A stretch of 64,000 nucleotides of DNA, taken from an uncultured Dehalococcoidia bacterium (GTDB lineage Bacteria > Chloroflexota > Dehalococcoidia > Lucifugimonadales > GCA-2712585). This document shows, piece by piece, positions 1-64,000 of the stretch (position 1 is its first letter; each line of letters opens with the position of its first letter). The notes under the pieces are model-generated. The model made no database searches. It saw only the letters and a program-made list of their open reading frames with translations, and was not told the origin of the DNA. The stretch spans positions 2,107,141 to 2,171,140 of the forward strand of contig OX638324.1 of NCBI GenBank assembly GCA_951812825.1, given 5' to 3'. Position numbers and translations under genes: made by a program.

Positions 1-573
1 TTCGGACATGTTCATGATTTTGCGGATTCCGCCTTGCACGGTGCGGTTGTGGCGGACGGCCTCGACGATGTCGCCGGTGCCAGCTTCGCCCTTGGTGCGG
101 ATCATGGCGGCGCCTTCGCTGATGCGGCGGAGGGCTTCGCCGAGGTCGCGGCAGCCGCAGACGAAGGGTACGGTGAAGTCGTGCTTCCAGACATGGTGGG
201 CTTCGTCGGCGGGGGTGAGGACTTCGGACTCATCGATGTAGTCGATGCCGAGGGCCTGGAGGACCTGGGCTTCGACGAAGTGGCCGATGCGACACTTGGC
301 CATGACGGGGATGGTGACGGCTTCCTGGATTTCGATAATCTTGGTGGGGTCGGACATGCGGGCGACGCCGCCGTCCTTGCGGATGTCTGAGGGGACGCGT
401 TCGAGGGCCATGACGGCGCAGGCGCCGGCGTCTTCGGCAATCCTGGCCTGTTCAGCGGTAACGACGTCCATGATGACGCCGCCCTTAAGCTGTTCGGCCA
501 TTCCGATTTTCACTTCCCAGGTGCCGGTCTGAGCGTTTTCCGAGCCGTTGAGTCTATCCTTGCCAGTTGCCAT
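1..573 (-). CDS. pdxS: Pyridoxal 5'-phosphate synthase lyase subunit PdxS (3' end outside window)
   Basis: Synthase subunit of the DXP-independent vitamin B6 pathway; with the glutaminase PdxT it builds PLP from ribose 5-phosphate, glyceraldehyde 3-phosphate and ammonia in the cytoplasm. The first 191 residues are present and the gene runs off the left edge. The (beta/alpha)8 signatures are clear: [13 protein letters not shown] with Asp36, [14 protein letters not shown] with catalytic-type Lys93, and [11 protein letters not shown] with Lys161. The ATG at 571-573 is preceded by AAGGAG at good spacing and by a strong promoter. A pdxT gene, if adjacent, would lie beyond the edge. Identification is secure; only the C-terminal third is missing. 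Confidence 0.97.
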
Positions 574-614
574 GTCCGCTCCTTGTAAAACAGCTGTAGA
601 ACTCTAGTAGGGTC

Positions 615-643
615 ATTATACGATAGGGGTTGTCAATTGGCAA
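615..643 (-). promoter_or_regulatory. Sigma-70 type promoter of pdxS
   Basis: On the minus strand, a -35 TTGCCA (638-643) is separated by exactly 17 bases from a consensus -10 TATAAT (615-620). Transcription would start near 608, giving a leader of about 35 nt that contains the AAGGAG ribosome-binding site. Confidence 0.8.
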
Positions 644-1056
644 TTGAGAAGGGGATGGGAGGGAGGGTTGAAGGGGGCGGGATTAGCCATTGCCGAAAAG
701 GTGGGAGGTTGAGTGGATTTGAGGGATTCGTTTGTGAGGAGCGAAGGATTCGTTTCAAGCATGGAGTTGATTGGAATCAGGGAACGAAGATGGGGGGATG
801 TGGGGGTGTTTCAGGCGTGGATTTTGGGGTTTTGGCATTGGTTTTTCGTTTCTGGGAAAAGTGAGGGAATCGGATGATGAGTGAGGGCAGATGAATGCGG
901 GGGCGGATGGAAGTTTGTGAGGGTTTGGAAGGTGTTGAGGAACATTTGATTGAATATTATCAGAGGAGGGGGTTATTGGCAAGGAGCGAATTGGCACTTC
1001 AGGGGGGGCGGTTCGGGAACGGCGTGTATGGGGAGTTGGTGAGGGGGGAATCACCC

Positions 1057-1090
1057 CGCATCCCCCGCCTTCGCGCGGGCGGGGGATGCG
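1057..1090. repeat. GC-rich perfect hairpin followed by an AATGACG tail
   Basis: Arms 1057-1069 and 1078-1090 are perfectly complementary (13 bp) around a short TTCGCG-type loop. The sequence after it ends in GAATGACGG, like the tail of the family A palindromes elsewhere in the window, so this may be a diverged member. Confidence 0.6.
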
Positions 1091-1127
1091 CAAGAATGAC
1101 GGTTGGAGGGGTGTGTGTCACGGCGGC

Positions 1128-1166
1128 GAGATTCTTCGCCGCGGAGCCTCCTCCAAATGACATGGG
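1128..1166. repeat. Interspersed repeat family B, copy 1
   Basis: A roughly 38-bp unit beginning GAGATTCTTCG and ending in AATGACATGG. Close copies lie at 20156-20192 and 54338-54375, all between genes. A diverged relative lies near 24136-24176. Confidence 0.7.
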
Positions 1167-1193
1167 GGAGTGAGGGAAAAGAGGAGGGGTGGT

Positions 1194-1220
1194 TGTGTTT
1201 CTTGGGGGGTGTGGTACACT
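1194..1220 (+). promoter_or_regulatory. Probable promoter of the pyr cluster
   Basis: A -10-like TACACT lies at 1215-1220. A TTGTGT at 1194-1199 is a weak -35 with a short 15-base spacer. Start near 1227 would give a leader of about 112 nt that contains the whole PyrR element. Confidence 0.45.
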
Positions 1221-1247
1221 GGGTTGCGGACTCCTATTGGGGACCAA

Positions 1248-1338
1248 CCTTTAATTCAGCCCGGCGAGGTTGACAAGGAAGGCCCTGCGCGAAGGGCATA
1301 TCTGCGCACCCCTTGTCGACCCGGCAAGGGGGTTTTTT
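1248..1338 (+). promoter_or_regulatory. PyrR-binding leader with terminator/ribosome-site hairpin
   Basis: Matches the Bacillus-type PyrR RNA element. CAGCC (1257-1261) and GGTTG (1268-1272) form the upper stem around the CGGCGA loop (1262-1267). The purine-rich bulge ACAAGG follows, and CCTT (1248-1251) can pair with AAGG (1275-1278). A small GCCCT/AGGGC hairpin lies at 1282-1297. Then CCCCTTG (1309-1315) pairs with CAAGGGG (1325-1331), followed by six T (1333-1338) and directly by the pyrR GTG. UMP-bound PyrR should favour this last hairpin and so switch the operon down. Because the hairpin's 3' arm is also the only ribosome-binding site, it could block translation as well as transcription. 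Confidence 0.88.
1309..1338 (+). terminator. Intrinsic terminator of the PyrR attenuator
   Basis: A 7-bp GC-rich stem (1309-1315 with 1325-1331) with a nine-base loop and a T6 tract ending one base before the pyrR start codon. The AAGGGGG of the 3' arm doubles as the Shine-Dalgarno sequence. Confidence 0.8.
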
Positions 1339-1905
1339 GTGGCCAGATTGACGGCCCAGGTCAGCCGTTTGGAGACGCCGGAGAAGACGATTCTTGACGG
1401 CGCCGGGCTGGACAGGGTTCTGTGGCGGATTGCTCACCAGATATTGGAGCGGAATAGGGGAATTGATGGGCTGACGCTGGTGGGCATCCTGACCCGGGGG
1501 CTGCCCCTGGCGCAGCGGTTGGCGTCGAAGATTCGTGAGGTGGAGGGGATGGCGCCGCCGCTGGCGGGTCTGGACGTGAGTCCGTTCAGGGACGATGGAG
1601 TGAGCCAGAATGGTGGGCGTCCTTCGCCGTCGTTGGACGTGGACGGGCGGAAGATTGTGGTGGTGGACGACGTGCTTTACACGGGTCGGACGGCCCGGTG
1701 CGCGCTGGACGCGCTGGTGCAGGCGGGGAGACCCCGGCTGGTGCAGCTGGCGATTCTGGTGGACCGGGGGCATCGGGAGCTTCCCATTCGCGCGGATTAC
1801 GTGGGAAAGAACCTTCCGACATCTCGCAAGGAGAGGGTGCAGGTGAGGCTGAGGGAGGTGGACGGGCGGGATGAGGTGGCTCTGCTGAGGGGCGAGGGGG
1901 GTTAG
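1339..1905 (+). CDS. pyrR: Bifunctional pyr operon regulator / uracil phosphoribosyltransferase PyrR
   Basis: RNA-binding attenuation protein that senses UMP and PRPP and binds the pyr leader; many homologs also convert uracil plus PRPP to UMP. The 188-residue product follows Bacillus PyrR along its whole length: RIAHQILERNRG, LVGILTRGLPLAQRLA, the PRPP-binding loop VVVDDVLYTGRTAR, and the C-terminal LVDRGHRELPIRADYVGKN. The frame is open further upstream, but the homology starts near the GTG at 1339 and the upstream codons lie in the PyrR RNA element, so GTG 1339 was chosen. pyrB follows after 2 bases. Regulation is autogenous through the leader. Confidence 0.96.
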   Translation: MARLTAQVSRLETPEKTILDGAGLDRVLWRIAHQILERNRGIDGLTLVGILTRGLPLAQRLASKIREVEGMAPPLAGLDVSPFRDDGVSQNGGRPSPSLDVDGRKIVVVDDVLYTGRTARCALDALVQAGRPRLVQLAILVDRGHRELPIRADYVGKNLPTSRKERVQVRLREVDGRDEVALLRGEGG

Positions 1906-1907
1906 GG

Positions 1908-3344
1908 ATGTACCGGGGCGGGCTGATTAGCATCGAAGACATGTCCACTGAGGAGATTGTGGACGTGTTGGAGCTGGCGCGGGAGATGGCCCAGGACATC
2001 CGGGGGCATTCAACGGTGGCGCAGGGACTGATAATGGCGAGCCTGTTCTTCGAGCCGAGCACGCGGACGCGGGGTTCTTTCGAATCGGCGATGAACCGGC
2101 TTGGGGGACGGGTGATCTCCACGGTGGGGTCGGGTTCTTCCTCCATGGAGAAGGGGGAGACGCTGGTGGACACCATTCGGATCTGGAGCAAGTATTCCGA
2201 CGTGATTACGATACGGCACCCGTGGGAGGGTTCGGCGCGGTTGGCGGCGGACTACGCTTCGGTGCCGGTTATCAACGGGGGAGACGGGGGTCACGAGCAT
2301 CCGACGCAGACGCTGTGCGACCTGTTTACGCTTGTGGCGGAGAAGGGGTCTCTTGAGGGGCTGCGGGTGGCGCTGTGCGGGGACCTTAAGCATGGCAGGA
2401 CGGTGCATTCGCTGATTTTCGGGTTGCTGCGGTTCGGGGCGGAGCTTTTCTTCGTGCCGGGGGAGGGTCTGGGTCTGCCGGAGCACGTGAGGGCGAAGAT
2501 TCAGATTCAGTACGGCCGGCAGATAGAGAGGGTGCCGCCGGGGGATTTTGAGGCTCTCTATGGTGGCAGCGGGCTGGAGGGGAATGGGGAGTCGTCGTTG
2601 GATGCCATCTACATGACGCCGAGCAGACCGCATCAGAGGACACTGTTGGAGGACGAGCCAAACTTCCGGCTGCAGATTTCCCCCGGGTCGGAGTTGGTGT
2701 TCTACGTGACTCGGAAACAGGTGGAAAGGGACGCTGGGTTGAAGGAGGAGGGGAAGGCTGGGGGGAGATATCCCCGGATAACCAGGGATACGATGAGAAG
2801 CCGGTTTGCGCGTTCGATTGTGCTGCATCCCCTTCCGAGGGTGGACGAGATTTCTTACGACATGGACGAGGACCATCGCAGCAGATACTTCGTACAGGCG
2901 GGCTACGGCGTCCCGGTGCGGATGGCGCTGCTCAGCCTGGCGCTGGGGCTGAGGCCTTGGAAGAAGGCGGAAGGACAGGGCGACGGGACGGACTCGGAGG
3001 ACGGAACGGTGAGGGCGCAGGGGGTTGAGTGCCAGAATGGGACGTGTGTGGTGAACCAGGAGCCGCAGGGGTGCGAGCCGGGATTTTCGGTGATGCAGGG
3101 GGAGGAGGGGGACCTCACGTTTGCGTGCAAGTATTGCGGGTGGCATAACGCCCCGGCCTTCTACGGAGTGCAGCAGAGCGGGCAGTTGATTTACAAGCCG
3201 ATAGGCCGGCTGAGATTTATTTCGCAGCACCAGCTTCACCAGTTCCGTTTCTTCGCCGACGAGGAGGAGGCTCGCACACAGCGGTATGGGCTATCGGTGC
3301 GGGAGCCGGAGGGTTCAGGAAGGGTCTACGAGGTGACGGAGTGA
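1908..3344 (+). CDS. pyrB: Aspartate carbamoyltransferase with fused PyrI-like zinc domain
   Basis: Catalyses carbamoyl phosphate + aspartate to carbamoyl aspartate, the committed step of UMP synthesis. Catalytic motifs are intact: FFEPSTRTRGSF (residues 48-58), HPTQTLCDLF (131-140) and HPLPRVDE (307-314). After about residue 350 and an acidic linker comes CQNGTC (Cys375, Cys380) and CKYC (Cys407, Cys410), the four-cysteine pattern of the PyrI zinc domain, with the NQEP context of PyrI. About 65 further residues follow that I do not recognise. At 478 residues it is far longer than the usual 310. The PyrI nucleotide-binding domain is absent. Fused ATCases are known from Thermotoga and Treponema. 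The stop overlaps the carA start (GTGA). Confidence 0.94.
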   Translation: MYRGGLISIEDMSTEEIVDVLELAREMAQDIRGHSTVAQGLIMASLFFEPSTRTRGSFESAMNRLGGRVISTVGSGSSSMEKGETLVDTIRIWSKYSDVITIRHPWEGSARLAADYASVPVINGGDGGHEHPTQTLCDLFTLVAEKGSLEGLRVALCGDLKHGRTVHSLIFGLLRFGAELFFVPGEGLGLPEHVRAKIQIQYGRQIERVPPGDFEALYGGSGLEGNGESSLDAIYMTPSRPHQRTLLEDEPNFRLQISPGSELVFYVTRKQVERDAGLKEEGKAGGRYPRITRDTMRSRFARSIVLHPLPRVDEISYDMDEDHRSRYFVQAGYGVPVRMALLSLALGLRPWKKAEGQGDGTDSEDGTVRAQGVECQNGTCVVNQEPQGCEPGFSVMQGEEGDLTFACKYCGWHNAPAFYGVQQSGQLIYKPIGRLRFISQHQLHQFRFFADEEEARTQRYGLSVREPEGSGRVYEVTE

Positions 3345-4483
3345 CGAAACGTCGGGCTTATCTGGCGCTGGAAGACGGGACCGTTTATGAGGGGGAGTCC
3401 TTCGGGGCGGAGCGAGACTCGTACGGAGAGCTGGTGTTCAGCACCAGCATGACGGGTTACCAGGAGGCGTTGACGGACCCATCGTTTGCGGGTCAGATTG
3501 TGGTGCTGACGTACCCGCTGGTGGGGAATTACGGAATCAACGACGCAGACAATGAGTCGGTGAAGGTGCAGGTGGCTGGATTCGTGGTTCGAGAGCACTG
3601 CCTGACGCCGAGCAACGGGACGAACGCCTCAACGCTGCACGAGTTCTTGTCGGCCCAGAACGTGCCGGGGATTTTCGGGGTGGACACGAGGGCGGTGACG
3701 CGCCGGCTTCGGAATCAGGGAGTGATGATGGGGGTCATCGTCCTGGACTCGCCTTCCAGGGCGGCGGAGATATGGGGGAAGACGCCCCGGTACGACGACG
3801 TGGACCACGTGGCTCGGGTGACAACGCCGGAGGTGTACCGGTGGGAGGGACGGAGGGGAGAAGATGGGGTCCCGCCTTCGCGGGAAAACGGTGGGAAGCG
3901 GGGGCCGCGGATAGTGGTGACGGACTACGGGGTGAAGAACAATGTGCTGCGGTGCCTGTACGACCGGGGATGCGAGGTGCTGACGGCGCCCGCTGCCGCT
4001 TCGGCGGAGGAGATATTGGCGTTGAAGCCGGACGGGCTGCTGCTTTCGCCGGGGCCGGGAGACCCGGCGCTGCTGGGCTACGCAGTGGATGCGGCGTCGG
4101 AGCTTTTGGGGCGGGTGCCGGCGCTGGGCATCTGTCTGGGGCATCAGGTGGTGGCGCGGGCCTTGGGAGCGGGAACGTTCAAGCTGCCCTTCGGGCACCG
4201 GGGAGCGAACCACCCGGTGAAGGACCTGGCAACGGGGCGGGTGTACATCACGGCCCAGAACCACGGCTACGCGGTGGATGCCGCAACGCTGCCGAAGGGG
4301 CTGATGGCGAGCCACGTGAATTTGAACGACGACACCATTGAGGGGCTGGTGCACAGGGATATGCCGATAATGACTATCCAATACCACTCGGAGGCTTCGC
4401 CGGGGCCACGGGACAACGAGTACATCTTCGACAGGTTTTTAGACATGGTAAGGGGGGCTGGATTCCGGCCTTCGCCGGAATGA
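3341..4483 (+). CDS. carA: Carbamoyl-phosphate synthase small (glutaminase) subunit
   Basis: Hydrolyses glutamine and passes ammonia to CarB for carbamoyl phosphate, used in pyrimidine and arginine synthesis. The N-terminal CPSase domain (about 1-140, starting LALEDGTVYEGESFGAE) is followed by a class I glutamine amidotransferase domain with the nucleophile Cys265 in LGICLGHQ and His349/Glu351 in QYHSEA. Start GTG 3341 overlaps the pyrB stop, so translation is probably coupled. Two oddities: the linker at about residues 173-186 is encoded by a palindromic repeat (3866-3890), and the last seven codons plus stop lie in another copy (4461-4485). The usual proline of the YHPE motif is serine here. 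Confidence 0.96.
   Translation: MTKRRAYLALEDGTVYEGESFGAERDSYGELVFSTSMTGYQEALTDPSFAGQIVVLTYPLVGNYGINDADNESVKVQVAGFVVREHCLTPSNGTNASTLHEFLSAQNVPGIFGVDTRAVTRRLRNQGVMMGVIVLDSPSRAAEIWGKTPRYDDVDHVARVTTPEVYRWEGRRGEDGVPPSRENGGKRGPRIVVTDYGVKNNVLRCLYDRGCEVLTAPAAASAEEILALKPDGLLLSPGPGDPALLGYAVDAASELLGRVPALGICLGHQVVARALGAGTFKLPFGHRGANHPVKDLATGRVYITAQNHGYAVDAATLPKGLMASHVNLNDDTIEGLVHRDMPIMTIQYHSEASPGPRDNEYIFDRFLDMVRGAGFRPSPE
3866..3890 (+). repeat. Family A palindrome inserted in frame inside carA
   Basis: GGGGTCCCGCCTTCGCGGGA followed by AAACG. It is nearly identical to the intergenic copy at 31521-31545, including flanking bases (ATGGGG before, GGGAAA after). It lies in frame between the two CarA domains and encodes part of the interdomain linker. 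Confidence 0.8.
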
Positions 4484-4485
4484 CG
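4461..4485 (+). repeat. Family A palindrome forming the 3' end of carA
   Basis: GATTCCGGCCTTCGCCGGAA followed by TGACG. Arms TTCCGGC and GCCGGAA pair around a short loop. It encodes the terminal GFRPSPE of CarA and its TGA stop. Near-identical copies lie at 5180-5204 and 61213-61237. Confidence 0.85.
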
Positions 4486-4680
4486 AGAGGCGGGGGTTTT
4501 GGACATGATAAGAGCGTGGAGGTAGAAACGGGAGAAAAAAGGCAGCCACTTTCCTTGGCGCATGCACGAAATAGGTATCAGAATAAAGCATTGCTCTCGA
4601 TTTACGTGAGTCGCATAAATTGGCTGGGGCCGGCTGCGAAGGGCGGTTAGGGCCGGAGCCGAACTGATGGAGGTAGGATT

Positions 4681-5091
4681 TTGTACAACCATTTTCTTGT
4701 GGAGCAGGGTATAGAGGTAGATGTGGATTCGGAAATCTATGACTTGGTGGATTTCATAGATGACTGCGTTTCCACGTTTCAGTATGGCGAATACGGATTC
4801 AGCGTGAGTTCTGGCCGGGGGATCATAGGCTCGGAGTGGAAATTGCTGGTCAGGCCCAAGGTTTTGGCCAATCCGTTTCTGAAGCCGGACCCGATTGGAT
4901 TCATACTGGTTAAGAAGATTGATCAATACACCACCAGTCTGCTGGTACCCCCTCACCGCGAAATACAGAGGGAACAGGGCGGATGGTCGGACCTGGAAGC
5001 GAAGCTGTTTTTGAACTTCATCTGCCAGATGTTGAACGGGATGCAGGAGAGGGGATTCATCCAGCTGCCGGGGTTGATACCCGTCGAGTGA
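4681..5091 (+). CDS. Protein of unknown function between carA and carB
   Basis: A 136-residue soluble, acidic protein with no signal peptide, membrane segment or motif that I recognise. A TTG start is chosen because GGAGGT (4669-4674) sits 6 bases upstream and no in-frame ATG or GTG fits. Codon use is less G-rich than in carA and carB. It lies in the same direction as the pyr genes, roughly 200 bases after carA, and is followed by a terminator-like hairpin, so it may be its own unit or an inserted gene. Function cannot be inferred from position. Confidence 0.6.
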   Translation: MYNHFLVEQGIEVDVDSEIYDLVDFIDDCVSTFQYGEYGFSVSSGRGIIGSEWKLLVRPKVLANPFLKPDPIGFILVKKIDQYTTSLLVPPHREIQREQGGWSDLEAKLFLNFICQMLNGMQERGFIQLPGLIPVE

Positions 5092-5114
5092 CGATTTCAA
5101 GATATAATCGGGAC

Positions 5115-5153
5115 AAACCCTCGCCGAGCCACCACCGGCGGGGGTTTAGTTTT
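5115..5153 (+). terminator. Rho-independent terminator before carB
   Basis: AAACCCTCGCCG (5115-5126) pairs with CGGCGGGGGTTT (5136-5147, one G-U pair) around a short loop and is followed by AGTTTT. It should end transcription of the preceding unknown gene, possibly uncoupling carB from the upstream pyr genes. Confidence 0.7.
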
Positions 5154-5179
5154 ATAATGGTGGATGGATAGGAGGACTG

Positions 5180-5204
5180 GATTCCGGCTTTCGCCGGAAT
5201 GACG
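5180..5204 (+). repeat. Family A palindrome, intergenic copy before carB
   Basis: GATTCCGGCTTTCGCCGGAA plus TGACG, directly after the terminator at 5115-5153. Almost identical to 4461-4485 and 61213-61237. Confidence 0.85.
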
Positions 5205-5233
5205 AATGCGTTAGAGGGGATGGAAAGGATTAT

Positions 5234-8200
5234 ATGAGCGAAAAGCTTAACAAGGTGCTGGTAATCGGTTCAGGGCCGATTGTCATCGGACAGGCGGCAG
5301 AATTCGACTACGCCGGGACCCAGGCCTGCAAGTCGCTGCGGGAGGAGGGGGTCTATACGGTGCTGGTGAATTCCAATCCGGCAACGATAATGACGGACCA
5401 CGGAATCGCCGACGCCGTCTACATAGAGCCGCTGACGGTGGACGTGGTGGAGCGGATTATCGCCAAGGAGAAGCCGGACGGGATTCTCCCGACGCTGGGA
5501 GGGCAGACGGGGTTGAACCTGGCGGTGGATCTGGCGGAGGCCGGAGCGCTGGAGCGTCACGGGGTGCGGCTGCTGGGGACGCCATTGAAGACCATCAAGA
5601 TGGCGGAGGACAGGGAGGAGTTCCGGCAACTGCTGATAGAGATGGGGGAGCCGGCGCCGCCCAGCGTTACGGTGTCCTCGGAGGAGGAGGCGCGGGCGGC
5701 TTTGGAAAACCTGGGTCTGCCCCTGGTGGTGCGTCCGGCCTACACGCTGGGGGGAACGGGCGGAGGCATGGTGTACGACACAGAGCAGTTTCACACGGTG
5801 GTGAAGGAGGGGATGGACGCAAGCCCCATCGGACAGGTGCTGGTGGAACGCTCGCTGGAGGGATGGCGGGAGCTGGAGTACGAGGTGATGCGGGACGGGG
5901 CGGACAACTGCATAACCATCTGCAACATGGAGAACCTGGACCCCATGGGGGTGCACACGGGAGACAGCATTGTGGTGGCTCCCAGCCAGACGCTGACGGA
6001 CAAGGAGCATCAGATGCTGCGGTCCGCCAGCCTTCGCATCATCCGGGCGTTGGGGATTCAGGGAGGGTGCAACATCCAGTTCGCCCTCCGGCCCCATCCG
6101 ATGGTGAACGAGGCGCTTCGGAACCAGTGGGATCCTGACTCGTCCTATTACGTCATAGAGGTGAATCCGAGGCTGAGCCGGAGTTCCGCGCTGGCGAGCA
6201 AGGCGACGGCGTACCCGATAGCCCGGGTGGCGGCGAAGATTGCGGTGGGGAAGCAGCTGGACGAGATACCGAATGCGGTTACGCAGAAGACGAAGGCGGC
6301 ATTTGAGCCGGCGCTGGACTACTGCGTGGTGAAGATACCGCGGTGGCCCTTTGACAAGTTCTCCGCCGGAGACCGGAGGCTTTCTACGCAGATGAAGGCA
6401 ACGGGGGAGGTGATGGCGATAGACCGGTCCTTCGAGGGGGCCTTTCAGAAGGCGGTAAGGTCGGTGGAGGTGGGAGGGCGGACGCTGCTGTGGGAAGACC
6501 CGGAATGGAGCAGCGGCGGGGAGTTTACTGCAAAGGAGCTTCTCAGGGAGGCTACGGACTTCCGGCTGTGGGCGGTGATGGCGGCGCTGCGTCGAGGGTT
6601 GGGGTGGGAGGAGATATCCAGACTGAGCGGAATTGACCCGTGGTTCGTGAATGCTTTCGCGCGGATTGTGGCCATGGAGCGGCGGCTTCTGGCGGAGGAC
6701 CTGGGGCCGGGACAGCTTTGGGAAGCGAAGCGGCTAGGGTTTTCCGACGAGCAGATTGGGGTGCTGGCGGACCTGCTGCCGCCCCGGGTTCGGGAGATAC
6801 GTCGGCAGTGGGGGATTCGGCCCGTGTACAAGATGATAGATACTTGCGCGGCGGAGTTTGAAGCGGTTACATCCTATTTCTACGGCACTTACGAACAGGA
6901 GAATGAGGCCGTGCCTCTGGAGGGGGCCAAGGCCCTGGTGGTGGGAAGCGGCCCCATTCGAATCGGACAGGGGATAGAGTTCGACTATTGCAGCGTTCAT
7001 GCCGCGTGGGCCCTTCAGGAAGAGGGGGTGCAGGGGATAATGGTGAACTCCAACCCGGAGACGGTGTCGACGGACTTCGATACGAGCAGCAGGCTGTACT
7101 TCGAGCCGCTGGACGGGGAGAGCCTGCAGGACATAATCGAGAATGAGACTCTGGAGGAAGGGCCGCCGCCTTCAGTGGTGCAGTTTGGTGGGCAGACGGC
7201 GATTGATCTTTCCCAGGTGCTTGACCAGGCGGCGCTGCCGATTCTGGGTTCGAGCGCCGACGCCATCGACATCGCGTCGGACCGGCACAGATTCGATGAA
7301 TTCCTGGCCCGGCTGGGGATTCCGCAGCCGCCGGGAGCGGCGGTGACGACGGCGGAGAGCGCGCTCAGGGTGGCGCAGAACATCGGGTACCCGGTGGTGG
7401 TGCGACCGAGCTACGTGCTGGGGGGACGGGCGATGGAGATTGTGCGGGACGCGGGAGAGCTTATCCGTTACCTGAACGAGGCGGTGGCGCTGGAGAGCGG
7501 ACGGCCGGTGCTGATAGACCGGTACATGGAGGGGAAGGAGTGCGAGGTGGACGCCATCTGCGATGGGGAGGTGGTGCTGATTCCCGGCATCATGGAGCAC
7601 ATCGAACGGGCGGGGGTGCACAGCGGGGACTCCATGGCCATCTATCCGGCGCTGAACCTGACGGAGCGTGAGACGGAGACGATGGTGGACTATACGACGC
7701 GGATAGGGAGGGCGCTGAACATCAAGGGGCTGATGAACGTGCAGTTCGTCATTGTCGGAGGGCCGGCATACCGCAGTCCCAGCCATCCCGCGGAGGAGTC
7801 TACGGAGACCACGGTGTACGTGCTGGAGGTGAACCCCCGCTCCAGCCGCACGGTGCCTTTCCTCTCCAAGGTAACGAACGTGCCGATGGTGAGTCTTGCC
7901 ACGCAGGTAATTCTGGGCAAGGGCTTGCGGGAGATGGGGTACGAGGGGGGGCTGTGGCCTCGCAGGGATATGGTGGCGGTGAAGGCTCCCGTGTTTTCCA
8001 TGTCGAAGCTGGTGGGGGTGGATTGGTACCTGGGGCCGGAGATGAAGTCGACGGGCGAGGTTATGGGGGTGGACTATAGTTTCCCGGCGGCGCTGACGAA
8101 GGCGCTGACGGCGGCGAATTTGACGATGGAGCGGGGCCAATCGATACTATTGAGCATCGCAGACAGGGACAAGGCGGAGTCGCTGGGATTAATCAGGGAC

Positions 8201-8539
8201 CTGGTGAAAGCCAACTGCAAGCTGTACGCTACGGAGGGAACGGCGGCGATGCTGCAGGCGGTGGGGGCGGAGGTTACGATGACTCCTGAGAAGCTGGGAG
8301 AGGGCCACCCCAACGTGGTAGACGTAATCAACGACGGAACGGTGCAGGCCGTCATCAACACGGTCTCGGAACTGGGGACCACGTTGAGGGACGGGTTTTA
8401 CATTCGCAGGGCGGCGGCGGAGAGCAACATTCCCTGTTACACCAGCCTGGACACGGCGCGAGTGGCGGTGGAGAGTCTGCTGATGGGGTCCACGGGGTAC
8501 AACGTGGAGCGGATAGAGCGCTACGTTGGACAGGACTAA
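5234..8539 (+). CDS. carB: Carbamoyl-phosphate synthase large subunit
   Basis: Makes carbamoyl phosphate from bicarbonate, CarA-derived ammonia and two ATP. The 1101-residue chain has the two homologous ATP-grasp halves, each opening with the nucleotide-binding pattern ([20 protein letters not shown] and [20 protein letters not shown]), the repeated VNSNPAT/VNSNPET strands, and EVNPR metal-binding segments in both halves. The C-terminal MGS-like allosteric domain (from about residue 965) ends with the typical [10 protein letters not shown]. Length is near the normal 1070-1100. ATG at 5234 with GGAAAGGA upstream. Its separation from carA by a small gene and a terminator is unusual. Confidence 0.98.
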   Translation: [1101 protein letters not shown]

Positions 8540-8645
8540 GGGGAAGGCATTTTGGTGGATAAAACCACCGGAAACCGCCCATGAAGGGCGAAAGTGGTTA
8601 AGAAAACGATTCAAAGAACCGAATTTCTTGTTTAGTATGATAAAG

Positions 8646-8657
8646 TAATATAAGAGT
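8646..8657 (+). promoter_or_regulatory. -10 element placed for a leaderless transcript
   Basis: TAATAT at 8646-8651 ends six bases before the ATG at 8658, the distance expected if transcription starts at the start codon. No Shine-Dalgarno sequence is present. The same geometry is seen at 12871 and 26046. Confidence 0.5.
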
Positions 8658-9407
8658 ATGGCATCCTCCATTGACATAGTAATCCCCGTACTGAACGAGG
8701 AAGAGCGTCTTCCGCGGGGAATTGTGATTCTCCACAATTTCCTGCAGCAGGAGATGACGGATAACCCGTGGCGCATTGTCATCGCCGACAACGGGTCCAC
8801 GGACAGGACACGTTCCGTGAGCGAGATGCTGGTACAGCGTTATCCCGGCATCGGCTACATGTATATCCCTCAGCGCGGCAGAGGCAGGGCGCTGAGGGCG
8901 GCGTGGATGGAGAGCATGGCGGACATTGTGAGCTATATGGACGTTGACATCTCCACCAGCCTTGCCCATTTCCCCAGGCTGGTGCGGGCGATAGAGAGGG
9001 GTTACGACGTGGCCATTGGCAGCCGTCACGTGAAGGGGGCGCGGGTGCAACGCTCCTTCCGGCGGGAGGTGCTTTCCAGGGGATACAATCTGATGATACG
9101 GGCGATGTTCCTGGCGCCCTTCAGGGACGCGCAGTGCGGCTATAAGGTGCTGAGCCGGCGGGCTGCCCGGTCTCTGGTGCCCATGGTGAAGGACAATCAC
9201 TGGTTCTTCGATACGGAGCTACTGATAATTGCATCCAAGTGGAAATATCGAATCCGCGAGGTGCCGGTGGAGTGGGTGGAGGACGCGAACAGCAGGGTGA
9301 ACGTGGTAAAGACGGTGTGGGAAGACGTGAAGGGTCTGCTGCGTCTTCGCTTAGGTGGGGTTCCTCCGATGAGGGAAGACGCCTTGCCGGGGAAGGGCCC
9401 GGGTTAG
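8658..9407 (+). CDS. Family 2 glycosyltransferase, dolichyl/polyprenyl-phosphate glucose synthase-like
   Basis: Transfers a sugar from a nucleotide donor, probably to a polyprenyl phosphate lipid. The GT-A fold is clear: IDIVIPVLNEEERLP at the N-terminus, IVIADNGSTDRT, GRGRALRAAW, the metal-binding SYMDVDIST, and the acceptor-side AQCGYKVLSR and NHWFFDTELL typical of the DPG/DPM-synthase branch. The 249 residues contain no transmembrane segment, so the enzyme is probably peripheral at the membrane. Its stop overlaps the tilS stop on the other strand by a few bases (TTAG). The natural acceptor is not known. Confidence 0.88.
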   Translation: MASSIDIVIPVLNEEERLPRGIVILHNFLQQEMTDNPWRIVIADNGSTDRTRSVSEMLVQRYPGIGYMYIPQRGRGRALRAAWMESMADIVSYMDVDISTSLAHFPRLVRAIERGYDVAIGSRHVKGARVQRSFRREVLSRGYNLMIRAMFLAPFRDAQCGYKVLSRRAARSLVPMVKDNHWFFDTELLIIASKWKYRIREVPVEWVEDANSRVNVVKTVWEDVKGLLRLRLGGVPPMREDALPGKGPG

Positions 9408-10834
9408 GAAGCGGACTCCCATCGGACGAGGAACCTTCGGCGGGTGGACTCGTCAACCCTGGCCAGCTCCGACGTGCGGTAGGGATATACCCAGAGGACA
9501 CCTTTCTCCGACACCAGCAGGGGTGTTGAGGGGCGGAGTTCACGGGGAACTTTCAGGTCTATGAACAGGGCCTTGAGTTTTTTTCGTCCTGGCATTCCCA
9601 GGGGTTGGAAGTAGTCGCCGGGCCTTCTGTTTCTGACAATGACGCGGTCGCCGATTTTGTCGGCGTCGAAGATGGCGGCAGTGGGGCCGAGGGTCTTGGG
9701 GTCGATGTTGGAGGGGGCAGGTCCGGCGGTGATGAGCGAGCCCTGGATGCGGCTGGTCCCTGGGACTTTCAGCTGATATTCGTAGTCCGGAGAGGCGCCG
9801 GTGGTGTCGAAGTGGTGCAGTGGGCCGATGACGAGGCGGTCATAAGTCGACTGCATGGCGAGCCCGCCGGGCAGGTGGACTATTTTGCCGGCGGGGCCCT
9901 CGGCCAGGGCCAGCATGGATTTCACGTGGGTCTCCGTCAGGCGGCGCAGGCTGCCGCTGGCCAGGGCGAAGGCGCGGCGGAGGGCCATGGCGCGGAGGGT
10001 GGGGTAGAGGCTGTTGAGGGCTGCGGTGTCCAGAGAGGTATTTTGCCCCTTTTTGGAGAATATCTTTGCCCACTGGAGGTTCAGCTGTTCGTTGAGGAAT
10101 TCGCTGCTTGCGGTGGCGGCGCGGCCGATTCTGACGAGGGCCTGGAGCACTTGAGGGTTGTATTCACGAAGAGCGGGCATCAGCTCAAGACGGATGCGGT
10201 TGCGGGTGAAGCGGAGGGAGCGATTGGTTGAGTCTTCCCGGAAGGGTATGTCCAGCTCCAGGCAGTAGGCACGGGTCTCTTTGCGTGTTGCTTCCAGAAG
10301 GGGACGGAAAAGAATGGCGGCGCGGCCTTTTGGGCTGTCGAGCCAGGGGGTGAGTTCCTGCATCCCGCGTAGGCCGGGCAGCCCGGCCCCCCGGATGATG
10401 TGCATGAGGATGGTCTCGGCCTGGTCGTCGGCGGTGTGGCCCAGGGCTATGGCGTCGGCATCGATGATGTTGGCCAGGTTGGTGAGGAAGCGGTAGCGGA
10501 CCTCGCGGGCCGCCTCTTCGAAGGAGGAGATGCCCCGTTCTCGTTGATAGGCAATGGGATCTGCCTCATCGACGGTGGAGGGAAGCCCCAATTTCCCGGC
10601 CATGGCAGCCACAAATTCAGCGTCGTCCTCGGCCTCCTGTCCGCGGAAGTCGTGATTCAGATGGGCGACGTGGAGTTTGAGGCCCAGGGTGGGACTTAGG
10701 GCAAGGAGGGCGTGGAGGAGGGAGGTGGAGTCGGGGCCCCCTGAGCAGGCGACGACGAGGGTGGCTCCGCGGTGAAACCCGGCACGCTGCAAGGCTTTGC
10801 GCAGGACGCTTTCCAGTTTGCGGCGGGGTTGCAT
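9404..10834 (-). CDS. tilS: tRNA(Ile)-lysidine synthase
   Basis: Attaches lysine to C34 of the CAU-anticodon tRNA(Ile), making it read AUA. The PP-loop SGGPDSTSLL lies at about residues 30-39, followed by HLNHDFRG, ALGHTADDQAETILM and RPLLEATRKETRAYC, all diagnostic of TilS. C-terminal TilS domains follow, with a RPGDYFQPLGMPGRKKLK segment. 476 residues is a normal length. The ATG at 10832-10834 was chosen because residues before it lie in the preceding phosphatase gene and have no TilS similarity. It is 7 bases downstream of the histidine phosphatase stop, so the two genes are probably co-transcribed. Confidence 0.95.
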   Translation of the reverse strand: MQPRRKLESVLRKALQRAGFHRGATLVVACSGGPDSTSLLHALLALSPTLGLKLHVAHLNHDFRGQEAEDDAEFVAAMAGKLGLPSTVDEADPIAYQRERGISSFEEAAREVRYRFLTNLANIIDADAIALGHTADDQAETILMHIIRGAGLPGLRGMQELTPWLDSPKGRAAILFRPLLEATRKETRAYCLELDIPFREDSTNRSLRFTRNRIRLELMPALREYNPQVLQALVRIGRAATASSEFLNEQLNLQWAKIFSKKGQNTSLDTAALNSLYPTLRAMALRRAFALASGSLRRLTETHVKSMLALAEGPAGKIVHLPGGLAMQSTYDRLVIGPLHHFDTTGASPDYEYQLKVPGTSRIQGSLITAGPAPSNIDPKTLGPTAAIFDADKIGDRVIVRNRRPGDYFQPLGMPGRKKLKALFIDLKVPRELRPSTPLLVSEKGVLWVYPYRTSELARVDESTRRRFLVRWESAS

Positions 10835-10841
10835 GGGCCGG

Positions 10842-11450
10842 TTATTCGCCGCGCTGGTGTAGGGTCTCGTTGAGGGAAATGAGTTGCCAGCGGTTGCGGA
10901 CGTGTTCCAGGGTAGTGAAGGAACCCAGCTCGATGCGGATGCGCTGGAAGGCGGAGAGGGGCAAGCCCAGCGCACGCAGGACGATGACGCCGATGACGAA
11001 GTTGTGGGTGACGGCGACGACGTGTCCTTCGCGGGTCTCTTGTCGTATATCTTCCAGGGTGCGCCAGGCACGTTGCTGGGCATCTTTGAGGGACTCGCCA
11101 CCGGGCATCTGCAAGGAGGAGGGGTCCTTTCGCCACAGGTCCAGAAGGTGGGGGAAATTGCGATGCATTTCCTGGTTGGTCAAGCCGTCCAGGCTGCCCA
11201 GGTCCATCTCCATCAGGCCGTCCAGAGGGGTTACGGGCAGGGAGAGGATCTGGCCGACGGCCTCTGCGGTCTGCATGGCCCGGGAGAGGGGGCTGGAGTA
11301 GACGGCACGTATGGGAATTTTGCGAAGGGATTGGGCGAGGTTTCGCGCCTGGCGGAGACCCTCGGCGTTGAGTCCCGTAGTGCTGCGGCCCTGGTTGCGG
11401 CCTTCCCGGTTCCACGCAGTCTCTCCGTGGCGCGCGAGAATGAGCCTCAC
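10842..11450 (-). CDS. Histidine phosphatase family protein (phosphoglycerate mutase-like)
   Basis: A 202-residue member of the branch-1 histidine phosphatases. The catalytic RHGET is at residues 7-11, a substrate-binding SSPLSRAMQTAE lies at about 52-63, an acid/base Glu is in MEMDLGSLDG, and the second catalytic His is in VVAVTHNFVIG. The family includes alpha-ribazole phosphatase and broad-range phosphatases, and sequence alone does not fix the substrate. The ATG overlaps the stop of the upstream CorC gene by 4 bases and tilS follows after 7 bases, so these three genes look like one unit. Confidence 0.88.
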   Translation of the reverse strand: MRLILARHGETAWNREGRNQGRSTTGLNAEGLRQARNLAQSLRKIPIRAVYSSPLSRAMQTAEAVGQILSLPVTPLDGLMEMDLGSLDGLTNQEMHRNFPHLLDLWRKDPSSLQMPGGESLKDAQQRAWRTLEDIRQETREGHVVAVTHNFVIGVIVLRALGLPLSAFQRIRIELGSFTTLEHVRNRWQLISLNETLHQRGE

Positions 11451-12733
11451 TGGAGGTCCCGTTCTTGCACGGGGGCGAGCCGGAGCACCTCCACCTCTTC
11501 TATTTTGACGCCTTCCATGCGCTGGACGGTGAACCGGAGGGAGTTGAAGTTCAGGTGCTCGCCCACCTCGGGCACGTGGCCCAGCCGCTCCAGCAGGAAA
11601 CCGGCCAGGGTCTGGTATTCGCCGAGGGGGAGTTCCAGGCCAAGCTGGCTGTTGAGCTGGCTGATGGCCATGCCGGCGTCCAGGATGAAGGTGTTTTCGT
11701 CCACGGAGGCGTAGGGGGTTTCCAAGGGCTGGCCCTCCTCGCCCACGGGTCCGACGATGACGGAGAGGAGCTGCTTGAGGGTGGCAAGGCCGGCGATGCC
11801 GCCGAATTCGTCGACGATCATGGCCATGGACTGGCCCTGGGCCTGGAGTTCGGAGAATAGGCTGCCCACGGTTTTGGTTTCCGGGACGAAATGGGCGGGC
11901 CTGAGCAGGTTGGTAACGTCGTCCTCCATCTGCAGGTTTTCATCCCCCTGGGCCTTGAGAACGTCCTTTACCGAGAGGATGCCGATTACGTTATCGACTG
12001 TGTCAAGGAAGACCGGGAAGCGGGTGTGGTAGTGCTCGGCGTAGATGCCGAGGAACTGGCGGAGGGTGGTGTGCTGCTCGATGGAGACGATTTCCGGCCT
12101 GGGGGTCATGATTTCCGACACGGGATCGTCGCCGAAGTGAAAAACCTTCTCCAGCATCTCGGCCTCGGAGGACTCCACGGCTCCCGCCTCCTTGCCGATG
12201 GTGATGAGGCTGCGGATCTCCTGTTCAGTGACGAGGGAGCGTCTTCTGGAGCCGCCGGTGAGCCTGGTGATGGGGGATGTGAGGAGTCGTAATGCTTGAA
12301 CCAGGGGGAAAAGGACCCATTCGATGATCTGCAGGGGGCGCACGACGGCGAGGGCAACGCGCTCGGCGTGTCGGGCGGCGAAGGTCTTGGGCACGATTTC
12401 GCCGAAGATGAGGAGAAGCAGGGTGACGCCGCCGGTGGCGATGATGATGGAGGATCCCACGTTGCCGAGGAGGGAGATGACGATGGCGGTGCCGATGGCG
12501 GCGGCGGCGGTGTTGACCAGGTTGTTGCCGAGGAGAACGGTGGAGAGGAAGCGCTCCGGGTTTTCCGTCAGTCGGAAGACGCGCCTTGCCCTAGGGACGC
12601 CGGAGCGGACCAGATGCATGAGGCGAACTCGCTGGAGGGCAAGGAAAGCGGTTTCCGAGCCGGAGAAGAAGGCGGAAATGGCGAGGAAGAGGACCAGGAG
12701 GCCAAGTTTAAGATAGTCGCTGCCCTCAAGCAT
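11447..12733 (-). CDS. CNNM/CorC (hemolysin C)-family membrane protein with CBS domains
   Basis: An inner membrane protein of the HlyC/CorC family, linked to magnesium or cobalt homeostasis. Residues 1-190 form the CNNM transmembrane domain, including SAFFSGSETAFLALQRVR and LIFGEIVPKTFAARHAERVA. A tandem CBS pair (about 205-325, EIMTPRPEIVSI and MIVDEFGGIAGLATLKQLL) and the C-terminal CorC_HlyC domain (about 340-420) follow. 428 residues is typical. It heads a likely operon with the phosphatase and tilS, overlapping the former by 4 bases. It is divergent from tsaD. Confidence 0.92.
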   Translation of the reverse strand: MLEGSDYLKLGLLVLFLAISAFFSGSETAFLALQRVRLMHLVRSGVPRARRVFRLTENPERFLSTVLLGNNLVNTAAAAIGTAIVISLLGNVGSSIIIATGGVTLLLLIFGEIVPKTFAARHAERVALAVVRPLQIIEWVLFPLVQALRLLTSPITRLTGGSRRRSLVTEQEIRSLITIGKEAGAVESSEAEMLEKVFHFGDDPVSEIMTPRPEIVSIEQHTTLRQFLGIYAEHYHTRFPVFLDTVDNVIGILSVKDVLKAQGDENLQMEDDVTNLLRPAHFVPETKTVGSLFSELQAQGQSMAMIVDEFGGIAGLATLKQLLSVIVGPVGEEGQPLETPYASVDENTFILDAGMAISQLNSQLGLELPLGEYQTLAGFLLERLGHVPEVGEHLNFNSLRFTVQRMEGVKIEEVEVLRLAPVQERDLQ

Positions 12734-12870
12734 CTAATTCACGCCGAATGGGAGGGTTCAACCGTACGTTCCACTACTCTGTGATGATAGCAGAGGGGAA
12801 ATTCAGCTGTAAAGGAGGGGGCTGTCAGAGAAGGGCCGGATGCGGCCTTTCTGCGGTCAGTTTTGGGGGT

Positions 12871-12882
12871 TATACTGTTGGG
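12871..12882 (+). promoter_or_regulatory. -10 element placed for a leaderless tsaD transcript
   Basis: TATACT (12871-12876) ends six bases before the GTG start at 12883. A GGGGGT at 12865-12870 is too distant to be a clear ribosome-binding site. This fits initiation at the start codon itself. Confidence 0.5.
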
Positions 12883-13908
12883 GTGAAGATTCTGGGCATA
12901 GAAACATCCTGTGACGAGACGGCGGTGGCGGTGGTGGAGGACGGCAGGAAGCTGCTGTCGAACGTTATCTCGTCGCAGGTGGCGATACACAGGCCCTACG
13001 GGGGCGTGGTGCCGGAGTTGGCCTCCCGTCAGCACGTGGTTACCATCGGGGCCATCGTTGACCAGTCGCTTGAGGATGCCGGGGTGGGTTGGGAGGAGGT
13101 GGACGCGGTGTCGGTGACCCACGGTCCGGGGCTGGCGGGGGCGCTGGTGGTGGGGGTGAACGCGGCCAAGGCGCTGGCGCTGACGCTGGAGCTGCCGCTG
13201 GTGGGGGTCAATCACCTGGAGGGGCATGTGTACGCTGCCTGGCTGGAGGAGGAGCCGCCGGACCGGGTGGTGGGATTTCCTCTGCTGTGCCTGATTGCCT
13301 CCGGCGGGCATACGGACCTGGTGTTGATGTCCGGGCACGGGGAGTACCGGCTGCTGGGACGCACCAGGGACGACGCGGCGGGAGAGGCCTTCGACAAGGC
13401 GGCCAGGGTGCTTGGGCTGGGATTTCCCGGCGGGCCGGAGATCCAGCGGATTTCGGAAGGCGCGTCAGGAGAAGAAAAACTGCCCCGGGCGTGGATTAGG
13501 GGGACTCTTGATTTCAGCTTCAGCGGATTGAAGACGGCGCTTCTGCACAGGGCCCAGGCGGCAGGGATCTATCCGCCGGGGGGCTTGGAGGAGGAGGAGA
13601 CGGAGGAGTTGGTGAGAGAGCTGGCGGGAGCCTTTCAGGATTCGGTGGTAGACGTGCTGACGACGAAGACGCTGAAGGCGGCTTCCGATTACGGCGCCAG
13701 AGGGGTGATTCTTGGAGGAGGGGTTACGGCCAACCGGCTGCTGAGAGAGAGAATACGAGCCAAGGCGGAGCTGCCGGTGATGATTCCAGCGCCTATTCTG
13801 TGCACGGACAACGGGGCTATGGTGGCCGCCTGCGCCTACTACCAGTTGGGCCGGGGAGCGGAGGGGGATTTTTCCCTTGAGGTGGACCCATCGCTTGGTT
13901 TGGGTTAG
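12883..13908 (+). CDS. tsaD: tRNA N6-threonylcarbamoyladenosine transferase TsaD
   Basis: Transfers the threonylcarbamoyl group from TsaC product to A37 of ANN-reading tRNAs, with TsaB and TsaE. The 341-residue ASKHA-fold protein starts VKILGIETSCDETAVAVVE, then shows the metal-binding HLEGH, the SGGHT nucleotide loop, the DDAAGEAFDKAARVLGLG segment and GGGVTANRLLRERI. The frame is open 45 codons further upstream, but those residues have no similarity and the universal TsaD start fits GTG 12883. tsaB and tsaE are not in the neighbourhood. Divergent from the CorC gene, with 149 bases between. Confidence 0.96.
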   Translation: MKILGIETSCDETAVAVVEDGRKLLSNVISSQVAIHRPYGGVVPELASRQHVVTIGAIVDQSLEDAGVGWEEVDAVSVTHGPGLAGALVVGVNAAKALALTLELPLVGVNHLEGHVYAAWLEEEPPDRVVGFPLLCLIASGGHTDLVLMSGHGEYRLLGRTRDDAAGEAFDKAARVLGLGFPGGPEIQRISEGASGEEKLPRAWIRGTLDFSFSGLKTALLHRAQAAGIYPPGGLEEEETEELVRELAGAFQDSVVDVLTTKTLKAASDYGARGVILGGGVTANRLLRERIRAKAELPVMIPAPILCTDNGAMVAACAYYQLGRGAEGDFSLEVDPSLGLG

Positions 13909-13940
13909 TTTTCTTGCCCTTGGGACGACGTTGACGGGGT

Positions 13941-14925
13941 CTATAGTTGGTAGAAAAACCTACCTTGCCGCATGTTTTGCCAGACGTCTGCGAGTTGACC
14001 GTACGCCGTTGCGTCCGTTGGCCTGGGGCGGGTGGAGGCGCAATAGTCGCCGGGAGTCCAGCCGGCGGTTGCGGAGTACACCGTCGCGCCTGCGTCTAAG
14101 AATTGCCAGACGTCGCATACGAGGTGGTCGTTTGCGGGCAAGGTATGCCCTGGGCAGTAAGCCGCGAGAGGCGCGGTTGGCGTAGATCCACCGTCGGAGT
14201 CGCCTTTTTTGGTCTGGCGTCCGTTTCGTTGGGGGTATTGGCAGCACGGCCGGAGCGGCGGGCGCCTTCCGCGGGGCTGGCGGGGTGGGTTCCGGCGCCA
14301 TTCTCAGCAGGGGCGGCCATCCGAGAGCGGCGGAGTGGGGGTAGAGGGGTTCCGCTTTCTGGCCAGACTGAAGCTGGAAGAACCGGCGCAGAAGCTGTGG
14401 AACGGCGAGGGCCGTTATTTCCGAATTGTATAGGAAGGTTAGCTGCAGTCCGCCCGTTTGGAAGATCAGCTCGCCGCCTTTCTCCCAGAACAGGTACTTG
14501 GCGATGAATATCAGGCCCAGAAGGGCGACGGCGCCGCCGAGGAGGGCGCCGATGGTGATGCCGGCGTTGACGGGAATGCCGGTGCTGAAGGTGCCCACCA
14601 GCAGGTAGACCAGGATGCCGACGAGGATCAGGACGACGCCCTGGATGAGGGGCTTCTGGGGTCTCTGATGGGCGCGAATGGAGACGCCCTGGACCATTTT
14701 AATGGAGGCCACGTGGGTCTCCCGCCGGTCTTCTGCTTCTATAAGGGAAATAACCCGCTTATCGGTGAGGGCGAGGAGGGAGCCTTGCATGGTTGGGACT
14801 TCCACAAGGCCGGAGGAGCCGTCGAGGAGGCCCACGACGCGCTCGTCTTCGAGGAGATGCACCTCTCTAATGCCCTTGGGCCAGGAGTGGCCGTCCTGCG
14901 CCATACTGCCGGGGTTCTCGTTCAT
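13941..14925 (-). CDS. Two-TM membrane protein with PH-like N-terminus; apparent frameshift
   Basis: The first about 240 residues form a PH-like region (EDERVVGLLDG, LLALTDKRVISLIEAED), two transmembrane segments around residues 95-145 and a Pro/Ala-rich linker. In that frame the next 80 codons become extremely Arg-rich. Near a run of six A (T on the plus strand, 14205-14210), a switch by one base gives a protein-like tail with GDSDGGS, LPANDHLVCDVWQFLDAG and GWTPGDYCAST, ending at 13941. So one extra A probably breaks the gene, or the reading is corrected by slippage. Function unknown. It lies downstream of the DUF2851 gene by 24 bases. Confidence 0.6.
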
Positions 14926-14949
14926 GGCGTCTATGGTATCACAAGGAGG

Positions 14950-16206
14950 TCAGCCCTCTCCCTGTATCAGGCGGTGGAGATGCATGAGTCCCTGTTGGCG
15001 GAGGGCAGCGTTTCCCAGGGGACGCCAGGGCTTGGGGAAGAGGACTTTTTCCATCTCGCGGGTTATTCGGTTAGGCTGGAGCTTGGGGGCTGACATGAAC
15101 AGGCCCAGTGCATTCCGGCTAAGGGAGTGATTTTGCTGGTGAAGGCCATGGGCGTGCATGAGGGGTAGAAAAACGTTGACGGCTATGTCCAGGGCGCGGG
15201 AGCGGCCAATGAGGGCGGGGCGGCCCGAGGGGTCGGTCACGGGGAGGCGCTGAAGAAGGGATTTGAAGGACTTGCTGCTCGACCATTGGGTTGCAGAGTC
15301 CAACAGGCCGGGGGTGGCCGTCCGGTGGAGGAGGACGGCGGCGCCGGCAATTCGGCGGCAGGGATGGTTGGCGGGACGTATTCTGAAGAGACGCCATTGC
15401 CGGCTGTCCATGACGTGGGCCGGTTGATTTTCCCCTTTTCCGAAGCCTGCTGCTTCCAGAAGAATTTCCCGCATTCGGAGGAGGCGGTCTGTTTGTGGGA
15501 CGCCGTTGATGGCTTTCATGAGGGCTTTGTATGGGACGCGTTGGGCCAGTTCCAGGAATCCGGCCCGGTTTTCGCTGTAGCCGAGGGACTCCATGAGGGC
15601 CTGGTACAGGGCTTCTTCCGTGCCCAACTCCTTCATAAGGGACGCTGAGGAGGAAGCCTTTTGCAGGAAGCGCGCCCTTCCTGCCCGTTCCAGGAGTAGA
15701 AGAGCTTCAGTTTTACCGGCGGGTTTGTGGTAGCCGTGAGATTTGAGCAGTGACCATAGGACTGGGTGTTGACCTGGATTTGCGAGGACGGTCTTGGGCG
15801 TTGGATCCAGCAGAGGGCTGAGCTCCACGGCGGGGGCTACGCCGCCGTTGGGCAGGGGCTGCGGCGCACCGGGAGGGGCGAGGACGCCGTGAAGGACCAC
15901 TCCGTTGTAACGGTGGTCGGAGGCGTGGCCGTGGCGGTCCCAGTCCCGGGGGTGAAGGTGGAGTTCCACGTCCCCCCGAACCAGGCCCGTTCCTTCCCTG
16001 TAGATGAGGGCGTCCCGGAAGTCCGGGCCTGCTTCGGTGCCTCTGCGGCCGGGGTAGAGGATCCTTACGCTGCGGCCTTCGGTGGTCCTGAGGTCTTGCT
16101 GGCGGGTTGCGCGCTGGCGCCAGAGGCGGGCCAGCAGGGCCTCAGGAATCTGGCGTTGCAGGGCTTTCTTGCGTTTGGACCGGGAGGGGGGTGTGTGGGA
16201 GGGCAT
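14950..16206 (-). CDS. DUF2851 family protein
   Basis: 418 residues with the family's hallmarks: PGRRGTEAGPDFRDALI, the strand GDVELHLHPRDWDRHGH and the following YNGVVLHGVL. Homologs occur in Bacteroidetes, Chloroflexi and others, and no biochemical role is established that I know of. The body from about residue 180 is helical and rich in Leu, Ala and Arg. It lies on the same strand as, and downstream of, the XRE regulator and cysS, with 113 bases between it and the XRE gene, which could hold a separate promoter. Confidence 0.8.
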   Translation of the reverse strand: MPSHTPPSRSKRKKALQRQIPEALLARLWRQRATRQQDLRTTEGRSVRILYPGRRGTEAGPDFRDALIYREGTGLVRGDVELHLHPRDWDRHGHASDHRYNGVVLHGVLAPPGAPQPLPNGGVAPAVELSPLLDPTPKTVLANPGQHPVLWSLLKSHGYHKPAGKTEALLLLERAGRARFLQKASSSASLMKELGTEEALYQALMESLGYSENRAGFLELAQRVPYKALMKAINGVPQTDRLLRMREILLEAAGFGKGENQPAHVMDSRQWRLFRIRPANHPCRRIAGAAVLLHRTATPGLLDSATQWSSSKSFKSLLQRLPVTDPSGRPALIGRSRALDIAVNVFLPLMHAHGLHQQNHSLSRNALGLFMSAPKLQPNRITREMEKVLFPKPWRPLGNAALRQQGLMHLHRLIQGEG

Positions 16207-16319
16207 GGGTGAAGTTTACATGGATGCGTGTAAGAAAGCCACCTTGGGGGATGCGGAGTTGGGGAATTGCCTGGCGGCGGCAGGATCCGTTAGGGGGTTC
16301 AGGGGATGGGGCCGAGGGG

Positions 16320-16583
16320 TTAGCCGGACTCGGCGTCTTCGTCTGTCTTTGACGGTTTGTCCGGAGAGGCGTTGTAGCGGAAGTCCGTCCGTTCCGCGAC
16401 TATGTCGAGCACCGTGTTCGAGACTCCTCGCGGCTTGTACATGCCACGTTCCCACTCGCTGATGGTCTGCTGGCGGGTGCCCAGCTCCCTGGCCATCTGG
16501 ATCTGGGTCAGAGAGAGATGCTTGCGCAGGGCGCGCACGCTCTCCTTATCCCAGTCCGGTTTCTTTTTACCCTTGGAAGTCAT
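16320..16583 (-). CDS. Small XRE-family helix-turn-helix regulator
   Basis: An 87-residue DNA-binding protein. Residues about 14-68 are a Cro/CI-type HTH: LRKHLSLTQIQMARELGTRQ then QTISEWERG, the recognition helix region. The tail is acidic (DKPSKTDEDAESG). ATG at 16583 has GAGGTC upstream. It begins 9 bases after the stop of the cysS-glycosyltransferase gene and so is probably co-transcribed with it. Its target is unknown. Confidence 0.85.
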   Translation of the reverse strand: MTSKGKKKPDWDKESVRALRKHLSLTQIQMARELGTRQQTISEWERGMYKPRGVSNTVLDIVAERTDFRYNASPDKPSKTDEDAESG

Positions 16584-16592
16584 TGCTTGACC

Positions 16593-18797
16593 TCAGTTCG
16601 CTGCAGACTGGCTGGCAGTGTTGGAAACCAGCAGGTCTTTGCGGTTGCCCCACCGTTTGAAGAAGTGGCGGAAGTTCCTGCGGCTCAGCTGGTCCCGCTC
16701 TTCCTCGCCCAGGCTGGCCCACTGGCGATGCTCGTGGCGTACCAGGGGCAGGTCTCCGTCGGCAAGGATGCGGTAGCCCAGGTCCCGGAACTGGAAGCTG
16801 AAGTCCAGGTCCAGGTTGCGGTAGAAGCGGAAACACTCCCGGAGGAGGCCCGTTTCCGCCAGCAGCTCCCTGCGGAAGGCGAAGCAGTAGCCCTGCATGG
16901 CGTCGGCGTCGCCTTCCGTCATCTCTTCGTGGAAGTGGTGCAGGTTCTCGGAGATTATGCCCCAAGGGCCGGTGACGCCTATCTCGTCGTGCTTAAGGCT
17001 TTCGGCGATCCGAGGGAGAAAAGCGCCCACGGCTTCCACGGAAGTGTCCATCATGACGATTATTCGGCCGCGGCTCAGGGCCAGGCCGATGTTCTTGGCC
17101 TGGGCCTCGCCCAACTGGTGGTCGCAATGGAGGACCCGGACGCTTTCGTGACGATTCTGCATCTCCTCCAACCACTCGGCGGCGCCGTCGGTGGAGCCGT
17201 TGTCGACGACTACGATTTCGGCGTCGGAGTTCGAGCTCCAACGGAGGATGCCGTTGACGCAGCGCTTTACGTCGTCCAGATAGTCGCTGGCGGTGACGAC
17301 CACGGAGAAATCTTTAGTTGAGGGAGAGTTGAGATAGGATGGCGCTTCCCTGGGGGATGAAACGGAGGGCCAGCGCTCTTCCACCAGCTCGAAGGAGGTC
17401 TTGGGGCGGGCCATGGGGCCGTTGCGGGTGTCCCGCACCTGGTAGCCTTGCTCGCCGAGGTGGTCGCGGATGCGGTCGGAGCGTTCGTAGCTGCTGCGGG
17501 CACGGTAGCTTTCCCGGTCCGTGAGGGTGTTGAGGGTCTCCTGGGACAGGGGGTAGGAGTGGGGTACCCGGGCCAGGTCGAGGCCCAGGATCCGGTCCAT
17601 TTCGAGGAGCAATTCCAGTTTACGATGGCCGGGGAGGTCCGATTGGGCCATGCCCCAGGTAACGGAGAGGGCGCGGGGCATGTTGAGGTCGTCTTCCACG
17701 GCTTCCCGGAATTTTTCTACCCATTGCTGGCCGTCAGAGCCGTCGGCGCCGTTTACGCGAGAGTCGGCGCGCTGCCAGTTCCAGGCCCGGTCCCGCAGGC
17801 GGATGAGGCCGCGCTGGGCTGCCTTGAGGGCGGAGAAGGTGAAGTTCAGCCTTCGGCGGTACTTGACGGTGAGGCAGAGGTAGCGGAAGGCGAGGGGTTC
17901 GAATCCGCGCAGTTCCAGGTCGGCGAGGAGGAATTCGTTGCCGGCGGACTTGGCCATCTTCACGCCGTCGGCCAGCAGGTGCTGTCCGTGGACCCAGTGG
18001 CGAACGTAGCGGGTGCCGAAGGCGGCTTCGCTCTGGGCGATCTCGCCCTCGTGATGAGGAAAAATATTGTCCACGCCGCCGGTGTGAAGGTCCTGCTCCC
18101 GGCCGAGGTAGCGGGTGGACATTGCGGAGCACTCTATGTGCCAGCCGGGGAAGCCTTCGCCCCAGGGGGAGTCCCACTTAACGTCGCGGCCCGGCTCGGC
18201 AGCCTTCCAGAGGGTGAAGTCCCTGGGGTCGCGCTTGAGGGGGTCGGCTTCGACGCGGACGCCTTCCATGAGATCGTGGCCGAGGTTGCCGGAGAGCTGA
18301 CCGTAGGGCTCGTACTTAGCGACGTCGAAGTAGACGTTGCCCTGGGCTTCGTAGGCGTAGCCGTTCTCCATGAGCCGCCTGATGACGTCCAGCATCTCCG
18401 GGACGTGGCCCGTGGCGCGGGGGAACTCGTCGGCGGGGAGGATGTTCATCTTGGCTTCGTCGGCGTGGAAGGCCTCGGTGTAGAAGTCGGCTATCTCCCC
18501 GGGGGTCTTTCCTTCGGCCAGGGCGGCCAGGATAACCTTGTCGCCGCCTCGTTCCAGCTGCTCTTGCCGCATGTGGCCCACATCGGTGATGTTCTTGATG
18601 TGGATGACCTTCGTGCCCCCCTCGGCAAGGGCGCGCCTGATCCAGTCTGCCATGAGGTAGGAGCGCAGGTTGCCCACGTGGGCGTAGCGGTACACGGTGG
18701 GTCCGCAGGTGTAGATGCGGGCTACGCCGGGCTCCACGGTGGAGACTGGTTCAACGCGCTTGTTGAGGGTGTTGTATATGCGAAGCAAGGGATTCAC
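16593..18797 (-). CDS. cysS: Cysteinyl-tRNA synthetase fused to a family 2 glycosyltransferase
   Basis: Residues 1-460 are a complete class I CysRS, which charges tRNA(Cys) in the cytoplasm: zinc ligands Cys31, Cys223 and the HHEGE segment (248-252), the HIGH-type HVGN (40-43), KMAKS (280-284), and a C-terminal DALR-like region with SDRIRDHLGEQGYQVRDT. After a Ser/Pro-rich linker (about 462-495) residues 497-725 form a GT2 domain with FSVVVTASDYLDDV, VVVDNGSTDGAAEWL, a MMDTSVE metal-site candidate and LDFSFQFRDLGYRI. The frame is continuous through the junction with no stop or obvious frameshift. GTG start at 18797. A normal CysRS has about 460-480 residues. Confidence 0.93.
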   Translation of the reverse strand: MNPLLRIYNTLNKRVEPVSTVEPGVARIYTCGPTVYRYAHVGNLRSYLMADWIRRALAEGGTKVIHIKNITDVGHMRQEQLERGGDKVILAALAEGKTPGEIADFYTEAFHADEAKMNILPADEFPRATGHVPEMLDVIRRLMENGYAYEAQGNVYFDVAKYEPYGQLSGNLGHDLMEGVRVEADPLKRDPRDFTLWKAAEPGRDVKWDSPWGEGFPGWHIECSAMSTRYLGREQDLHTGGVDNIFPHHEGEIAQSEAAFGTRYVRHWVHGQHLLADGVKMAKSAGNEFLLADLELRGFEPLAFRYLCLTVKYRRRLNFTFSALKAAQRGLIRLRDRAWNWQRADSRVNGADGSDGQQWVEKFREAVEDDLNMPRALSVTWGMAQSDLPGHRKLELLLEMDRILGLDLARVPHSYPLSQETLNTLTDRESYRARSSYERSDRIRDHLGEQGYQVRDTRNGPMARPKTSFELVEERWPSVSSPREAPSYLNSPSTKDFSVVVTASDYLDDVKRCVNGILRWSSNSDAEIVVVDNGSTDGAAEWLEEMQNRHESVRVLHCDHQLGEAQAKNIGLALSRGRIIVMMDTSVEAVGAFLPRIAESLKHDEIGVTGPWGIISENLHHFHEEMTEGDADAMQGYCFAFRRELLAETGLLRECFRFYRNLDLDFSFQFRDLGYRILADGDLPLVRHEHRQWASLGEEERDQLSRRNFRHFFKRWGNRKDLLVSNTASQSAAN

Positions 18798-18880
18798 CTA
18801 TGCGTTACCCACAAATTGTAACATCTTGGTTGCCGCACTGCCCACTTTATGGGACGAGTTGAGGGGAATGGGAGGGTTTG

Positions 18881-18909
18881 TTGACACCGAATTTGCCGGT
18901 ATCTACAAT
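18881..18909 (+). promoter_or_regulatory. Sigma-70 type promoter of the zinc-ribbon gene
   Basis: Perfect -35 TTGACA (18881-18886), 17-base spacer, -10 TACAAT (18904-18909). Start near 18916, about 20 bases before the ATG at 18938 and just ahead of the GGAGAG ribosome-binding site. It may also serve rnpB downstream. Confidence 0.82.
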
Positions 18910-18937
18910 CTCGACTGGAGAGGGGGGATGGAGAGTT

Positions 18938-19639
18938 ATGGCTGTATCCAGGATATTGTACGATTTGCAGAACTTGGACCTCCTTTTGGACGAAGCGAAA
19001 GGCCGGGTCTCCGAGATTGAGTGCAGCCTGGGAGACCGGGATGAGCTGAAGCGCAGGGAGGAGGCGCTGGAGGAGCTTCGGGACCGCATGCGGGACCTGG
19101 ATAGGAAGCAGCGTAGCCTGGACCTCAGCTCAAAGTCTACGAAGGACAGGCTGGATGCGGTGGAGACAAAACTCTACGGCGGCACGGTGGCGAGTCCGAG
19201 GGAGCTCCAGGACCTGGGGCGGGAACTAGAAAACGTGAAGAGGAACCTGAAGGAGGTCGACGAGGAGGCGCTGGAGAACCTGGTCAGTTTGGAAGAGACG
19301 GAGCAGCAGGTATCGAAGGGGGAGGAGGAGCTGGTCCGGGAAGAAGCGGCCTGGTCGGAGGACCAGTATGGGATGGAGGTGGAGCGGCGGGAACTTCGGA
19401 CGCGGATCGGGGGCCTGGAGCAGCAGCGGAGGCAGGTGGCCAAGGGGGTGAAGGCACATTCTTTGGGGGTGTACGAGCGGGTGCGTCGCGCGAAGGAAGG
19501 GAGGGCGGTGTCGATGGTGGAGCAGGGGTTGTGCCGGGCCTGCGGCGTGACGCTGCCAACGCATTCGATACAGCGGGCGCGTTCTGGGGACGAGGCGGTG
19601 CAGTGCGGAAGCTGCAGCAGCATTCTTTATGCCAGTTGA
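18938..19639 (+). CDS. Coiled-coil protein with C-terminal C4 zinc ribbon (DUF164-like)
   Basis: 233 residues. About residues 10-180 form a long, highly charged antiparallel coiled coil. The C-terminus has CRACG and CGSC pairs forming a zinc ribbon (zf-RING_7 type). The family is widespread, is predicted to bind nucleic acid, and has no settled role. In Actinobacteria, homologs commonly sit beside rnpB, as here: the RNase P RNA starts about 80 bases downstream on the same strand. ATG 18938 was chosen over an upstream in-frame start because it follows the promoter and GGAGAG site. Confidence 0.85.
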   Translation: MAVSRILYDLQNLDLLLDEAKGRVSEIECSLGDRDELKRREEALEELRDRMRDLDRKQRSLDLSSKSTKDRLDAVETKLYGGTVASPRELQDLGRELENVKRNLKEVDEEALENLVSLEETEQQVSKGEEELVREEAAWSEDQYGMEVERRELRTRIGGLEQQRRQVAKGVKAHSLGVYERVRRAKEGRAVSMVEQGLCRACGVTLPTHSIQRARSGDEAVQCGSCSSILYAS

Positions 19640-19720
19640 TTTTTCTTTCCCTTGCCAACGGGTGATTGTGGGAGAAGGGGTGGTGGTTTTGGGGAGGGTG
19701 GACGTGGTACATTTGGGGCG

Positions 19721-20128
19721 GAAGAGTTGGAGGGCCGGGCGGCCGCTGCGCTTCGGCGGAGAGGAAAGTCCGGGCTCCACCGGGCAGGGTGCTGGGTAAC
19801 GCCCAGGGATGGCCGTCCTGCGGGGCGGCGGTCACGGAAAGTGACACAGAAACACACCGTCTCACGCTGTGGGATAAGGTTGAAATCGTGAGGTAAGGGC
19901 TCACGGCCGACCGCGGCGACGCGGCGGCGGTCAAACCCCACCCGGAGCAAGGCCAAATAGGGGGATACGGGCGCCCGGCCCATCCCCGGGTAGGCCGCAC
20001 GACCCCGACGGCAACGTCGTCGCCGGAGAACCGGCGAATTCGGTCCTATGAGGGCCGGAAGGGCTAGATAGATGGTCGCCATCCCTACGGGGATACAGAA
20101 CCCGGCTTACAGGCCCTCTTTACTCTTC
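19721..20128 (+). ncRNA. rnpB: RNase P RNA (bacterial class A)
   Basis: Catalytic RNA that matures tRNA 5' ends. Universally conserved blocks are present in order: GAGGAAAGTCCGGGCTCC near 19761-19780, AGGGTGCTGGGTAACGCCC, the CGTGAGGTAAGGGCTCACG helix, AAGGCCAAATAGGGGGATAC, TAGATAGATGGTCGCCATCC, and ACAGAACCCGGCTTACAGGC at the 3' end, which contains the CCA-pairing region. P1 can form between GAAGAG/AGGGCC at 19721-19736 and GGCCCT/CTCTTC at 20112-20128, which sets the ends to within a few bases. T-rich sequence follows. Confidence 0.97.
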
Positions 20129-20155
20129 CGTTTTCCGATGGTTCTCTACTGCAAC

Positions 20156-20192
20156 GAGATTCTTCGTCGCGGAGCTTCCTCAGAATGACATG
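20156..20192. repeat. Interspersed repeat family B, copy 2
   Basis: GAGATTCTTCGTCGCGGAGC then TTCCTCAGAATGACATG. It lies between rnpB and the amidohydrolase gene, immediately before a family C palindrome. Confidence 0.8.
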
Positions 20193-20195
20193 GGG

Positions 20196-20220
20196 GTGGG
20201 TTTGAAACCCACCCCTACCG
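20196..20220. repeat. Interspersed repeat family C, copy 1
   Basis: GTGGGTTTGAAACCCACCCC plus TACCG. Arms GTGGGTTT and AAACCCAC pair perfectly. Relatives lie at 22496-22526 and 42692-42725. Confidence 0.8.
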
Positions 20221-20236
20221 GAAGCGTCTAAATGGT

Positions 20237-20245
20237 TGTTATACT
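20237..20245 (+). promoter_or_regulatory. Extended -10 promoter candidate for the amidohydrolase gene
   Basis: TGT followed by TATACT (20240-20245) matches an extended -10. No good -35 is visible. The leader would be about 30 nt with AAAGGAG before ATG 20279. Confidence 0.5.
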
Positions 20246-20278
20246 GGGGCGGCGCATCCCGAACCGCAAAGGAGAATC

Positions 20279-21817
20279 ATGGCCTCCTCCATCATCAGGA
20301 GCAAGCACGTAATTACTCGAGTGATCGACGACAACGCCAGCGAAATTGTCGACGACGGGGCCGTCTACCAGGAGGACGGCGCTATCGTCGAAGTGGGCAG
20401 GTTCGATGATCTGAAGGCGAAGTATTCGCCGGATGAGGTGGTGGGAGACGGTACGCATCTCGTCATACCGGGGCTGGTGAACGCCCATCATCACGTGGGG
20501 TTGACGCCCTTCCAGCTGGGAAGCCCGGACCTGGCGCTGGAGCCGTGGATTGTGGTGCGGACGATGAACCGGGACGTGGACAACTACCTGGACACGCTAT
20601 ACTGCGCCATTCAGATGATCGAGGCGGGCATTACCACGGTTATGCACAATCACGCCACCTGGCGGAAGACGGAAGGCGGCGGGTTCCATGAATCGGGCGC
20701 CCACGTAATGCAGGCGTACCAGGACGCGGGGATGCGGGTGGCTTTTTCCTTCTCGCACCGGGACCAGAACCGGGTGGCCTACGAGGACGATGACAAGTTC
20801 CTGGCCACGATACCCAAGGACCTGGCCGAGCGGATCAAGAATCGGCTGGTGGAGACCCAGATGTCCACTGAAGAGTACATCGCCCTATTCGAGGGGCTGA
20901 GCCGGGACTTTGGAGAAGATCCACGAATCCGGGTGTTTCTGAGTCCCGGGAACGTGCAGTGGTGCTCGGACGGGTTCTTGACGGCGGTGAAGGAGGCGGC
21001 AGGCCGGCATGGGACGGGGGTGCACATTCACCTGCAGGAGAGCTTCTACCAGAAGCTGTACGGCATGCGGACGTGGGGGAAGACGCCGCTGGCGCACCTG
21101 CGGGACCTGGGGTTTACGGGGCCGGAGGTCTCCTGCGCCCACGGGGTGTGGATCACGGACTCGGACATTCGGACGCTGGCGGAGACGGGGACGATGGTCT
21201 GCCATAACGCCAGCTCCAACCTTCGGCTGAAGAGCGGCATCGCGCCGCTGAATCCGATGCTGGCCAGTGGCGTGGGGGTGGCGCTGGGCATAGACGAGGC
21301 GGGGATCAACGACGACAACGACATGATCCAAGAGATGCGGCTGGTGCACAAGATTCACCGGGAGCCGGGGGTGTACAGTCCTGCGCCGACCTCACATCAG
21401 GTGCTGCGTTTGGCGACGGAGAATGGTGCAAGAGCGACTTTCTTTGGCGACGACGTGGGGACGCTGGAGGCGGGGAAGCGGGCCGACGCGGTGCTGGTGG
21501 ACATGAACCATATCAATGAGCCGTACCTTGACGCCGATGCAAACGTGGTGGACGCGCTGTTGTACCGGGGTCGGGGCGTGGACGTGGACACGGTGGTTGT
21601 GGACGGCGAGGTGCTGATGCAGGGGCGGCAGATGACGAGGGTTAACAAGAGCGAGGTGTGGCGGGCGTTAAAGGATTTTCTTTCCCGGGAGTTGAGCGAA
21701 GCTGAGCTGGAGAGGATTGAGGTGGCGCAGGAGCTGCTGCCCCACGTCAACAAGTTCTACGGCCAGTGGCATCTGGAACAGGGGGATTCCCACTACCAGT
21801 ACAATCAGAGGGTGTGA
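20279..21817 (+). CDS. Amidohydrolase, TrzA/chlorohydrolase-type
   Basis: A cytoplasmic metal-dependent hydrolase or deaminase of the superfamily that includes atrazine chlorohydrolase and 5-methylthioadenosine deaminase. Metal ligands: the HxH in LVNAHHHVG, a central His in GVHIHLQESF, His in SCAHGVWI, and Asp in LGIDEAGIND. The composite beta-sandwich is split between the N- and C-termini (VDDGAVYQEDGAIVEVG and AGKRADAVLVDM). The 512 residues are longer than most homologs because of a C-terminal extension of about 60 residues. The substrate is unknown. ATG 20279 follows AAAGGAG. A cupin-like gene follows 78 bases later. Confidence 0.87.
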   Translation: MASSIIRSKHVITRVIDDNASEIVDDGAVYQEDGAIVEVGRFDDLKAKYSPDEVVGDGTHLVIPGLVNAHHHVGLTPFQLGSPDLALEPWIVVRTMNRDVDNYLDTLYCAIQMIEAGITTVMHNHATWRKTEGGGFHESGAHVMQAYQDAGMRVAFSFSHRDQNRVAYEDDDKFLATIPKDLAERIKNRLVETQMSTEEYIALFEGLSRDFGEDPRIRVFLSPGNVQWCSDGFLTAVKEAAGRHGTGVHIHLQESFYQKLYGMRTWGKTPLAHLRDLGFTGPEVSCAHGVWITDSDIRTLAETGTMVCHNASSNLRLKSGIAPLNPMLASGVGVALGIDEAGINDDNDMIQEMRLVHKIHREPGVYSPAPTSHQVLRLATENGARATFFGDDVGTLEAGKRADAVLVDMNHINEPYLDADANVVDALLYRGRGVDVDTVVVDGEVLMQGRQMTRVNKSEVWRALKDFLSRELSEAELERIEVAQELLPHVNKFYGQWHLEQGDSHYQYNQRV

Positions 21818-21895
21818 TTTATTCCTTCAGGCGGCCAATTGGGTGATTGGTTGCGTCATGCTAGTTTGAGAACTAAGAGGGAGGTAAGGACAGCA

Positions 21896-22459
21896 ATGGG
21901 TTCTGAAGCAGTTACGTATTCGGTTGAGGACTTTGTGGGGTTTGTCAACAAGACTATCCAGAAGGTGGGGACGGGGCCGGAGGCGCTGGAGGCTATCGGC
22001 GCGAACCTGAGGCGGCTGGTGATGGAGGGAGGCGATCTTACCGCTCAGGGGGTGCCGGCGGAGAATCCGGGTGGGCTTACGGGGCGATGGCTCCATAAGG
22101 AGGAGGGAGGCGATTTCCAGCTTTCCGTGACGTATTTCCCGCCGGACGAGCCGACGCCGGTGCACAGTCACTATCGCTGGGGCGTGGAGTGCGTCATTCA
22201 CGGGGAGGAACGGTTCACGGTGTGGGAGCGGCAGGACGATGCCGACAAGCCGGGGCGCTCCCACCTGAATGTGGTGTCCGACGGAAAGATGACGCGGGGC
22301 GACGTGCGGGCCTGGTACGACCCGCCGAAGAACGTGCATCGCCAGTGGGCGCAGGGGGACAAGCCGGTCTGCCTGGCGCTGCTGATGGGCGGCGATGGCG
22401 CGCGGGAGCATATTTTTGACCTGGATAAGGGGACGTTTGAGGACGCAGTAGCGCGGTAG
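21896..22459 (+). CDS. Cupin-fold protein of unknown function
   Basis: 187 residues, probably cytoplasmic. A central TPVHSHYRWGVECVIHGEE resembles the first cupin motif of cysteine-dioxygenase-like proteins (His, His, then Glu/His on the next strand), and a later NVHRQWAQGDKPVCLALLMG provides the second motif. So a metal-dependent dioxygenase-like fold is likely, but no reaction can be assigned. ATG 21896 was chosen over an upstream frame because GGGAGGTAAGGA precedes it. It is probably co-transcribed with the amidohydrolase before it and may act on the same compound. Confidence 0.65.
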   Translation: MGSEAVTYSVEDFVGFVNKTIQKVGTGPEALEAIGANLRRLVMEGGDLTAQGVPAENPGGLTGRWLHKEEGGDFQLSVTYFPPDEPTPVHSHYRWGVECVIHGEERFTVWERQDDADKPGRSHLNVVSDGKMTRGDVRAWYDPPKNVHRQWAQGDKPVCLALLMGGDGAREHIFDLDKGTFEDAVAR

Positions 22460-22495
22460 CGGGACAGGTTTGTTGGGGATTTTTGGGTAGTAGAG

Positions 22496-22526
22496 AGGGC
22501 GGGTTTGAAACCCGCCCCTACCGGTT
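22496..22526. repeat. Interspersed repeat family C, copy 2
   Basis: AGGGCGGGTTTGAAACCCGC then CCCTACCGGTT. The arms differ from copy 1 by paired changes (GTGGG to GCGGG on one side, CCCAC to CCCGC on the other), so pairing is conserved. Confidence 0.8.
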
Positions 22527-22549
22527 GAGCGCCGATATTGTGATGCCCA

Positions 22550-22720
22550 CTATGGCTTATTCAAGAAGTCGTAGTTCTCTTTTATTGAATCTGCCACAGC
22601 TTTGTGTATGATCTTAAAGTCTTGTGCAAGAGCCAGAGCCTTATAAGGTGTGTTAGACCTACTGATGTTTGCCTTAACTAGTTCCATGGCCACTTCAATT
22701 GCTTGCTTATCGACATTCAT
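22550..22720 (-). CDS. Small AT-rich gene of unknown function
   Basis: 56 residues, Lys/Ala/Ile-rich and helical, starting at the ATG at 22720 behind GGGAGAG. An upstream in-frame start would add 25 residues but lacks a ribosome site. Codon use and base composition are clearly poorer in G+C than all neighbours, which suggests recent acquisition. A segment TPYKALALAQDFKIIHKAV looks structured. It faces the amidohydrolase gene at 22881 and shares with it an AT-rich 160-base intergenic region with an inverted repeat. Confidence 0.55.
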   Translation of the reverse strand: MNVDKQAIEVAMELVKANISRSNTPYKALALAQDFKIIHKAVADSIKENYDFLNKP

Positions 22721-22823
22721 TACATCTCTCCCTTTGTAGATGCTACTATGCGGTATTCTGAGACCAGCCAACCAATAGTCTTGGTAGTACAGCACTACCC
22801 AGTTGGTAAAAGACGTACATTCG

Positions 22824-22843
22824 CATTACCCTTTATGGTAATG
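22824..22843. promoter_or_regulatory. Inverted repeat in the divergent AT-rich intergenic region
   Basis: CATTACC (22824-22830) and GGTAATG (22837-22843) are perfectly complementary around CTTTAT. No T-tract follows, so an operator between the divergent genes is more likely than a terminator. Confidence 0.4.
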
Positions 22844-22880
22844 TCATTGTATCTTAAATTCCAAGCGGGTGTAAATAAAT

Positions 22881-24116
22881 ATGAACACTTATGCGCTTTG
22901 CAACGCCAACATTATCGATTGCACGAGCAGGGACCCGATTGTGGGGGGGACGCTTGTGGTGAGCGGCGGCCGGATTCAGGACGTGGGGGCGGCCAACAGC
23001 GTGTCGATTCCTCGTGACGCCCGGATGGTGGACGTGGGAGGCCGGACGGTGATGCCGGGGCTGATGGACGCTCACGCCCACATGGCGCTGCTGGAGGCGA
23101 GGATAGCCGAGTACGAGGACAAGCATCCCGGGGCGGTCTTCGCGTACTCGGTGGCGCGCAACATCGAAAATACGCTGATGCAGGGATACACGACGATCCG
23201 GGACACGGGCGGATGCGATTGGAGCTTCAAGGAGTCGGTGGACCGGGGGATGATTCCGGGGCCGCGGATGTTCGTGAGCAACGGGCCGATTTCGCAGACG
23301 GGGGGACACGGGGACCACCGGCTGCGACACGACCGTCGGAGCGAGCATCACGACCACCCGCTAATGGCAGGCTCGTCGATTGCGGACGGAGCGGACCAGG
23401 TTAGGTACGCGACGAGGTGGCAGCTGCGAACGGGGGCCGACCAGATAAAGATTATGGCGGGCGGCGGGGCAGCTTCGCCCACGGACGCGGTGGAGGACCC
23501 GCAGTACACGGTGGAGGAGCTGGCGGCGGCGGTGTACGAGGCGCGGGCAGTGCGGAAGTACGTTTGCGCCCACGTGTATGTTCCTGAGGGAATTATGAAC
23601 TGTGTGAAGGCAGGGGTTCGGTCGATTGAGCACGGGAACTTCATGGACGAAGAGTCGGCTTCGCTGATGAAGGAGAGCGACGTTTTTCTGGTGCCGACGC
23701 TGGCCATCTTCGAGATGTCGAGCAGGTACGGGCGGAAGAACGGAGCGCCGGAGTCGATGCTGCAGAAGATAAACGCCGTGCGGGACGTGGGGGCCCAGAG
23801 CCTGGAGATAGCGCAGTCCGTTGGGCTGAAGATCGGGTCCGGGTCGGACGTATTCGGGCCTTACGCGGAGGGCAGGGCGCTTTCGCTGGAGCTGCAGGCG
23901 GGGGTGCTCGGGCCGATGGAGAGCCTGATCTGCGCCACGCGCAACAACGCAGAGCTTTTCGGCATCGTCGACGAGGTGGGAACTCTGGAGGCGGGGAAGC
24001 TGGCGGACGTGATTATCGTGGACGGGGACCCGCTGGAAGACATTCGGATTCTGCAGGACCAGGATAATGTGAAGGTGGTGATGCAGTCCGGTCGGGTGGT
24101 GAAGGGGGAGTTGTAG
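22881..24116 (+). CDS. Amidohydrolase, imidazolonepropionase/Xaa-Pro dipeptidase-like
   Basis: A cytoplasmic binuclear metallohydrolase of 411 residues. Metal site: VMPGLMDAHAHMAL (HxH), the bridging-type Lys in QIKIMAGGG, His in VCAHVYVPEG and SIEHGNF, and the catalytic-type Asp in KIGSGSDVFG. This pattern matches amidohydrolases near prolidase, imidazolonepropionase and carboxypeptidase Sgx9260-type enzymes, which cleave acyl-peptides or similar amides. A His/Asp/Arg-rich loop (about residues 142-160, GGHGDHRLRHDRRSEHHDH) is notable. The start lies in an AT-rich stretch without a strong ribosome site. Confidence 0.85.
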   Translation: MNTYALCNANIIDCTSRDPIVGGTLVVSGGRIQDVGAANSVSIPRDARMVDVGGRTVMPGLMDAHAHMALLEARIAEYEDKHPGAVFAYSVARNIENTLMQGYTTIRDTGGCDWSFKESVDRGMIPGPRMFVSNGPISQTGGHGDHRLRHDRRSEHHDHPLMAGSSIADGADQVRYATRWQLRTGADQIKIMAGGGAASPTDAVEDPQYTVEELAAAVYEARAVRKYVCAHVYVPEGIMNCVKAGVRSIEHGNFMDEESASLMKESDVFLVPTLAIFEMSSRYGRKNGAPESMLQKINAVRDVGAQSLEIAQSVGLKIGSGSDVFGPYAEGRALSLELQAGVLGPMESLICATRNNAELFGIVDEVGTLEAGKLADVIIVDGDPLEDIRILQDQDNVKVVMQSGRVVKGEL

Positions 24117-24130
24117 GGGCGGCCGTTACG

Positions 24131-24225
24131 GCAACGAGATTCCTCGACTTCGCTGCGCTACGTTCGGGATGACGTGTGGGTAGAGGGGTGAAGAGTGGGC
24201 CCCCGCATTCGCGAGGGAACGGGGA
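24131..24225. repeat. Diverged family B and family A repeats
   Basis: A degenerate family B unit (24131-24176, starting ACGAGATTCCTCG) is followed by a degenerate family A palindrome (about 24196-24225, CCCCCGCATTCGCGAGGG). A further G/C-rich hairpin related to family D (24262-24311, CTCTCCCACGATGGGAGAGG) lies before the next gene end. They fill the 206-base gap between convergent genes. Confidence 0.5.
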
Positions 24226-24322
24226 GGGGTGGATCCCAATAGATTGTGTTTGGAGCGCTTCCACCCTCACCTCAATCCTCTCCCACGATGGGAGAGGAGG
24301 AAAGAGGGAGCGGAGAGGGGGG

Positions 24323-25048
24323 TTAGAGGCCGCGGACCAGTTGGCCCTTTTGCCAGTCGTAGTCGACGTCGCCTTCGTAGAACCTGTCGGGGTTTTCGAC
24401 GGCCCAGATCTGCTTTCGGATGACGAAGTTGTCGGGCTCCAGCTCCACGCCTTTTCTCCAGAGGACGAGGGCCTTCTCCACCTGTCCGGCGTTGTACAGG
24501 GACAAGCCTTGGTCGAAGAGCCGGACGGCTTCGGAGTGGCTGCTTTCCGAATCGGTGACGTTGGCGTCCTTGGGGGAGTCCTGTTGAGGCGTTTCTCCGG
24601 TGGCGGCCCAGGTCGCGGCTATCTGCCTGTAATTGGACTTGATGATGTCAAAGCCGGAATACTTCAGGTAGCGAATGACGCCGTCTTCGTCGATGAAGAT
24701 GGCGTTGGGGATGGCCTTGAAGCCGAAGATGCGGCTGAGGAGGTTGTTGCGGTCTATGACAGTGGGGAAGGTGGCGCCGGCGTCTTCGACGAAGGGGCGG
24801 GCCTTGTCCGCGCCCTGGGCGTCGACGGCGACGGAGAGGATAACGACGTCTTTTCCGCCGTGCTCAGTGAAGAATTGCTGCCAGACCGGCAGCTGACCGC
24901 GGCATCCTCACCAGGAGGCCCACATGAAGACGATCACCTTCCTGCCCCTGTAGGAGGAGAGGGAGATGAGGTTGCCGTGGAGGGACGGCAGGGTGAAGTC
25001 CGGGGAGAGGTCGCCGACTTCGGGATAGCTGGGAGCGATGGTGGTCAT
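24323..25048 (-). CDS. TlpA/redoxin-like selenoprotein with C-terminal TPR-like tail (in-frame UGA = Sec47)
   Basis: A 241-residue thioredoxin-fold protein read through one UGA. The N-terminal half is a typical redoxin: VGDLSPDFTLPSLHGNLISL, then VIVFMWASW, then UGA (24908-24910), then GCRGQLPVWQQFF. The UGA stands exactly where the redox-active cysteine of the TlpA motif WASWC falls. The thioredoxin fold continues in the same frame with ILSVAVDAQG, cis-Pro-type GFKAIPNAIFIDEDG, and ends in a TPR-like repeat (SLYNAGQVEKALVLWRKG). A hairpin fitting a bacterial SECIS follows the UGA. No signal peptide. ATG 25048 with AAAGGAG. It follows the SMP-30 gene by 20 bases. A nonsense mutation is the alternative. 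Confidence 0.85.
24877..24910 (-). promoter_or_regulatory. Bacterial SECIS element at the UGA codon
   Basis: Reading the minus strand, UGA (24910-24908) is followed after 14 bases by GCTGCC (24893-24888), the loop GGTCT (24887-24883) and GGCAGC (24882-24877), a perfect 6-bp stem. The loop begins with G and carries GGUCU, as in the E. coli fdhF SECIS loop, and starts 20 bases after the UGA (18 in fdhF). This is where SelB would bind. Confidence 0.8.
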
Positions 25049-25068
25049 GGGTGTCTCCTTTGGTGGGG

Positions 25069-25968
25069 CTAGGGATGGCCGGGGAGGCCCGGCCGGTGGG
25101 TGCGCAGCAGATATACGGAGGTGCGGGCGGTGAAGAATAGGTCGCGGCGGTCGGGGCCGCCAAAGGCCAGATTGGCGGGCACCTCCTGGAGCTTGATTGT
25201 TCCGAGGTGGGAGCCGTCGGAGTCGAAAACCCAGCAGCCGCCGGCGCCGGTGCAGAAGATTTTGCCGTCCACGTCCACCTTCATGCCGTCGGGGACGCCG
25301 TCTTCGGCGGAGGACATGTCGGCGAAGATGCGGTTGTTGGTCAGGGAGCCGTCGGGCTGAACGTCGAAGGCGCGGATGTACTGGTGGGGGCAGACTTCGC
25401 TGCGTTCCTTCTCGTCGATGCAGGACTCGTCGAGGCGGCTGATGGCGACGTACATGGTCTTTTCGTCGGGGGAGAAGGCGAGGCCGTTGGGGTACTCGCA
25501 TTCGTCGGTAGCGACGGAGAGTGATCCGTCGTTGGCAATCATCATCACGCCGGCGAAGTCCAGTTCACGTTCTTGGGCGGGGAGCCTGCCCGCGGGGTCG
25601 GTGAAGTAGATTGTGCCGTCGGAGCGGCAGACAACGTCGTTGGGGCGGTTGATGCGCTTGCCATCGTAGCAGCTGGCGATGTCGGCCCATGTGCCGTCGT
25701 TCTGCTGGCGGGTGACGCGGCGGCGGCTGCCTTCGCACATAATCATGCGGCCATTAATGTCGAAGGTGGTGCCGTTGCCTTCGCCGGAGTCCGTGCGGAC
25801 TATCTGGGTGCCGGTGGCGCGGCTCCAACGCAGCTGGAGATCCCGGCGGATGTCCACGAAGTAGATGAAGCCGTCGGGGCCCCAGAGGGGGCCTTCGGTG
25901 AAGCGGAAGCCGGTGCAGGCCATCTCCGGGTAGGTGACTTCGAGGATGTGGGAGAGATCTTCGTTCAA
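25069..25968 (-). CDS. SMP-30/gluconolactonase family protein
   Basis: A six-bladed beta-propeller lactonase of 299 residues that hydrolyses sugar or other lactones with a divalent metal. Visible family features: FTEGPLWGPDGFIYFVDI at the start with the metal-binding Glu, RINRPNDVVCRSDGTIYFTDP in the middle, YPNGLAFSPDEKTMYVA, and VPDGMKVDVDGKIFCTGAGG with the metal Asp. TTG start at 25966-25968 is supported by AAGGAG nine bases before it. No signal peptide. The selenoprotein follows after 20 bases, so the pair is probably co-transcribed. Confidence 0.9.
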   Translation of the reverse strand: MNEDLSHILEVTYPEMACTGFRFTEGPLWGPDGFIYFVDIRRDLQLRWSRATGTQIVRTDSGEGNGTTFDINGRMIMCEGSRRRVTRQQNDGTWADIASCYDGKRINRPNDVVCRSDGTIYFTDPAGRLPAQERELDFAGVMMIANDGSLSVATDECEYPNGLAFSPDEKTMYVAISRLDESCIDEKERSEVCPHQYIRAFDVQPDGSLTNNRIFADMSSAEDGVPDGMKVDVDGKIFCTGAGGCWVFDSDGSHLGTIKLQEVPANLAFGGPDRRDLFFTARTSVYLLRTHRPGLPGHP

Positions 25969-26045
25969 GGAGTCTCCTTACAGCGTAGGGGGTGATTCAA
26001 GGATAGGGGGAAGGCGATATTGTCGTCAACAAGTAACGGTTCTGA

Positions 26046-26057
26046 TAGGATAGGGCG
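26046..26057 (+). promoter_or_regulatory. -10 element placed for a leaderless transcript
   Basis: TAGGAT (26046-26051) ends six bases before the ATG at 26058, with no ribosome-binding site between them except AGGG within the gap. Confidence 0.4.
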
Positions 26058-26783
26058 ATGTCAGGATCGATTGCGCTGGCTGGGGGCGACGAGTTTCGCT
26101 CCGGCTGCAGAGGGATGGACACGGCGCTGCTGGAACTTTCGGGTTCCGACAGTCCGTCGGTGCTTGTGATTCCGACGGCTGCGGCCGCTGAGGGCAGGCC
26201 GGATCTGGCAGCAGCCAACGGAGTTTCGTACTTCAAGAGCCTGGGAGCGCGGGCGCTGCCACTGATGGTTGTCAACGCGGAGGACGCGAACGTGCCCGAG
26301 CTGGCGGTGGCGCTGGAAGGGTTTTCTCACGTGTACTTTTCGGGCGGGAGTCCGGACCATCTTCTGGGGGTGTTGAAGGGATCGCTGCTGTTGGAGCGGA
26401 TATTGGAGTGGAGGCGAGAGGGGGGCGTATTGGCCGGGTCCAGCGCAGGGGCGATGGTGATGGGAGAGTATATGCGGTCGCCGAAAGGGGGCCAGTGGGT
26501 GGAGGGGTTGGGAGTGTGTCCCGGCGTGGGGGTGCTGCCGCATCACGAGGGACGGGACCCGGGGGAGGTTTCGGCGAGCCTGGAGGGAGCGCTGCCGGAG
26601 GGGGTAAACGTGCTGGGGATTGACGCGCAGAGCGGCTGCCTGTTCAGCGACGGGGGTTGGGAGGTGTTGGGAGAGGGGAACGTTACCTTATACCGCGAGG
26701 GCAGGTGGAGCCGTTACGGTCCCGGAGAGAGATTCTTCACGGAATCTCCGAATGGGGCAGCCGGCGGGCTGCTGAAGGGGTAG
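26058..26783 (+). CDS. Peptidase S51 / cyanophycinase-like protein
   Basis: A 241-residue class I glutamine amidotransferase-like serine hydrolase. The nucleophile elbow is AGSSAGAMVMG (Ser at about residue 133), after HVYFSGGSPDHLL, the family's substrate-side loop, and before VLPHHEGRDPG with the catalytic His. Members include alpha-aspartyl dipeptidase and cyanophycinase, which cleave Asp-Xaa or Asp-Arg peptides. Here an M20 peptidase follows after about 50 bases, which supports a peptide-degradation role. The last 20 codons include GAGATTCTTCACGGAATC, resembling repeat family B, so a repeat may have extended the C-terminus. Confidence 0.85.
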   Translation: MSGSIALAGGDEFRSGCRGMDTALLELSGSDSPSVLVIPTAAAAEGRPDLAAANGVSYFKSLGARALPLMVVNAEDANVPELAVALEGFSHVYFSGGSPDHLLGVLKGSLLLERILEWRREGGVLAGSSAGAMVMGEYMRSPKGGQWVEGLGVCPGVGVLPHHEGRDPGEVSASLEGALPEGVNVLGIDAQSGCLFSDGGWEVLGEGNVTLYREGRWSRYGPGERFFTESPNGAAGGLLKG

Positions 26784-26835
26784 GCGGGGCACCCGACAGA
26801 GTCGGCGATTACACAAATAGGCTAGGAGGCATTCC

Positions 26836-28194
26836 ATGTCCGAGTTGAACGCAATGCTGGCACAGGTTGATCAGAACTTCGATGAGCTTCTTTCTCTCCA
26901 TAGAGACCTGGTGCGGATACCTTCCGTGAATACGGGGTTCATGCCCACGGGCAACGAGACGGAAGCGGCGGAGTATTGCCGGGAGTGGCTGGAGCAGCGG
27001 GGCATTTCGTCGGAGATACTGGAGTCGGACAAGGACCGGGGGAACCTGATTGCGCAGATGCCCGGCGAGTCGGGGAAGAACAAGCTGCTGCTGATGTCGC
27101 ATCTGGACGTAGTGCCGGTGGAGGACGCGGCGAAGTGGGACTACGATCCCTTCGGGGCGGAGGTGGACGAGGGACGGGTCTTCGGTCGGGGAGCGTCGGA
27201 CTGCAAGGGGCTGCTGGCCTGCCAGATGATGGCGATGAGTTTGCTGCAGCGCAATGGGGTGCAGCTTTCGGACAACCTGACGCTGGCGTCGGGGGCCGAC
27301 GAGGAGAGCGGGGGGCGGTACGGGTTCGGCTGGCTAGCGGAGAACCATCCGGAGAAGATTCGGGCGCCGCTGGCGGTGAACGAGGGGGGAGGGACGCATC
27401 TGAACGTGGCGGGTACGACGACGTACCTGCTGGGAGTGGGGGAGAAGGGAAGGCTGGAGGTGAAGCTGGACGTTAAAGGGACGAGCGCCCACGCTTCGAC
27501 GCCGTGGCTGGGGGATAACGCAAACTTCAAGGTGGCGGAGATTCTGAAGCGGCTGGAAGCCTACGAGGCGGAGCGGGATACTTCCTCGTCTATCTTCAAC
27601 TACCTGTCGAGCATGGCGATTGAGGACGTGGCGACGCCGGAGAACGTGGATGCGATTATCGAGGAGGTGGGGAGCCGGAACCGGCAGCTTAGTTCGATTC
27701 TGAGGGCGCTTTCGCGGATGACGCTGACGCCTACGATGATTGAGGGAGGGATCAAGTCCAACAGTGTGCCGGAGATGTGCCGGATTACGTGCGACGTGCG
27801 GACGCTTCCCCACCAGGACGACGGGTATACCCGGAGGGAGCTGGAAGGGATTCTGGAGGGGATCGACGGGGTGCAGGTAGACATCGACTATATGGCGGTG
27901 CCGAACAGCTCCGATTACGAGACGGACTTTGCCCGGCGCATCCAGGAGGCGACGAGCCTGAGCCTGGAGAGCCAGGACCTGAACTGGATACCTTCGATTT
28001 CGACGGGGTTTACGGATTCGCGCTTCCTGCGTCCGCTGGGGACGGTCACTTATGGGTTCAGCGGCTCACACCCGGAGGATGATCCTATGCTGGACCACGT
28101 TCACGGGACGAACGAGTCCATCGGGGTGAAGAGTCTGGTCAGCGGGACGAAGATAATGCTGGCGCTGGCCTATGACCTGCTGGCGGTGAGGTAG
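26836..28194 (+). CDS. M20 family metallopeptidase (ArgE/DapE/CPG2-like)
   Basis: A 452-residue zinc aminoacylase or dipeptidase. The metal site is complete: His and Asp in MSHLDVVPVE, the bridging Asp in GRGASDCKG, the general base and metal Glu in GADEESGG, Glu/Asp-type ligand in VNEGGG, and the C-terminal His in HVHGTNE. A dimerisation domain lies at about residues 200-320. ATG 26836 follows TAGGAGG. It probably forms a unit with the S51 peptidase upstream. Compare the M20 gene at 46240, in which metal residues are changed. Confidence 0.92.
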   Translation: MSELNAMLAQVDQNFDELLSLHRDLVRIPSVNTGFMPTGNETEAAEYCREWLEQRGISSEILESDKDRGNLIAQMPGESGKNKLLLMSHLDVVPVEDAAKWDYDPFGAEVDEGRVFGRGASDCKGLLACQMMAMSLLQRNGVQLSDNLTLASGADEESGGRYGFGWLAENHPEKIRAPLAVNEGGGTHLNVAGTTTYLLGVGEKGRLEVKLDVKGTSAHASTPWLGDNANFKVAEILKRLEAYEAERDTSSSIFNYLSSMAIEDVATPENVDAIIEEVGSRNRQLSSILRALSRMTLTPTMIEGGIKSNSVPEMCRITCDVRTLPHQDDGYTRRELEGILEGIDGVQVDIDYMAVPNSSDYETDFARRIQEATSLSLESQDLNWIPSISTGFTDSRFLRPLGTVTYGFSGSHPEDDPMLDHVHGTNESIGVKSLVSGTKIMLALAYDLLAVR

Positions 28195-28269
28195 GGGGGA
28201 GGGATTGATTCTGTAGGGCGCCGCTGGAATTTAGATTTGACAGGCGTTCTGCTGAGTGGTATTTTGGCT

Positions 28270-28333
28270 GCACTTGCTCCCCGTCCGCTCGTTTATGGTC
28301 TTTGATCATATTCACCGGGCGGGTGTTTTTTTT
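28270..28333 (+). other. Structured leader hairpin with T8 tract, copy 1
   Basis: CACTTGCTCCCCGTCCGC at the 5' side, an inner stem TATGGTC/GATCATA around TTT, then CCGGGCGGGTG and eight T (28326-28333). The outer CCCGTCCG/CGGGCGGG stem and T-tract give terminator character. It may end the M20 peptidase transcript, but its near copy 149 bases downstream suggests a separate, duplicated element. Confidence 0.65.
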
Positions 28334-28419
28334 GAGCGAGACTTGCGCTGAAGGAGCGTTCTCAGGTTCGAGACTTTGGAGTGATTGACAGAGGGATGTA
28401 CAACCATTATCATAGTTTT

Positions 28420-28482
28420 CACTTACTCCCCGTCCGCAGCGGCTGTGGTTTCGACCATAGCCCCCGGGCGGGTGTTTTTTTT
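28420..28482 (+). other. Structured leader hairpin with T8 tract, copy 2, abutting the NYN start codon
   Basis: CACTTACTCCCCGTCCGC, an inner stem GGCTGTGGT/ACCATAGCC around TTCG, then CCCGGGCGGGTG and eight T (28475-28482), directly followed by ATG at 28483. The outer conserved blocks match copy 1 almost exactly. The inner stem has a different sequence yet still pairs, so the structure is conserved. It could attenuate the NYN gene. Confidence 0.65.
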
Positions 28483-29082
28483 ATGCGCATAATCGTATTC
28501 ATAGACGGTCAGAATCTGTATCACCTAGCAAAGGATGCTTGGGGATCTAAGGCATCGTCCGAATATAGTTGGCCTAGTTATGACGTCGATAAACTCGCTC
28601 ATGCTTTGGCTAATGCTACAAGTGGTCGCATCCTCTCCGAGATCCGATTCTATACGGGTGTGCCCAATCCAAGGATGGGAACTAAACAGGCATTCTGGCA
28701 CGATTTCTGGTCGAGCAAAACAAGGCTCTTGTTGAATCAGGGAATTTACGTCTACAGGGGTAGGGTGAATGTTGGGGGACAAGAGAAGGGGGTGGATGTT
28801 AGCCTGGCAATTGATTTGATCCAGGCTACATACGAGGCTCGATACGAGGCAGCTTTAATAGTGAGCCAAGACTCAGACTTTGGCCCTGCGGTTCGGTTAG
28901 CCAAGCAGATAGCCAAGGGTCAGAGCAGGATGTTGTCGTTCGAGTCATGGTATCCGGTGGGGCCAGGAAGCCGGTCGCGTAGAGGGGTTCCGGGGACTAC
29001 GTGGCGTCCGATTGAGAAGGAAGTCTATGACGCCTGTCTGGATTCCAGGGATTACCGTCCCAAGAGGGTGTCGCTGAGTTAG
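28483..29082 (+). CDS. NYN-domain (LabA/DUF88-like) putative RNase
   Basis: A 199-residue PIN-like nuclease fold: RIIVFIDGQNLYHLAKDAW at the start with the catalytic-type Asp and Asn, KGVDVSLAIDLIQATY with the second Asp, and LIVSQDSDFGPAVRLAKQI with the third and fourth Asp. NYN proteins cleave RNA, and some are toxins or defence nucleases. ATG 28483 was chosen because it begins the homology; the frame extends upstream through the leader hairpin but without similarity. Codon use is less G+C-rich than the flanking genes, so acquisition by transfer is plausible. The conserved fold makes the assignment reliable; the substrate is unknown. Confidence 0.85.
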   Translation: MRIIVFIDGQNLYHLAKDAWGSKASSEYSWPSYDVDKLAHALANATSGRILSEIRFYTGVPNPRMGTKQAFWHDFWSSKTRLLLNQGIYVYRGRVNVGGQEKGVDVSLAIDLIQATYEARYEAALIVSQDSDFGPAVRLAKQIAKGQSRMLSFESWYPVGPGSRSRRGVPGTTWRPIEKEVYDACLDSRDYRPKRVSLS

Positions 29083-29099
29083 CAGCGGCCTTGTAAGGG

Positions 29100-30221
29100 T
29101 TAGGCGGGGGCCATCCGCTCCAGCTGGTTGCCGACGTGGGACTGGATGAGGTCCAGGGTGTCGAAGTCCCACTCCGAGACGAAGATGATGGCGGTGCCGG
29201 GCCTTCCCATGCGGGCGGTACGTCCGATGCGGTGGACGTACTCTTCCAGGTTGTCGGGCACGTCGTAGTTGATGACGTGGGAGACGGCGGGGATGTCGAG
29301 GCCTCTGGATGCCACGTTTGTGGCGACGAGGATGCGAAGCTCCTTGGCGCGGAAGCGCTTGATGACGCTGTTGCGCTGGGACTGAGTCATGTCTCCGTGG
29401 ATGGCCTGGGCGTCGAAGCCACTTCGGCGGAGATTGCGCTCCAGCTTGTCGACGCCAACCTTGGTGCGTCGGAAAATGAGGGCCTGGGTTATTGAGTCCG
29501 GCGCCTTCAGGAGATTGCCAAGCAGCCTGGTGCGGTCTCGTTCAGCGACTTCGTAGTAGACCTGTCGAACTTCCTTGACGGGCTCTGCTTCGCCGCCGAC
29601 TCTAATCCATTCGGGGTTGCGCAGGTAGCGATGGGCGAGGCTGCGTATGGGCCCGGGCATGGTGGCGGAGAACAGGAGGGTCTGGCGGGAGCGTGGGGTG
29701 CGACGCAGGATGTAGGCGATGTCCGGGGCGAAGCCGATGTCCAGCATCTGGTCCGCTTCGTCCAGGACTGCCGTCTTCACCTCGTTGAGCCGGATGGTGC
29801 CGCGCTCCATGTGGTCCATGAGCCGTCCGGGTGTGGCAACGATAATGTGGGAGGGACGGTCCAGGGCGGTGAGCTGCTTGTTCATGGACTGCCCGCCGTA
29901 AATGGCGACGGTCTTGACGCCCCGGTATTCGCCCAGGCGTAGAATTTCGTCCCGCACCTGCATGGAGAGTTCACGAGTGGGCGTGAGGATGAGTGCCTGG
30001 ATATCGGGCGACCGGGTGTCGACCATCTCCACGAGGGGGATGCCGAAGGAGGCGGTCTTGCCGGTGCCGGTTTGGGCCTGGCCGACGACGTCCTGGCCGG
30101 ATTTGACGAGGGGGATTACCTCTGCCTGGATGGGCGTCGGTTCGCCGTAGCCCATGGCGGCGAGGGAACGGGCCACGGGGGCGGAGACGGTTATCTCGCC
30201 GAAGTTCAGGGATATGGGCAA
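29100..30221 (-). CDS. DEAD-box ATP-dependent RNA helicase
   Basis: Unwinds RNA duplexes, for example in ribosome assembly or RNA decay. All motifs are visible: Q motif around GYGEPTPIQAEVIP, motif I AQTGTGKT, Ia PTRELSMQ, Ib TPGRLMD, II DEAD (about 153-156), III SAT, IV LIFRRTKVGVDKLE, V ATNVASRGLDIP and VI HRIGRTARMG. The core runs from the TTG at 30221, but no ribosome site precedes it and the frame continues open upstream (see 30222-30626), so the true start is probably further upstream. No helicase accessory domain follows the core. Confidence 0.93.
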   Translation of the reverse strand: MPISLNFGEITVSAPVARSLAAMGYGEPTPIQAEVIPLVKSGQDVVGQAQTGTGKTASFGIPLVEMVDTRSPDIQALILTPTRELSMQVRDEILRLGEYRGVKTVAIYGGQSMNKQLTALDRPSHIIVATPGRLMDHMERGTIRLNEVKTAVLDEADQMLDIGFAPDIAYILRRTPRSRQTLLFSATMPGPIRSLAHRYLRNPEWIRVGGEAEPVKEVRQVYYEVAERDRTRLLGNLLKAPDSITQALIFRRTKVGVDKLERNLRRSGFDAQAIHGDMTQSQRNSVIKRFRAKELRILVATNVASRGLDIPAVSHVINYDVPDNLEEYVHRIGRTARMGRPGTAIIFVSEWDFDTLDLIQSHVGNQLERMAPA

Positions 30222-30626
30222 GTTTTCAACATCGGTCTGGACTGCGCCGTTCGTGGATGCAACGGGCGCCGTTTGTGGCTTGGACTTTCCTCTGCGGCGG
30301 CGACGGCGGCGGCGCTTGGGCCTGTGTCCGTTTGCCTGGGAATTTGAGCCGTTGGCGCTATGGGATGGGGAAGGGGGTGGCGCGCTGGGAAGGGTTTGGG
30401 TGGCGACGGTCGTCGAGGGTTCAGAGGGTGAAGTATCTTCCGAAGGGTCGGACTTGGTTGGCTGAGACTTGGGTGTCTCTTTAACGAATAGGGTGGTGAA
30501 CTTGCGAATTACTGGTCGAAGAATGTAAAGGGCCTCCGGGTTGTTGAAGTGGAGAGAGGTTGGGGCATAAAGAAGGGGCGCTCCACCCCAGGGTGTGCGC
30601 CCGACGTTGAGTCCTATGTACTTGTA
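30222..30626 (-). other. Open upstream extension of the DEAD-box frame without a normal start codon
   Basis: The helicase frame remains open for about 135 codons upstream to a TAA at 30627-30629. It encodes protein-like sequence: HFNNPEALYILRPVIRKF, a Ser/Pro/Thr-rich linker, and an Arg8 run followed by GKSKPQ, as in basic tails of DEAD-box proteins. No ATG, GTG or TTG lies in frame in this stretch. An ATA at 30615-30617 lies six bases after TAATAC. Possible explanations are a rare start codon, a sequencing frameshift, or an untranslated relic. Confidence 0.5.
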
Positions 30627-30750
30627 TTAGCATCAACTCCGCTCTATGGATAAAGTATCACAGCCTGTGGGACTATGTCAAAAGGGGGTGGCACGGGGGT
30701 TGGGGGATTCCGTGGTGAAACGGCGAGACGAGGGCGGCGGGTCGTTTTGC

Positions 30751-30779
30751 TTGACGGGGGATTGGTTCGTCTCTACACT
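30751..30779 (+). promoter_or_regulatory. Sigma-70 type promoter of the ThDP-domain gene
   Basis: -35 TTGACG (30751-30756), 17-base spacer, -10 TACACT (30774-30779). Start near 30786, giving a leader of about 70 nt with GGGAG before ATG 30855. Confidence 0.72.
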
Positions 30780-30854
30780 GCGGTCAGGAGACGCAGAGAA
30801 ACGTCGATGCCGGACGTGGGATTCGTCGGCGCTTCGGTACGGAAGGGAGACGGA

Positions 30855-31442
30855 ATGTTTAGCCAGGAACAGATGATGGAGATAATTCAGAAGCGTCGAG
30901 GAGACGCAGTGATCGTGACGGTGGAGAGGGCCAGCGTGGCCTGGCCGAAGATCAGCACCATGCCTGCCCGGGACGTATCGCCGACGGTGATGGGGAAGGG
31001 TTCCTCCTTCGCCCTGGGGGTCTGCCTGGCCCAGCCGGACACCAAGGTCATCGTCTTCGACGGGGACGGGAGTCTTCTGATGAACCTGGGGACATTGACC
31101 ACGGTCGGCAACATGAAGCCGAAGAACCTCTACCACTTCGTGCTGGAGAACGGGATGTACGCCACGACGGGCGGGCAGCCGATTCCGGGCCAGAACGAGA
31201 TTTCCTTCTCAGGGATGGCGGAGGATGCGGGGTATGTGAATGGGTATGACTTCGACGACCTGGAGGACTTTGACGGCCGGATAGACGAGGTTTTGAACGC
31301 GGAAGGGCCAGCTTTGATTTGCGTGAAGACTACGCCTAATCCGCGATTGCCGGGGCAGCGGCCGATGGAGAGGTCCGGGACACGGCGTCGGACCATCCGG
31401 GAGGCGGTTTCAGATCTTCAGAGCAGCTTGGCCGGAGGGTAG
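30855..31442 (+). CDS. Stand-alone ThDP-binding (PP) domain, sulfopyruvate/phosphonopyruvate decarboxylase beta-like
   Basis: 195 residues equal to the C-terminal PP domain of ThDP decarboxylases. The cofactor motif GDGSLLMNLGTL (Mg/diphosphate, GDG) is followed by ENGMYATTGGQP at the expected spacing. The PYR domain with the catalytic Glu is missing, as in ComE-type beta subunits, which pair with a separate alpha subunit. No such partner gene is adjacent; the full-length ThDP enzyme at 33543 has its own PP domain. ATG 30855 has GGGAG six bases ahead; an in-frame ATG at 30807 is an alternative that adds 16 residues. Confidence 0.82.
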   Translation: MFSQEQMMEIIQKRRGDAVIVTVERASVAWPKISTMPARDVSPTVMGKGSSFALGVCLAQPDTKVIVFDGDGSLLMNLGTLTTVGNMKPKNLYHFVLENGMYATTGGQPIPGQNEISFSGMAEDAGYVNGYDFDDLEDFDGRIDEVLNAEGPALICVKTTPNPRLPGQRPMERSGTRRRTIREAVSDLQSSLAGG

Positions 31443-31520
31443 GGGTTCACCCTCGTCACAGCCTTCCCCCTTGACGATGGGATAGTTGCTTTCTTGGTCT
31501 GTGGCGGATGGCGGGAAATG

Positions 31521-31545
31521 GGGTCCCGCCTTCGCGGGAAAGACG
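31521..31545 (+). repeat. Family A palindrome, intergenic copy
   Basis: GGGTCCCGCCTTCGCGGGAA plus AGACG, preceded by ATG. Nearly the same 24 bases occur inside carA at 3866-3890. It lies between the convergent ThDP-domain and OsmC genes. Confidence 0.8.
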
Positions 31546-31563
31546 AATGGGTAAGTCGCCGGT

Positions 31564-32007
31564 CTAGGAAGCCAGGGTTGCGTCTACGCTGAGTTCCACG
31601 TTGCCCTTGAGGGCCTGGGAGACGGGGCAGCCGTCCTTGGCCGCTTCGGCGGCCTCAGCGAAACCGGCAGCGTCGATGCCGTCGACCCAACCCTTCACGG
31701 TCAGGGCGCTGGAAACCACCTTGGGGCCGCCATCGACCATTGCGAAGACGACTTCAGCGCTGACTTCGAGCTTCTTCGGTGTGGCGCCACCTCCGTCCAG
31801 GCCGTGGGAGAAGGCCATTGCGTAGCAGCTGGCGTGGGCGGCGGCAATCAACTCCTCGGGGCTGGTGCGACCGTCGGCTCTTTCGGACCGGGATGCCCAG
31901 GTCACGGGCAGGGACGCGAACGCCTTGCTGGTGGCGGCGTCGAGGGCGCCTTTGCCCTGAATGAGATTGCCTTCCCAAGTTACTTCCGCCCTTCTGATGG
32001 CCTTCAT
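31564..32007 (-). CDS. OsmC/Ohr family peroxiredoxin-like protein
   Basis: A 147-residue cytoplasmic thiol peroxidase of the OsmC family, which reduces organic hydroperoxides. The two redox cysteines are visible: one in AAHASCYAMAFSH (about residue 61) and one in KDGCPVSQALKG (about 126). The N-terminal AEVTWEGNLIQGKG and the TSPEELIAAAHA stretch are characteristic of the OsmC (not Ohr) branch. ATG at 32007 follows AAAGGAG. A TATAGT at about 32045-32050 on the minus strand could be its -10. It is monocistronic between a ThDP gene and a flavin monooxygenase. Confidence 0.92.
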   Translation of the reverse strand: MKAIRRAEVTWEGNLIQGKGALDAATSKAFASLPVTWASRSERADGRTSPEELIAAAHASCYAMAFSHGLDGGGATPKKLEVSAEVVFAMVDGGPKVVSSALTVKGWVDGIDAAGFAEAAEAAKDGCPVSQALKGNVELSVDATLAS

Positions 32008-32140
32008 TGAATGCTCCTTTGTAATTGATGTGACTACATACTACTATAGTTGGGGGTTGGGGGCTAATTGATGTGGGTGGTGGAAGACGGGTGGTTCGCG
32101 TATTGTTGCTATTGGGGAGATAGTTATTAGGTTGGGTGTG

Positions 32141-32190
32141 CACCCCCATCCTAACCTTCCCCCATCATGGGGGAAGGGAGAAGAGACCCT
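32141..32190. repeat. Interspersed repeat family D, copy 1
   Basis: CACCCCCATCCTAACCTTCC then CCCATCATGGGGGAAGGGAG. The stem CTTCCCCC/GGGGGAAG is perfect. Copies lie at 33417-33462, 38291-38340 and 42742-42789. Confidence 0.8.
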
Positions 32191-32233
32191 CATCCTCTAT
32201 GGCGTAGAGGGTGAGATTTGGAGGAGGATTGCG

Positions 32234-33397
32234 ATGATTACGAAGTTTGACAGCTTGTTTGCCGGTCACGTGGACGTGGAGAACGTGGGGTATAGCGGGA
32301 CGCCGGTGAATGACCGGTCCTATTCCGACGAGTACCTGGCGACGGCCTTCGACAAGTCGTTGGCCATCGCCCAGCTGATGGACCGGAAGGGGTATGACAC
32401 GCTGTGGCTGGCGGAGCACCACTTCCAGCCGGAGGGGTTCGAGTGCATCCCCAACGTGCTGATGCTGAGCGTGCATCTGGCTCACCAGACGGAGCGGATA
32501 AACTTCGGGTGCGGGTTCAACATCACGCCGATGTGGCACCCGCTGCGGCTGGCGGAGGACTACGCACAGGCGGATATCTTCACCAAGGGCAGGGTGATTT
32601 TCGGCGTGGGGCGTGGGTATCACACGCGTGAGGTGGAGACCTTCGGCGCGCCGCTGCTGGACCAAGGGGCGAACCGGGACCTGTTCGAGGAGCAGGTGGA
32701 CATCATCTTGAGGGCGCTGACGGAGAGGCCGTTTTCTCATAAGGGCGAATACTATGAGCTGCCGCCGGAGGTGCCGTATCGGGGTTACGATCTGAAGGAG
32801 TTGACGCTGGTTCCTCGGCCCATCTATAGGCCGCTGGAGTGCTGGCAGCCGGTCCAGAGCGCAACGCCGCGGGGATTGGACTTCATGGTGAAGCACGGCA
32901 TAAAGGGGCTTATTGGCGGGGGCGTGGCAGAAGGCGGCGCTATGGACAACACGGTGATCGCGTGGCAGCAGGCCCACGCCAGGGCGGGGAACCAGAAGGC
33001 GATGGGGGAGGATCTGAGCATCGGGTTCCACTTCTTCCTTTCGGACACGGTGGAGGAGGGGATTGAGCGTTATTCCAAGTTCTACGAGGAGAATATCAAG
33101 ATGTTCGGGCCGCTGCGGCTGGTACGGGCTCTTTCGGACGAGCAGATAGAGGAGATGGGGAACCCGGAGACTGCGCCGAATGCGGGTCTTCCGACGATGG
33201 CGCAGGCCATCGAGGCGGGGGCGGTGCTTTGCGGCCCGCCGGGCCGTGTTATCGACCAGCTGAAGGGGTTGGAGAAACGTCTGCCGGGGTTGGAGAGGGT
33301 GAGCGTGAGTCATCCGGTGGGGACGCCGGAGTCGGTGGTGTTGGAGCAGCTGGAGTGGTTTTCCGAGGACGTGATGCCGGAGTTTGTAGGGCGGTAG
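32234..33397 (+). CDS. LLM-class flavin-dependent oxidoreductase (luciferase-like monooxygenase)
   Basis: A 387-residue TIM-barrel flavoprotein. It shows the bacterial-luciferase family pattern: LMDRKGYDTLWLAEHHF in the first strands, FGCGFNITPMWHPLRLAED, and GRVIFGVGRGYHTREVETFG, the FMN-phosphate region. Members use reduced FMN or F420 for oxygenation of alkanes, sulfonates or other compounds; the substrate is not predictable here. ATG 32234 follows GGAGGAGG. The upstream frame passes through a family D repeat and was not used. It is flanked by family D repeats on both sides. Confidence 0.9.
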   Translation: MITKFDSLFAGHVDVENVGYSGTPVNDRSYSDEYLATAFDKSLAIAQLMDRKGYDTLWLAEHHFQPEGFECIPNVLMLSVHLAHQTERINFGCGFNITPMWHPLRLAEDYAQADIFTKGRVIFGVGRGYHTREVETFGAPLLDQGANRDLFEEQVDIILRALTERPFSHKGEYYELPPEVPYRGYDLKELTLVPRPIYRPLECWQPVQSATPRGLDFMVKHGIKGLIGGGVAEGGAMDNTVIAWQQAHARAGNQKAMGEDLSIGFHFFLSDTVEEGIERYSKFYEENIKMFGPLRLVRALSDEQIEEMGNPETAPNAGLPTMAQAIEAGAVLCGPPGRVIDQLKGLEKRLPGLERVSVSHPVGTPESVVLEQLEWFSEDVMPEFVGR

Positions 33398-33416
33398 GGT
33401 TTGGGAGGGGGAGTGT

Positions 33417-33462
33417 CACCCCCATCCGAACCTTCCCCCATCAAGGGGGAAGGGCTAAGAGG
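33417..33462. repeat. Interspersed repeat family D, copy 2
   Basis: CACCCCCATCCGAACCTTCC then CCCATCAAGGGGGAAGGG. It directly follows the monooxygenase gene and could serve as its terminator hairpin, although no T-tract follows. Confidence 0.8.
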
Positions 33463-33542
33463 GGATGGAGGTGGGTGTTTGCCGTGCGGTGGTGTTGGGC
33501 TTAGACTAGGCCAAGCGGTCACATCGTTTTAGGAGGAGAGCT

Positions 33543-35180
33543 ATGCGTGGAAATACTGCCCTGGCCAACGTGCTGAAGATGGAGGGGACTGAGCTTCTCT
33601 TCTGCTATCCGGCGAATCCGCTTATCGAGGCGGCGGCGATTGCCGGGATCCGGCCCATCATGTCGCGGACGGAGAGGACGACGGTAAACATGGCGGACGG
33701 GTTTACTCGGGTGACCAACGGTCGTCGAACGGGGGTGGTGGTGACGCAGTCGGGGCCGGGTATCGAGAACGCCTACGGCGGGGTGGCCCACGCATTTGCA
33801 GAGTCGGTGCCGATTCTTGTGATTCCGGGGGGGCCTCCGAGGGACAGGACGCAACAGCTTCCGAACTTCCCCGCCGTTGAGGCCTACGACAAGGTGCTGA
33901 AGTGGGGGGCGCAGGCGAACCAGGCTGGGCGTGTGCCTGAGATGATGCGTCGGGCGTACACTGCTCTACGGTCGGGGCGTCCGGGGCCGGTGATGGTGGA
34001 GGTGCCTGCGGACGTGGGGGAGGAGGAGATATCCGAGGAGGCGTTCGACTACCGTCCGGTGGGGCACATCCACAGCGCCGGGGACCCGGCAGACGTGAGG
34101 GAGGCGGCAAGGGCGTTGCTTAACGCCAAGCGTCCGGTGATCTACGCCGGACAGGGGGTGTTGTGGGCGGAGGCTTCGTCGGAGCTGGTTACGCTGGCGG
34201 AGTTGGCCAACGCGCCAGTGATGACTACGAACATCGGGAAGAGCGCGTTCCCTGAGAACCATCCATTGGCGCTGGGGACGGGGGCCAACACGCTGACCAA
34301 GATGGTACGTCATTTTCTGGATAGGTCTGACCTGGTGTTCGGCGTAGGTTGCAGCTTCACGACCAACCTGGCGTCCATTGGGGTACCCCCGGGGAAGACG
34401 ATGGTGCAGTGCACGGTGGATGCGAGGGACATCAACAAGGAGCATCGCATCGATCATGCCGTCATCGGGGACGCAAAGCTGGTGCTGGGTCAGCTAATTG
34501 ACGAGGTGCAGCGGCTGACGGGGGAGGATGGTAGGCGGGGAGAGTCGGAGCCAACGGGAGAGATTGCGCGGGTGAAGGGGGAGTGGCTGGAGGAGTGGAT
34601 GCCGCGATTGACATCCGACGAGGTTCCCATCAATCCGTACCGCATCATCTGGGATCTGATGCACACGCTGGACAGGACGCAGACGATTGTGACGCACGAC
34701 TCGGGGCACCCGCGGGACCAGACGATACCGTTCTACGAAGCGATTGTGCCTCGGGGGTATCTGGGCTGGGGGAATTCGAGCCAGCTGGGGTATTCGGTGG
34801 GGTTGAGCATGGGGGCGAAGCTGGCGGCGCCGGAGAAGACGGTGGTGACGATTATGGGGGACGCGGCGATAGGGATGGCGGGGATGGACATCGAGACTGC
34901 GGCACGGCTGGAGATTCCGATTCTGCTGGTGGTGTTCAACAATCACGTACTGAGCGGGTATTCGGTCAATTATCCGGTGGCGACGGAGCGGTTCGGTTTT
35001 ACAAACCTGTACGGCAACTACGCGGACCTGTCGCAGGCGTTGGGGGGTTACGGGGAGCGCATCACGGATCCGTCGGAGATCGTCCCGGCCCTAGGGAGGG
35101 CGCAGGCGGCGATGGCAGGGGGGAAGCCTGCGCTGCTGGAGTTCATGACGAAAGAGGAGAACGCGCTGTCCCGGTATTAG
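33543..35180 (+). CDS. ThDP-dependent enzyme of the acetolactate synthase / benzoylformate decarboxylase type
   Basis: A full three-domain ThDP enzyme of 545 residues. The PYR domain carries the catalytic Glu in RTERTTVNMADGF (about 43) and the SGPGIENAYGGVAHA loop. A central Rossmann-like domain (about 180-320) contains PVIYAGQGVLWAEASSELV. The PP domain holds GDAAIGMAGMDIETA and FNNHVLSGY. The typical GDG is GDA here. It may decarboxylate or ligate 2-oxo acids. It is not a clear IlvB, as no IlvN is nearby. ATG 33543 follows AGGAGAG. The family D repeat separates it from the monooxygenase gene. Confidence 0.87.
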   Translation: MRGNTALANVLKMEGTELLFCYPANPLIEAAAIAGIRPIMSRTERTTVNMADGFTRVTNGRRTGVVVTQSGPGIENAYGGVAHAFAESVPILVIPGGPPRDRTQQLPNFPAVEAYDKVLKWGAQANQAGRVPEMMRRAYTALRSGRPGPVMVEVPADVGEEEISEEAFDYRPVGHIHSAGDPADVREAARALLNAKRPVIYAGQGVLWAEASSELVTLAELANAPVMTTNIGKSAFPENHPLALGTGANTLTKMVRHFLDRSDLVFGVGCSFTTNLASIGVPPGKTMVQCTVDARDINKEHRIDHAVIGDAKLVLGQLIDEVQRLTGEDGRRGESEPTGEIARVKGEWLEEWMPRLTSDEVPINPYRIIWDLMHTLDRTQTIVTHDSGHPRDQTIPFYEAIVPRGYLGWGNSSQLGYSVGLSMGAKLAAPEKTVVTIMGDAAIGMAGMDIETAARLEIPILLVVFNNHVLSGYSVNYPVATERFGFTNLYGNYADLSQALGGYGERITDPSEIVPALGRAQAAMAGGKPALLEFMTKEENALSRY

Positions 35181-35240
35181 GGGGATCAGATTATCCCAAC
35201 GTTGCATAAGAAAATTGGGAACTGCCCGGAGGGAATAAGA

Positions 35241-35477
35241 ATGAACCAATCTGAGGAACGCCAGCATCAGATTGAGATGGAGAGGGTCTTTCATCATTCG
35301 ACAATTTTGGCCGTTCGAACAGAACGCCTCAAGCCTACTGCCTGCGGGTGGAATGGAAAGCACTACGGCACTTCTGATTGGGGCGTACTCGTCCAGATGG
35401 CTCGCGACGAGGACTTTACGGGCAACATTTATGGGCGGCGGGTATGCAGGTCTTGCCTCGAATATGCTCCTGCATAA
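35241..35477 (+). CDS. Small protein of unknown function with two cysteine sites
   Basis: 78 residues, starting at ATG 35241 behind GGAGGGA. One Cys in ACGWNGKHYG and a CRSC pair near the C-terminus might bind a metal. Codon use is less G-rich than in neighbours. It sits between the ThDP gene and the convergent amidohydrolase gene, and I do not recognise a family. Confidence 0.45.
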   Translation: MNQSEERQHQIEMERVFHHSTILAVRTERLKPTACGWNGKHYGTSDWGVLVQMARDEDFTGNIYGRRVCRSCLEYAPA

Positions 35478-35544
35478 GCGGATACCAAACTAAGTTAATC
35501 GTGCCACCCGAAAAAGCCGGTGTTGTCGACTTAGGGTAGGCCCG

Positions 35545-36696
35545 TCAGGTGAGGATGCGGTCGCCGAAGAGGCGGGCGGGGTTGTTCCAGAGGATGTTTT
35601 GCTTGTTTTCGTCGGTGATGGGTTGGTGCAGGAGTTCGGGGAGGGCAACGTGGGGAGCGGGAGCGTCGGTGTGGGGATAGTCGGTGTTCCAGATAAGGTT
35701 GCTATCGCCGAGGATGTTGATGACGGAGGGCAGGGCCTCTTCGTCGGCGTCGGCGGCCACGAAGATCTGGCGCTTGAAGAACTCGGTTGGGGTCAATTCG
35801 AGATTGTTGTCGTCCCAGAAGACGGACTGGCGACCGACGGAGTGGTCGTCGAGGCGACCGAGCCAGAAGGGTAGCCAGCCGGCGTTGCCTTCGAGGAAGC
35901 TGGCGCGGAGGGTGGGGTGCTTCTGGAGGATGCCGGTGTAGATGAGGTGGCCCATGGAGATCATGTTCTCCATGGGGAAGCCGATGGCGTGGTTCAGGGC
36001 GAAGAGGGCGCCGGTGAGGCCGCGGTAGCGCTGGCCGGCGTGGGGGGAGCCGCTGCCCGCGCCGTGGAAGGTCACGGGGATGTCGAGTTCGGTAACGAGG
36101 TTCCAGAAGGCATCGTACTCGGGATAGTGCCAGAATTGGCCTTCCCGGGGTCGGGGCATCATTACGGTTATGGCTCCCAACTCGGTGACGGCGCGGCGGG
36201 TCTCCTCGACGGCGCGTTCGAGATCGTAGGGCGGGAGTTCGACGACCATCTTGAGGCGGGAAGGATCGGCGCTGCAGAAGTCGTGGGCCCAGTTGTGGTA
36301 AGCGCGGGCCAGCGCCCACATGAGGTCGGGGTCTTTATCAGTCTGGCGGAGGGGAGCAGAGCCGTGGCCGGGGATGCAGACCATCTTGTCCCAGCCGTAT
36401 TTGTCCATGTCTTTGAGGCGGCTTTCGGCGCTCCACCAGTGGTCGTAGGCCTGGCCATACTTTTTCCGCAACCCTACGTATAGCTGGTTGGGGCGTCGCT
36501 TCCAAACGGAGGTGGGGAGACCTTCGGAGTCGCCGGGGAAGAGTTCGCCGGGCTCGTAGCGGAAGATGATGCGGTTCTGTACGTGCTCGACGACGGGACG
36601 CCGGTCGTAGAACTCGGCCTCCACGTAGTTGTCCCAGATGTATGGGGGTTCCTGCATGTGAGCATCGGCGTCGATGACCTTGAATCCGTTGCGCAT
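35545..36696 (-). CDS. Amidohydrolase-2 family protein (decarboxylase-like), paralog 1
   Basis: 383 residues of the ACMSD/2,3-dihydroxybenzoate decarboxylase-type TIM-barrel family, often with a single Zn or Mn ion. The N-terminal VIDADAHMQEP provides the DxH-type ligands, a mid-barrel His is in VTFHGAGSGSPH, and the C-terminal NTDYPHTDAP holds the Asp. LEGNAGWLPFWLGRLDDH is shared with the paralogs at 41518 and 42811. The reaction could be decarboxylation or hydrolysis of aromatic acids or lactones. ATG 36696 with AGGAGGA was chosen; upstream codons overlap the divergent gene and show no similarity. Confidence 0.88.
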   Translation of the reverse strand: MRNGFKVIDADAHMQEPPYIWDNYVEAEFYDRRPVVEHVQNRIIFRYEPGELFPGDSEGLPTSVWKRRPNQLYVGLRKKYGQAYDHWWSAESRLKDMDKYGWDKMVCIPGHGSAPLRQTDKDPDLMWALARAYHNWAHDFCSADPSRLKMVVELPPYDLERAVEETRRAVTELGAITVMMPRPREGQFWHYPEYDAFWNLVTELDIPVTFHGAGSGSPHAGQRYRGLTGALFALNHAIGFPMENMISMGHLIYTGILQKHPTLRASFLEGNAGWLPFWLGRLDDHSVGRQSVFWDDNNLELTPTEFFKRQIFVAADADEEALPSVINILGDSNLIWNTDYPHTDAPAPHVALPELLHQPITDENKQNILWNNPARLFGDRILT

Positions 36697-36819
36697 GGGG
36701 CGTTCCTCCTGCTTGGTAGGGCAATGATACCAAGTTGGGGGGAGGATGGGGAAGTTGCCGCTGGTTATGCGGGGTGTTAAGGTTCGTCTATTCCGGGCTG
36801 AAGATTGTGGAGCGCGTTG

Positions 36820-38211
36820 ATGGCAGAGGGCAGAGTTAAGAAGGTTGACCTTGTTATCGATAGGGGCGTGGTGATATCCATGGATGCCCAGCGGAGGATT
36901 TTCAATCCGGGATACGTGGCGGTGGACGGGGGAAAGATAGTGGGGGTGGGGCCTTTGAGGGAGGGATGGTACGAGGGCCGGGAACGGATAGACGCATCTG
37001 GGATGGTGGTGATGCCTGGAATCGTCAATGCCCACGATCATCTGGACCAGTCGGTGTACCGGAGCTTGTTGGACCACAAGCGGGTTTCGAGGGACAACCT
37101 GCTTCGGCTGGCGCAGGGGCTTACGAGGGAGCGGGCCAGGGCAGCCGCCGCATCGAGCCTGCTGGAGTTACTGAAGTATGGCGTTACGACCACGCAGGAG
37201 AACCACTGGACGCACTTTCATCAGGACTCGACGGACGGGGTATGTGAGGCGATACAGCAGTCGGGGATGAGGGGCGTGGTGTCGCGAGGGATCAGCGATG
37301 AGGAAGAGTTCACGCCGGCTGAGTTCATCGAGAGGACGGAGGACGTGCTGGAGGACCTGGGCAGGCTGGAAGCAGAGTTCGATTCGGACCGGATCATGAT
37401 TACGTCGGAGCCGACGACTATCATCCGGTGCAAGCCGGACACGGTCAGGGCGATGAGGGAATGGGCGCTTAAGCGGGAGAAGATGTGGCACATTCACCTG
37501 GCGCAGACCAGCGACGAACTGGAGGAGGCGATGGCGAAGGTGGGGATGGGAAGCGTGCAGTATGCCGAAAAGCTGGGGGTGCTGGGGCCGGAGATGCTGG
37601 CTATTCATTGCAGTGGACTGCTGGATGAGGAGGTGGAGCTTTTCGGGAAGTACCAGGTTAACGTTTCGCACTGTCCATTGACGGTGATGCGGGGAGGAAA
37701 CCGTGTGCCGCCCATCTGGGAGATGGGGCGGCTGGGCGCCAGGGTGGCGGTAGGGACGGACGGTTCGGCGACGAACAACGGACAGAATCCGTGGGAAGCG
37801 ATGAAGATGGCGATCTACATGCAGCGGGTGCGGTTTGGAGACAGGTACTTGGGGTCGGCGGAGGAGGCGCTGGAGTTGGCGACGGTGAAGGCGGCTGCCG
37901 TGCTGGACATGGGGGACAGGGTGGGTTCGCTGGAGCCTGGGCTGGAGGCGGACGTGGCGACGTTCCGGCTGGACCAGCCGCATCTGCTGCCGGGGGCGCG
38001 GCTGGTGAACAACCTGGTGTTTTCGGGTTTGAACAACATGGCCGATACGGTGCTGGTGGGTGGGAAGGTCATTTTGAGGGAAGGTCGGGCGGTTCTTGTG
38101 GACGAGGAGGAGGTTGTTGCGCGGGTGCGGGAGGCGCAGGCGGGGATGATTCGGGAGGCAGGAATGGAGGGGGACGTGGGTGGGCTTTCGACGTGGCCTG
38201 AGATTGGGTGA
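36820..38211 (+). CDS. Amidohydrolase, cytosine deaminase/chlorohydrolase-type
   Basis: A 463-residue cytoplasmic metallohydrolase. Metal ligands: HxH in VNAHDHLDQS, His in MWHIHLAQT, His in LAIHCSGLL and Asp in AVGTDGSATNNG. A beta-sandwich domain is formed by VDLVIDRGVVISMDAQ at the start and ADTVLVGGKVILREG at the end. The family deaminates or dechlorinates heterocycles. ATG 36820 with GGAG (36809-36812) is preferred over TTG 36805. It is divergent from the amidohydrolase-2 paralog at 35545, with 123 bases between the two starts, so the two may share control. Confidence 0.87.
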   Translation: MAEGRVKKVDLVIDRGVVISMDAQRRIFNPGYVAVDGGKIVGVGPLREGWYEGRERIDASGMVVMPGIVNAHDHLDQSVYRSLLDHKRVSRDNLLRLAQGLTRERARAAAASSLLELLKYGVTTTQENHWTHFHQDSTDGVCEAIQQSGMRGVVSRGISDEEEFTPAEFIERTEDVLEDLGRLEAEFDSDRIMITSEPTTIIRCKPDTVRAMREWALKREKMWHIHLAQTSDELEEAMAKVGMGSVQYAEKLGVLGPEMLAIHCSGLLDEEVELFGKYQVNVSHCPLTVMRGGNRVPPIWEMGRLGARVAVGTDGSATNNGQNPWEAMKMAIYMQRVRFGDRYLGSAEEALELATVKAAAVLDMGDRVGSLEPGLEADVATFRLDQPHLLPGARLVNNLVFSGLNNMADTVLVGGKVILREGRAVLVDEEEVVARVREAQAGMIREAGMEGDVGGLSTWPEIG

Positions 38212-38290
38212 GAGAGATGGCAGTTGGTAGGGAGTGTGGGTTCCGGCATTCGCGGAATCAGGAGGGGGCTGTGGCGGTGAAAGGGGAAAT

Positions 38291-38340
38291 CACCCCCATC
38301 CGAACCTTCCCCCGTCAAGGGGGAAGGGCGAAGAGAGGAG
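38291..38340. repeat. Interspersed repeat family D, copy 3
   Basis: CACCCCCATCCGAACCTTCC then CCCGTCAAGGGGGAAGGG. A degenerate family A element (TTCCGGCATTCGCGGAATCA, 38241-38260) lies just upstream. Both fill the gap before the SDR gene. Confidence 0.78.
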
Positions 38341-38384
38341 GGGGATCAGGGTGTTGGAGATTTGAAGGTTAGGAGAATGAACCG

Positions 38385-39143
38385 ATGAGTGAAGAAGGTA
38401 AGGTTGCCGTTGTAACAGGGGGTGGGACGGGAATAGGGAGGCTCAGCGCGTTGACGCTGTGGAGGGAGGGATTTTCGGTGGCGGTGTGCGGTCGGCGTCT
38501 GGAGCGGCTTGAGGCCGTGGTGGAGGAATCGGGGATGCCGTCGTCAAGGGCGCTGGCGGTGAGTGCGGACGTAGGCAATCCTGACGACGTTGATGCGCTG
38601 TTCGCAAAGGTTGTGGAGAAGTTCGAGCGGGTGGATCTGCTGTTCAACAACGCGGGGATGGGGGCGCCGCCGCTTTCGGTGGAGGAGCTCAGCTTCGAGC
38701 AGTGGAAGCAGGTGGTGGACGTGAACCTGAACGGGGCCTTTCTGTGCACCCGGGCGGCGATGCGGATAATGAAAAATCAGGAACCCATGGGAGGTCGCAT
38801 CATTAACAACGGGTCGATTTCGGCGCAAACACCGCGTCCGAACTCGGCGCCGTACACGGCCACCAAGCACGCCATGACGGGGTTGACGAAGTCGACGGCT
38901 TTGGACGGGAGGAAGTACAACATCGCCTGCGGTCAGATAGATGTGGGCAACGCGGCCACAAGGATGGCGGCGCGGATGGAGGAGGGGATTGAGCAGGCGG
39001 ACGGATCGGTGATGGTGGAGCCGGTGATGGCTACAGAGCACGTGGCGGAGGCGGTGGCGCACATGGCGAACTTGCCACTGGACGCCAATATATTGTTCAT
39101 GACGATCATGGCGACGAAGATGCCCTACACGGGCCGGGGTTGA
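38385..39143 (+). CDS. Short-chain dehydrogenase/reductase (SDR)
   Basis: A 252-residue classical SDR, NAD(P)-dependent. It has TGGGTGIG for the cofactor (residues 11-18), CGRRLERL after the second strand, the NNAG structural motif, and the catalytic Ser and Tyr-x-x-x-Lys ([21 protein letters not shown]). The PG motif after strand six is replaced by [11 protein letters not shown], a variant seen in some SDRs. The Arg in GRR suggests NADP. The substrate is unknown. ATG 38385. It is isolated from neighbours by more than 150 bases on each side, between a deaminase-type amidohydrolase and a transporter component. Confidence 0.92.
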
Positions 39144-39492
39144 TTTTTGCCTTTTGCAATGGGCGTTTCGTAGGGTAAATTCTCTGCGGTGAGCCATGGA
39201 GCGGACGTGGCGTTCGCCGCGTCTTGGGAGGAGGGTGTGGAGTGCAAGGATATTGGCGGAAAATCGACGCGTTCTTGATATGTTGGAGACGGCCGATTAG
39301 GGGATTCTTTGCTTCAACTAGGTTACATAACTTATTGACAGCCAGAATTGGCCAAACCTAGAATCGACTTAGGCTCATAACATAGTTGTGACGGGCGTGA
39401 GATTTGCCCGTGACTTCAAGTCCGCAACGAGTGAATGATGCGGGCGAGTGGGCCGTGCTGAACATTGACGAAAGGGCAGGTCCGAGAGAGAC
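39144..39492. other. 349-base intergenic stretch with a promoter
   Basis: No gene recognised. It contains the promoter at 39335-39364, in whose spacer lies the palindrome TTGGCCAA (about 39349-39356), a possible operator. About 120 bases of leader follow before the solute-binding protein gene. Confidence 0.5.
39335..39364 (+). promoter_or_regulatory. Sigma-70 type promoter of the solute-binding protein gene
   Basis: -35 TTGACA (39335-39340), 18-base spacer, -10 TAGAAT (39359-39364). The 8-bp palindrome TTGGCCAA in the spacer is well placed for a repressor. Confidence 0.7.
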
Positions 39493-41328
39493 ATGTTACA
39501 CATTCTGGTTGGAATAGTTGCGATAATAGTCTTAATCAGTGCGATATGCACAGGCGGAGATGAACCCGTGGAGGTGGCCGCAACTCCCACGCCTACGTCG
39601 GTTGCACCCACGCCGGCCCCGGCACCTGCTGCTACGCCTGCGGCGCCTGAGGCCACTGCGGCGCCCACGCCGGTGCCGACGATGGTTCCTGGCCCAACGG
39701 CGGTGGTAACGGCGGCGCCGGCGCCCACTACCGAAGCACCAACGGCGGAAGCGACGGCGCGTCCGCGGTTTGGACCTGACCCAACGCGGACCCAGCCCCC
39801 GACGCAGACCGCCCCGCCGATGATTGCGGCTTCCCGTCTGAAGGTCAGCATGACGCCGCCGGCCCACCAGATGACTGTGTTCTGGAAGGGTTTCCAGAGC
39901 TCCGGCGGGCCGCTATTTCCGATGTATGAAACGCTTCTGGGCAGCGATCGGGTGACGCAAGAGTTGTACCCGATGCTGGCGACGGAGTGGTCCATGGCAC
40001 CGGATGGAAGGTCCTGGAACTTCAAGCTCCGGGAGGGCGTTCCCTTCTATCAGAACAGGCAGGCAACGACGTACGAGATGACAGCCGATGATGTGGTATT
40101 CACCTTTGAAAAGAACCAGGCCGACGACTACTCATGGCCTTCTCCATGCTGTAGGGAAATGACGGTGGAGGACTTCGACATCAGCGGCGACTACGACATC
40201 ACGTTCAATCAGAACAAGGTGGACGTGACTACAGACTACCAGCTGGGCGGCCAGAACATCTTCTTTATCAGCAGTCGCGATCACTACGACGCCGTAGGAG
40301 ATGACGGATACCAGGCGAGCCCCATAGGCACAGGGCCGTTCACTTTTGTGGAGTTCAGGACGAACCAGTACATCCTCTATGAGCGGGTGGAGAATCACTG
40401 GCGCAAGACACCGGAGTTCCCCGAGGTTCAGATCTTCTACGTGCTGGAGGACGCCACCCGGATGGCCATGCTGCTGACGGGAGAGGCTCACATTGCCGCC
40501 GTTCAGCAGTCGTTGATGCCGACAGTGGAGGAGCGAGGCTACATAAGAGTGCCCAGCACCAATCCCAGTTTTGCGCTGCTCGCGATAATTGGCGGACTCT
40601 ATTACGAGGATGAGCGGGACCTGAGCGAGCCAATGACGGATGTGCGGGTGCGGGAGGCGATGAACCTGGCCATCGACCGGGACACCATCAACGAGGTCTT
40701 CTACCAGGGTAAGTCGCTGCCCATGCCGGTACCGGGGATCAAGCCGTTCCAGGACATCTACAAGTGGAACGCTTACCCCTACGATCCAGACCGGGCGAGG
40801 ACGCTGCTGGCGGAGGCGGGATATCCGGAGGGGTTCGACTTTGAGTTTATCGTAGCCAAAATGCCGGGGATACCTGAAGCGCCAGAGATTGGCGAGGCGA
40901 TGGCGCCCTACTTCCAGGATATCGGGCTGCGTCCAAACTTGAGGGATACCAACTTCGGCGATTTGGCAACCACATATCGAACGAAGAACGCAAGGAACAA
41001 GATACTGCTTTTCCGCGGCTCGGCGGTGGCGGACTTCCAGTGGATACGCGCCATTCAGGGCGAGCCCTATGGTGGGATAAACGCACCTGCTGACGAGGAG
41101 TTGAGAGGGCTGACGGACGAGTGGGAGATGATTGTGGACTCGGATGCGAGGAAGGTGGCGACGCAGGCGATAGGCGACTGGTTCTACAACTACTACTGGG
41201 CGATACCGTTGTTCTGGGTGAGGGCGGAGGTGGCGATTAACCCGGGAGTGGTCGCCGACTACACCTCGGACCAGATTCACTTTGGGCCCAGCCGCCATCA
41301 CGAGTTTACGGTGCCGGTGTATCGGTAG
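39493..41328 (+). CDS. ABC transporter solute-binding protein, family 5 (peptide/nickel type)
   Basis: A 611-residue exported or membrane-anchored binding protein. Residues 3-19 are a hydrophobic signal/anchor ending at Cys19 (LISAICTGG), a weak lipobox. A Thr/Ala/Pro-rich spacer of about 80 residues follows. Then comes the SBP_bac_5 domain: MTADDVVFTFEKN, IGTGPFTFVEFRTNQYILYER, VREAMNLAIDRDTINEVFY and YPYDPDRARTLLAEAGYPEG. No permease or ATPase gene is adjacent, so it must use partners elsewhere or act as a receptor. It has its own promoter and a strong terminator at 41359. Confidence 0.9.
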   Translation: MLHILVGIVAIIVLISAICTGGDEPVEVAATPTPTSVAPTPAPAPAATPAAPEATAAPTPVPTMVPGPTAVVTAAPAPTTEAPTAEATARPRFGPDPTRTQPPTQTAPPMIAASRLKVSMTPPAHQMTVFWKGFQSSGGPLFPMYETLLGSDRVTQELYPMLATEWSMAPDGRSWNFKLREGVPFYQNRQATTYEMTADDVVFTFEKNQADDYSWPSPCCREMTVEDFDISGDYDITFNQNKVDVTTDYQLGGQNIFFISSRDHYDAVGDDGYQASPIGTGPFTFVEFRTNQYILYERVENHWRKTPEFPEVQIFYVLEDATRMAMLLTGEAHIAAVQQSLMPTVEERGYIRVPSTNPSFALLAIIGGLYYEDERDLSEPMTDVRVREAMNLAIDRDTINEVFYQGKSLPMPVPGIKPFQDIYKWNAYPYDPDRARTLLAEAGYPEGFDFEFIVAKMPGIPEAPEIGEAMAPYFQDIGLRPNLRDTNFGDLATTYRTKNARNKILLFRGSAVADFQWIRAIQGEPYGGINAPADEELRGLTDEWEMIVDSDARKVATQAIGDWFYNYYWAIPLFWVRAEVAINPGVVADYTSDQIHFGPSRHHEFTVPVYR

Positions 41329-41358
41329 CAGATAGCTCGTAAAGACGGAAAATATCAG

Positions 41359-41398
41359 AGGGGCCTCGCCATTAAATCAGGCGAGGCCCCTTGCTTTT
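41359..41398 (+). terminator. Rho-independent terminator after the solute-binding protein gene
   Basis: AGGGGCCTCGCC (41359-41370) and GGCGAGGCCCCT (41380-41391) are perfectly complementary, followed by TGCTTTT. Confidence 0.9.
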
Positions 41399-41462
41399 GG
41401 GAAGCGGGCGGGCCTAGAGCAGGCGAATAAGAAGTGAAAGAGGTCTAATACACGTCAACAAT

Positions 41463-41500
41463 AAGAAGGGGCGGTTCTTGAACCGCCCCTTCTTCATTTT
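41463..41500 (-). terminator. Terminator of the amidohydrolase-2 cluster (bidirectional)
   Basis: AAGAAGGGGCGGTTC (41463-41477) pairs perfectly with GAACCGCCCCTTCTT (41480-41494). On the minus strand it is followed by ATTGTTG and on the plus strand by CATTTTCC. It lies 24 bases after the end of the amidohydrolase gene at 41518. Confidence 0.82.
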
Positions 41501-41517
41501 CCGGGTTTGGGGGTTAG

Positions 41518-42660
41518 CTAGGCTTGGGGAACTTTGTCGCCGTAGAGGCGGGCCGAGTTGTCCCAAAGAATCTTCTTCATGTGCTCCCGGGAGATGGGCT
41601 GGTCGAGGAAAGCATCGACGGCGCCAGGGAAGGGGGCATCGGGGTGGGGGTAGTCGGTGTTGAAGATAATGTTCTCGCCGTCCATGTACTCAACAACCTG
41701 CTTGAGAGCGCCTTCGTCTGCGTCGCAGGCTATGAAGCATTGGCGCTTGAAGTAATCAGAGGGCATCAACTCGGCGCTGCCGGTGGACTCTTCGTGCTCC
41801 CGGAGGAATACGCCCTGCCGTCCTCCTGCGTGGTCGTCGAGGCGGGCGAGCCAGAAAGGCAGCCAGCCGGCGTTGGACTCGTAGAAGGCGGCTTTGAGGT
41901 TGGGGTAGCGTTCGAGGACGCCGCCGTAGATCATGCCACCAAGGGCGAGCATGGCGCCGACGGGGTGCATGAGGGCGTGGTTCAGGGCGCCGTACTTCTT
42001 GCGGATGGGGTCGAAGGACTGGGCGAGGGGGTGGGAGGCGCTGCCGTGCCAGCATACGGGTATGCCGGTTTCCTCGAGGGCCTGCCAGTAGGGTTCGTAG
42101 TCCTCGTCGCCCCAGGAGTTGTCGATATCCATGGAGGGATGGAAGATGCCGGCGATGTGGGGGGATTCGGCCATGCGGTATATCTCGGCTACGCCGGCTT
42201 TTACGTCTGCGGAGGTGGCGTGGGCGATGGCCATAACGCGTCCGTCCGAGTCGCTGCAGTAGTCGGCGGCCCAGTCGTTGTAGGCGGTGACGAGGGCTGC
42301 GTGAAGCTCGGGGTCCTTGGCCCAGACGTTGGAACCGAGGAGCTGGCAGTTGGTGGGGAAGGCGATGGCAACGTCGATGCCCTCACTGTCCATGTCCTTC
42401 AGCCGTTCGGTCATGGACCACCAGGACCTGTATGCGTCGCCGTAGCGCTCTTCCATGTGACTGAAGGTGGACTCGTCGGAGGCGATAACCTTGCCCTCGG
42501 GGTAGATCTCGCAGGGGCCGTAGGTGTGGATAATCTTGCCCGTGTGGCCGATGATGTTGGGGGCGCGGTGGGCGAAGGCCTGGGGCATGTAGTTTTTCCA
42601 CATGTCCATGGGTTCCTGCAGATGACCGTCGCCGTCGATGACTTTTAGACCTTGCTTCAT
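41518..42660 (-). CDS. Amidohydrolase-2 family protein, paralog 2
   Basis: 380 residues, the same TIM-barrel family as at 35545 and 42811. Metal ligands are expected from VIDGDGHLQEP, His in PVCWHGSASHPL and Asp in NTDYPHPDAP. SNAGWLPFWLARLDDHAGG is a shared family segment. Differences in the substrate-side loops (for example PTNCQLLGSNVWAKD) suggest a different substrate. ATG 42660 with GAGGAGA. It is the last gene of a three-gene minus-strand cluster (45179 to 41518) that ends at the terminator at 41463. Repeats C and D lie in the 150-base gap before it. Confidence 0.87.
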   Translation of the reverse strand: MKQGLKVIDGDGHLQEPMDMWKNYMPQAFAHRAPNIIGHTGKIIHTYGPCEIYPEGKVIASDESTFSHMEERYGDAYRSWWSMTERLKDMDSEGIDVAIAFPTNCQLLGSNVWAKDPELHAALVTAYNDWAADYCSDSDGRVMAIAHATSADVKAGVAEIYRMAESPHIAGIFHPSMDIDNSWGDEDYEPYWQALEETGIPVCWHGSASHPLAQSFDPIRKKYGALNHALMHPVGAMLALGGMIYGGVLERYPNLKAAFYESNAGWLPFWLARLDDHAGGRQGVFLREHEESTGSAELMPSDYFKRQCFIACDADEGALKQVVEYMDGENIIFNTDYPHPDAPFPGAVDAFLDQPISREHMKKILWDNSARLYGDKVPQA

Positions 42661-42691
42661 GGATATCTCCTCTCTGATATGGTCTTTTGAG

Positions 42692-42725
42692 GAGGGGCGG
42701 GTTTCAAACCCGCCCCTCCCGGTTG
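42692..42725. repeat. Interspersed repeat family C, copy 3
   Basis: AGGGGCGGGTTTCAAACCCG then CCCCTCCCGGTT. The arms GGGGCGGGTTT and AAACCCGCCCC are perfect; the centre is TTTCAAA rather than TTTGAAA, so this copy is inverted relative to the others. Confidence 0.8.
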
Positions 42726-42741
42726 GGGTTGGTGTGGGGGG

Positions 42742-42789
42742 TCACCTCCATCCCAGCCTTCCCCCATCCAAGGGGGAAGGGAGAAGATG
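42742..42789. repeat. Interspersed repeat family D, copy 4
   Basis: CACCTCCATCCCAGCCTTCC then CCCATCCAAGGGGGAAGGGA. It lies directly beside the family C copy inside the amidohydrolase cluster. Confidence 0.78.
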
Positions 42790-42810
42790 GTAGGATGCCG
42801 CTGTTCTTGT

Positions 42811-43956
42811 CTAGTTGCGTCCGCTGAGGAGGCGGGGGCCGTAGAGGCCGACGGAGTTATCCCAGAGGATCTTCTTCTTGGATTCGTTTGAGATGGGCTG
42901 CTCCAGCATGTTGGGTACGGGTTCTTCGGGGGCGGGAGCGTCGGGGTGGGGGTAGTCGGTGTTGAAGATGATATTGTCGTCGCCGATGTAGTTGATGACA
43001 AAGCCTATGGAGGGTTCGTCGGCGTCGGCGGCGACGTAGCACTGGCGGGCGAAGTATTCCTGAGGGGTCGCCTTGAGGGGCGTCTCGTCGAAGAATACGG
43101 ATTGTCTGCCCTCGCAGCATTTTTCCAACCGGTTAAGCCAGAAGGGCACCCATCCGGCGTTGCCCTCCAGGATTGAGATGCGCATCTTGGGGAAGCGGTC
43201 GAGGATTCCGCCGTACATGAAATGTCCGATGGAGATCATGTTTTCAAAGGGGAATCCGATGGCCTGGGAGAGGGCTCGGAAAGCGCCGTCCAGCTGGTTG
43301 TAGCGGTCGGAGGACTGGGGGCCGCCGGGGCCGCCGCCGTGGAGGGAGAGGGGGAAGTCGAGTTCTTCGGCGGCTTCCCAGAGGGGGTCGTAATCGGACT
43401 GATGCCACCATGTGCCGTCCACGGGCTTGGGCATTTGAAGAGAAACGGCGCCAAGCTCACCGACGGCGCGTCGAGACTCCTTGACGAATTCTTCGATGTT
43501 GCCACCGGGGACGATGGCGACGAACTTCAGCCTGTCTGGGTTGGTGGCGCAGAACTCATAGGCCCAGTTGTTGTAGGCGCGGGAGAGGGCTGCGCCAAGG
43601 GGGGCGTTGGTGAAGGAAACGGTCATAGCAACCTGGGCGTTTGTGGCGAGGCAGACCTGCAGGTCCCAACCGACGCGGTCCATGTCCTCAATGCGGCTCT
43701 CGACGCTCCACCAGTTGTTGTAGCCGTGGGTGAAGCGGACGGGGATGTCCTGGGTGAGGGTTTTGGCACGGAGTGCTCCGGCGAACTGGTCGCCGGGGAT
43801 ATGCTCGCTGGCCTTGTAGGTGAGAAGGGCACGCTCCCAGACCCGGTCGATGATGGGGCGGTCGGCGTGGAATTCCGGCTCCACGTACCTGTCCCACATG
43901 TCGACGGGTTCGTACATGTGACCATCTCCGTCGATGACTTTAAATCCCTTATACAT
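42811..43956 (-). CDS. Amidohydrolase-2 family protein, paralog 3
   Basis: 381 residues. VIDGDGHMYEPVDMWDRYVE at the start, SLHGGGPGGPQSSDRYNQLD in the middle, EGNAGWVPFWLNRLEKC and NTDYPHPDAPAPEEPVPNM near the end mark the family. It is closest to the protein at 35545 by motif wording (both have WWSxESR-DMD segments: NWWSVESRIEDMD here). Probably a cytoplasmic metal-dependent decarboxylase or hydrolase; substrate unknown. ATG 43956 follows AGGAGGT. The next gene upstream ends 26 bases away, so the two are co-transcribed. Confidence 0.87.
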   Translation of the reverse strand: MYKGFKVIDGDGHMYEPVDMWDRYVEPEFHADRPIIDRVWERALLTYKASEHIPGDQFAGALRAKTLTQDIPVRFTHGYNNWWSVESRIEDMDRVGWDLQVCLATNAQVAMTVSFTNAPLGAALSRAYNNWAYEFCATNPDRLKFVAIVPGGNIEEFVKESRRAVGELGAVSLQMPKPVDGTWWHQSDYDPLWEAAEELDFPLSLHGGGPGGPQSSDRYNQLDGAFRALSQAIGFPFENMISIGHFMYGGILDRFPKMRISILEGNAGWVPFWLNRLEKCCEGRQSVFFDETPLKATPQEYFARQCYVAADADEPSIGFVINYIGDDNIIFNTDYPHPDAPAPEEPVPNMLEQPISNESKKKILWDNSVGLYGPRLLSGRN

Positions 43957-43982
43957 AGTAATACCTCCTAGTTGAAAATAGG

Positions 43983-45179
43983 TTATTGGCCCATACGGTA
44001 CCGTTTGACGGCGTTCTCGCAGGTTATCTTGCGGACGACGTCATCGTCCAGCTGACCCATGGTGTTTTTGATGACCTGTCGGGAGTCGGGCCAGACGCCA
44101 TCGGGGTGGGGGTAGTCGGATCCCCAGATGAGGTTATCGACGCCGATGTATTCGGCCATGTGACCGACGCAGGGGTCCTGCTGGAAGGTGGTTGCACCCT
44201 GGCGGTACCAGTATTCGCTGGGCTTGAGGTCCAGGGGCGGGTCGAATTTCTGGTCGAGGAGTCCGTCGGTGTACTTGATGTCCATGCGCTCTATGACGAA
44301 GGGGACCCAACCGGCGCCGCATTCGCCGAGGACGAACTGGAAGTTGGGGAAGCGCTGGCAGGCGCCACTCATGATGACGCTTACGAGCCATTCGGAGCCG
44401 GCGAGCTGGCCGAGGGGGGCGCTGGCGGCCTGGAAGGCAAGCTGGTTCTGGGAGGGAGCGCCGGAAAGATAGGCATCTTCAAAGTTGGATTCTTCTTCGG
44501 GGGGCTGGACCTTGATGCCGCCGCCCCCGCCGATGTGGAAGGAGATGGGCATTTGGGTTTCGGCGGCTGCTTCCCAGAGGGGGTCCCAGTAGCCGTCCCG
44601 GACGTAGATGGGTTTGACGGTGCCGCCGACGTAGAGGTCGGAGCCGCGCAGGCCCAGGGCGGCTACGCGTCGGAGTTCCTCGCCGGCGACGACGGGGTCG
44701 TGGACAGGGACGCAGGCGAGGGCGTACCAGCGGCCGGGGCGCTGGTTGCAGAAGTCGGCGACCCAGTCGTTGTAGACGCGGAAGGTGGCTTCGACGATTT
44801 CCGGGTCTTTGATGCGGATGCCGGCGGAAGTCATGCCGTAGAGGACTTCGGCGTCTACGCCGTCGAGGGCCATGTCATTCATGCGGAGGTCGGGATCGGT
44901 GGGATGGTAGCGGCCTTCGGCCATGCCGTCGAGGAAGCCCATTTCAATCATGCGGTCCATGCGGCGGAAGCGGTTTTTGAGGGTGGGGAGGAAGCTGAAG
45001 CCCGCGCCGCCAGCGACGCCGAGGACCTGGTCGCCGACGACCCAGCGTTCGCCTTCTTCAGTTGCGGTCACGTGGGGCATGCGGTCTTTGAGGGACTGGG
45101 GCGAGTTGTCGACGAAGAGGTCGCCGGGGAGCCAGCTCATGTCCACGTGGGAGTCGCCGGAAACGAGGTTGTATTCCAT
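43983..45179 (-). CDS. Amidohydrolase-2 family protein, paralog 4 (divergent)
   Basis: 398 residues, first gene of the three-gene cluster. Metal ligands would be SGDSHVDM, His in PISFHIGGGGG and Asp in GSDYPHPDGVWP. FVLGECGAGWVPFVIERMD replaces the GNAGW segment of the other paralogs. It has its own YVGGTVKPIYVRDGYWDPLW loop, so its substrate probably differs. ATG 45179 was chosen because CGGAGG lies seven bases upstream; an in-frame start 10 codons earlier lacks a site. The family includes amidohydrolases of aromatic degradation, but nothing in the cluster fixes a pathway. Confidence 0.86.
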   Translation of the reverse strand: MEYNLVSGDSHVDMSWLPGDLFVDNSPQSLKDRMPHVTATEEGERWVVGDQVLGVAGGAGFSFLPTLKNRFRRMDRMIEMGFLDGMAEGRYHPTDPDLRMNDMALDGVDAEVLYGMTSAGIRIKDPEIVEATFRVYNDWVADFCNQRPGRWYALACVPVHDPVVAGEELRRVAALGLRGSDLYVGGTVKPIYVRDGYWDPLWEAAAETQMPISFHIGGGGGIKVQPPEEESNFEDAYLSGAPSQNQLAFQAASAPLGQLAGSEWLVSVIMSGACQRFPNFQFVLGECGAGWVPFVIERMDIKYTDGLLDQKFDPPLDLKPSEYWYRQGATTFQQDPCVGHMAEYIGVDNLIWGSDYPHPDGVWPDSRQVIKNTMGQLDDDVVRKITCENAVKRYRMGQ

Positions 45180-45544
45180 GGGGGCCTCCGAGGTGAGGAT
45201 TGTCACCAATATACTACATTTTTGACGGTTGGGGTATCCGATTACGGGGATTGGTGAGGGTGGGAGATTCGTTTTCGGGAGTTTGTGCCTGGAGTCGATT
45301 CGATTTGGTAATCGACTGGGTATCAGTTTGTGCCTGAGATTATTCGTTTCAGGCGTGGGGAGTCGTTTGAAAAAAGTTTTGCAAACGAAGGGGGCGTCAA
45401 GCGTGGTTTCGGTGGGTGGGACTGCATTGATTGTTCGTATGTCGAGTAAGGCATGGGGGAAGGGTAGCAGGGGGTGGGGATTCTAGGCAATGGGGAGAAT
45501 GGCAGTTTGGGGGGTGGGGTGGAAGACTATAGAGGATTCATATG
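45180..45544. other. 365-base intergenic stretch
   Basis: No gene recognised. One perfect inverted repeat is visible: GTCGATT (45294-45300) with AATCGAC (45310-45316). Otherwise only G-rich sequence of no clear structure. Confidence 0.45.
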
Positions 45545-45580
45545 TAGACAATTTAACTGGCCAGTTATATAATGTGTCTA
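45545..45580 (+). promoter_or_regulatory. Promoter and operator of the toxin-antitoxin pair
   Basis: -35 TAGACA (45545-45550), 17-base spacer, -10 TATAAT (45568-45573). The spacer contains the perfect 12-bp palindrome AACTGGCCAGTT (45555-45566), and TGTCTA (45575-45580) mirrors the -35 TAGACA. This is a typical site for autorepression by antitoxin or the complex. Confidence 0.75.
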
Positions 45581-45601
45581 TATAAAGGGTAAGAGGCAGT
45601 T

Positions 45602-45826
45602 ATGAAGCGGATTGGTGCGGCGAAATTCAAAGAGCAGTGTCTGGCGTTGTTGGACACGTTGGAGTCTGAAGGTTTGGTGGTAACTAAGCGGGGAAAGCCG
45701 GTTGCGAGGGTACTTCCGTACGAGAGTCGGGATGCGGACCTTATTGGCAGCCTGAAGCACAAGCTGAAGGTGAAGGGGGACGTTTTCTCAACGGGTCTCA
45801 GATGGGATGCCAATGGTCAATCTTGA
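45602..45826 (+). CDS. Phd/YefM-type antitoxin
   Basis: A 74-residue DNA-binding antitoxin. KRIGAAKFKEQCLALLDTLE and GLVVTKRGKPVARVLPY form the Phd/YefM N-terminal fold; the C-terminal tail is expected to wrap the toxin. It is located directly downstream of a strong promoter with a palindrome in the spacer, which supports autoregulation. Its end overlaps the start of the PIN-toxin gene by 20 bases, a common arrangement that couples the two. ATG 45602 with GAGG upstream. Confidence 0.9.
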   Translation: MKRIGAAKFKEQCLALLDTLESEGLVVTKRGKPVARVLPYESRDADLIGSLKHKLKVKGDVFSTGLRWDANGQS

Positions 45827-46175
45827 TACGCATATCCTGATTTTCGCGTTGAATGGCGATTTGCGTTCAAAGGAAGAGCGTCTCTTGGCTCGGAATAGGT
45901 GGTCCGTCTCGGCGATTGTGTTGTGGGAGTTGGCGAAGCTGGTGCAGTTAGGTAGGGTTGAGGTGGACTTAGGCGATCGGGAAGTGCTGCGTACGCTTAG
46001 CCGGGTCCACGTGTGGCCGATTGATTTTGAGGTGGCCTTGGCGTCGACGCGGTTGGATTTCAGGAGCGATCCGGCGGATGAGATTATTGCTGCCACGAGC
46101 GTTGTTCACGACGTGCCGCTGGTGACTCGGGATGAGTTAATGAGGGGTTCCATGTTGGTGCGGATGGCTTTGTGA
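45807..46175 (+). CDS. PIN-domain toxin (VapC-like)
   Basis: A 122-residue RNase toxin. It carries the acidic active site: LDTHILIFAL with the first Asp, SAIVLWELAKLVQLG with the conserved Glu, and DPADEIIAATSVVHDVPLVT with the later Asp residues. PIN toxins usually cleave tRNA or rRNA. The first ATG (45807) overlaps the antitoxin gene; a second ATG two codons later (45813) is an equally possible start. The pair is compact and independent of both neighbours. Confidence 0.9.
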   Translation: MPMVNLDTHILIFALNGDLRSKEERLLARNRWSVSAIVLWELAKLVQLGRVEVDLGDREVLRTLSRVHVWPIDFEVALASTRLDFRSDPADEIIAATSVVHDVPLVTRDELMRGSMLVRMAL

Positions 46176-46239
46176 GGGGGTGGTTGAGGGGGGACGGGTG
46201 GCTATCGACGCGTAACAGTAGGGAATGGTAAGACGGGGC

Positions 46240-47484
46240 TTAGGCGGGGAGGTTGCAGACGTCGAGGGCGGTTAGGGTGAGGACTTTGGCTACTTCTTCC
46301 ATGTCTGAGATGCGGATGTATTCGTCGGGGATTGTGTCGGACTCGGAGCCGCCGCCGGGGCCGAAGAGGAGGCAGGGGACGCCGGCCTGCCACAGGTGGC
46401 AGGTGTCGTCGCCGGTGTAGGAGTAGGGGAGGACGGCGCCGAGACCCTCGGGTTCGCCGCCGGTGACGGTGCGGTAGTGGCGCAGGACGGACTGGAGGAT
46501 GTACTCGTCACGGGGGAGGTCGAAGGGTTCCATGACTACGCGGAAGACCTTGTGTTTGGGGTCGGGGGGCATTTCGATTTCGAAGCGGAAGTCTGGATCG
46601 GCGGCGGCGATGGCGTCGAAGGCGCGTTGGATGTCGGCCTTGACGGACTGGGAAGTCATGCCGGGGAGGTATCGAACGTCGACGATGACGGTGCAGAAGT
46701 CGGAGACGAAGTTGGGGCCTCGGAGGTCGTAGTCGCGTCCGCGTCCGCCGATGATGGCGCCGACGTTGATGCGGGGGAGGCCGGGGAGGTCTGCGCGGGG
46801 CTCGTAGGTGAAGTCCACGTTGCCGATGGCGGGAACGGCTTTGCACATGTTGGCGATGGCGTCGACGGCCTCCTCCTTGCGGCTGATGTGGCGGGAGTTG
46901 CCGAGGACGTGGACGGCCATTTCCAGGACGCCGGCGTGGACGGTGACGACGTTTTCGGAGCCGAAGGGTTCGGGGACGACGGCCATGTCGGCGAGGGGGC
47001 CGTTCTTGACGAGGTGGGAGGTGCCGACGCCGCCCTGAAGCTCGCCGACGACGCAGGCTAGGACGAGGTCGCCGTTGAGTTTCGTGCCGGAGAGTCGGAC
47101 GGCCTCGGCGGCGGTAATCATGGAGGCGACGCCGGCCTTCATGTTGCGGATGCCGCCGCCGAAGATGCGGTTTCCTTCCACGGAGGGAGTCCAGGGGTCC
47201 CGGTTCCAGCCCATGGCGAGGGGGTCCATGTCTATGTGTCCGTTGAGCATGAGGGACTTGCCGCCGCCCGCGCCCTTGAGGGTGGCGATGGTCTGGAAGC
47301 GGCCGGGGTCTACTTCCTGCAGGTCGACGTCGTAGCCGCGGGAGCCGAGGAATTCGGCGAGGAAGCGGGCAAGGTCTGATTCTTCCGTCTTGAAGCTGGG
47401 GATTCGGACCATTTCCTGGGCGAGGTCCAGCATGGCGGCGGAGTCGACGGAGTTCAGGAGGGTTTGGGCGTCGGTGTTGGGCAT
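46240..47484 (-). CDS. M20-family peptidase homolog with altered metal residues
   Basis: 414 residues with the ArgE/DapE fold: LMLNGHIDMDPLAMGWNRDP in the position of the first His/Asp, and a dimerisation domain at about 180-300. However, the bridging Asp of the usual G-D-M-K-G segment is Asn in GGGIRNMKAGVA, and the Glu-Glu pair becomes Glu-Leu in VVGELQGGVG. EPFG keeps the next Glu, and a late His lies in DTCHLWQAG. So binuclear zinc binding may be reduced or different. ATG 47484 follows AAAAGGA. It lies 25 bases downstream of the MBL-hydrolase gene and is probably co-transcribed with it. Confidence 0.85.
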   Translation of the reverse strand: MPNTDAQTLLNSVDSAAMLDLAQEMVRIPSFKTEESDLARFLAEFLGSRGYDVDLQEVDPGRFQTIATLKGAGGGKSLMLNGHIDMDPLAMGWNRDPWTPSVEGNRIFGGGIRNMKAGVASMITAAEAVRLSGTKLNGDLVLACVVGELQGGVGTSHLVKNGPLADMAVVPEPFGSENVVTVHAGVLEMAVHVLGNSRHISRKEEAVDAIANMCKAVPAIGNVDFTYEPRADLPGLPRINVGAIIGGRGRDYDLRGPNFVSDFCTVIVDVRYLPGMTSQSVKADIQRAFDAIAAADPDFRFEIEMPPDPKHKVFRVVMEPFDLPRDEYILQSVLRHYRTVTGGEPEGLGAVLPYSYTGDDTCHLWQAGVPCLLFGPGGGSESDTIPDEYIRISDMEEVAKVLTLTALDVCNLPA

Positions 47485-47509
47485 GGCGTTTCCTTTTGGG
47501 TGATTTGGG

Positions 47510-48373
47510 TCAGGCGGAGGGTTTCCAGTAGCGCTTGCCGTTTTCGCGGACGACGTGGCCGTAGCCGGGGAGGGGGAAGTGGCAGGCGACGACGGTGATG
47601 TTTTTATCTTCGACGGTCCGGAGCATGGCGCGGCGGGTGACGTTGGAGAGGGGCCAGTCGTAGTCGAAGTGGCAGTTCCATTCGTGCTCGGTTATCTGGG
47701 CGGGATGGACGAAAACGTCCCCCTCGATGAGGGCCTGCTGGCCCTCGGAAGAGACAAGGACGCTCATGTGGCCCGGGGTGTGGCCGGGGGTGTGGACGGC
47801 GCGGACTTCCGGGGTGAGGTTTTTGTCCCCAGTGAGGGTGTCGAGGAGGCCGAGGTCGACGAGTCGCTCGACGGAGGGGCCCATGAAGGGGATGGACTGG
47901 TTGGCCTGGATGTCCGGCCTGCGGAAGTGGTCGAGGTCTTGCTGGTGGACCACGTAGCGGGCGTTGGGGAAGGCGGGGACGTATTGGCCGTCACTCTCGA
48001 TGGTGTTCCAGCCGACGTGGTCGCTGTGGAGGTGGGAGAGGAAGACGGTGTCGATCTCATGGGGTTGGACGTTCTGGGCTTTGAGGTGGTCGATGAGCTC
48101 GCCTTCGAGGCCGCCGATGGACTCGATGGGGCCGGGGCCGTAGCCGGTGTCGATGAGGATCGTCTGCTGAGGGGTGCGTATGAGGTAGCAGCCGATTTCG
48201 ATGAGCATGAGGTCGTCGCGGAAGGTGTCTGGGTAGCGCCGGCGGTATTCGTCCCAGGCTTCTACGGGGACTTCGGGCCAGAGCTCGTCCAGGGGCATGG
48301 GAAAGGGGAAGCTCATGTCGGTGAGGGCGACGATCTGGACGTTGCCGACGGTGAGGGTCAGGTGGGACGGCAT
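47510..48373 (-). CDS. MBL-fold metallo-hydrolase
   Basis: 287 residues of the metallo-beta-lactamase superfamily. The zinc motif is SHLHSDHVGWNT (HxHxDH), with further ligands in VHTPGHTPGHMSV, LIEGDVFVHPAQI and VVACHFPLPGYGHVV. The arrangement resembles quorum-quenching N-acyl-homoserine lactonases and related lactonases, without proof of that activity. No signal peptide. ATG 48373 follows GGAGG. An M20-like gene follows after 25 bases; a linked hydrolytic pathway is plausible but not shown. Confidence 0.88.
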   Translation of the reverse strand: MPSHLTLTVGNVQIVALTDMSFPFPMPLDELWPEVPVEAWDEYRRRYPDTFRDDLMLIEIGCYLIRTPQQTILIDTGYGPGPIESIGGLEGELIDHLKAQNVQPHEIDTVFLSHLHSDHVGWNTIESDGQYVPAFPNARYVVHQQDLDHFRRPDIQANQSIPFMGPSVERLVDLGLLDTLTGDKNLTPEVRAVHTPGHTPGHMSVLVSSEGQQALIEGDVFVHPAQITEHEWNCHFDYDWPLSNVTRRAMLRTVEDKNITVVACHFPLPGYGHVVRENGKRYWKPSA

Positions 48374-48512
48374 GGGGCCTCCGTGGGTGGTTGGGGGGAT
48401 TGGAGTTTAACGGCGATTATAGGAGGCGGCGGGTTGGGGGGTCAACGTTGGGGGGTAAGGGGAGCGGAGCGGGTGACCGCACGGGTTGTCCCTACGGGAA
48501 GAGGGAGGGGAT

Positions 48513-48535
48513 GGGTTCCTGCCTTCGCAGGGACA
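48513..48535. repeat. Family A-like palindrome (diverged)
   Basis: GGGTTCCTGCCTTCGCAGGG then ACA. The arms differ from the main family but keep pairing (CCTGC/GCAGG) around TTCG. It lies at the end of the amidase gene. Confidence 0.65.
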
Positions 48536-48548
48536 AGATGGGTAGGGG

Positions 48549-49979
48549 TTAGGAGATAGGGGGGCGCTTATCTATCCAGGGTCGGGCGTGCTCGAAGGCG
48601 GCGGAGGCGGCGATGACGGTTTCTTCGTCATACATTCGCCCGACGATGTGGAGGCCGACGGGGAGTCCGTTGTCGGCGAAGCCGGCGGGGATGCTGGCGG
48701 CGGGGTGGCCGACGACATTGATGGGGTAGGTGAAGGGGTGGAAGCTGAAGTACTTGTGGGGGTATGAGGGCTTGCCGGCTATCTGCTCCGGGAACTGGCC
48801 GACGGGGACGCCGGGCATGGCGAGGGTGGGGGAGATGAGGAGGTCGTAGTCTTCGAAGACGTCGGCCAGTTGGGCTTTAAGCTGGTCCCGCCTGCCGAGG
48901 GCCTCGGAGTAGTCGGCGAGGGTGACCTTGGAGCCCATATCCAGGTACTCGCGGGCATAGTGGGTCATCATGTGGCCGTGGGTGTGGCGCTTATGGCCGT
49001 AGTTGAAGAAGGCGCTGGACTCGTAGATGGGGCCGAAAGCCTGGTACGGGTCGTCCATCTTGAGTTTTGCGTCGCCCACGTAGGCACCCAGGACCTGGAA
49101 GACCTTGGCGGCGTCGGAGGTGATCTTGACCACTTCGCTTTCGACGGAGGCGAAACCGTAGTCGGCGCTCCAAGCGATTCGGAGGCCCTTGACGCCGCGG
49201 TCGAGGGAGTCGAGGAAGTTGGGGGTCTTGTGGCGGAGGGAGTTGGGGTCGCGGCGATCGTGGCCGGCTAGGACTTGCAGGAGAAGGGCGGAATCGCGGA
49301 CGGTGCGGCTGAGGGGGCCCTGCTGCCCGAAGAGGTTTGGTGCGGGGGGACCGCCTTCGACGCCGGTGTAGCCGGATACGCGGCCCTGGGTGGGCTTGAT
49401 GCCGTAGATGCCACAGAGGCTGGCGGGGATGCGGATGGAGCCGCCACCGTCGCCGCCGGTGGAGAGGGGGCAGAGGAAGGCTGATGCCGCGGCGGCAGCG
49501 CCGCCACTGGAGCCGCCGGGGGTGTAGTCGGTGTTCCAGGGGTTGCGGCCGTGGTCGCCGAGGCGGTTTTCGCACATGCCGACGAGGGCGAATTCGGAGG
49601 TGTTGGTCTTGCCCAGCATGATGGCGCCGGCGTTCTTGACGCGCTCGACGACTGCGGCGTCCTTTTCTGGGATGCGGTCTTTGAAGAGGAGGGAGCCGGT
49701 GGTGGTGGGGACGCCCTTCGTCATCTGGGTGTCCTTGATGGAGATGGGGAGGCCGTGGAGGGGGCCGAGCTTGTCGCCCCGCATGATGGCATCCTCGGCG
49801 GCCTTGGCGTCGGCGAGGGCCTGGTCTTGGGTGACGATGAGGAAGGAGTTAAGCTGGGGGTCGATTCGTTCGATCCGGTCGAGAAAGAGTTGGGTGAGCT
49901 CTACAGGGGAGACCTGCTTGTCGGAGATAAGCTGGAGGAGGTCGGTGGCGGAGGAGTAGGCGAGTTCTTGGTTAGACAT
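48549..49979 (-). CDS. Amidase signature enzyme
   Basis: A 476-residue member of the Ser-cisSer-Lys amidase family. The catalytic Lys is in LPISIKDTQMTKG, the cis-Ser in YTPGGSSGGAAAAASAF and the nucleophilic Ser in STGGDGGGSIRIPASLCG. Members hydrolyse aliphatic or aromatic amides; GatA is the best known, but no gatB or gatC is nearby, so a catabolic amidase is more likely. C-terminal PHKYFSFHPFTYPINVVGHPA is typical of non-Gat amidases. ATG 49979. No close co-directional neighbour. Confidence 0.9.
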   Translation of the reverse strand: MSNQELAYSSATDLLQLISDKQVSPVELTQLFLDRIERIDPQLNSFLIVTQDQALADAKAAEDAIMRGDKLGPLHGLPISIKDTQMTKGVPTTTGSLLFKDRIPEKDAAVVERVKNAGAIMLGKTNTSEFALVGMCENRLGDHGRNPWNTDYTPGGSSGGAAAAASAFLCPLSTGGDGGGSIRIPASLCGIYGIKPTQGRVSGYTGVEGGPPAPNLFGQQGPLSRTVRDSALLLQVLAGHDRRDPNSLRHKTPNFLDSLDRGVKGLRIAWSADYGFASVESEVVKITSDAAKVFQVLGAYVGDAKLKMDDPYQAFGPIYESSAFFNYGHKRHTHGHMMTHYAREYLDMGSKVTLADYSEALGRRDQLKAQLADVFEDYDLLISPTLAMPGVPVGQFPEQIAGKPSYPHKYFSFHPFTYPINVVGHPAASIPAGFADNGLPVGLHIVGRMYDEETVIAASAAFEHARPWIDKRPPIS

Positions 49980-49993
49980 GGCGTAGACGTTCC

Positions 49994-50227
49994 TTAGAAA
50001 AGGTGGGGATTGCGGTCATACCAGGAGTTTTGGAGGCGGACTACGGCGGCGGAAGCGATGACGATGAGTCCGCTCATGCGTATGAAGATTCGGGTCTCCA
50101 ATTGTGCGATTTGGGCCTCCGTCCTCGCAAAGCGAGAATCTACGTCGGCCTTGGTGGCGAGGTGTGCGTAGCCACCTTGGAGGCGGCTGACGCGTTCGCC
50201 GAGATTCTCGTTAGTGGTGATTAACAC
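49994..50227 (-). CDS. Small coiled-coil protein with a C-terminal membrane segment
   Basis: About 77 residues from a GTG at 50227. A charged heptad-like region (ENLGERVSRLQGGYAHLATK, then DSRFARTEAQIAQLETR) is followed by a hydrophobic stretch IRMSGLIVIASAAVVRLQ. This resembles small bacterial coiled-coil membrane proteins of the DUF1640 or phage-XhlA type. No good ribosome site is visible at GTG 50227; the frame is open to 50302, so the start is uncertain. It overlaps no other gene and is 14 bases ahead of the amidase start. Confidence 0.5.
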   Translation of the reverse strand: MLITTNENLGERVSRLQGGYAHLATKADVDSRFARTEAQIAQLETRIFIRMSGLIVIASAAVVRLQNSWYDRNPHLF

Positions 50228-50365
50228 TTCTAATGAGGCGTATCCCCAATATACAGGAATTGGCGGGGGTATACCAGAAGAGAGAGTGGGTGGGTAGCAC
50301 AACTGTTAGGTGTTGAGTATACTGCTAAACGTTTGGAAGGAATTGGACTTGCGCAGGAGGCTAGC

Positions 50366-51574
50366 ATGAGAGCAGGCAGCGAGGGCTTGGAGGGATTTCT
50401 GGAGCGGGCGAAAGCTTTGCATCAGGGGACGCCGCTCATTGACGGGCACAACGACTTGCCGTGGCAGTACCGCCTAAAGTCGCAGAGGGCGATCTCCAAA
50501 ATTGACATCGCCGAGCGGCAGGAAGAGGTAGGGCTTCACACGGATATTCCGCGGTTGAGGGAGGGTGGCGTCGGGGGGCAGTTCTGGTCGGTGTACGTGA
50601 ACACCGAATTGGAGGGCGCCGACGCGGTGCAGGCGACGATGGAGCAGATAGACGTGGTGTACAACATGCTTCGCGCCTATCCGAAGGACTTGGGGCTTGC
50701 GCTGACCGCGGATGGAGTGGAAGAGGCATTCAGGAGCGGTAAAGTAGCGTCGCTTATTGGCATGGAGGGGGGACATTCCATTGGCGGTTCTATTGGGGCG
50801 CTGAGGATGTTCTACAGGCTCGGGGCGCGGTATATGACGCTGACTCACAACAAGAACATCCCCTGGGCGGACTCCTGCACTGACGCGCCGGCGGCGCACG
50901 GGCTTACGGACTTCGGCCGGGAGGTGGTGAGGGAGATGAACCGGCTGGGGATGATGGCGGACTTATCCCACGTATCGGCGGAGACGATGCACGACGCGTT
51001 GGACGCGACGGAGTCGCCGGTGATATTCAGCCATTCGTCGGCGAGGGCCGTTGCGTCGCATCCGAGGAACGTGCCCGACGACGTGCTGACCAGGATGCCG
51101 GGGAACGGCGGGGTGGTGATGGTGACGTTCGTTTCGGCGTTTGTTTCGGACAGGGTCTTCGACTATGAGAAGGCGTTGGAGGTGGAGCGGCAGCGGTTGA
51201 TGTTGGAGGATATGGGAGGGGACGGGAAGGCGGTTGAGGCGGGACTGGCGCGTTGGAAGGAAGAGAATCCGAGGCCGCAGGCGACGCTGGCCGACGTGGC
51301 GGACCACATAGACCACATTCGAGACGTGGCGGGGATCGACCACATCGGGATAGGGGGTGATTTTGATGGAACGGAATCGCTGCCGAAGGGGCTGGAGGAC
51401 GTGTCCAAGTATCATCTGCTGACGGCGGAGTTGATTCGCCGGGAGTACCAGGACGATGAGATAAAGAAGATATTGGGAGAGAACGTGCTGCGAGTGATGC
51501 GAGGGGTAGAGTCGGCGTCGAAGGGCATTGAGCGCGGGCCTTCAGAGGCGTTGTTGGAGAAAGGAGATCGGTAG
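50366..51574 (+). CDS. Membrane dipeptidase (peptidase M19, renal dipeptidase type)
   Basis: A 402-residue zinc dipeptidase of the amidohydrolase fold. Ligands: HxD in LIDGHNDLPW, the bridging Glu in IGMEGGHSIGG, His in ADLSHVSAETM and His in IFSHSSARAV, with Asp in GGDFDG. It cleaves dipeptides, sometimes with D-residues. No signal peptide is visible, so despite the family name it is probably cytoplasmic. ATG 50366 was chosen over 50333 because GCAGGAGG lies five bases upstream. The PLP-enzyme gene starts 2 bases after its stop. Confidence 0.93.
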   Translation: MRAGSEGLEGFLERAKALHQGTPLIDGHNDLPWQYRLKSQRAISKIDIAERQEEVGLHTDIPRLREGGVGGQFWSVYVNTELEGADAVQATMEQIDVVYNMLRAYPKDLGLALTADGVEEAFRSGKVASLIGMEGGHSIGGSIGALRMFYRLGARYMTLTHNKNIPWADSCTDAPAAHGLTDFGREVVREMNRLGMMADLSHVSAETMHDALDATESPVIFSHSSARAVASHPRNVPDDVLTRMPGNGGVVMVTFVSAFVSDRVFDYEKALEVERQRLMLEDMGGDGKAVEAGLARWKEENPRPQATLADVADHIDHIRDVAGIDHIGIGGDFDGTESLPKGLEDVSKYHLLTAELIRREYQDDEIKKILGENVLRVMRGVESASKGIERGPSEALLEKGDR

Positions 51575-51576
51575 AA

Positions 51577-52548
51577 ATGGCTGGATCTGTTTCGATAGTC
51601 ACTCTAGAGGAAATACGAGAGGCGGCAGATTTTTTGAAGGGGCTGGTCCACCGTACGCCGATGATGGGGTCTGAGTATCTGAGCAACCGGATTGGGGCGC
51701 GGATAGTTCTGAAGCTGGAGCTGTTCCAGAAGACGGGGTCTTTCAAGGTGCGGGGAGTGCTGAACAAGCTGAATGCGTTGACCGATGAGGAAAAGGCAAG
51801 CGGGGTTGTGTCCCTTTCGGCGGGCAACCACGCTCAATCCCTGGCTTATGGGGCGACGCAGCAGGGGATTTCTTCGCTCATTGTGATGCCGGCGGGGGCG
51901 AGTCGGACGAAAATTGCCGCTACCGAGGGTTACGGTGGGAAGGTGCATCTGGCGGAGGGGGACCTGGGGGAGGCGACAGATGCGGTCCAGCGGGAGGGCG
52001 GCCTGACGATGGTGCATTCCTTCGACGACCTGAAGATAATTGCCGGCGCGGGTACGGTGGGTCTGGAGATTCTTGAGGATGAGCCGGAGGTGGACGTGGT
52101 GGTGGCGGGCATTGGGGGCGGAGGGTTGATTTCCGGCGTGGCGGCGGCGATTAAGCTGCAGAAGCCCTCGGTGAGGGTGGTGGGAGTGGAGCCGGAGGGG
52201 GCGGATGGGATTAGCCGCAGTCTGGAAAAGGGGCATCCGGTGACGCTGGAGAAGCGGGAAACGGTGGCGGACGGGCTGGCGGCGCCCTTTGCGGGAGAGT
52301 ATACGCTGGCGCACGTGCAGCAGTTTGTGGATGAGGTAATCAGGATTCCGGACAAGGAGATACTAGATGCGATGGTTGTTTTGATGGAGAGGTGCAAGCT
52401 GGTGGTGGAGCCTGCGGCAGCGGCGTGCGTTGCGTCCCTATTGTCCGGAAGGGTTTCGGTCCCACCGGGGAGCACGGTGGCTTGCATCATCAGCGGAGGG
52501 AACGTGGGCGTCCGGGAGCTGCGCAGCTTGCTTGCCCAGGTTGATTAG
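51577..52548 (+). CDS. PLP-dependent threonine/serine dehydratase or racemase
   Basis: A 323-residue fold-type II PLP enzyme. The Schiff-base Lys is in KTGSFKVRGVLNKL (about residue 56), the phosphate loop is IGGGGLISGVAAA, and SAGNHAQSLAYGA contacts the substrate carboxylate. No regulatory ACT domain follows, so it matches catabolic threonine deaminases or serine racemases. It starts 2 bases after the dipeptidase stop, behind GAAAGGAGAT. Together they could release and deaminate Ser/Thr from dipeptides. ATG 51577. Confidence 0.92.
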   Translation: MAGSVSIVTLEEIREAADFLKGLVHRTPMMGSEYLSNRIGARIVLKLELFQKTGSFKVRGVLNKLNALTDEEKASGVVSLSAGNHAQSLAYGATQQGISSLIVMPAGASRTKIAATEGYGGKVHLAEGDLGEATDAVQREGGLTMVHSFDDLKIIAGAGTVGLEILEDEPEVDVVVAGIGGGGLISGVAAAIKLQKPSVRVVGVEPEGADGISRSLEKGHPVTLEKRETVADGLAAPFAGEYTLAHVQQFVDEVIRIPDKEILDAMVVLMERCKLVVEPAAAACVASLLSGRVSVPPGSTVACIISGGNVGVRELRSLLAQVD

Positions 52549-52617
52549 GAAACGACGACCACAGTTGGGTCCACTGGGATGCCGGAAATCGTGGAAGGGA
52601 GAATATAAGCCATAGGT

Positions 52618-54264
52618 ATGGGCCATGAAGCTCAAGCAATACTTTCCATTGGCCTCCTGGTGGTGGTGGCCAAGCTTGCTGAGGGGGTTGGTCGCAGGTT
52701 CGGGCTGAACTCGGTCATTGCCTATGCGGCCACTGGGGTCCTGCTGGGACCGGTGTTGGGGGTGGTTGAGATCAGTCAAGAGCTGAGCGTGCTGCTTAGC
52801 ATCGGCATCTTTGTGTTTTTCTTCCTGATCGGCCTGGACGAGATAGACATTTCCGCCTTCGTGGCTTCCATACAGGGGCGGTTCTTCGTAGCGGCGATCG
52901 TGTCGCTGTTGATAGCGATGCTGGGGGCGTTGGTGGTAACGACGGACTTAATAATCGACTTCGAACTTGGGTTGAGCTTCACCGCGGCGCTGGCGTTGTC
53001 GGGAGTGCTGGCGCTGTCGAGCCTGGGTCTGGTGGCGAAGGTGTTGTCGGACGGAGGGCACCTGAGCAAGCCTGTTGGGATACAGATTTTTTCTACGGTG
53101 GTAATTGCGGAACTGATGGCGCTGCTGGTTGTCGGGTTTACTATAGGCGAGCATAGTGAGGGCGAAGCGACGGTTCCGAGCGCGGCGAGGGTGCTCCTAT
53201 TGCTGGGTCAGATAGCGGGATTCACGGTTGTGACGTGGATTCTTTCGCGAAAGGTGGCGCCGCCTCTGATGATGTTTCTGCAGAAGTATTTCAACGTGCC
53301 CCAGCTATCCTTCGGGCTGCTGCTGGGCGGATTGTTCCTGATGGTGATTCTTGCCGAGCAGATTGGGCTTCACGGGACGATCGGAGCGCTGTTATTCGGA
53401 GCGGCCCTTTCGGGGTTGCCCCACGAGTTGAAAGTTGACATTATGCCTGGGATGCGGAGTGTGGCCGGGGGGTTGTTCGTTCCGCTGTTTTTCGCTTCCG
53501 CGGGTCTGTACTTCAGCCTGGACTTCGTGAACCTTCCGCCGTGGACCATTGTTGCGCTGGTGCTGATTCCTCTGGCCGCGAAGGTGGCGGGAGCCTTCAT
53601 TGGCTCGTATATGGCCCGGTTGGAGATTGCCCTACCCATGGCAGCGGGACTGATGGCCAAGGGGGTGGCGGAGATTGCGCTGCTGCTGGTGCTGTTGCAG
53701 GACGGGGACATCAGCGAGGAAGTGTTTTCACTGATTGTGCTGGTAATGCTCTGCTACATTCTAATTATTCCACCGATAATTGACTTCACAATCAGGAGAG
53801 CACGGGACCCGAAACACGTGAGGCTGCCCAACGTAGTTCCGGCTTCGCTGGCCAACTTTGCCCTGGACGGCGTGAGGGTGAGGGCGATCCTGGATCCCTC
53901 TCGCTCCTATCCGAGGCCGGACATTACGGTGAGGCGATTTGTTGACACGTGGGCGAACTCCTACCAGGATGACTATGTAGTGACGGAGAAGGACAACTTT
54001 GTTGGCATCGTTTCGCTGAGTAAGCTCAGATACTTGCCGAGGGGAGAGTGGCACAAGGTGCCGTTGAGGAACGTGCTGAGGCACGATCCCCTGGTTGCTC
54101 ACACAAACGACTTCATTGAGGACGTGTTGCAGAGTATGACCGAGCGGGGAGTAACGGTGACGCCCATCATCGATGAGAAGAGTGGGAAATTCCTTGGAAC
54201 CGTGACGAGCCATGACGTTTTGGAACATATTCTTTCGGCGGCTAGAGGAGAGCATCTGGGGTAG
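52618..54264 (+). CDS. Cation:proton antiporter (CPA2) with C-terminal CBS-like region
   Basis: A 548-residue inner membrane protein. About 12 transmembrane segments (residues 5-390) form a Na/H-exchanger fold of the KefB type, with GLNSVIAYAATGVLLGP near the start and LHGTIGALLFGAALS in the middle. ALPMAAGLMAKGVAEIALLL contains a conserved Lys-Gly. The cytoplasmic tail (about 410-545) has two CBS-like repeats (DDYVVTEKDNFVGIVSLSKL and VTPIIDEKSGKFLGTVTSHD) that could bind nucleotides and gate transport. The ion is K or Na; not decided. ATG 52618, ribosome site weak. Confidence 0.9.
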   Translation: MGHEAQAILSIGLLVVVAKLAEGVGRRFGLNSVIAYAATGVLLGPVLGVVEISQELSVLLSIGIFVFFFLIGLDEIDISAFVASIQGRFFVAAIVSLLIAMLGALVVTTDLIIDFELGLSFTAALALSGVLALSSLGLVAKVLSDGGHLSKPVGIQIFSTVVIAELMALLVVGFTIGEHSEGEATVPSAARVLLLLGQIAGFTVVTWILSRKVAPPLMMFLQKYFNVPQLSFGLLLGGLFLMVILAEQIGLHGTIGALLFGAALSGLPHELKVDIMPGMRSVAGGLFVPLFFASAGLYFSLDFVNLPPWTIVALVLIPLAAKVAGAFIGSYMARLEIALPMAAGLMAKGVAEIALLLVLLQDGDISEEVFSLIVLVMLCYILIIPPIIDFTIRRARDPKHVRLPNVVPASLANFALDGVRVRAILDPSRSYPRPDITVRRFVDTWANSYQDDYVVTEKDNFVGIVSLSKLRYLPRGEWHKVPLRNVLRHDPLVAHTNDFIEDVLQSMTERGVTVTPIIDEKSGKFLGTVTSHDVLEHILSAARGEHLG

Positions 54265-54337
54265 GCCGTGAGGGCGGGTTGGGGCGGTCTGTCACCAGAA
54301 GAATCGGAGGAGTTAGGGGGTCGATGGCTCCGGGGGC

Positions 54338-54375
54338 GAGATTCTTCGTCGCGGGGCCTCCTCAGAATGACATGT
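54338..54375. repeat. Interspersed repeat family B, copy 3
   Basis: GAGATTCTTCGTCGCGGGGC then CTCCTCAGAATGACATGT. It lies in the convergent gap between the antiporter and MFS genes. Confidence 0.8.
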
Positions 54376-54410
54376 GAGTAAAGGGGGAAGGGTGAAGAGG
54401 GGAAGGGGCG

Positions 54411-56138
54411 CTAGGGTGAGGGTGGGGTAGGTTCGGCGGCTTGGGCGGCGCGGGCGCCCTCTTCCACGTCGACGCGTCGGAGGAGCAGGGCACCGGCAAC
54501 GATGATCAGCAGGATGGCCGTGACGGCAGCGCGGGTGTCGATCAGGGATGTGGCGACGACGTAGAGGATGGGGCCGAGGACGGATGAGGCGCGACTCATG
54601 AAGCCGAAGAAGGCGAAGAATTCGCCGCTGCGAGAGGGTGGGGTTATCTGGGCGAAGAGGCTCCTCGCGAGGGCCTGACTGCCTCCGATGATTAGTCCAA
54701 CCAGAACGCCGAGAATGAGCCACTGGAATCCAACGTCGATGCCGAGGGGCTTCCAAAGAATGTTGCGGATGGAGGAGGGCCACCAGTCGAGGGGGCCGTC
54801 GCCCAGGATGGAGGGATGAACAGGGCCGAGGGCCGCCTGTCCGTCCATTGGGCCGTTCAGGAAGGACAGGCTGTATTTGGAGTCCTCTGATTCTCGGAAG
54901 GCCTGAGGCAGGTCGCGGGCTTGTTGGGCAGTCAGGGCGTCGTCCGGTTGGAGGGCCCAAGCGTTTCTTTGCCATTGGAGGCGGTCTTCTTCGTCCCAGC
55001 CTCCGGGAACGGATGCGACGCGGTATTCGTTGGCCTGACTGTTGAATTCCAGCTGGAAGTCGTGGTTGGCGTGGTCTGTGGGAGTCAGGGGGGCGAGGGC
55101 GACGCCGAAGAGGACGATGACAATCCAGGCAAGGAGGGAGACGCCGAGGGCAAACTTGGTGGAGGTGCGGTAGGCAAGCCTGCTGAAGGCCATGGCTCCC
55201 GGGACGGCGACGAATTGGATGATGGCGATGGTGGCCATGTTGAAGGCGAGGCCGATGCCGAGGGTGTCGGCGGCGAATGCGCCCGCGATGACCAGGACCG
55301 TCTGTATGCCGTCGTTGAAGAGGAGGTAGGAGGCCAGGTAGTTGATGACCACCTTGAATTGCTTGATCTGACGGGCGGTGTTTCGGATCTCCCTGAAGGA
55401 TAGGGAGATGGCGGAGGTGAAGGTGAGGCCGTGGGCGGGTCTGTGGATGGGCGGTTCGGGGACGATGAGGAGGGTCCACAATGCCCAGGCGAACCACCAG
55501 ATGCCGATGGAGGCTATGGCTGCGCGGGCGGCCAGGTCTTCGTAGGATGTGTCCTGGGTGATGAGGATAAGGACCAGGTGGATGACAAGCAGGATGCCGC
55601 CACCGGCGTACCCGTAGGCGAACCCTCTGCTGCTAACGTTGTCCCAGAGGCGACGGGGGGCGACGTGGGGGAGGAAGGCGTTGTAGAAGACCAGGCTGCC
55701 GGAGAAGCCGATGTTGGCAAGAATGAAGGCACCTAGCAGCCAGGCCCAGGGCTGGCCGGTGTAGGCTGAGAAGAATATCAGGAAGGTTGCGAGGCTCCCG
55801 ACGACGGTGAATATCCAGAGGAGGGTCCTTTTGATGGGGATGCGGTCGGAGAGGATGCCAAGGAGGGGTGAGGTCAGGGCAACGGTCAGGACGGAGACGA
55901 CGATGGCAAGGCTCCATACGGAGCTGCCGGTGAAGGTGATGCCGAGAAAGGTGGCTTCGTCTCCGAGAGACTCTTTGAAGAGGAAGACGAAGTAGACGGG
56001 GATGATGGCGGCCACGCCGCTGGTGGCGTAGGCTGAGTTGGCCCAATCGTACATGCACCAGGCGCGGATGATGCGTCGCTGGGGGCTGGGGAGGTCTTTG
56101 AGGGTGGGTTGGGAGGAGTCTGGCGGGTTGGCGCTCAT
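54411..56138 (-). CDS. MFS transporter of the UMF1 (Atg22-like) family with a large soluble insertion
   Basis: 575 residues. RRIIRAWCMYDWANSAYAT at the N-terminus is the hallmark of the UMF1/Atg22 group, and FYNAFLPHVAP and SRGFAYGYAGGGILL are further family segments. About 12 transmembrane helices. Between about residues 350 and 460 there is a hydrophilic insertion of about 110 residues (from TPTDHANHDFQLEF to LGDGPLDWWPSSIRN) which is longer than the usual loop and probably lies outside the membrane. The substrate is unknown; yeast Atg22 exports amino acids. ATG 56138. Convergent with the antiporter gene. Confidence 0.88.
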   Translation of the reverse strand: MSANPPDSSQPTLKDLPSPQRRIIRAWCMYDWANSAYATSGVAAIIPVYFVFLFKESLGDEATFLGITFTGSSVWSLAIVVSVLTVALTSPLLGILSDRIPIKRTLLWIFTVVGSLATFLIFFSAYTGQPWAWLLGAFILANIGFSGSLVFYNAFLPHVAPRRLWDNVSSRGFAYGYAGGGILLVIHLVLILITQDTSYEDLAARAAIASIGIWWFAWALWTLLIVPEPPIHRPAHGLTFTSAISLSFREIRNTARQIKQFKVVINYLASYLLFNDGIQTVLVIAGAFAADTLGIGLAFNMATIAIIQFVAVPGAMAFSRLAYRTSTKFALGVSLLAWIVIVLFGVALAPLTPTDHANHDFQLEFNSQANEYRVASVPGGWDEEDRLQWQRNAWALQPDDALTAQQARDLPQAFRESEDSKYSLSFLNGPMDGQAALGPVHPSILGDGPLDWWPSSIRNILWKPLGIDVGFQWLILGVLVGLIIGGSQALARSLFAQITPPSRSGEFFAFFGFMSRASSVLGPILYVVATSLIDTRAAVTAILLIIVAGALLLRRVDVEEGARAAQAAEPTPPSP

Positions 56139-56309
56139 TGCTGAGGGTATGATACAGGAAATGGGGGATCGATGGGGGAGGAGGATAGGGGGCTGAGACC
56201 TGCGGCGCCGGAATGGTTGAGGATGGTGTGGAAATTTCTATTGAAACCGCGCGGGCTGAAGTGCTACGTTCAATTTTGGGCTGAAAGGCCCGTGATTGAG
56301 GAGGGTTGG

Positions 56310-57056
56310 ATGAAGACTATTCGGCTGGCGTTGGTTCTTTCACTGGTTGGGCTGGCTACTATGGCGTGCGTTCGTTTCGAGATCGGGTTCGTGGTGAATG
56401 AGGACGGGTCGGGGGTTATCAGCTACCAGGTCGCCGTGAAGGACGAAGTTGTGGCGATGGCAGACCTTGCGGGGGAGGGCGATGATTTCAGCTTAATGGA
56501 TGAATTTGGAGACCTGCCTTCGGGGGCTGAGGTGCAGGACTATGAGGAGGACGGCTTTACGGGCGTCATCATTTCTGTGCCGGTCGACGATTTCTCCAAC
56601 TGGGAGGAGGTGAGTGGGGCTTTCGGCGCGCTGGGGGATTCCGCCGAGGACGATTCCCAACCGTTTGATGTTCCCACAATAAGCAAGGATGAGGATGGCG
56701 CCTGGCATTTCTCCATGTTGATTCCGAGCAGTGAGGACCCCGGGGGCCTGATGGGCCTGACGGGCCTGGATGGGTCGGAGGGTGGAATGGATGAGTTTGC
56801 GGCGATGTTCCTCGAAGATGCCTGGTTCCGGGTGCGCGTGGAGCTTCCTGGAGGACTTGCCGAGCACAACGCCGACCGCATCGAGGACGGGGCACTGGTG
56901 TGGGAGCTGGACATCTTGTCCACGGAATCGCGTCAGTTGACGGCTAGTACCGTTCCAGGAGGTGGGATTCCGATAGTTCCCATCGTCGCCGGAGTTGTGG
57001 GGGCTGCCGTGTTGGTAGTGATAGTTTCGCTGGCGTACGTGCGCCGGCGCAGGTAA
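56310..57056 (+). CDS. Membrane-anchored lipoprotein with LppM-like domain
   Basis: 248 residues. An N-terminal signal (IRLALVLSLVGLATMAC) with Cys20 as likely lipidation site, then CVRFEIGFVVNEDGSGVISY, the start of an LppM-like beta-rich domain found in Actinobacteria and Chloroflexi. A C-terminal transmembrane helix (about 220-242, IPIVPIVAGVVGAAVLVVIV) and an Arg-rich end follow, so both ends would be at the membrane. Function unknown. ATG 56310 with GAGGAGGG; the longer upstream frame was not used because it lacks a signal. Confidence 0.75.
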   Translation: MKTIRLALVLSLVGLATMACVRFEIGFVVNEDGSGVISYQVAVKDEVVAMADLAGEGDDFSLMDEFGDLPSGAEVQDYEEDGFTGVIISVPVDDFSNWEEVSGAFGALGDSAEDDSQPFDVPTISKDEDGAWHFSMLIPSSEDPGGLMGLTGLDGSEGGMDEFAAMFLEDAWFRVRVELPGGLAEHNADRIEDGALVWELDILSTESRQLTASTVPGGGIPIVPIVAGVVGAAVLVVIVSLAYVRRRR

Positions 57057-57139
57057 CTTCAATGGCGGTTGGGTAGGGACGGATTCCTGGGTTCACATAG
57101 GGTGAAGATGGCCCCGTATCCGCGAGGACATGGGAGGGG

Positions 57140-58189
57140 TTAGCCGCCCTTGGCGCCGGTGATGTCGCGGCGTAGGAAGAGCCAGAAGGCGGCGGCGGTG
57201 AAGACGGCTGTGTAGGCGAGGATGACGAGGAAGCCCTGGAGGGTGTCGGGGGTTCTGGCTATGTCCAGGGTTTCCGCTGCCTGGGTGTTACCCGCGAACA
57301 TCCACTCGATGACGTTTTGGTTGAGCAGACCTTCGTTGATTTTCTCGAAGGTGTCGTTGATGCGGAGGATGGGCGGTAGGACCAGCCATTCGACAATCAG
57401 GTAGCCCAGGGACAGGCCGATGCCGGCGGCGCTGGACTGGGTGAGGATGGTGAGGAAGGTGGCAATGGCGACGAAGGGGATTATGGCGTAGATGGTCTTG
57501 CCGAGGAAGACAAAGGCGTTCCCCCATTGTCCGGAGAGGAAGATGCTGCCGCTTTCGGCGGGTGGGATGAGTAGGGCAAGGAGGCTGGTCAGGGTGGTTA
57601 TGAGGACTATGACCAGGATTGCGCCGACGCCGATGAAGACCATTGCAAGCATCTTCGAGGCCAGGAACTGGGCGCGACCCGGGCCGCTGGCAATTGAAGC
57701 CCGCAGGGTGCCCCAACCGTACTCGGAGCCCATGGCGGAGGCCGTAAGTATGAGCAGCAGGATTATGCCGAAGGCGCCGGTCTCGAAGCTGAAGAGCATG
57801 AAAAGGGATAGAGCCGCACTAACTGGCAGGGTGAAGAAGGCCCGGCTTTCGTCCGTGGTGGTGTAGCCTTCGCAGGAGGGGGTCCACTCATGGAGTCCCG
57901 TGAAGAAGTCGTCCTGTTCCTGGGGGGAGAGAACGGAGGCTTTCTGCTCCACTGTGGCGCCTTGCAGGAGTTCTTCGCAGGTGACTTCAATCACTCCCTG
58001 ATTGCTGGCGTATTCATAAGGGGGTATGAGATCGCCGATGGAGCCGTCGGTGAGGTGGAAGGCGGCGTAGAAACCCCAGAGGATGACCTGGCTGATGAGG
58101 ATGGCGATGGCGAGGAGGATCCAAGGGAGCCAGCGCCTTCGGATTTTGAACCATTCCCAGCGGGTTAGGCCAAGAACGTGGGAGATCAT
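57140..58189 (-). CDS. ABC-2 type transporter permease
   Basis: 349 residues with about six transmembrane helices: one near the N-terminus (WLPWILLAIAILISQVILWG) before a long extracytoplasmic loop of about 90 residues, then five from about 120 to the end. The GSEYGWGTLRASIASGPGR segment is typical of ABC-2 permeases of the multidrug or bacitracin type. The start ATG overlaps the ATPase stop (TGATG), so the two are translated in sequence. The substrate is unknown. It lies convergent to the lipoprotein gene. Confidence 0.87.
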   Translation of the reverse strand: MISHVLGLTRWEWFKIRRRWLPWILLAIAILISQVILWGFYAAFHLTDGSIGDLIPPYEYASNQGVIEVTCEELLQGATVEQKASVLSPQEQDDFFTGLHEWTPSCEGYTTTDESRAFFTLPVSAALSLFMLFSFETGAFGIILLLILTASAMGSEYGWGTLRASIASGPGRAQFLASKMLAMVFIGVGAILVIVLITTLTSLLALLIPPAESGSIFLSGQWGNAFVFLGKTIYAIIPFVAIATFLTILTQSSAAGIGLSLGYLIVEWLVLPPILRINDTFEKINEGLLNQNVIEWMFAGNTQAAETLDIARTPDTLQGFLVILAYTAVFTAAAFWLFLRRDITGAKGG

Positions 58190-59103
58190 CAGGCCTCGTG
58201 TTGGTCGCCTGTGACCTGCAGGAAGTAGTCTTCGAGCGATATCTGGATGGGTGCTGTCTCGACCACGTAGACTTCCTCACGGCCGAGGGCTGCGGATAGC
58301 TCTGCGGTGCGTTCCAGCGGCGCTGTGACGATGAGGGAGTCTTCATCGGCGGTGATTTCTTCGACCCAGTCGAGGGCGGCGAGGATGGAGCGGGCCTTGG
58401 CGTTGTCGGTGGTCTTCATGCGGACCTGCTCGCGACCGGCGGAGTGGATGAGTTCGTCCACAGTGCCCTGGGCGATGAGCTTCCCCTTGGAGAGGATGGT
58501 GACGCTGTCGCAGACCTGCTCGACCTCGTTGAGGAGGTGGCTGGAGAGGAGAACGGTGCGTTGTCCGTCGCCGAGGCTTCGGATGAGTTCACGGACTTCG
58601 AGCATTCCTTCGGGGTCGAGGCCGTTGGTGGGTTCGTCCAGGATGACGAGGTCGGGGTCGCCGAGGAGGGAGTAGGCGAGGCCGAGGCGCTGCTTCATGC
58701 CCATGGAGTAGGTGTTGAACTTGGAGTCGGCGCGGTCTGCAAGGCCGACCTGGTCCAGCAGCCCGTGGATCTCGTCGGGAGCGCCGCGCTGGGAGATGCC
58801 CTGGAAGTAGGCGAGGTTACGGCGTCCGGAGAGGTAGGGGTAGAAGGAGGGGGTCTCGATGACGGCGCCAATGCGACGCAGGGAAGCTTCCTGGTTATCG
58901 GTCTCGCCGAAGAGGGAGAATGTACCGGCGGTGGGCCTGAGGAGGCCGAGGAGCATGCCCATGGTGGTGGTCTTGCCAGAACCGTTGGGGCCGAGGAGGC
59001 CGTAGACGTGGCCGCGGCGGACCTGGATGGAGAGCTCGTCTACGGCGAGGATGTTGCCGTAACGCTTGGTGAGGCCGTCGGTTTGGATGACGTAGTCGGT
59101 CAT
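58189..59103 (-). CDS. ABC transporter ATP-binding protein
   Basis: A 304-residue ATPase that drives the ABC-2 permease encoded next. Walker A GPNGSGKTT (about residues 39-47), signature NTYSMGMKQRLGLAYS, Walker B LVILDEPTNGLDPEG and the H-loop in VLLSSHLLNEVEQV are all intact. The C-terminal extension (about 220-304) is a regulatory domain common in drug- or lantibiotic-type exporters. ATG at 59103 with no clear ribosome site close by. The pair forms an efflux system, substrate unknown. Confidence 0.95.
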   Translation of the reverse strand: MTDYVIQTDGLTKRYGNILAVDELSIQVRRGHVYGLLGPNGSGKTTTMGMLLGLLRPTAGTFSLFGETDNQEASLRRIGAVIETPSFYPYLSGRRNLAYFQGISQRGAPDEIHGLLDQVGLADRADSKFNTYSMGMKQRLGLAYSLLGDPDLVILDEPTNGLDPEGMLEVRELIRSLGDGQRTVLLSSHLLNEVEQVCDSVTILSKGKLIAQGTVDELIHSAGREQVRMKTTDNAKARSILAALDWVEEITADEDSLIVTAPLERTAELSAALGREEVYVVETAPIQISLEDYFLQVTGDQHEA

Positions 59104-59155
59104 GTGGGGGGTAATGATAGAGGAATTGGGGCTGGATGGGAAGGGTGTCAGGGGG

Positions 59156-60136
59156 TCAGGGGTAGACTTGGGGGTTGGCGCAGCGGGGGAGGGGGCGTCC
59201 CTCCAGGCCCGCGACGAGGTTTTGGGCGGCGAGGACGGCCATGCGTGTGCGGGTCCTGACGGTGGAGCTTCCGAGATGTGGGGCGACGACGAGGTTTTCC
59301 AGGGTCAGGAGCGGGTCGTTGGGGTCGATGGGTTCCGGGGAGGTGACGTCGAGGGCGGCGGCGGCGATGGTCTTGTCGCGTAGGGCTTGATAGAGGGTGG
59401 TGGGGTCGACGACGGGGCCGCGGGCGGCGTTGACCAGGATGGCGGTGGGCTTCATCTGCGCTAATTCGTTGGCGCTGATCAGGTGGTGGGTCTCAGGGGT
59501 CAGGGGGACGTGGAGGCTGACGAAATCTGACTCTGCGAGCAGGGTGGGCATGTCCGTGAATTCCATGTCGTAGAGGGCTTCGGCTTCGGGTTTGCGGGTG
59601 CGGCTGTAGTAGAGGATACGCATGTCGAAGCCGCGGGCACGCTTGGCCATTTCCAGCCCGATGCTGCCCATGCCGATGATGCCGATGGTGGCCTGGTGGA
59701 CTTCCGCGCCGAGCCAGAAGAGGGGATGGAAGGCGATCTTCCAGCCGCCCTTTCGCACCCAGCGTTCGGCCTCGGTGAGTCGGCGGGCGGCGGCCAGGAG
59801 GAGGGCGAAGGCCTGGTCGGCGGTGGCGTTGGAGACGACGCCAGGGGTGTAGCCGACGGGGATGCGGCGTCGGGTGGCTTCCGCCACGTCTATATTGTCG
59901 AGGCCGACGGCCATCTGGCTGACGACCTTGAGGTTGGGTGCAGCGTTGAAGAGATTCGCGTCGATGCGGTCCATTATGTTGGTGAGGATGCCGTCGGCGC
60001 GGGCGGCCATCCGGCGGAGGGTGACGGGGTCGGGTGGTTCGTCGTGGGGCCAAACGTCCATTTCGGCGCGGGCGGCGACGAGTTCGAGGGCCTCCTGGGG
60101 GATTGCGCGGGTGACGAGGGCTTTGGGTTTAGGCAT
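59156..60136 (-). CDS. D-isomer specific 2-hydroxyacid dehydrogenase, paralog 1
   Basis: 326 residues of the glyoxylate/hydroxypyruvate reductase type. NAD(P)-binding GIIGMGSIGLEMAKRARG, catalytic Arg in LVNAARGPVVDP, Glu in VTSPEPIDP and His in VVAPHLGSST are complete. It probably reduces glyoxylate, hydroxypyruvate or similar 2-oxo acids. It follows its paralog by 28 bases and the two form a tandem duplication. ATG 60136. The ABC ATPase gene begins 53 bases ahead of its end on the same strand. Confidence 0.92.
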   Translation of the reverse strand: MPKPKALVTRAIPQEALELVAARAEMDVWPHDEPPDPVTLRRMAARADGILTNIMDRIDANLFNAAPNLKVVSQMAVGLDNIDVAEATRRRIPVGYTPGVVSNATADQAFALLLAAARRLTEAERWVRKGGWKIAFHPLFWLGAEVHQATIGIIGMGSIGLEMAKRARGFDMRILYYSRTRKPEAEALYDMEFTDMPTLLAESDFVSLHVPLTPETHHLISANELAQMKPTAILVNAARGPVVDPTTLYQALRDKTIAAAALDVTSPEPIDPNDPLLTLENLVVAPHLGSSTVRTRTRMAVLAAQNLVAGLEGRPLPRCANPQVYP

Positions 60137-60164
60137 GGCGTTGATGGAGAGGGAGATGGGTGGC

Positions 60165-61148
60165 TTACTTCTCGTAGACTTCCGGGTTGACGCAGTTGGG
60201 CATGGGCTGGCCGTTGAGTCCGGCTAGGAGGTTTTCGGCGGCCATGGTGGACATCCGCAAACGGGTGGGGACGCTGGCGCTGGCGATGTGGGGGACAATG
60301 ATGCAGTTGTCCAGGGTGAGGAGAGGGTCGTCCATGGTGATGGGTTCCGGCTCGGTAACGTCGAGGGCGGCGAACCCTATCTGACCTTCCTTGAGGGCGA
60401 GGTAGAGGGCGGCAGGGTCGATGACGGGGCCGCGGGCGGCGTTGATGAGGACGGCGTTGGACTTCATCAGGTGGAGTTCGTGGTGGCTGATGAGATGGTA
60501 GGTTTCCGGGGTGAGGTTGACGTGGACGCTGACGAAGTCGGACTGTCTGAGCACGGTGTCTATAGGGGCGTAGGTCATGTTGTACTGCTTTTCGACATCT
60601 TTGGGGCGGCGGTAGACGTCGTAGTAGAGGATGGGCATGTCGAAGCCCTGGGCGCGCTTGGCCATCTCCAGTCCGATGCGGCCCATGCCGAGGATGCCGA
60701 GGGTGCCACCGAAAACGTCGGGACCCAGGTAGTGGAGGGGATGCCATGTCTTCCACTTGCCGGCCCTGACGGCTTCGGCGCCTTCCACGAGGCGTCGGGC
60801 GGCGGCCATGAGCAGGGCGAAGGCCATGTCTGCCGTGGTTCCTGTGAGGACGCCGGGGGTGTAGCCGACGGGAATGCCGCGGCGGGTGGCTTCTTCTACG
60901 TCGATGTTCTCGAAGCCGACGGCGATCTGGCTGATGGAGCGGAGGTTGGGGGCGGCGTCCATCAGTTGGGCGTCTATCTTGTCGGTGAGGAGGCAGAGGA
61001 GGCCGTCGACGTTGGCGACCTTTTGGAGGAGGGTCTCGTAGGGGGGAGGGAGTTCGTCGGACCAGAGTTCAACGTCGGCCTCGGCGGAGATCATGTCGAG
61101 GGCTTCCTGGAAGATGCGGCGGGCGATGAAGACTTTGGGTATGGGCAT
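60165..61148 (-). CDS. D-isomer specific 2-hydroxyacid dehydrogenase, paralog 2
   Basis: 327 residues, clearly similar in layout to the downstream gene (NDIDVAEA there, ENIDVEEATRRGIPVGYTPG here). Cofactor motif GILGMGRIGLEMAKRAQG, catalytic Arg in LINAARGPVIDP, Glu in VTEPEPITM, His in IVPHIASAS. The substrate-side residues differ from the paralog, so the two probably act on different 2-oxo acids or with different cofactors. ATG 61148 with AGGAG was chosen; an in-frame start 10 codons upstream lacks a ribosome site. Confidence 0.91.
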   Translation of the reverse strand: MPIPKVFIARRIFQEALDMISAEADVELWSDELPPPYETLLQKVANVDGLLCLLTDKIDAQLMDAAPNLRSISQIAVGFENIDVEEATRRGIPVGYTPGVLTGTTADMAFALLMAAARRLVEGAEAVRAGKWKTWHPLHYLGPDVFGGTLGILGMGRIGLEMAKRAQGFDMPILYYDVYRRPKDVEKQYNMTYAPIDTVLRQSDFVSVHVNLTPETYHLISHHELHLMKSNAVLINAARGPVIDPAALYLALKEGQIGFAALDVTEPEPITMDDPLLTLDNCIIVPHIASASVPTRLRMSTMAAENLLAGLNGQPMPNCVNPEVYEK

Positions 61149-61212
61149 GTCGGCTCCTGGGGTGGAATTTTGGGCCATTATAGCGGAAAGGGTCGGGGGA
61201 AGGGAAAAGATG

Positions 61213-61237
61213 GATTCCGGCTTTCGCCGGAATGACG
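61213..61237 (+). repeat. Family A palindrome, intergenic copy
   Basis: GATTCCGGCTTTCGCCGGAA plus TGACG, identical in the core to 5180-5204 although 56 kb apart. It lies between the divergent dehydrogenase and ilvD genes. Confidence 0.85.
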
Positions 61238-61269
61238 GATGGGTTGGCGGAAGGGTATGCGGGGCGTCG

Positions 61270-61298
61270 TTGTTTCGGTTTTGGGGGTTGCCTATAAT
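61270..61298 (+). promoter_or_regulatory. Sigma-70 type promoter of ilvD
   Basis: -35 TTGTTT (61270-61275), 17-base spacer, perfect -10 TATAAT (61293-61298). Start near 61305, about 23 bases before ATG 61328, with AGAAGGTG between them. Confidence 0.75.
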
Positions 61299-61327
61299 TG
61301 AAGCAGTTAATTTAGAAGGTGATAGGC

Positions 61328-63013
61328 ATGAGCGGCAACGGCAAGGTGAATATGAGAGCCCGCAGCAGCGTGATAATGGACGGGCCGGACAGGGCGCCGG
61401 CGAGGGCGATGCTGAGGGCCGTGGGGCTGGGGGACAAGGAGTTGGAGCAGCCCTTTGTGGGAGTTTCCAACCTGGCGAGCGACGTTACGCCCTGTAACGT
61501 GCACCTGTATCGGGTGGTTCAGGCGGTGAGGCGGGGCATTGGCGAGGCGGGAGGTACGCCTTTCGAGTTTGGCACGCTGACGGTCAGCGACGCGGTTTCG
61601 ATGGGGACGCAGGGGATGAAGGCTTCGCTGGTTAGCCGTGAGGTTATCGCCGATTCGATTGAGCTTGTCTCGTTTGCGGAGGGGTTCGACGGGTTGGTGG
61701 TTGTGGCGGGGTGCGACAAGAATATGCCGGGGACGATGATGGCGGCGGCTCGGTTGAACATTCCGGCCATCCACGTTTTTGGTGGGACGATAATGCCCGG
61801 CCAACACAGGGGCAAGGACATCAACATTCAGGACGTGTTTGAGGCGGTGGGGGCATATTCCAAGGGCAGCATCAGCAGGGAGGAGCTTCACGACGTGGAG
61901 TGCGCGGCGTGTCCGGGGGCGGGCTCCTGCGCCGGGCTGTTCACGGCGAATACCATGTCGTCGGCCATAGAGGCGATGGGGATGGCGCTGCCGGGGGACG
62001 CTTCCGTTCCGGCGGAGGACCCACGTAAGGACGAGGCAGCAGCGGCTGCGGGAGAGGCCTTGCTTAATCTAATGAAGAAGGGGATACGGCCTCGCGACAT
62101 CATGACCAGGGAAGCTTTCGAGAATGCGATAACGCTGGTGATGGCCATGGGCGGCTCCACCAATGCTGTGCTGCATCTGCTGGCCATCGCCCGGGAGGCG
62201 AAGGTTTCGCTGACCATTGAGGACTTCGACGAGATCAGCCAGCGTACGCCGTACATCACGGACATGAAGCCGGGAGGACGCTACGTTATGGCAGACCTGC
62301 ACCGGGAGGGGGGAATTCCCGTGGTGATGAGGCGTCTGCTGGACGCCGGGCTGCTGTACGGTGACGCGCTGACGGTGACGGGCCGGACGGTGGCGGAGAA
62401 TCTGGCGGACGTATACGAGGACCGACCGCAGAAGGTGGTGTCGCCGGTGGATTCGCCCCTGGGTACGACGGGGGGACTGGCGATACTGAAGGGGAACCTG
62501 GCGTCGGAGGGGGCGGTAGTGAAGGTTGCGGGCAAGCAGCATCTGTATCAGCGGGGACCGGCAAAGGTTTTTGACAGGGAAGAAGATGCCTTCGCTGCGG
62601 TGCAGGCGCAGGAGATCAAGGCGGGAGACGTGGTTGTCATCCGGTACGAGGGGCCTAAGGGCGGGCCCGGGATGCGGGAGATGCTGACGGTTACGGGGGC
62701 GTTGATGGGTCAGGGTCTGGGGGAGGAGGTGGCGCTGATGACGGACGGGCGATTCTCGGGGGCGACCCACGGGCTGATGGTGGGTCACGTGGCCCCGGAG
62801 GCGGCTGTCGGAGGCAACATCGGGCTGGTGGAGACGGGGGACACGGTGGTGGTGGACGTGCCTAACCGGCGGCTGGACGTGGAAATTTCTGAGGAGGAGT
62901 TGGAGCGTCGCCGGGCGGCGTGGAAGCCTCGGGAGACGCAGTATCCGACGGGGGCGCTGGCGAAGTACGCAAAGCTGGTGTCGTCGGCGTCGGAGGGGGC
63001 GGTGACGGGGTAG
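61328..63013 (+). CDS. ilvD: Dihydroxy-acid dehydratase
   Basis: Third enzyme of branched-chain amino acid synthesis; converts 2,3-dihydroxy-isovalerate or -methylvalerate to the 2-oxo acid. The 561-residue protein carries the iron-sulfur ligand cysteines in [25 protein letters not shown] and [19 protein letters not shown], and the C-terminal [20 protein letters not shown] motif. Length is typical. ATG 61328 is preceded by AAGGTG; an in-frame start three codons earlier is less well placed. It has its own promoter. No other ilv or leu gene is nearby. Confidence 0.97.
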
Positions 63014-63067
63014 GGGGGCAACTTGATTCTCGGAGTCTGTGTTCGTCTCAATATTTTGAGACTCATT

Positions 63068-63619
63068 TCACTTGCTAAGGCTTCGATCGCTCCTGCTGCG
63101 TCTATAAGCAAGGAACATGAGGACGACACCTGTGCCGGTCAGAATTATTGCGAGATAATAGGTGGCAGCGAAGAGGGAAGTGGTGTCGGTTGCAACTAGG
63201 CCGATTAACATGGGTAGAATGATTGCCAATAGTATCAAAGACGTCCTGAGAGCGACTTTTGCCAGCCCTGCACCGAGAAAGAGGAGGAGTGAAACCAACA
63301 CAGCGAATGCACCGGCATTGGCCACGTCTTCCGTCGTCGAAGTAACACCGTCGCTAGAGTCTGAGACCTCAGTGTCAAAGACCTCTTCAAAACTCTGCGC
63401 GACCGAACCAGTTACAAACCCGACACATCCTCCCAATAGGAGAAGGGTAGCGGCGATTAGTCCGAGCACCATAGTTGTAGTTCGAAGTGAGCTAGTTCTC
63501 TCTTTCGGTGCTGAATCACTCTGTCTTGGGGATGGTGGCTCACCCAACGGACTCCCGCAAGAACTACAGAAGCTCGTCGAAGATTGGTATTGATGGCCAC
63601 AGGCGGAGCAGAATGGCAT
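63068..63619 (-). CDS. Zinc-ribbon membrane protein
   Basis: 183 residues. An N-terminal double zinc-ribbon-type pair, FCSACGHQYQ and FCSSCGSPLGE, is followed by a short linker and four hydrophobic segments (about 49-70, 100-118, 125-145 and 150-170). Such zinc-ribbon membrane proteins are common and their function is not known. Codon use is less G-rich than that of ilvD. ATG at 63619 with GAGGTTG upstream. It is convergent with ilvD. Confidence 0.7.
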   Translation of the reverse strand: MPFCSACGHQYQSSTSFCSSCGSPLGEPPSPRQSDSAPKERTSSLRTTTMVLGLIAATLLLLGGCVGFVTGSVAQSFEEVFDTEVSDSSDGVTSTTEDVANAGAFAVLVSLLLFLGAGLAKVALRTSLILLAIILPMLIGLVATDTTSLFAATYYLAIILTGTGVVLMFLAYRRSRSDRSLSK

Positions 63620-63888
63620 TAGTGCAACCTCCCTATCATTGAATAGAAAATCCTATTTGGGAGTTGTTAGGACACGGGAAACCTTCAATGCTTTCCCGAC
63701 CCATGAGTCGTAAATTGCTTGCATTATATGAATGTTGATTACGAGTTGCCAGGGAGATTCAGGTGTTGCCTCTCTCCAGCAATTCCAAACTGAACTCTAT
63801 GTAGTGGGTTGTGCGTTGACTAACGTTCACTAGGTCTTGGAAATAGAGAGCACCACATTGAGAATGAAACTATAGTGGAGGGGGTCTT
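63620..63888. other. 269-base AT-richer intergenic stretch
   Basis: No gene recognised. A -10-like TATAGT at 63871-63876 lies 12 bases before ATG 63889, with GGAGGGGG in between. Base composition is lower in G+C than most of the window. Confidence 0.4.
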
Positions 63889-64000
63889 ATGGAGATTTTG
63901 GTTGGGGTTTTGGGGGTGGGGGTGGTGGTTCTGGCGGTGGCGCTGGTTGTGGCGCTGCGTCAGGTTGGCGCGAAGGGGTTGGATGACAGGCTGAAGCTGG
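63889..64000 (+). CDS. N-terminus of a membrane-anchored protein, truncated by the window (RmuC-like?)
   Basis: Only 37 residues are present. MEILVGVLGVGVVVLAVALV is a transmembrane anchor followed by ALRQVGAKGLDDRLKL, the start of a likely coiled coil. This layout fits RmuC-type nuclease-associated proteins, but other anchored coiled-coil proteins begin in the same way. ATG 63889 follows GGAGGGGG. The rest lies outside the window. Confidence 0.55.
   Translation, partial: MEILVGVLGVGVVVLAVALVVALRQVGAKGLDDRLKL

Follow-up and report, generated by a model that had tools for sequence, protein, structure and literature searches.

A conserved fusion of cysteinyl-tRNA synthetase with a GT2-type domain in Chloroflexota, a possible tRNA-Cys-tethered transferase

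In LysX (LysRS-MprF) and in ErdS, a fused transferase is fed by the aminoacyl-tRNA synthetase to which it is joined (PMC9437257), and the MetRS of Mycoplasma penetrans carries an N-terminal aminotransferase that makes the amino acid substrate (PMC7694997). A fusion of cysteinyl-tRNA synthetase (CysRS) with a glycosyltransferase was not found described in the literature that we searched, mostly outside the subscription journals. We analysed a stretch of 64,000 nucleotides (the window) from the genome of an uncultured Dehalococcoidia bacterium in which such a fusion is encoded. Pfam recognised only tRNA-synthetase and GT2-type domains in the protein, and an MprF domain or related aminoacyl-tRNA transferase domain was not found in it.

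The window gene is a true CysRS-GT2 fusion. It lies on the minus strand at 16593..18797, with a GTG start at 18797 and a stop at 16593-16595, and encodes 734 aa in a single frame, exactly where a sequence-only reading of this DNA had placed a continuous 734-codon frame made up of a complete CysRS, a linker and a GT2 domain. All parts that follow are on the same strand. The CysRS catalytic domain (residues 1-330, 17808..18797), delimited by Pfam, residue conservation and the AlphaFold match to 1u0b_B, contains the zinc ligands C31, C223, H248 and E252, the HVGN motif (residues 40-43), W219 and the KMAKS signature loop (residues 280-284, 17946..17960). A helical bundle (residues 331-410, 17568..17807), drawn from the secondary structure of the model and lying inside the 1u0b match, leads to an anticodon-binding domain of the CysS_C type (residues 411-466, 17400..17567), assigned from conserved residues and from PF23493 at the same place in relatives. 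A linker (residues 467-494, 17316..17399) separates the two domains in the AlphaFold model and is followed by the GT2-type domain with a GT-A fold (residues 495-734, 16596..17315), identified through Pfam PF00535 and the predicted structure, within which a degenerate DXD motif, D584-T585-S586 (17040..17048), has Ser at the third position, the aligned PDB chain reading DCD. In the Pfam search, tRNA-synt_1e scored far above cut-off (E 7e-92, residues 20-328) and Glycos_transf_2 (PF00535) reached 67.7 bits against a cut-off of 23.3 (E 1.5e-18, residues 498-632), while TIGR00435 cysS gave 395.3 bits on the window protein, above its curated cut-off of 340.

Whole-length, single-frame fusions were present in 44/98 genomes of the order at 42-76% identity (tallied by hand), and 2 further genomes held fragments at contig ends. 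Among 400 genomes drawn across the phylum Chloroflexota, the GT2 module was present in 107, fused to CysRS in about half of them, again by a hand tally, and in the class sample the count was 42/393; single-frame fusions recurred in many other families of the phylum. A CysRS with a GT2 tail thus proved common in Chloroflexota, as the search proposed in the sequence-only reading was to establish: of the 80 best matches in named genomes, 77 were single-frame fusions, mostly from this phylum (Dehalococcoidia, SAR202, Ktedonobacteria), and the single-contig chromosomes OY282371, OX638353 and CATOSD010000001 carry one. This recurrence in the same single frame, within the order and among the best named-genome matches, shows that the fusion did not arise through misassembly. 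The same reading had named two findings that would speak against it, absence of the fusion from every close relative, which the order-wide count contradicts, and a stop or frameshift at the CysRS-GT2 junction, which is absent in nearly all relatives; isolated stops or frameshifts in the fusion occur in a few (e.g. L075). When the window gene was compared with near relatives, dN/dS came to 0.13-0.25 in the catalytic part and 0.20-0.38 in GT2, dS being near saturation, and the linker is conserved within the genus (pN 0.08-0.15). These values point to purifying selection on both fusion domains, and, together with conservation throughout the phylum, they contradict the simple gene merger that had been considered earlier. 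Fusion genes also occur in two records named outside Chloroflexota, L206 (Desulfarculaceae JdFR-97) and L168 (Nitrospinota CSMAG_3060), through either horizontal transfer or misbinning.

The genome of the window, a single 2.47 Mb contig, encodes a second CysRS (L002, 491 aa, 34-40% identical) some 94 kb from the fusion. A separate full-length CysRS is present in nearly all fusion genomes, the few without one being incomplete or fragmented assemblies (e.g. G040, G233, G315), and since an ordinary CysRS nearly always coexists with it, the fusion is an extra enzyme. In a quick tree of 70 CysRS, the 22 fusions grouped together (SH-aLRT 99) and apart from the other CysRS of their own genomes, the one exception being a long-branched PDB row (Borrelia) among the fusions, the placement of which was flagged as unsure. 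Nearest to the fusion clade were unfused CysRS of families f72, f81, f82 and f84 and of genome G411. Among the canonical CysRS, His replaces the second KMSKS lysine in 4/23 rows, possibly those of family f82 (L105, L107, L123, L125), and such enzymes may be inactive or specialised.

Conservation in the CysRS half of the fusions was nearly complete. The zinc ligands (E. coli C28, C209, H234, E238), W205, T68, the HxGN motif and both KMSKS lysines are kept in 22/22 fusions, and the positions R, R, aromatic, D, R, D of the anticodon-binding domain, which we take to be contact residues from their roles in E. coli, in 21-22/22; R428, R432, D441, R444 and D456 of this domain hardly vary, or do not vary at all, across 46 fusions. 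The full-length AlphaFold model (pLDDT 87.2, pTM 0.84) matched 1u0b_B, the E. coli CysRS with tRNA-Cys, over 436 residues between positions 4 and 466 (Z 46.2, rmsd 2.6), a match equal to or better than that of every other PDB chain examined. From these residues and this model, the fusion is predicted to charge tRNA-Cys with cysteine. A KIIK-type motif, which is linked to cysteine persulfide synthesis, was also considered and set aside, the second Lys not being kept in fusions. The genome has one normal tRNA-Cys with a GCA anticodon and U73, as found by a pattern search that may miss unusual tRNAs, and these two features are the major Cys identity elements (PMC9976931). The window contains no tRNA gene and the loci of 60 relatives no tRNA-Cys, and a special tRNA adjoining the fusion gene was therefore rejected.

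The GT2 domain was modelled with confidence (pLDDT 92.4 for residues 411-734), and the best PDB matches of the GT-A model were ppGalNAc-transferases and GT2 enzymes, with Z 18-21. The first Asp of the DXD motif is kept in all but one fusion, and its third position is Ser in 39/45 fusions and Asp in 0/45; because it is never Asp, the domain may bind metal and nucleotide sugar in an unusual way, the usual mode possibly being absent. The earlier view that both parts look intact thus holds for the complete CysRS but not fully for GT2, in which Ser586 replaces Asp, and modelling of the GT2 site, which had also been proposed, returned a confident GT-A fold around this degenerate motif. In terms of its residues the domain is nevertheless conserved and not decaying: D663, H690, S705 and N708 do not vary among the 45 fusions, and FRFYRN...LSxxNF, a C-terminal motif, is retained in most of the phylum. 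Some fusions outside the order (L059, L060, L064, L067) end in a His-rich C-terminal tail (such as HEHRHWPDHAHSHPHLH), resembling those of metal-binding proteins.

We regard domain shuffling as the strongest clue. Stand-alone relatives of the GT2 domain, of about 280-340 aa, occur in f72, f81, f82 and f84. They lack the synthetase catalytic domain and yet start with the CysS_C anticodon-binding domain, in which PF23493 scored at or near cut-off and the contact residues are largely kept; proteins of about 300 aa that open in this way are found in Chloroflexota at L073-L087. Since the anticodon-binding domain stays on GT2 even without the catalytic domain, GT2 itself would seem to need, or to work together with, tRNA binding. 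In f84 (L078, L087) an unfused CysRS adjoins the stand-alone GT2, so that the fusion partners do exist separately in sister lineages, a point which the sequence-only reading had raised, and some f81 genomes have both the fusion and a stand-alone CysS_C-GT2. The GT2 tree made no distinction between gain and loss. An apparent loss of the synthetase in G079, which has a GT2-only fragment, was rejected, as the fragment lies at a contig end. Loss of nucleotide-sugar motifs has gone further in the stand-alone proteins than in the fusions, and several stand-alone forms are also without the uridine-binding Asp and the ARN motifs.

A candidate partner of the fusion is a cyanophycinase-like peptidase S51 encoded in the window at 26058..26783 on the plus strand, 7.3 kb away, with its SAGA nucleophile motif kept. 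Cyanophycinase-like S51 genes adjoin the fusion directly, with the same orientation and often an overlap, in f98 (L059, L066), f73 (L065), f144 (L088) and f93 (L063, L075 and probably L068). When two S51 classes were split by bit score, this class was found in 30/46 fusion genomes and 5/52 others within the order (p 1e-8), in 25/31 and 1/32 respectively when genomes at least 90% complete were taken, and with p 0.003 when one genome per family was used, statistics in which kinship is only partly controlled. The other, higher-scoring class had no significant association with the fusion within the order. In L071, an S51-like region precedes the CysS_C-GT2 (weak BLAST match, E 5e-5; SAGA altered; no Pfam call).

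Other neighbours were noted. An 87-aa HTH_3 gene of the XRE type (Pfam PF01381; 16320..16583, minus strand) lies 9 bp downstream of the fusion stop and is probably on the same transcript, and it is conserved only within the same family (L033, L034, L194). A CT398-type coiled-coil zinc-ribbon gene (18878-19639 of the window, plus strand) is a neighbour of the fusion in many of the order's genomes, and in family f82 (L081, L085, L086) one occurs near the stand-alone GT2 too. In L054 and L092 the fusion is followed by a gene of membrane type and by one with an AhpC/TSA thioredoxin fold, and a redox link is possible.

Our best explanation, plausible but held tentatively and by analogy with LysX and ErdS, is that the fusion may serve as a transferase tethered to tRNA-Cys, its synthetase being a second CysRS with no housekeeping role. 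The CysRS half would activate cysteine, charge tRNA-Cys and hold the tRNA by its GCA anticodon; the GT-A domain, placed right after the anticodon-binding domain, would act on or with the (Cys-)tRNA so bound, by handing the cysteine on or by modification of the charged tRNA or of an acceptor; and the cyanophycinase-like S51 peptidase would then process or recycle the product. Within this scheme we infer that the GT-A domain uses tRNA, and likewise what its donor, acceptor and product would be. It is favoured by the conservation, in every fusion checked, of the zinc, cysteine-binding, HIGH-type and KMSKS lysine positions, by the anticodon contacts and the match of the model to tRNA-bound 1u0b, by the retention of CysS_C on GT2 without the catalytic domain, by a coexisting ordinary CysRS and a normal U73 tRNA-Cys in the same genome, by S51 genes that share an operon with the fusion in f73, f93, f98 and f144 and co-occur with it order-wide, by the weakly matched S51-like region of L071, and by the precedents of LysX and ErdS (PMC9437257). 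It is weakened by the 16/46 fusion genomes without the S51 gene and by the greater loss of nucleotide-sugar motifs in the stand-alone GT2s. Direct transfer of cysteine would moreover require either extensive movement or another molecule, as GT2 is at the anticodon end, far in sequence from the loading site. To our knowledge, no GT-A domain uses aminoacyl-tRNA, which also counts against it.

The main rival takes the same contact between GT2 and tRNA to a different end, with the CysRS anticodon-binding domain holding tRNA-Cys while the GT-A domain glycosylates one of the bases of its anticodon loop, much as queuosine is glycosylated or glutamylated. GT2 directly follows the anticodon-binding domain in every form, and the stand-alone proteins consist of only these two; the confident fold and the four invariant residues of the fusions also favour it. 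We consider this reading somewhat unlikely, since the DXD motif is degenerate, several stand-alone forms are without the uridine-binding Asp and ARN motifs, and the S51 peptidase is left unexplained; nor do we know of such a modified base in the tRNA-Cys of these bacteria.

If the degenerate DXD motif is given more weight, the fully conserved synthetase could instead be an alternative or stress-time housekeeping CysRS that charges tRNA for translation, with a pseudo-glycosyltransferase in a regulatory role, sensing a nucleotide sugar or serving as a scaffold. Spare synthetases are common (review, PMC9437257). This is nonetheless unlikely, as the stand-alone CysS_C-GT2 persists without any fused synthetase and the conservation of FRFYRN...LSxxNF exceeds what a sensor seems to need.

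A third possibility is that the fusion, without any use of tRNA, ligates cysteine to a sugar to make a low-molecular-weight thiol, as a bifunctional counterpart of the mycothiol pathway, and it does place a glycosyltransferase and a Cys-activating domain on one chain; MshC is itself a CysRS paralogue (PMC2922099). However, an MshC-type enzyme needs no conserved anticodon-binding domain, and the conserved tRNA-binding end of the fusion makes a thiol pathway less likely. The CysRS half scored 229 bits against the MshC cut-off of 485.1 (TIGR03447), and in the CysRS tree, built without reference MshC, the fusions fall outside the separate clade of MshC-like short proteins, which lack the anticodon domain and in some genomes coexist with the fusion. 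On these three grounds, score, clade and anticodon domain, an MshC identity was rejected, and the cysteine-sugar thiol pathway suggested earlier is unsupported in an MshC-like form; a role in cell-wall assembly, suggested alongside it, found no support here. We regard the thiol-ligase reading as improbable. The short Chloroflexota paralogues themselves, of about 400 aa (L097, L101, L104, L110, L112, L114, L118, L120, L128), scored 354-397 bits, under the same cut-off, and going by sequence could possibly be mycothiol-type ligases. Finally, although the majority of genomes are metagenome-assembled, the chance that the fusion is an artefact of assembly or frameshift, or a neutral merger of two genes, is negligible, given the same single frame in dozens of independent assemblies and in single-contig chromosomes, with purifying selection on both domains and a conserved linker.

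The fusion represents a phylum-wide, conserved union of tRNA-charging and sugar-transferase protein families for which we found no description, and it suggests an undescribed role of cysteine tRNA outside ordinary protein synthesis. If tRNA-Cys, or the cysteine on it, is what the GT-A domain acts on, then aminoacyl-tRNA chemistry would have enlisted a glycosyltransferase fold in addition to the known transferases of the MprF and related types. More tentatively still, it is possible that this is a new class of tRNA-dependent enzyme, in which a GT-A domain guided by a CysRS anticodon domain acts on tRNA-Cys or Cys-tRNA-Cys in a pathway with a cyanophycinase-like peptidase. For annotation, the two CysRS genes of SAR202 and related genomes may have different jobs, and Chloroflexota 'glycosyltransferases' of about 300 aa can hide a CysRS-type anticodon-binding domain.

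Compared with known systems, the fusion shares with described CysRS (TIGR00435; 1u0b, 3sp1) the catalytic core, zinc site, signature motifs and anticodon-binding domain, but adds a C-terminal GT-A domain, forms a clade apart from the other CysRS of its genome and is not the sole CysRS of the cell. Like the CysRS* of Desulfobacterales, which charges SelC*, it is a second CysRS in a genome; CysRS*, however, is without the anticodon domain and linked to a special tRNA gene, and the fusion shows neither trait. MshC, the mycothiol cysteine ligase, is likewise a CysRS paralogue, but without the anticodon domain that the fusion has. With the GT2 family and the ppGalNAc-transferases (GT27) the fusion shares the GT-A fold, differing in a DXD that reads DxS, in its attachment to CysS_C and in its distinctive C-terminal motifs. 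The MetRS of Mycoplasma penetrans also has a catalytic domain appended to a synthetase, at the N-terminus where the GT2 of the fusion is C-terminal. LysX and ErdS, finally, join an aminoacyl-tRNA synthetase to a transferase-type domain as the fusion does; here, in contrast, a GT-A/GT2 domain takes the place of MprF or a relative of it, cysteine is the amino acid and the activity is a predicted one.

Follow-up and report, generated by a model that had tools for sequence, protein, structure and literature searches.

We found that a gene on the minus strand of the window, by which we mean the whole 64,000-nucleotide stretch of DNA that was analysed, very probably encodes a functional selenoprotein. 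In this reading, UGA codon 47 is decoded by SelB, tRNA-Sec and a hairpin, and the product would have a TlpA/ResA fold and would act, likely in the cytosol, as a thiol/selenol-disulfide oxidoreductase that forms a selenenylsulfide and binds a partner through its tail. The conservation of the Sec codon, the presence of the selenocysteine machinery, the covariation of the hairpin and the predicted fold are the shown or strongly supported parts of this reading. The features of the locus are the following.

24323..25048, minus strand: predicted selenoprotein gene, 241 codons plus TAA, with one in-frame UGA
25055..25058, minus strand: GGAG, a ribosome-binding site 6 nt ahead of the ATG, read from the sequence
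24908..24910, minus strand: codon 47, a UGA interpreted as selenocysteine and shared by 95 of 97 distinct sequences
24902..24904, minus strand: UGC codon of Cys49, putative resolving cysteine of the Sec-x-Cys motif; invariant alignment column
24877..24893, minus strand: SECIS hairpin with a 6-bp stem and loop GGUCU (24887-24883), in which bases 24887 and 24884 form a covarying pair
24647..25018, minus strand: redoxin domain (AhpC-TSA/TlpA-like), residues 11-134, from Pfam and the predicted structure
24335..24547, minus strand: TPR-like helical tail, residues 168-238, from the predicted structure; PDB matches below significance
25069..25968, minus strand: SMP-30/gluconolactonase-like gene, 20 nt upstream (Pfam SGL, 157 bits); link not conserved

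An earlier note on this DNA had read 24323-25048 as a TlpA-like redoxin that encodes Sec, and this reading is supported by the machinery in the genome, by homologues that keep the UGA and by covariation in the hairpin. Its coordinates were correct, while the strand, which it left unstated, is the minus strand. The gene starts with ATG and runs from 25048 to 24323, and it contains, as had been claimed, a single in-frame UGA at 24908-24910 (context VFMWASW-UGA-GCRGQLPVWQQ), after which the same frame continues to give a protein of 241 residues. Standard gene callers would stop the redoxin at residue 46 or start it late, and it is easily dropped from the annotation of uncultured marine Chloroflexota or mis-annotated as a truncated gene.

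The short form of this gene, with UGA at the same site, was present in 60 of 250 genomes of the same order (about a quarter), a count that includes two decayed copies and two contig fragments. In a wider set composed of the order and named genome records, 97 distinct sequences carried UGA in 95 cases, TGC in one and TGT in one, and the UGA was fixed at one site down to approximately 30% protein identity. The named records were Chloroflexota, Dehalococcoidia and SAR202 MAGs, followed by Nitrospinota, Latescibacterota, Planctomycetota, Poribacteria, Acidobacteria and others; this spread across phyla rests on record labels, and MAG labels can be wrong. The earlier note had suggested checking whether UGA alternates with UGC or UGU among homologues. 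What we observed is that the UGA is kept and that its rare replacements, TGC or TGT, are solely Cys codons, as is expected at the Sec site of a bacterial selenoprotein. Unusually, members of the redoxin family normally carry Sec, and Cys forms are the exception. The sole Cys form of the order (L101, WGSW-TGC-GCRNQLP) belongs to genome G245, which is 97% complete; it has lost one of the hairpin pairs (CTC), and no selA, selB, selD or tRNA-Sec match was found in this genome at the thresholds used. A Cys (TGT) version, L204, lies on contig CAMCWI010000045.1 of a MAG labelled Akkermansia muciniphila, a label that is probably wrong.

The gene might instead be supposed to be a pseudogene of a Cys-type TlpA protein, with the UGA arising from an inactivating mutation or from faulty sequencing, and some copies of the family have indeed decayed: L106 (G066:C74) has extra TGA and TAA codons and a Tyr replacing the resolving Cys, and L077 (G154:C39), a decayed copy or an assembly error, has one in-frame TAA approximately 81 codons past the UGA. 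However, this explanation is at odds with the position of the UGA, which 95 of the 97 distinct sequences, from several phyla, share, and with the remaining frame, which is open and conserved up to the last residues. Judged by this conservation, the explanation is refuted unless many MAGs acquired errors at this codon independently, and we assign it next to no probability. A second alternative is readthrough without selenium, through a suppressor tRNA or a genome-wide reassignment of UGA, for example to Trp. The genomes are MAGs of uncultured bacteria, in which Sec insertion itself is deduced from sequence, and this leaves such a reading some room. Against it, the redoxin genes of four relatives (L069, L093, L095 and L098) also terminate in TGA, which excludes a general reassignment in those four and means that UGA stands for both Sec and stop within one gene. 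In addition, the replacements among the 97 distinct sequences are Cys and never Trp, and both the joint presence of tRNA-Sec, SelA, SelB and SelD and the covarying hairpin behind the UGA are further points against readthrough of this kind, which we consider very improbable.

The source genome (one contig of 2.47 Mb) contains all four components for which the earlier note had proposed a search, namely a tRNA-Sec with anticodon UCA (75.7 bits) and matches to SelB (349.7 bits), SelA (550 bits) and SelD (375 bits), which is the machinery expected for a bacterial selenoprotein. The SelD of this genome (L048, G000:C1:1058509-1059423) itself carries a Sec UGA in the context NCAG-U-ASKF, and a Sec UGA was present in all 30 SelD loci that were read, its own and those of relatives (L048, L217-L245). 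Because selA was found in 201 of 250 genomes of the order, the use of Sec looks routine in this clade; for the same reason, the association of selA with the UGA-bearing redoxin is weak evidence when taken alone. In the order, selA was found in 54 of the 60 genomes with the UGA form, and the six without a selA match are all incomplete MAGs, with selB in all six and tRNA-Sec in three.

Directly behind the UGA is the hairpin GCUGCC-GGUCU-GGCAGC, a perfect 6-bp stem that starts 14 nt after the codon, exactly as had been described. On its own, a perfect hairpin is modest evidence, since 33 of the 1670 TGA of the window (2%) have one in that range. Furthermore, its arms overlap the well conserved QLPVWQ codons, so part of the conservation of the hairpin is protein constraint, and four of the six stem pairs are dictated by the conserved amino acids. 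Where the stem is free to vary, the first base of Leu covaries with the third base of Gln (CTG..CAG or TTG..CAA), and across the loop the third base of Pro covaries with the third base of Val (or Gly), as in CCG-GTC, CCC-GTG, CCT-GTA and CCA-GTT. For the seven hairpin pairs that were counted, 94.1% of cells pair compared with 79.6 +/- 1.0 in shuffles, and the double-changed cells number 65 compared with 21.4 +/- 3.8. In a tree built from 101 sequences, approximately 21 independent double changes between standard pairs were counted at the loop pair and 7 at the L1 x Q3 stem pair, compared with 0-5 for each of nine control column pairs. Only some members retain the outermost pair (columns 18 x 34).

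Folding energy alone is a poor test for a SECIS element: behind the UGA of the window gene, it was no lower than in synonymous permutations (z +0.18), and for the family the effect was weakly significant (mean z of -0.45 in 62 homologues vs. -0.06 in control windows, Wilcoxon P 0.0015). A search of Rfam over the UGA and hairpin site returned no relevant RNA family at E up to 5. The bSECIS model expects a G as the first or second loop base, and the conserved hairpin has one there, as is usual for a bacterial selenoprotein. From the alignment, the family loop appears to be N-G[U/G]-N'-U, in which N pairs with N' and GU or GG is left at the tip. The hairpin and its covariation also occur in the long paralogues L111-L118, where GAC/GAT replaces CAG/CAA at the base of the stem. 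We also considered this four-base loop pattern as a general rule of the clade and rejected it, as the loops of the SelD hairpins differ from those of the redoxin family and mostly carry GUG or GGC at the tip.

An AlphaFold2 model computed with 53 family members was confident (mean pLDDT 92.9, pTM 0.89), and its residues 8-153 matched ResA and DsbE-like structures with Z of 18-19.8 and a best rmsd of 2.0 over 140 residues, giving a predicted thioredoxin fold of the TlpA/ResA type. This confident prediction agrees with the claim that the UGA takes the position of the redox-active Cys of the TlpA motif and that the thioredoxin fold resumes behind it. The site itself differs from the CxxC of TlpA/ResA oxidoreductases in being Sec-x-Cys, one residue shorter. 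Its description as Sec-Gly-Cys holds for the window protein (UGC) but not as a family motif, which is UxC and often not UGC; the residue between Sec and Cys in 97 sequences is G in 48, A in 33 and V/N/M/S/D/T/K in 16. The invariant positions near the site are W43, S45, W46, position 47, C49, R50, Q52, L53, P54, W56 and Q57, and those in the tail are W215, P220 and F223. The C-terminal tail, which the earlier note had called TPR-like, is helical, and Pfam TPR_2 matches 33 of 45 members at E up to 0.01, but the window protein stays under Pfam's own cut-off; comparison of the tail with PDB structures gave only matches below significance. Inspection of the window protein by eye revealed no evident signal peptide, and it therefore probably acts in the cytosol.

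On this basis, we propose that the ribosome would insert Sec at UGA 47 with the help of SelB, tRNA-Sec and the hairpin that immediately follows the codon. Sec47, which occupies the position of the cysteine that attacks in CxxC proteins, would have the same role, and Cys49, two residues on, would resolve. The fold and the motif suggest that the protein is most likely a thiol/selenol-disulfide oxidoreductase cycling through a selenenylsulfide, with a TPR-like tail that probably binds a partner or client protein.

The main rival for the activity is a selenoprotein that works as a peroxiredoxin-like peroxidase and not as a disulfide oxidoreductase, which would agree with AhpC-TSA as the best Pfam match of the window protein (75 bits), with peroxiredoxins such as AhpE and Bcp among the fold matches and with the name Prx-like given to the family in a 2008 survey. 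However, the PxxxTxxC motif of typical peroxiredoxins is missing, which counts against a peroxidase; the site reads VFMWASWUGCR with W43, S45 and W46 invariant, the WASWUxCR motif, its spacing and the cis-proline region are as in TlpA/ResA, and ResA and DsbE structures rank first among the fold matches. We thus regard a peroxidase as unlikely. CnoX/YbbN are proposed to hold oxidised clients and to reduce or protect them. A comparable role, with oxidised clients held by the TPR tail and reduced or protected by the Sec site, would suit a cytosolic redoxin with a TPR-like tail, and structural comparison of the tail did return CnoX-GroEL and YbbN as weak matches. However, these matches do not reach significance (Foldseek E 0.7-0.9), other TPR proteins rank higher and the redoxin domain is TlpA-like, which together make a chaperedoxin-like role decidedly unlikely. 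As a speculation that we hold with low confidence, the whole branch, which occurs in SAR202-type Chloroflexota, Poribacteria and further phyla and hardly ever with Cys, may be a cytosolic Sec-x-Cys redoxin that uses its TPR-like tail to bind clients and serves as a selenium-dependent chaperedoxin-like or partner-specific reductase, with a SECIS loop consisting of an N-G[U/G]-N' turn closed by a compensated true base pair.

For the preferred reading, a thiol/selenol-disulfide oxidoreductase, the gene neighbours at approximately 54 loci gave no conserved clue to a substrate or partner. The gap of 20 nt to the SMP-30 gene was confirmed in the window, but this adjacency, to which the earlier note had drawn attention, is not conserved in relatives: a conserved operon was rejected, with approximately 620 nt between the two genes in the congener L054, and no SMP-30 match was found near the redoxin gene in the other relatives sampled. 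No other neighbour of the redoxin recurred in more than 11 of the approximately 54 loci. Amidohydrolase genes at 20279-22459 and 22881-24116 on the plus strand, with a cupin-like ORF after the first, adjoin the redoxin gene; they are also near it in the nearest relatives (L053-L055) and not beyond.

In SelB-SECIS structures, the flanking loop bases of the E. coli fdhF element pair too. The comparison of the window hairpin with fdhF made in the earlier note holds for the window gene, in which the hairpin likewise lies just behind the UGA with the loop GGUCU, but not as a rule of the family, in which GGUCU is one of several loops. The redoxin hairpin also differs from fdhF in having no bulged U in its 5' arm and in a family loop that varies as N-G[U/G]-N'-U with an N:N' pair. 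U17, G23 and U24 are among the bases needed in the fdhF SECIS, G23 and U24 being loop bases (PMC8659212). The paired loop bases of the redoxin family offer a clear evolutionary means of telling which bases of the SECIS are required by SelB.

The kind of protein described here is already known to selenoprotein specialists and is not a new kind of selenoprotein. Zhang and Gladyshev (2008) reported 46 selenoprotein sequences of a 'Prx-like (UGC-containing)' family in their Global Ocean Sampling survey (PMC2398784), a later review lists the family as UGC-containing Prx-like (PMC9312934), and a 2026 review names it 'UGC-containing TlpA disulfide reductase family protein' (PMC13188914). Judged by domain and motif, with MDE0950781.1 and MBL6689828.1 as the published reference sequences, the window protein resembles this family in its AhpC-TSA/TlpA domain with Sec in a UGC motif at the redox site. 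Both are bacterial, the literature family having been found in water metagenomes. That family is defined by domain and motif alone, whereas approximately half of the family described here has a residue other than G between Sec and Cys. Our literature search found no paper naming WAxxUGC and none joining SAR202 with selenoproteins.

The redoxin domain and Sec site are also homologous to those of NCBIfam NF041054 WAxxUGC_long (ResA-like WAxxUGC motif-containing protein), to which residues 15-125 of the window protein align (best stretch, model positions 84-194 of 354). At 163.1 bits against a curated cut-off of 300, however, the window protein falls outside NF041054, and of three long homologues tested, L111 (317.9 bits) and L117 (313.6 bits) pass while the third scores 272.6. 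Unlike the window protein, the true members among the relatives have approximately 370-380 aa and an N-terminal extension. The long paralogues L111-L118, of this length and related to NF041054, carry the motif WA[ST]WUGCRxDLPxWQ. Genome G172 holds one short and one long form, and the two forms are therefore paralogues. No plasmid relatives of the short branch were found, the best matches being ordinary TlpA proteins over half of the query. With the ResA, TlpA and DsbE thiol-disulfide oxidoreductases, the window protein shares the fold and the position of the redox motif, but those enzymes have CxxC and work outside the cytoplasm, whereas the protein described here has Sec-x-Cys, no evident signal and a TPR-like tail; in 137 of 149 loci, Gln stands, as judged by motif, at the place of ResA Glu80. 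By its sequence, the window gene would represent a short, TPR-tailed branch without an NCBIfam equivalog or name of its own, and the points of some interest are that this branch combines near-exclusive Sec with a TPR-like tail and that the pair in its SECIS loop is visible in evolution.
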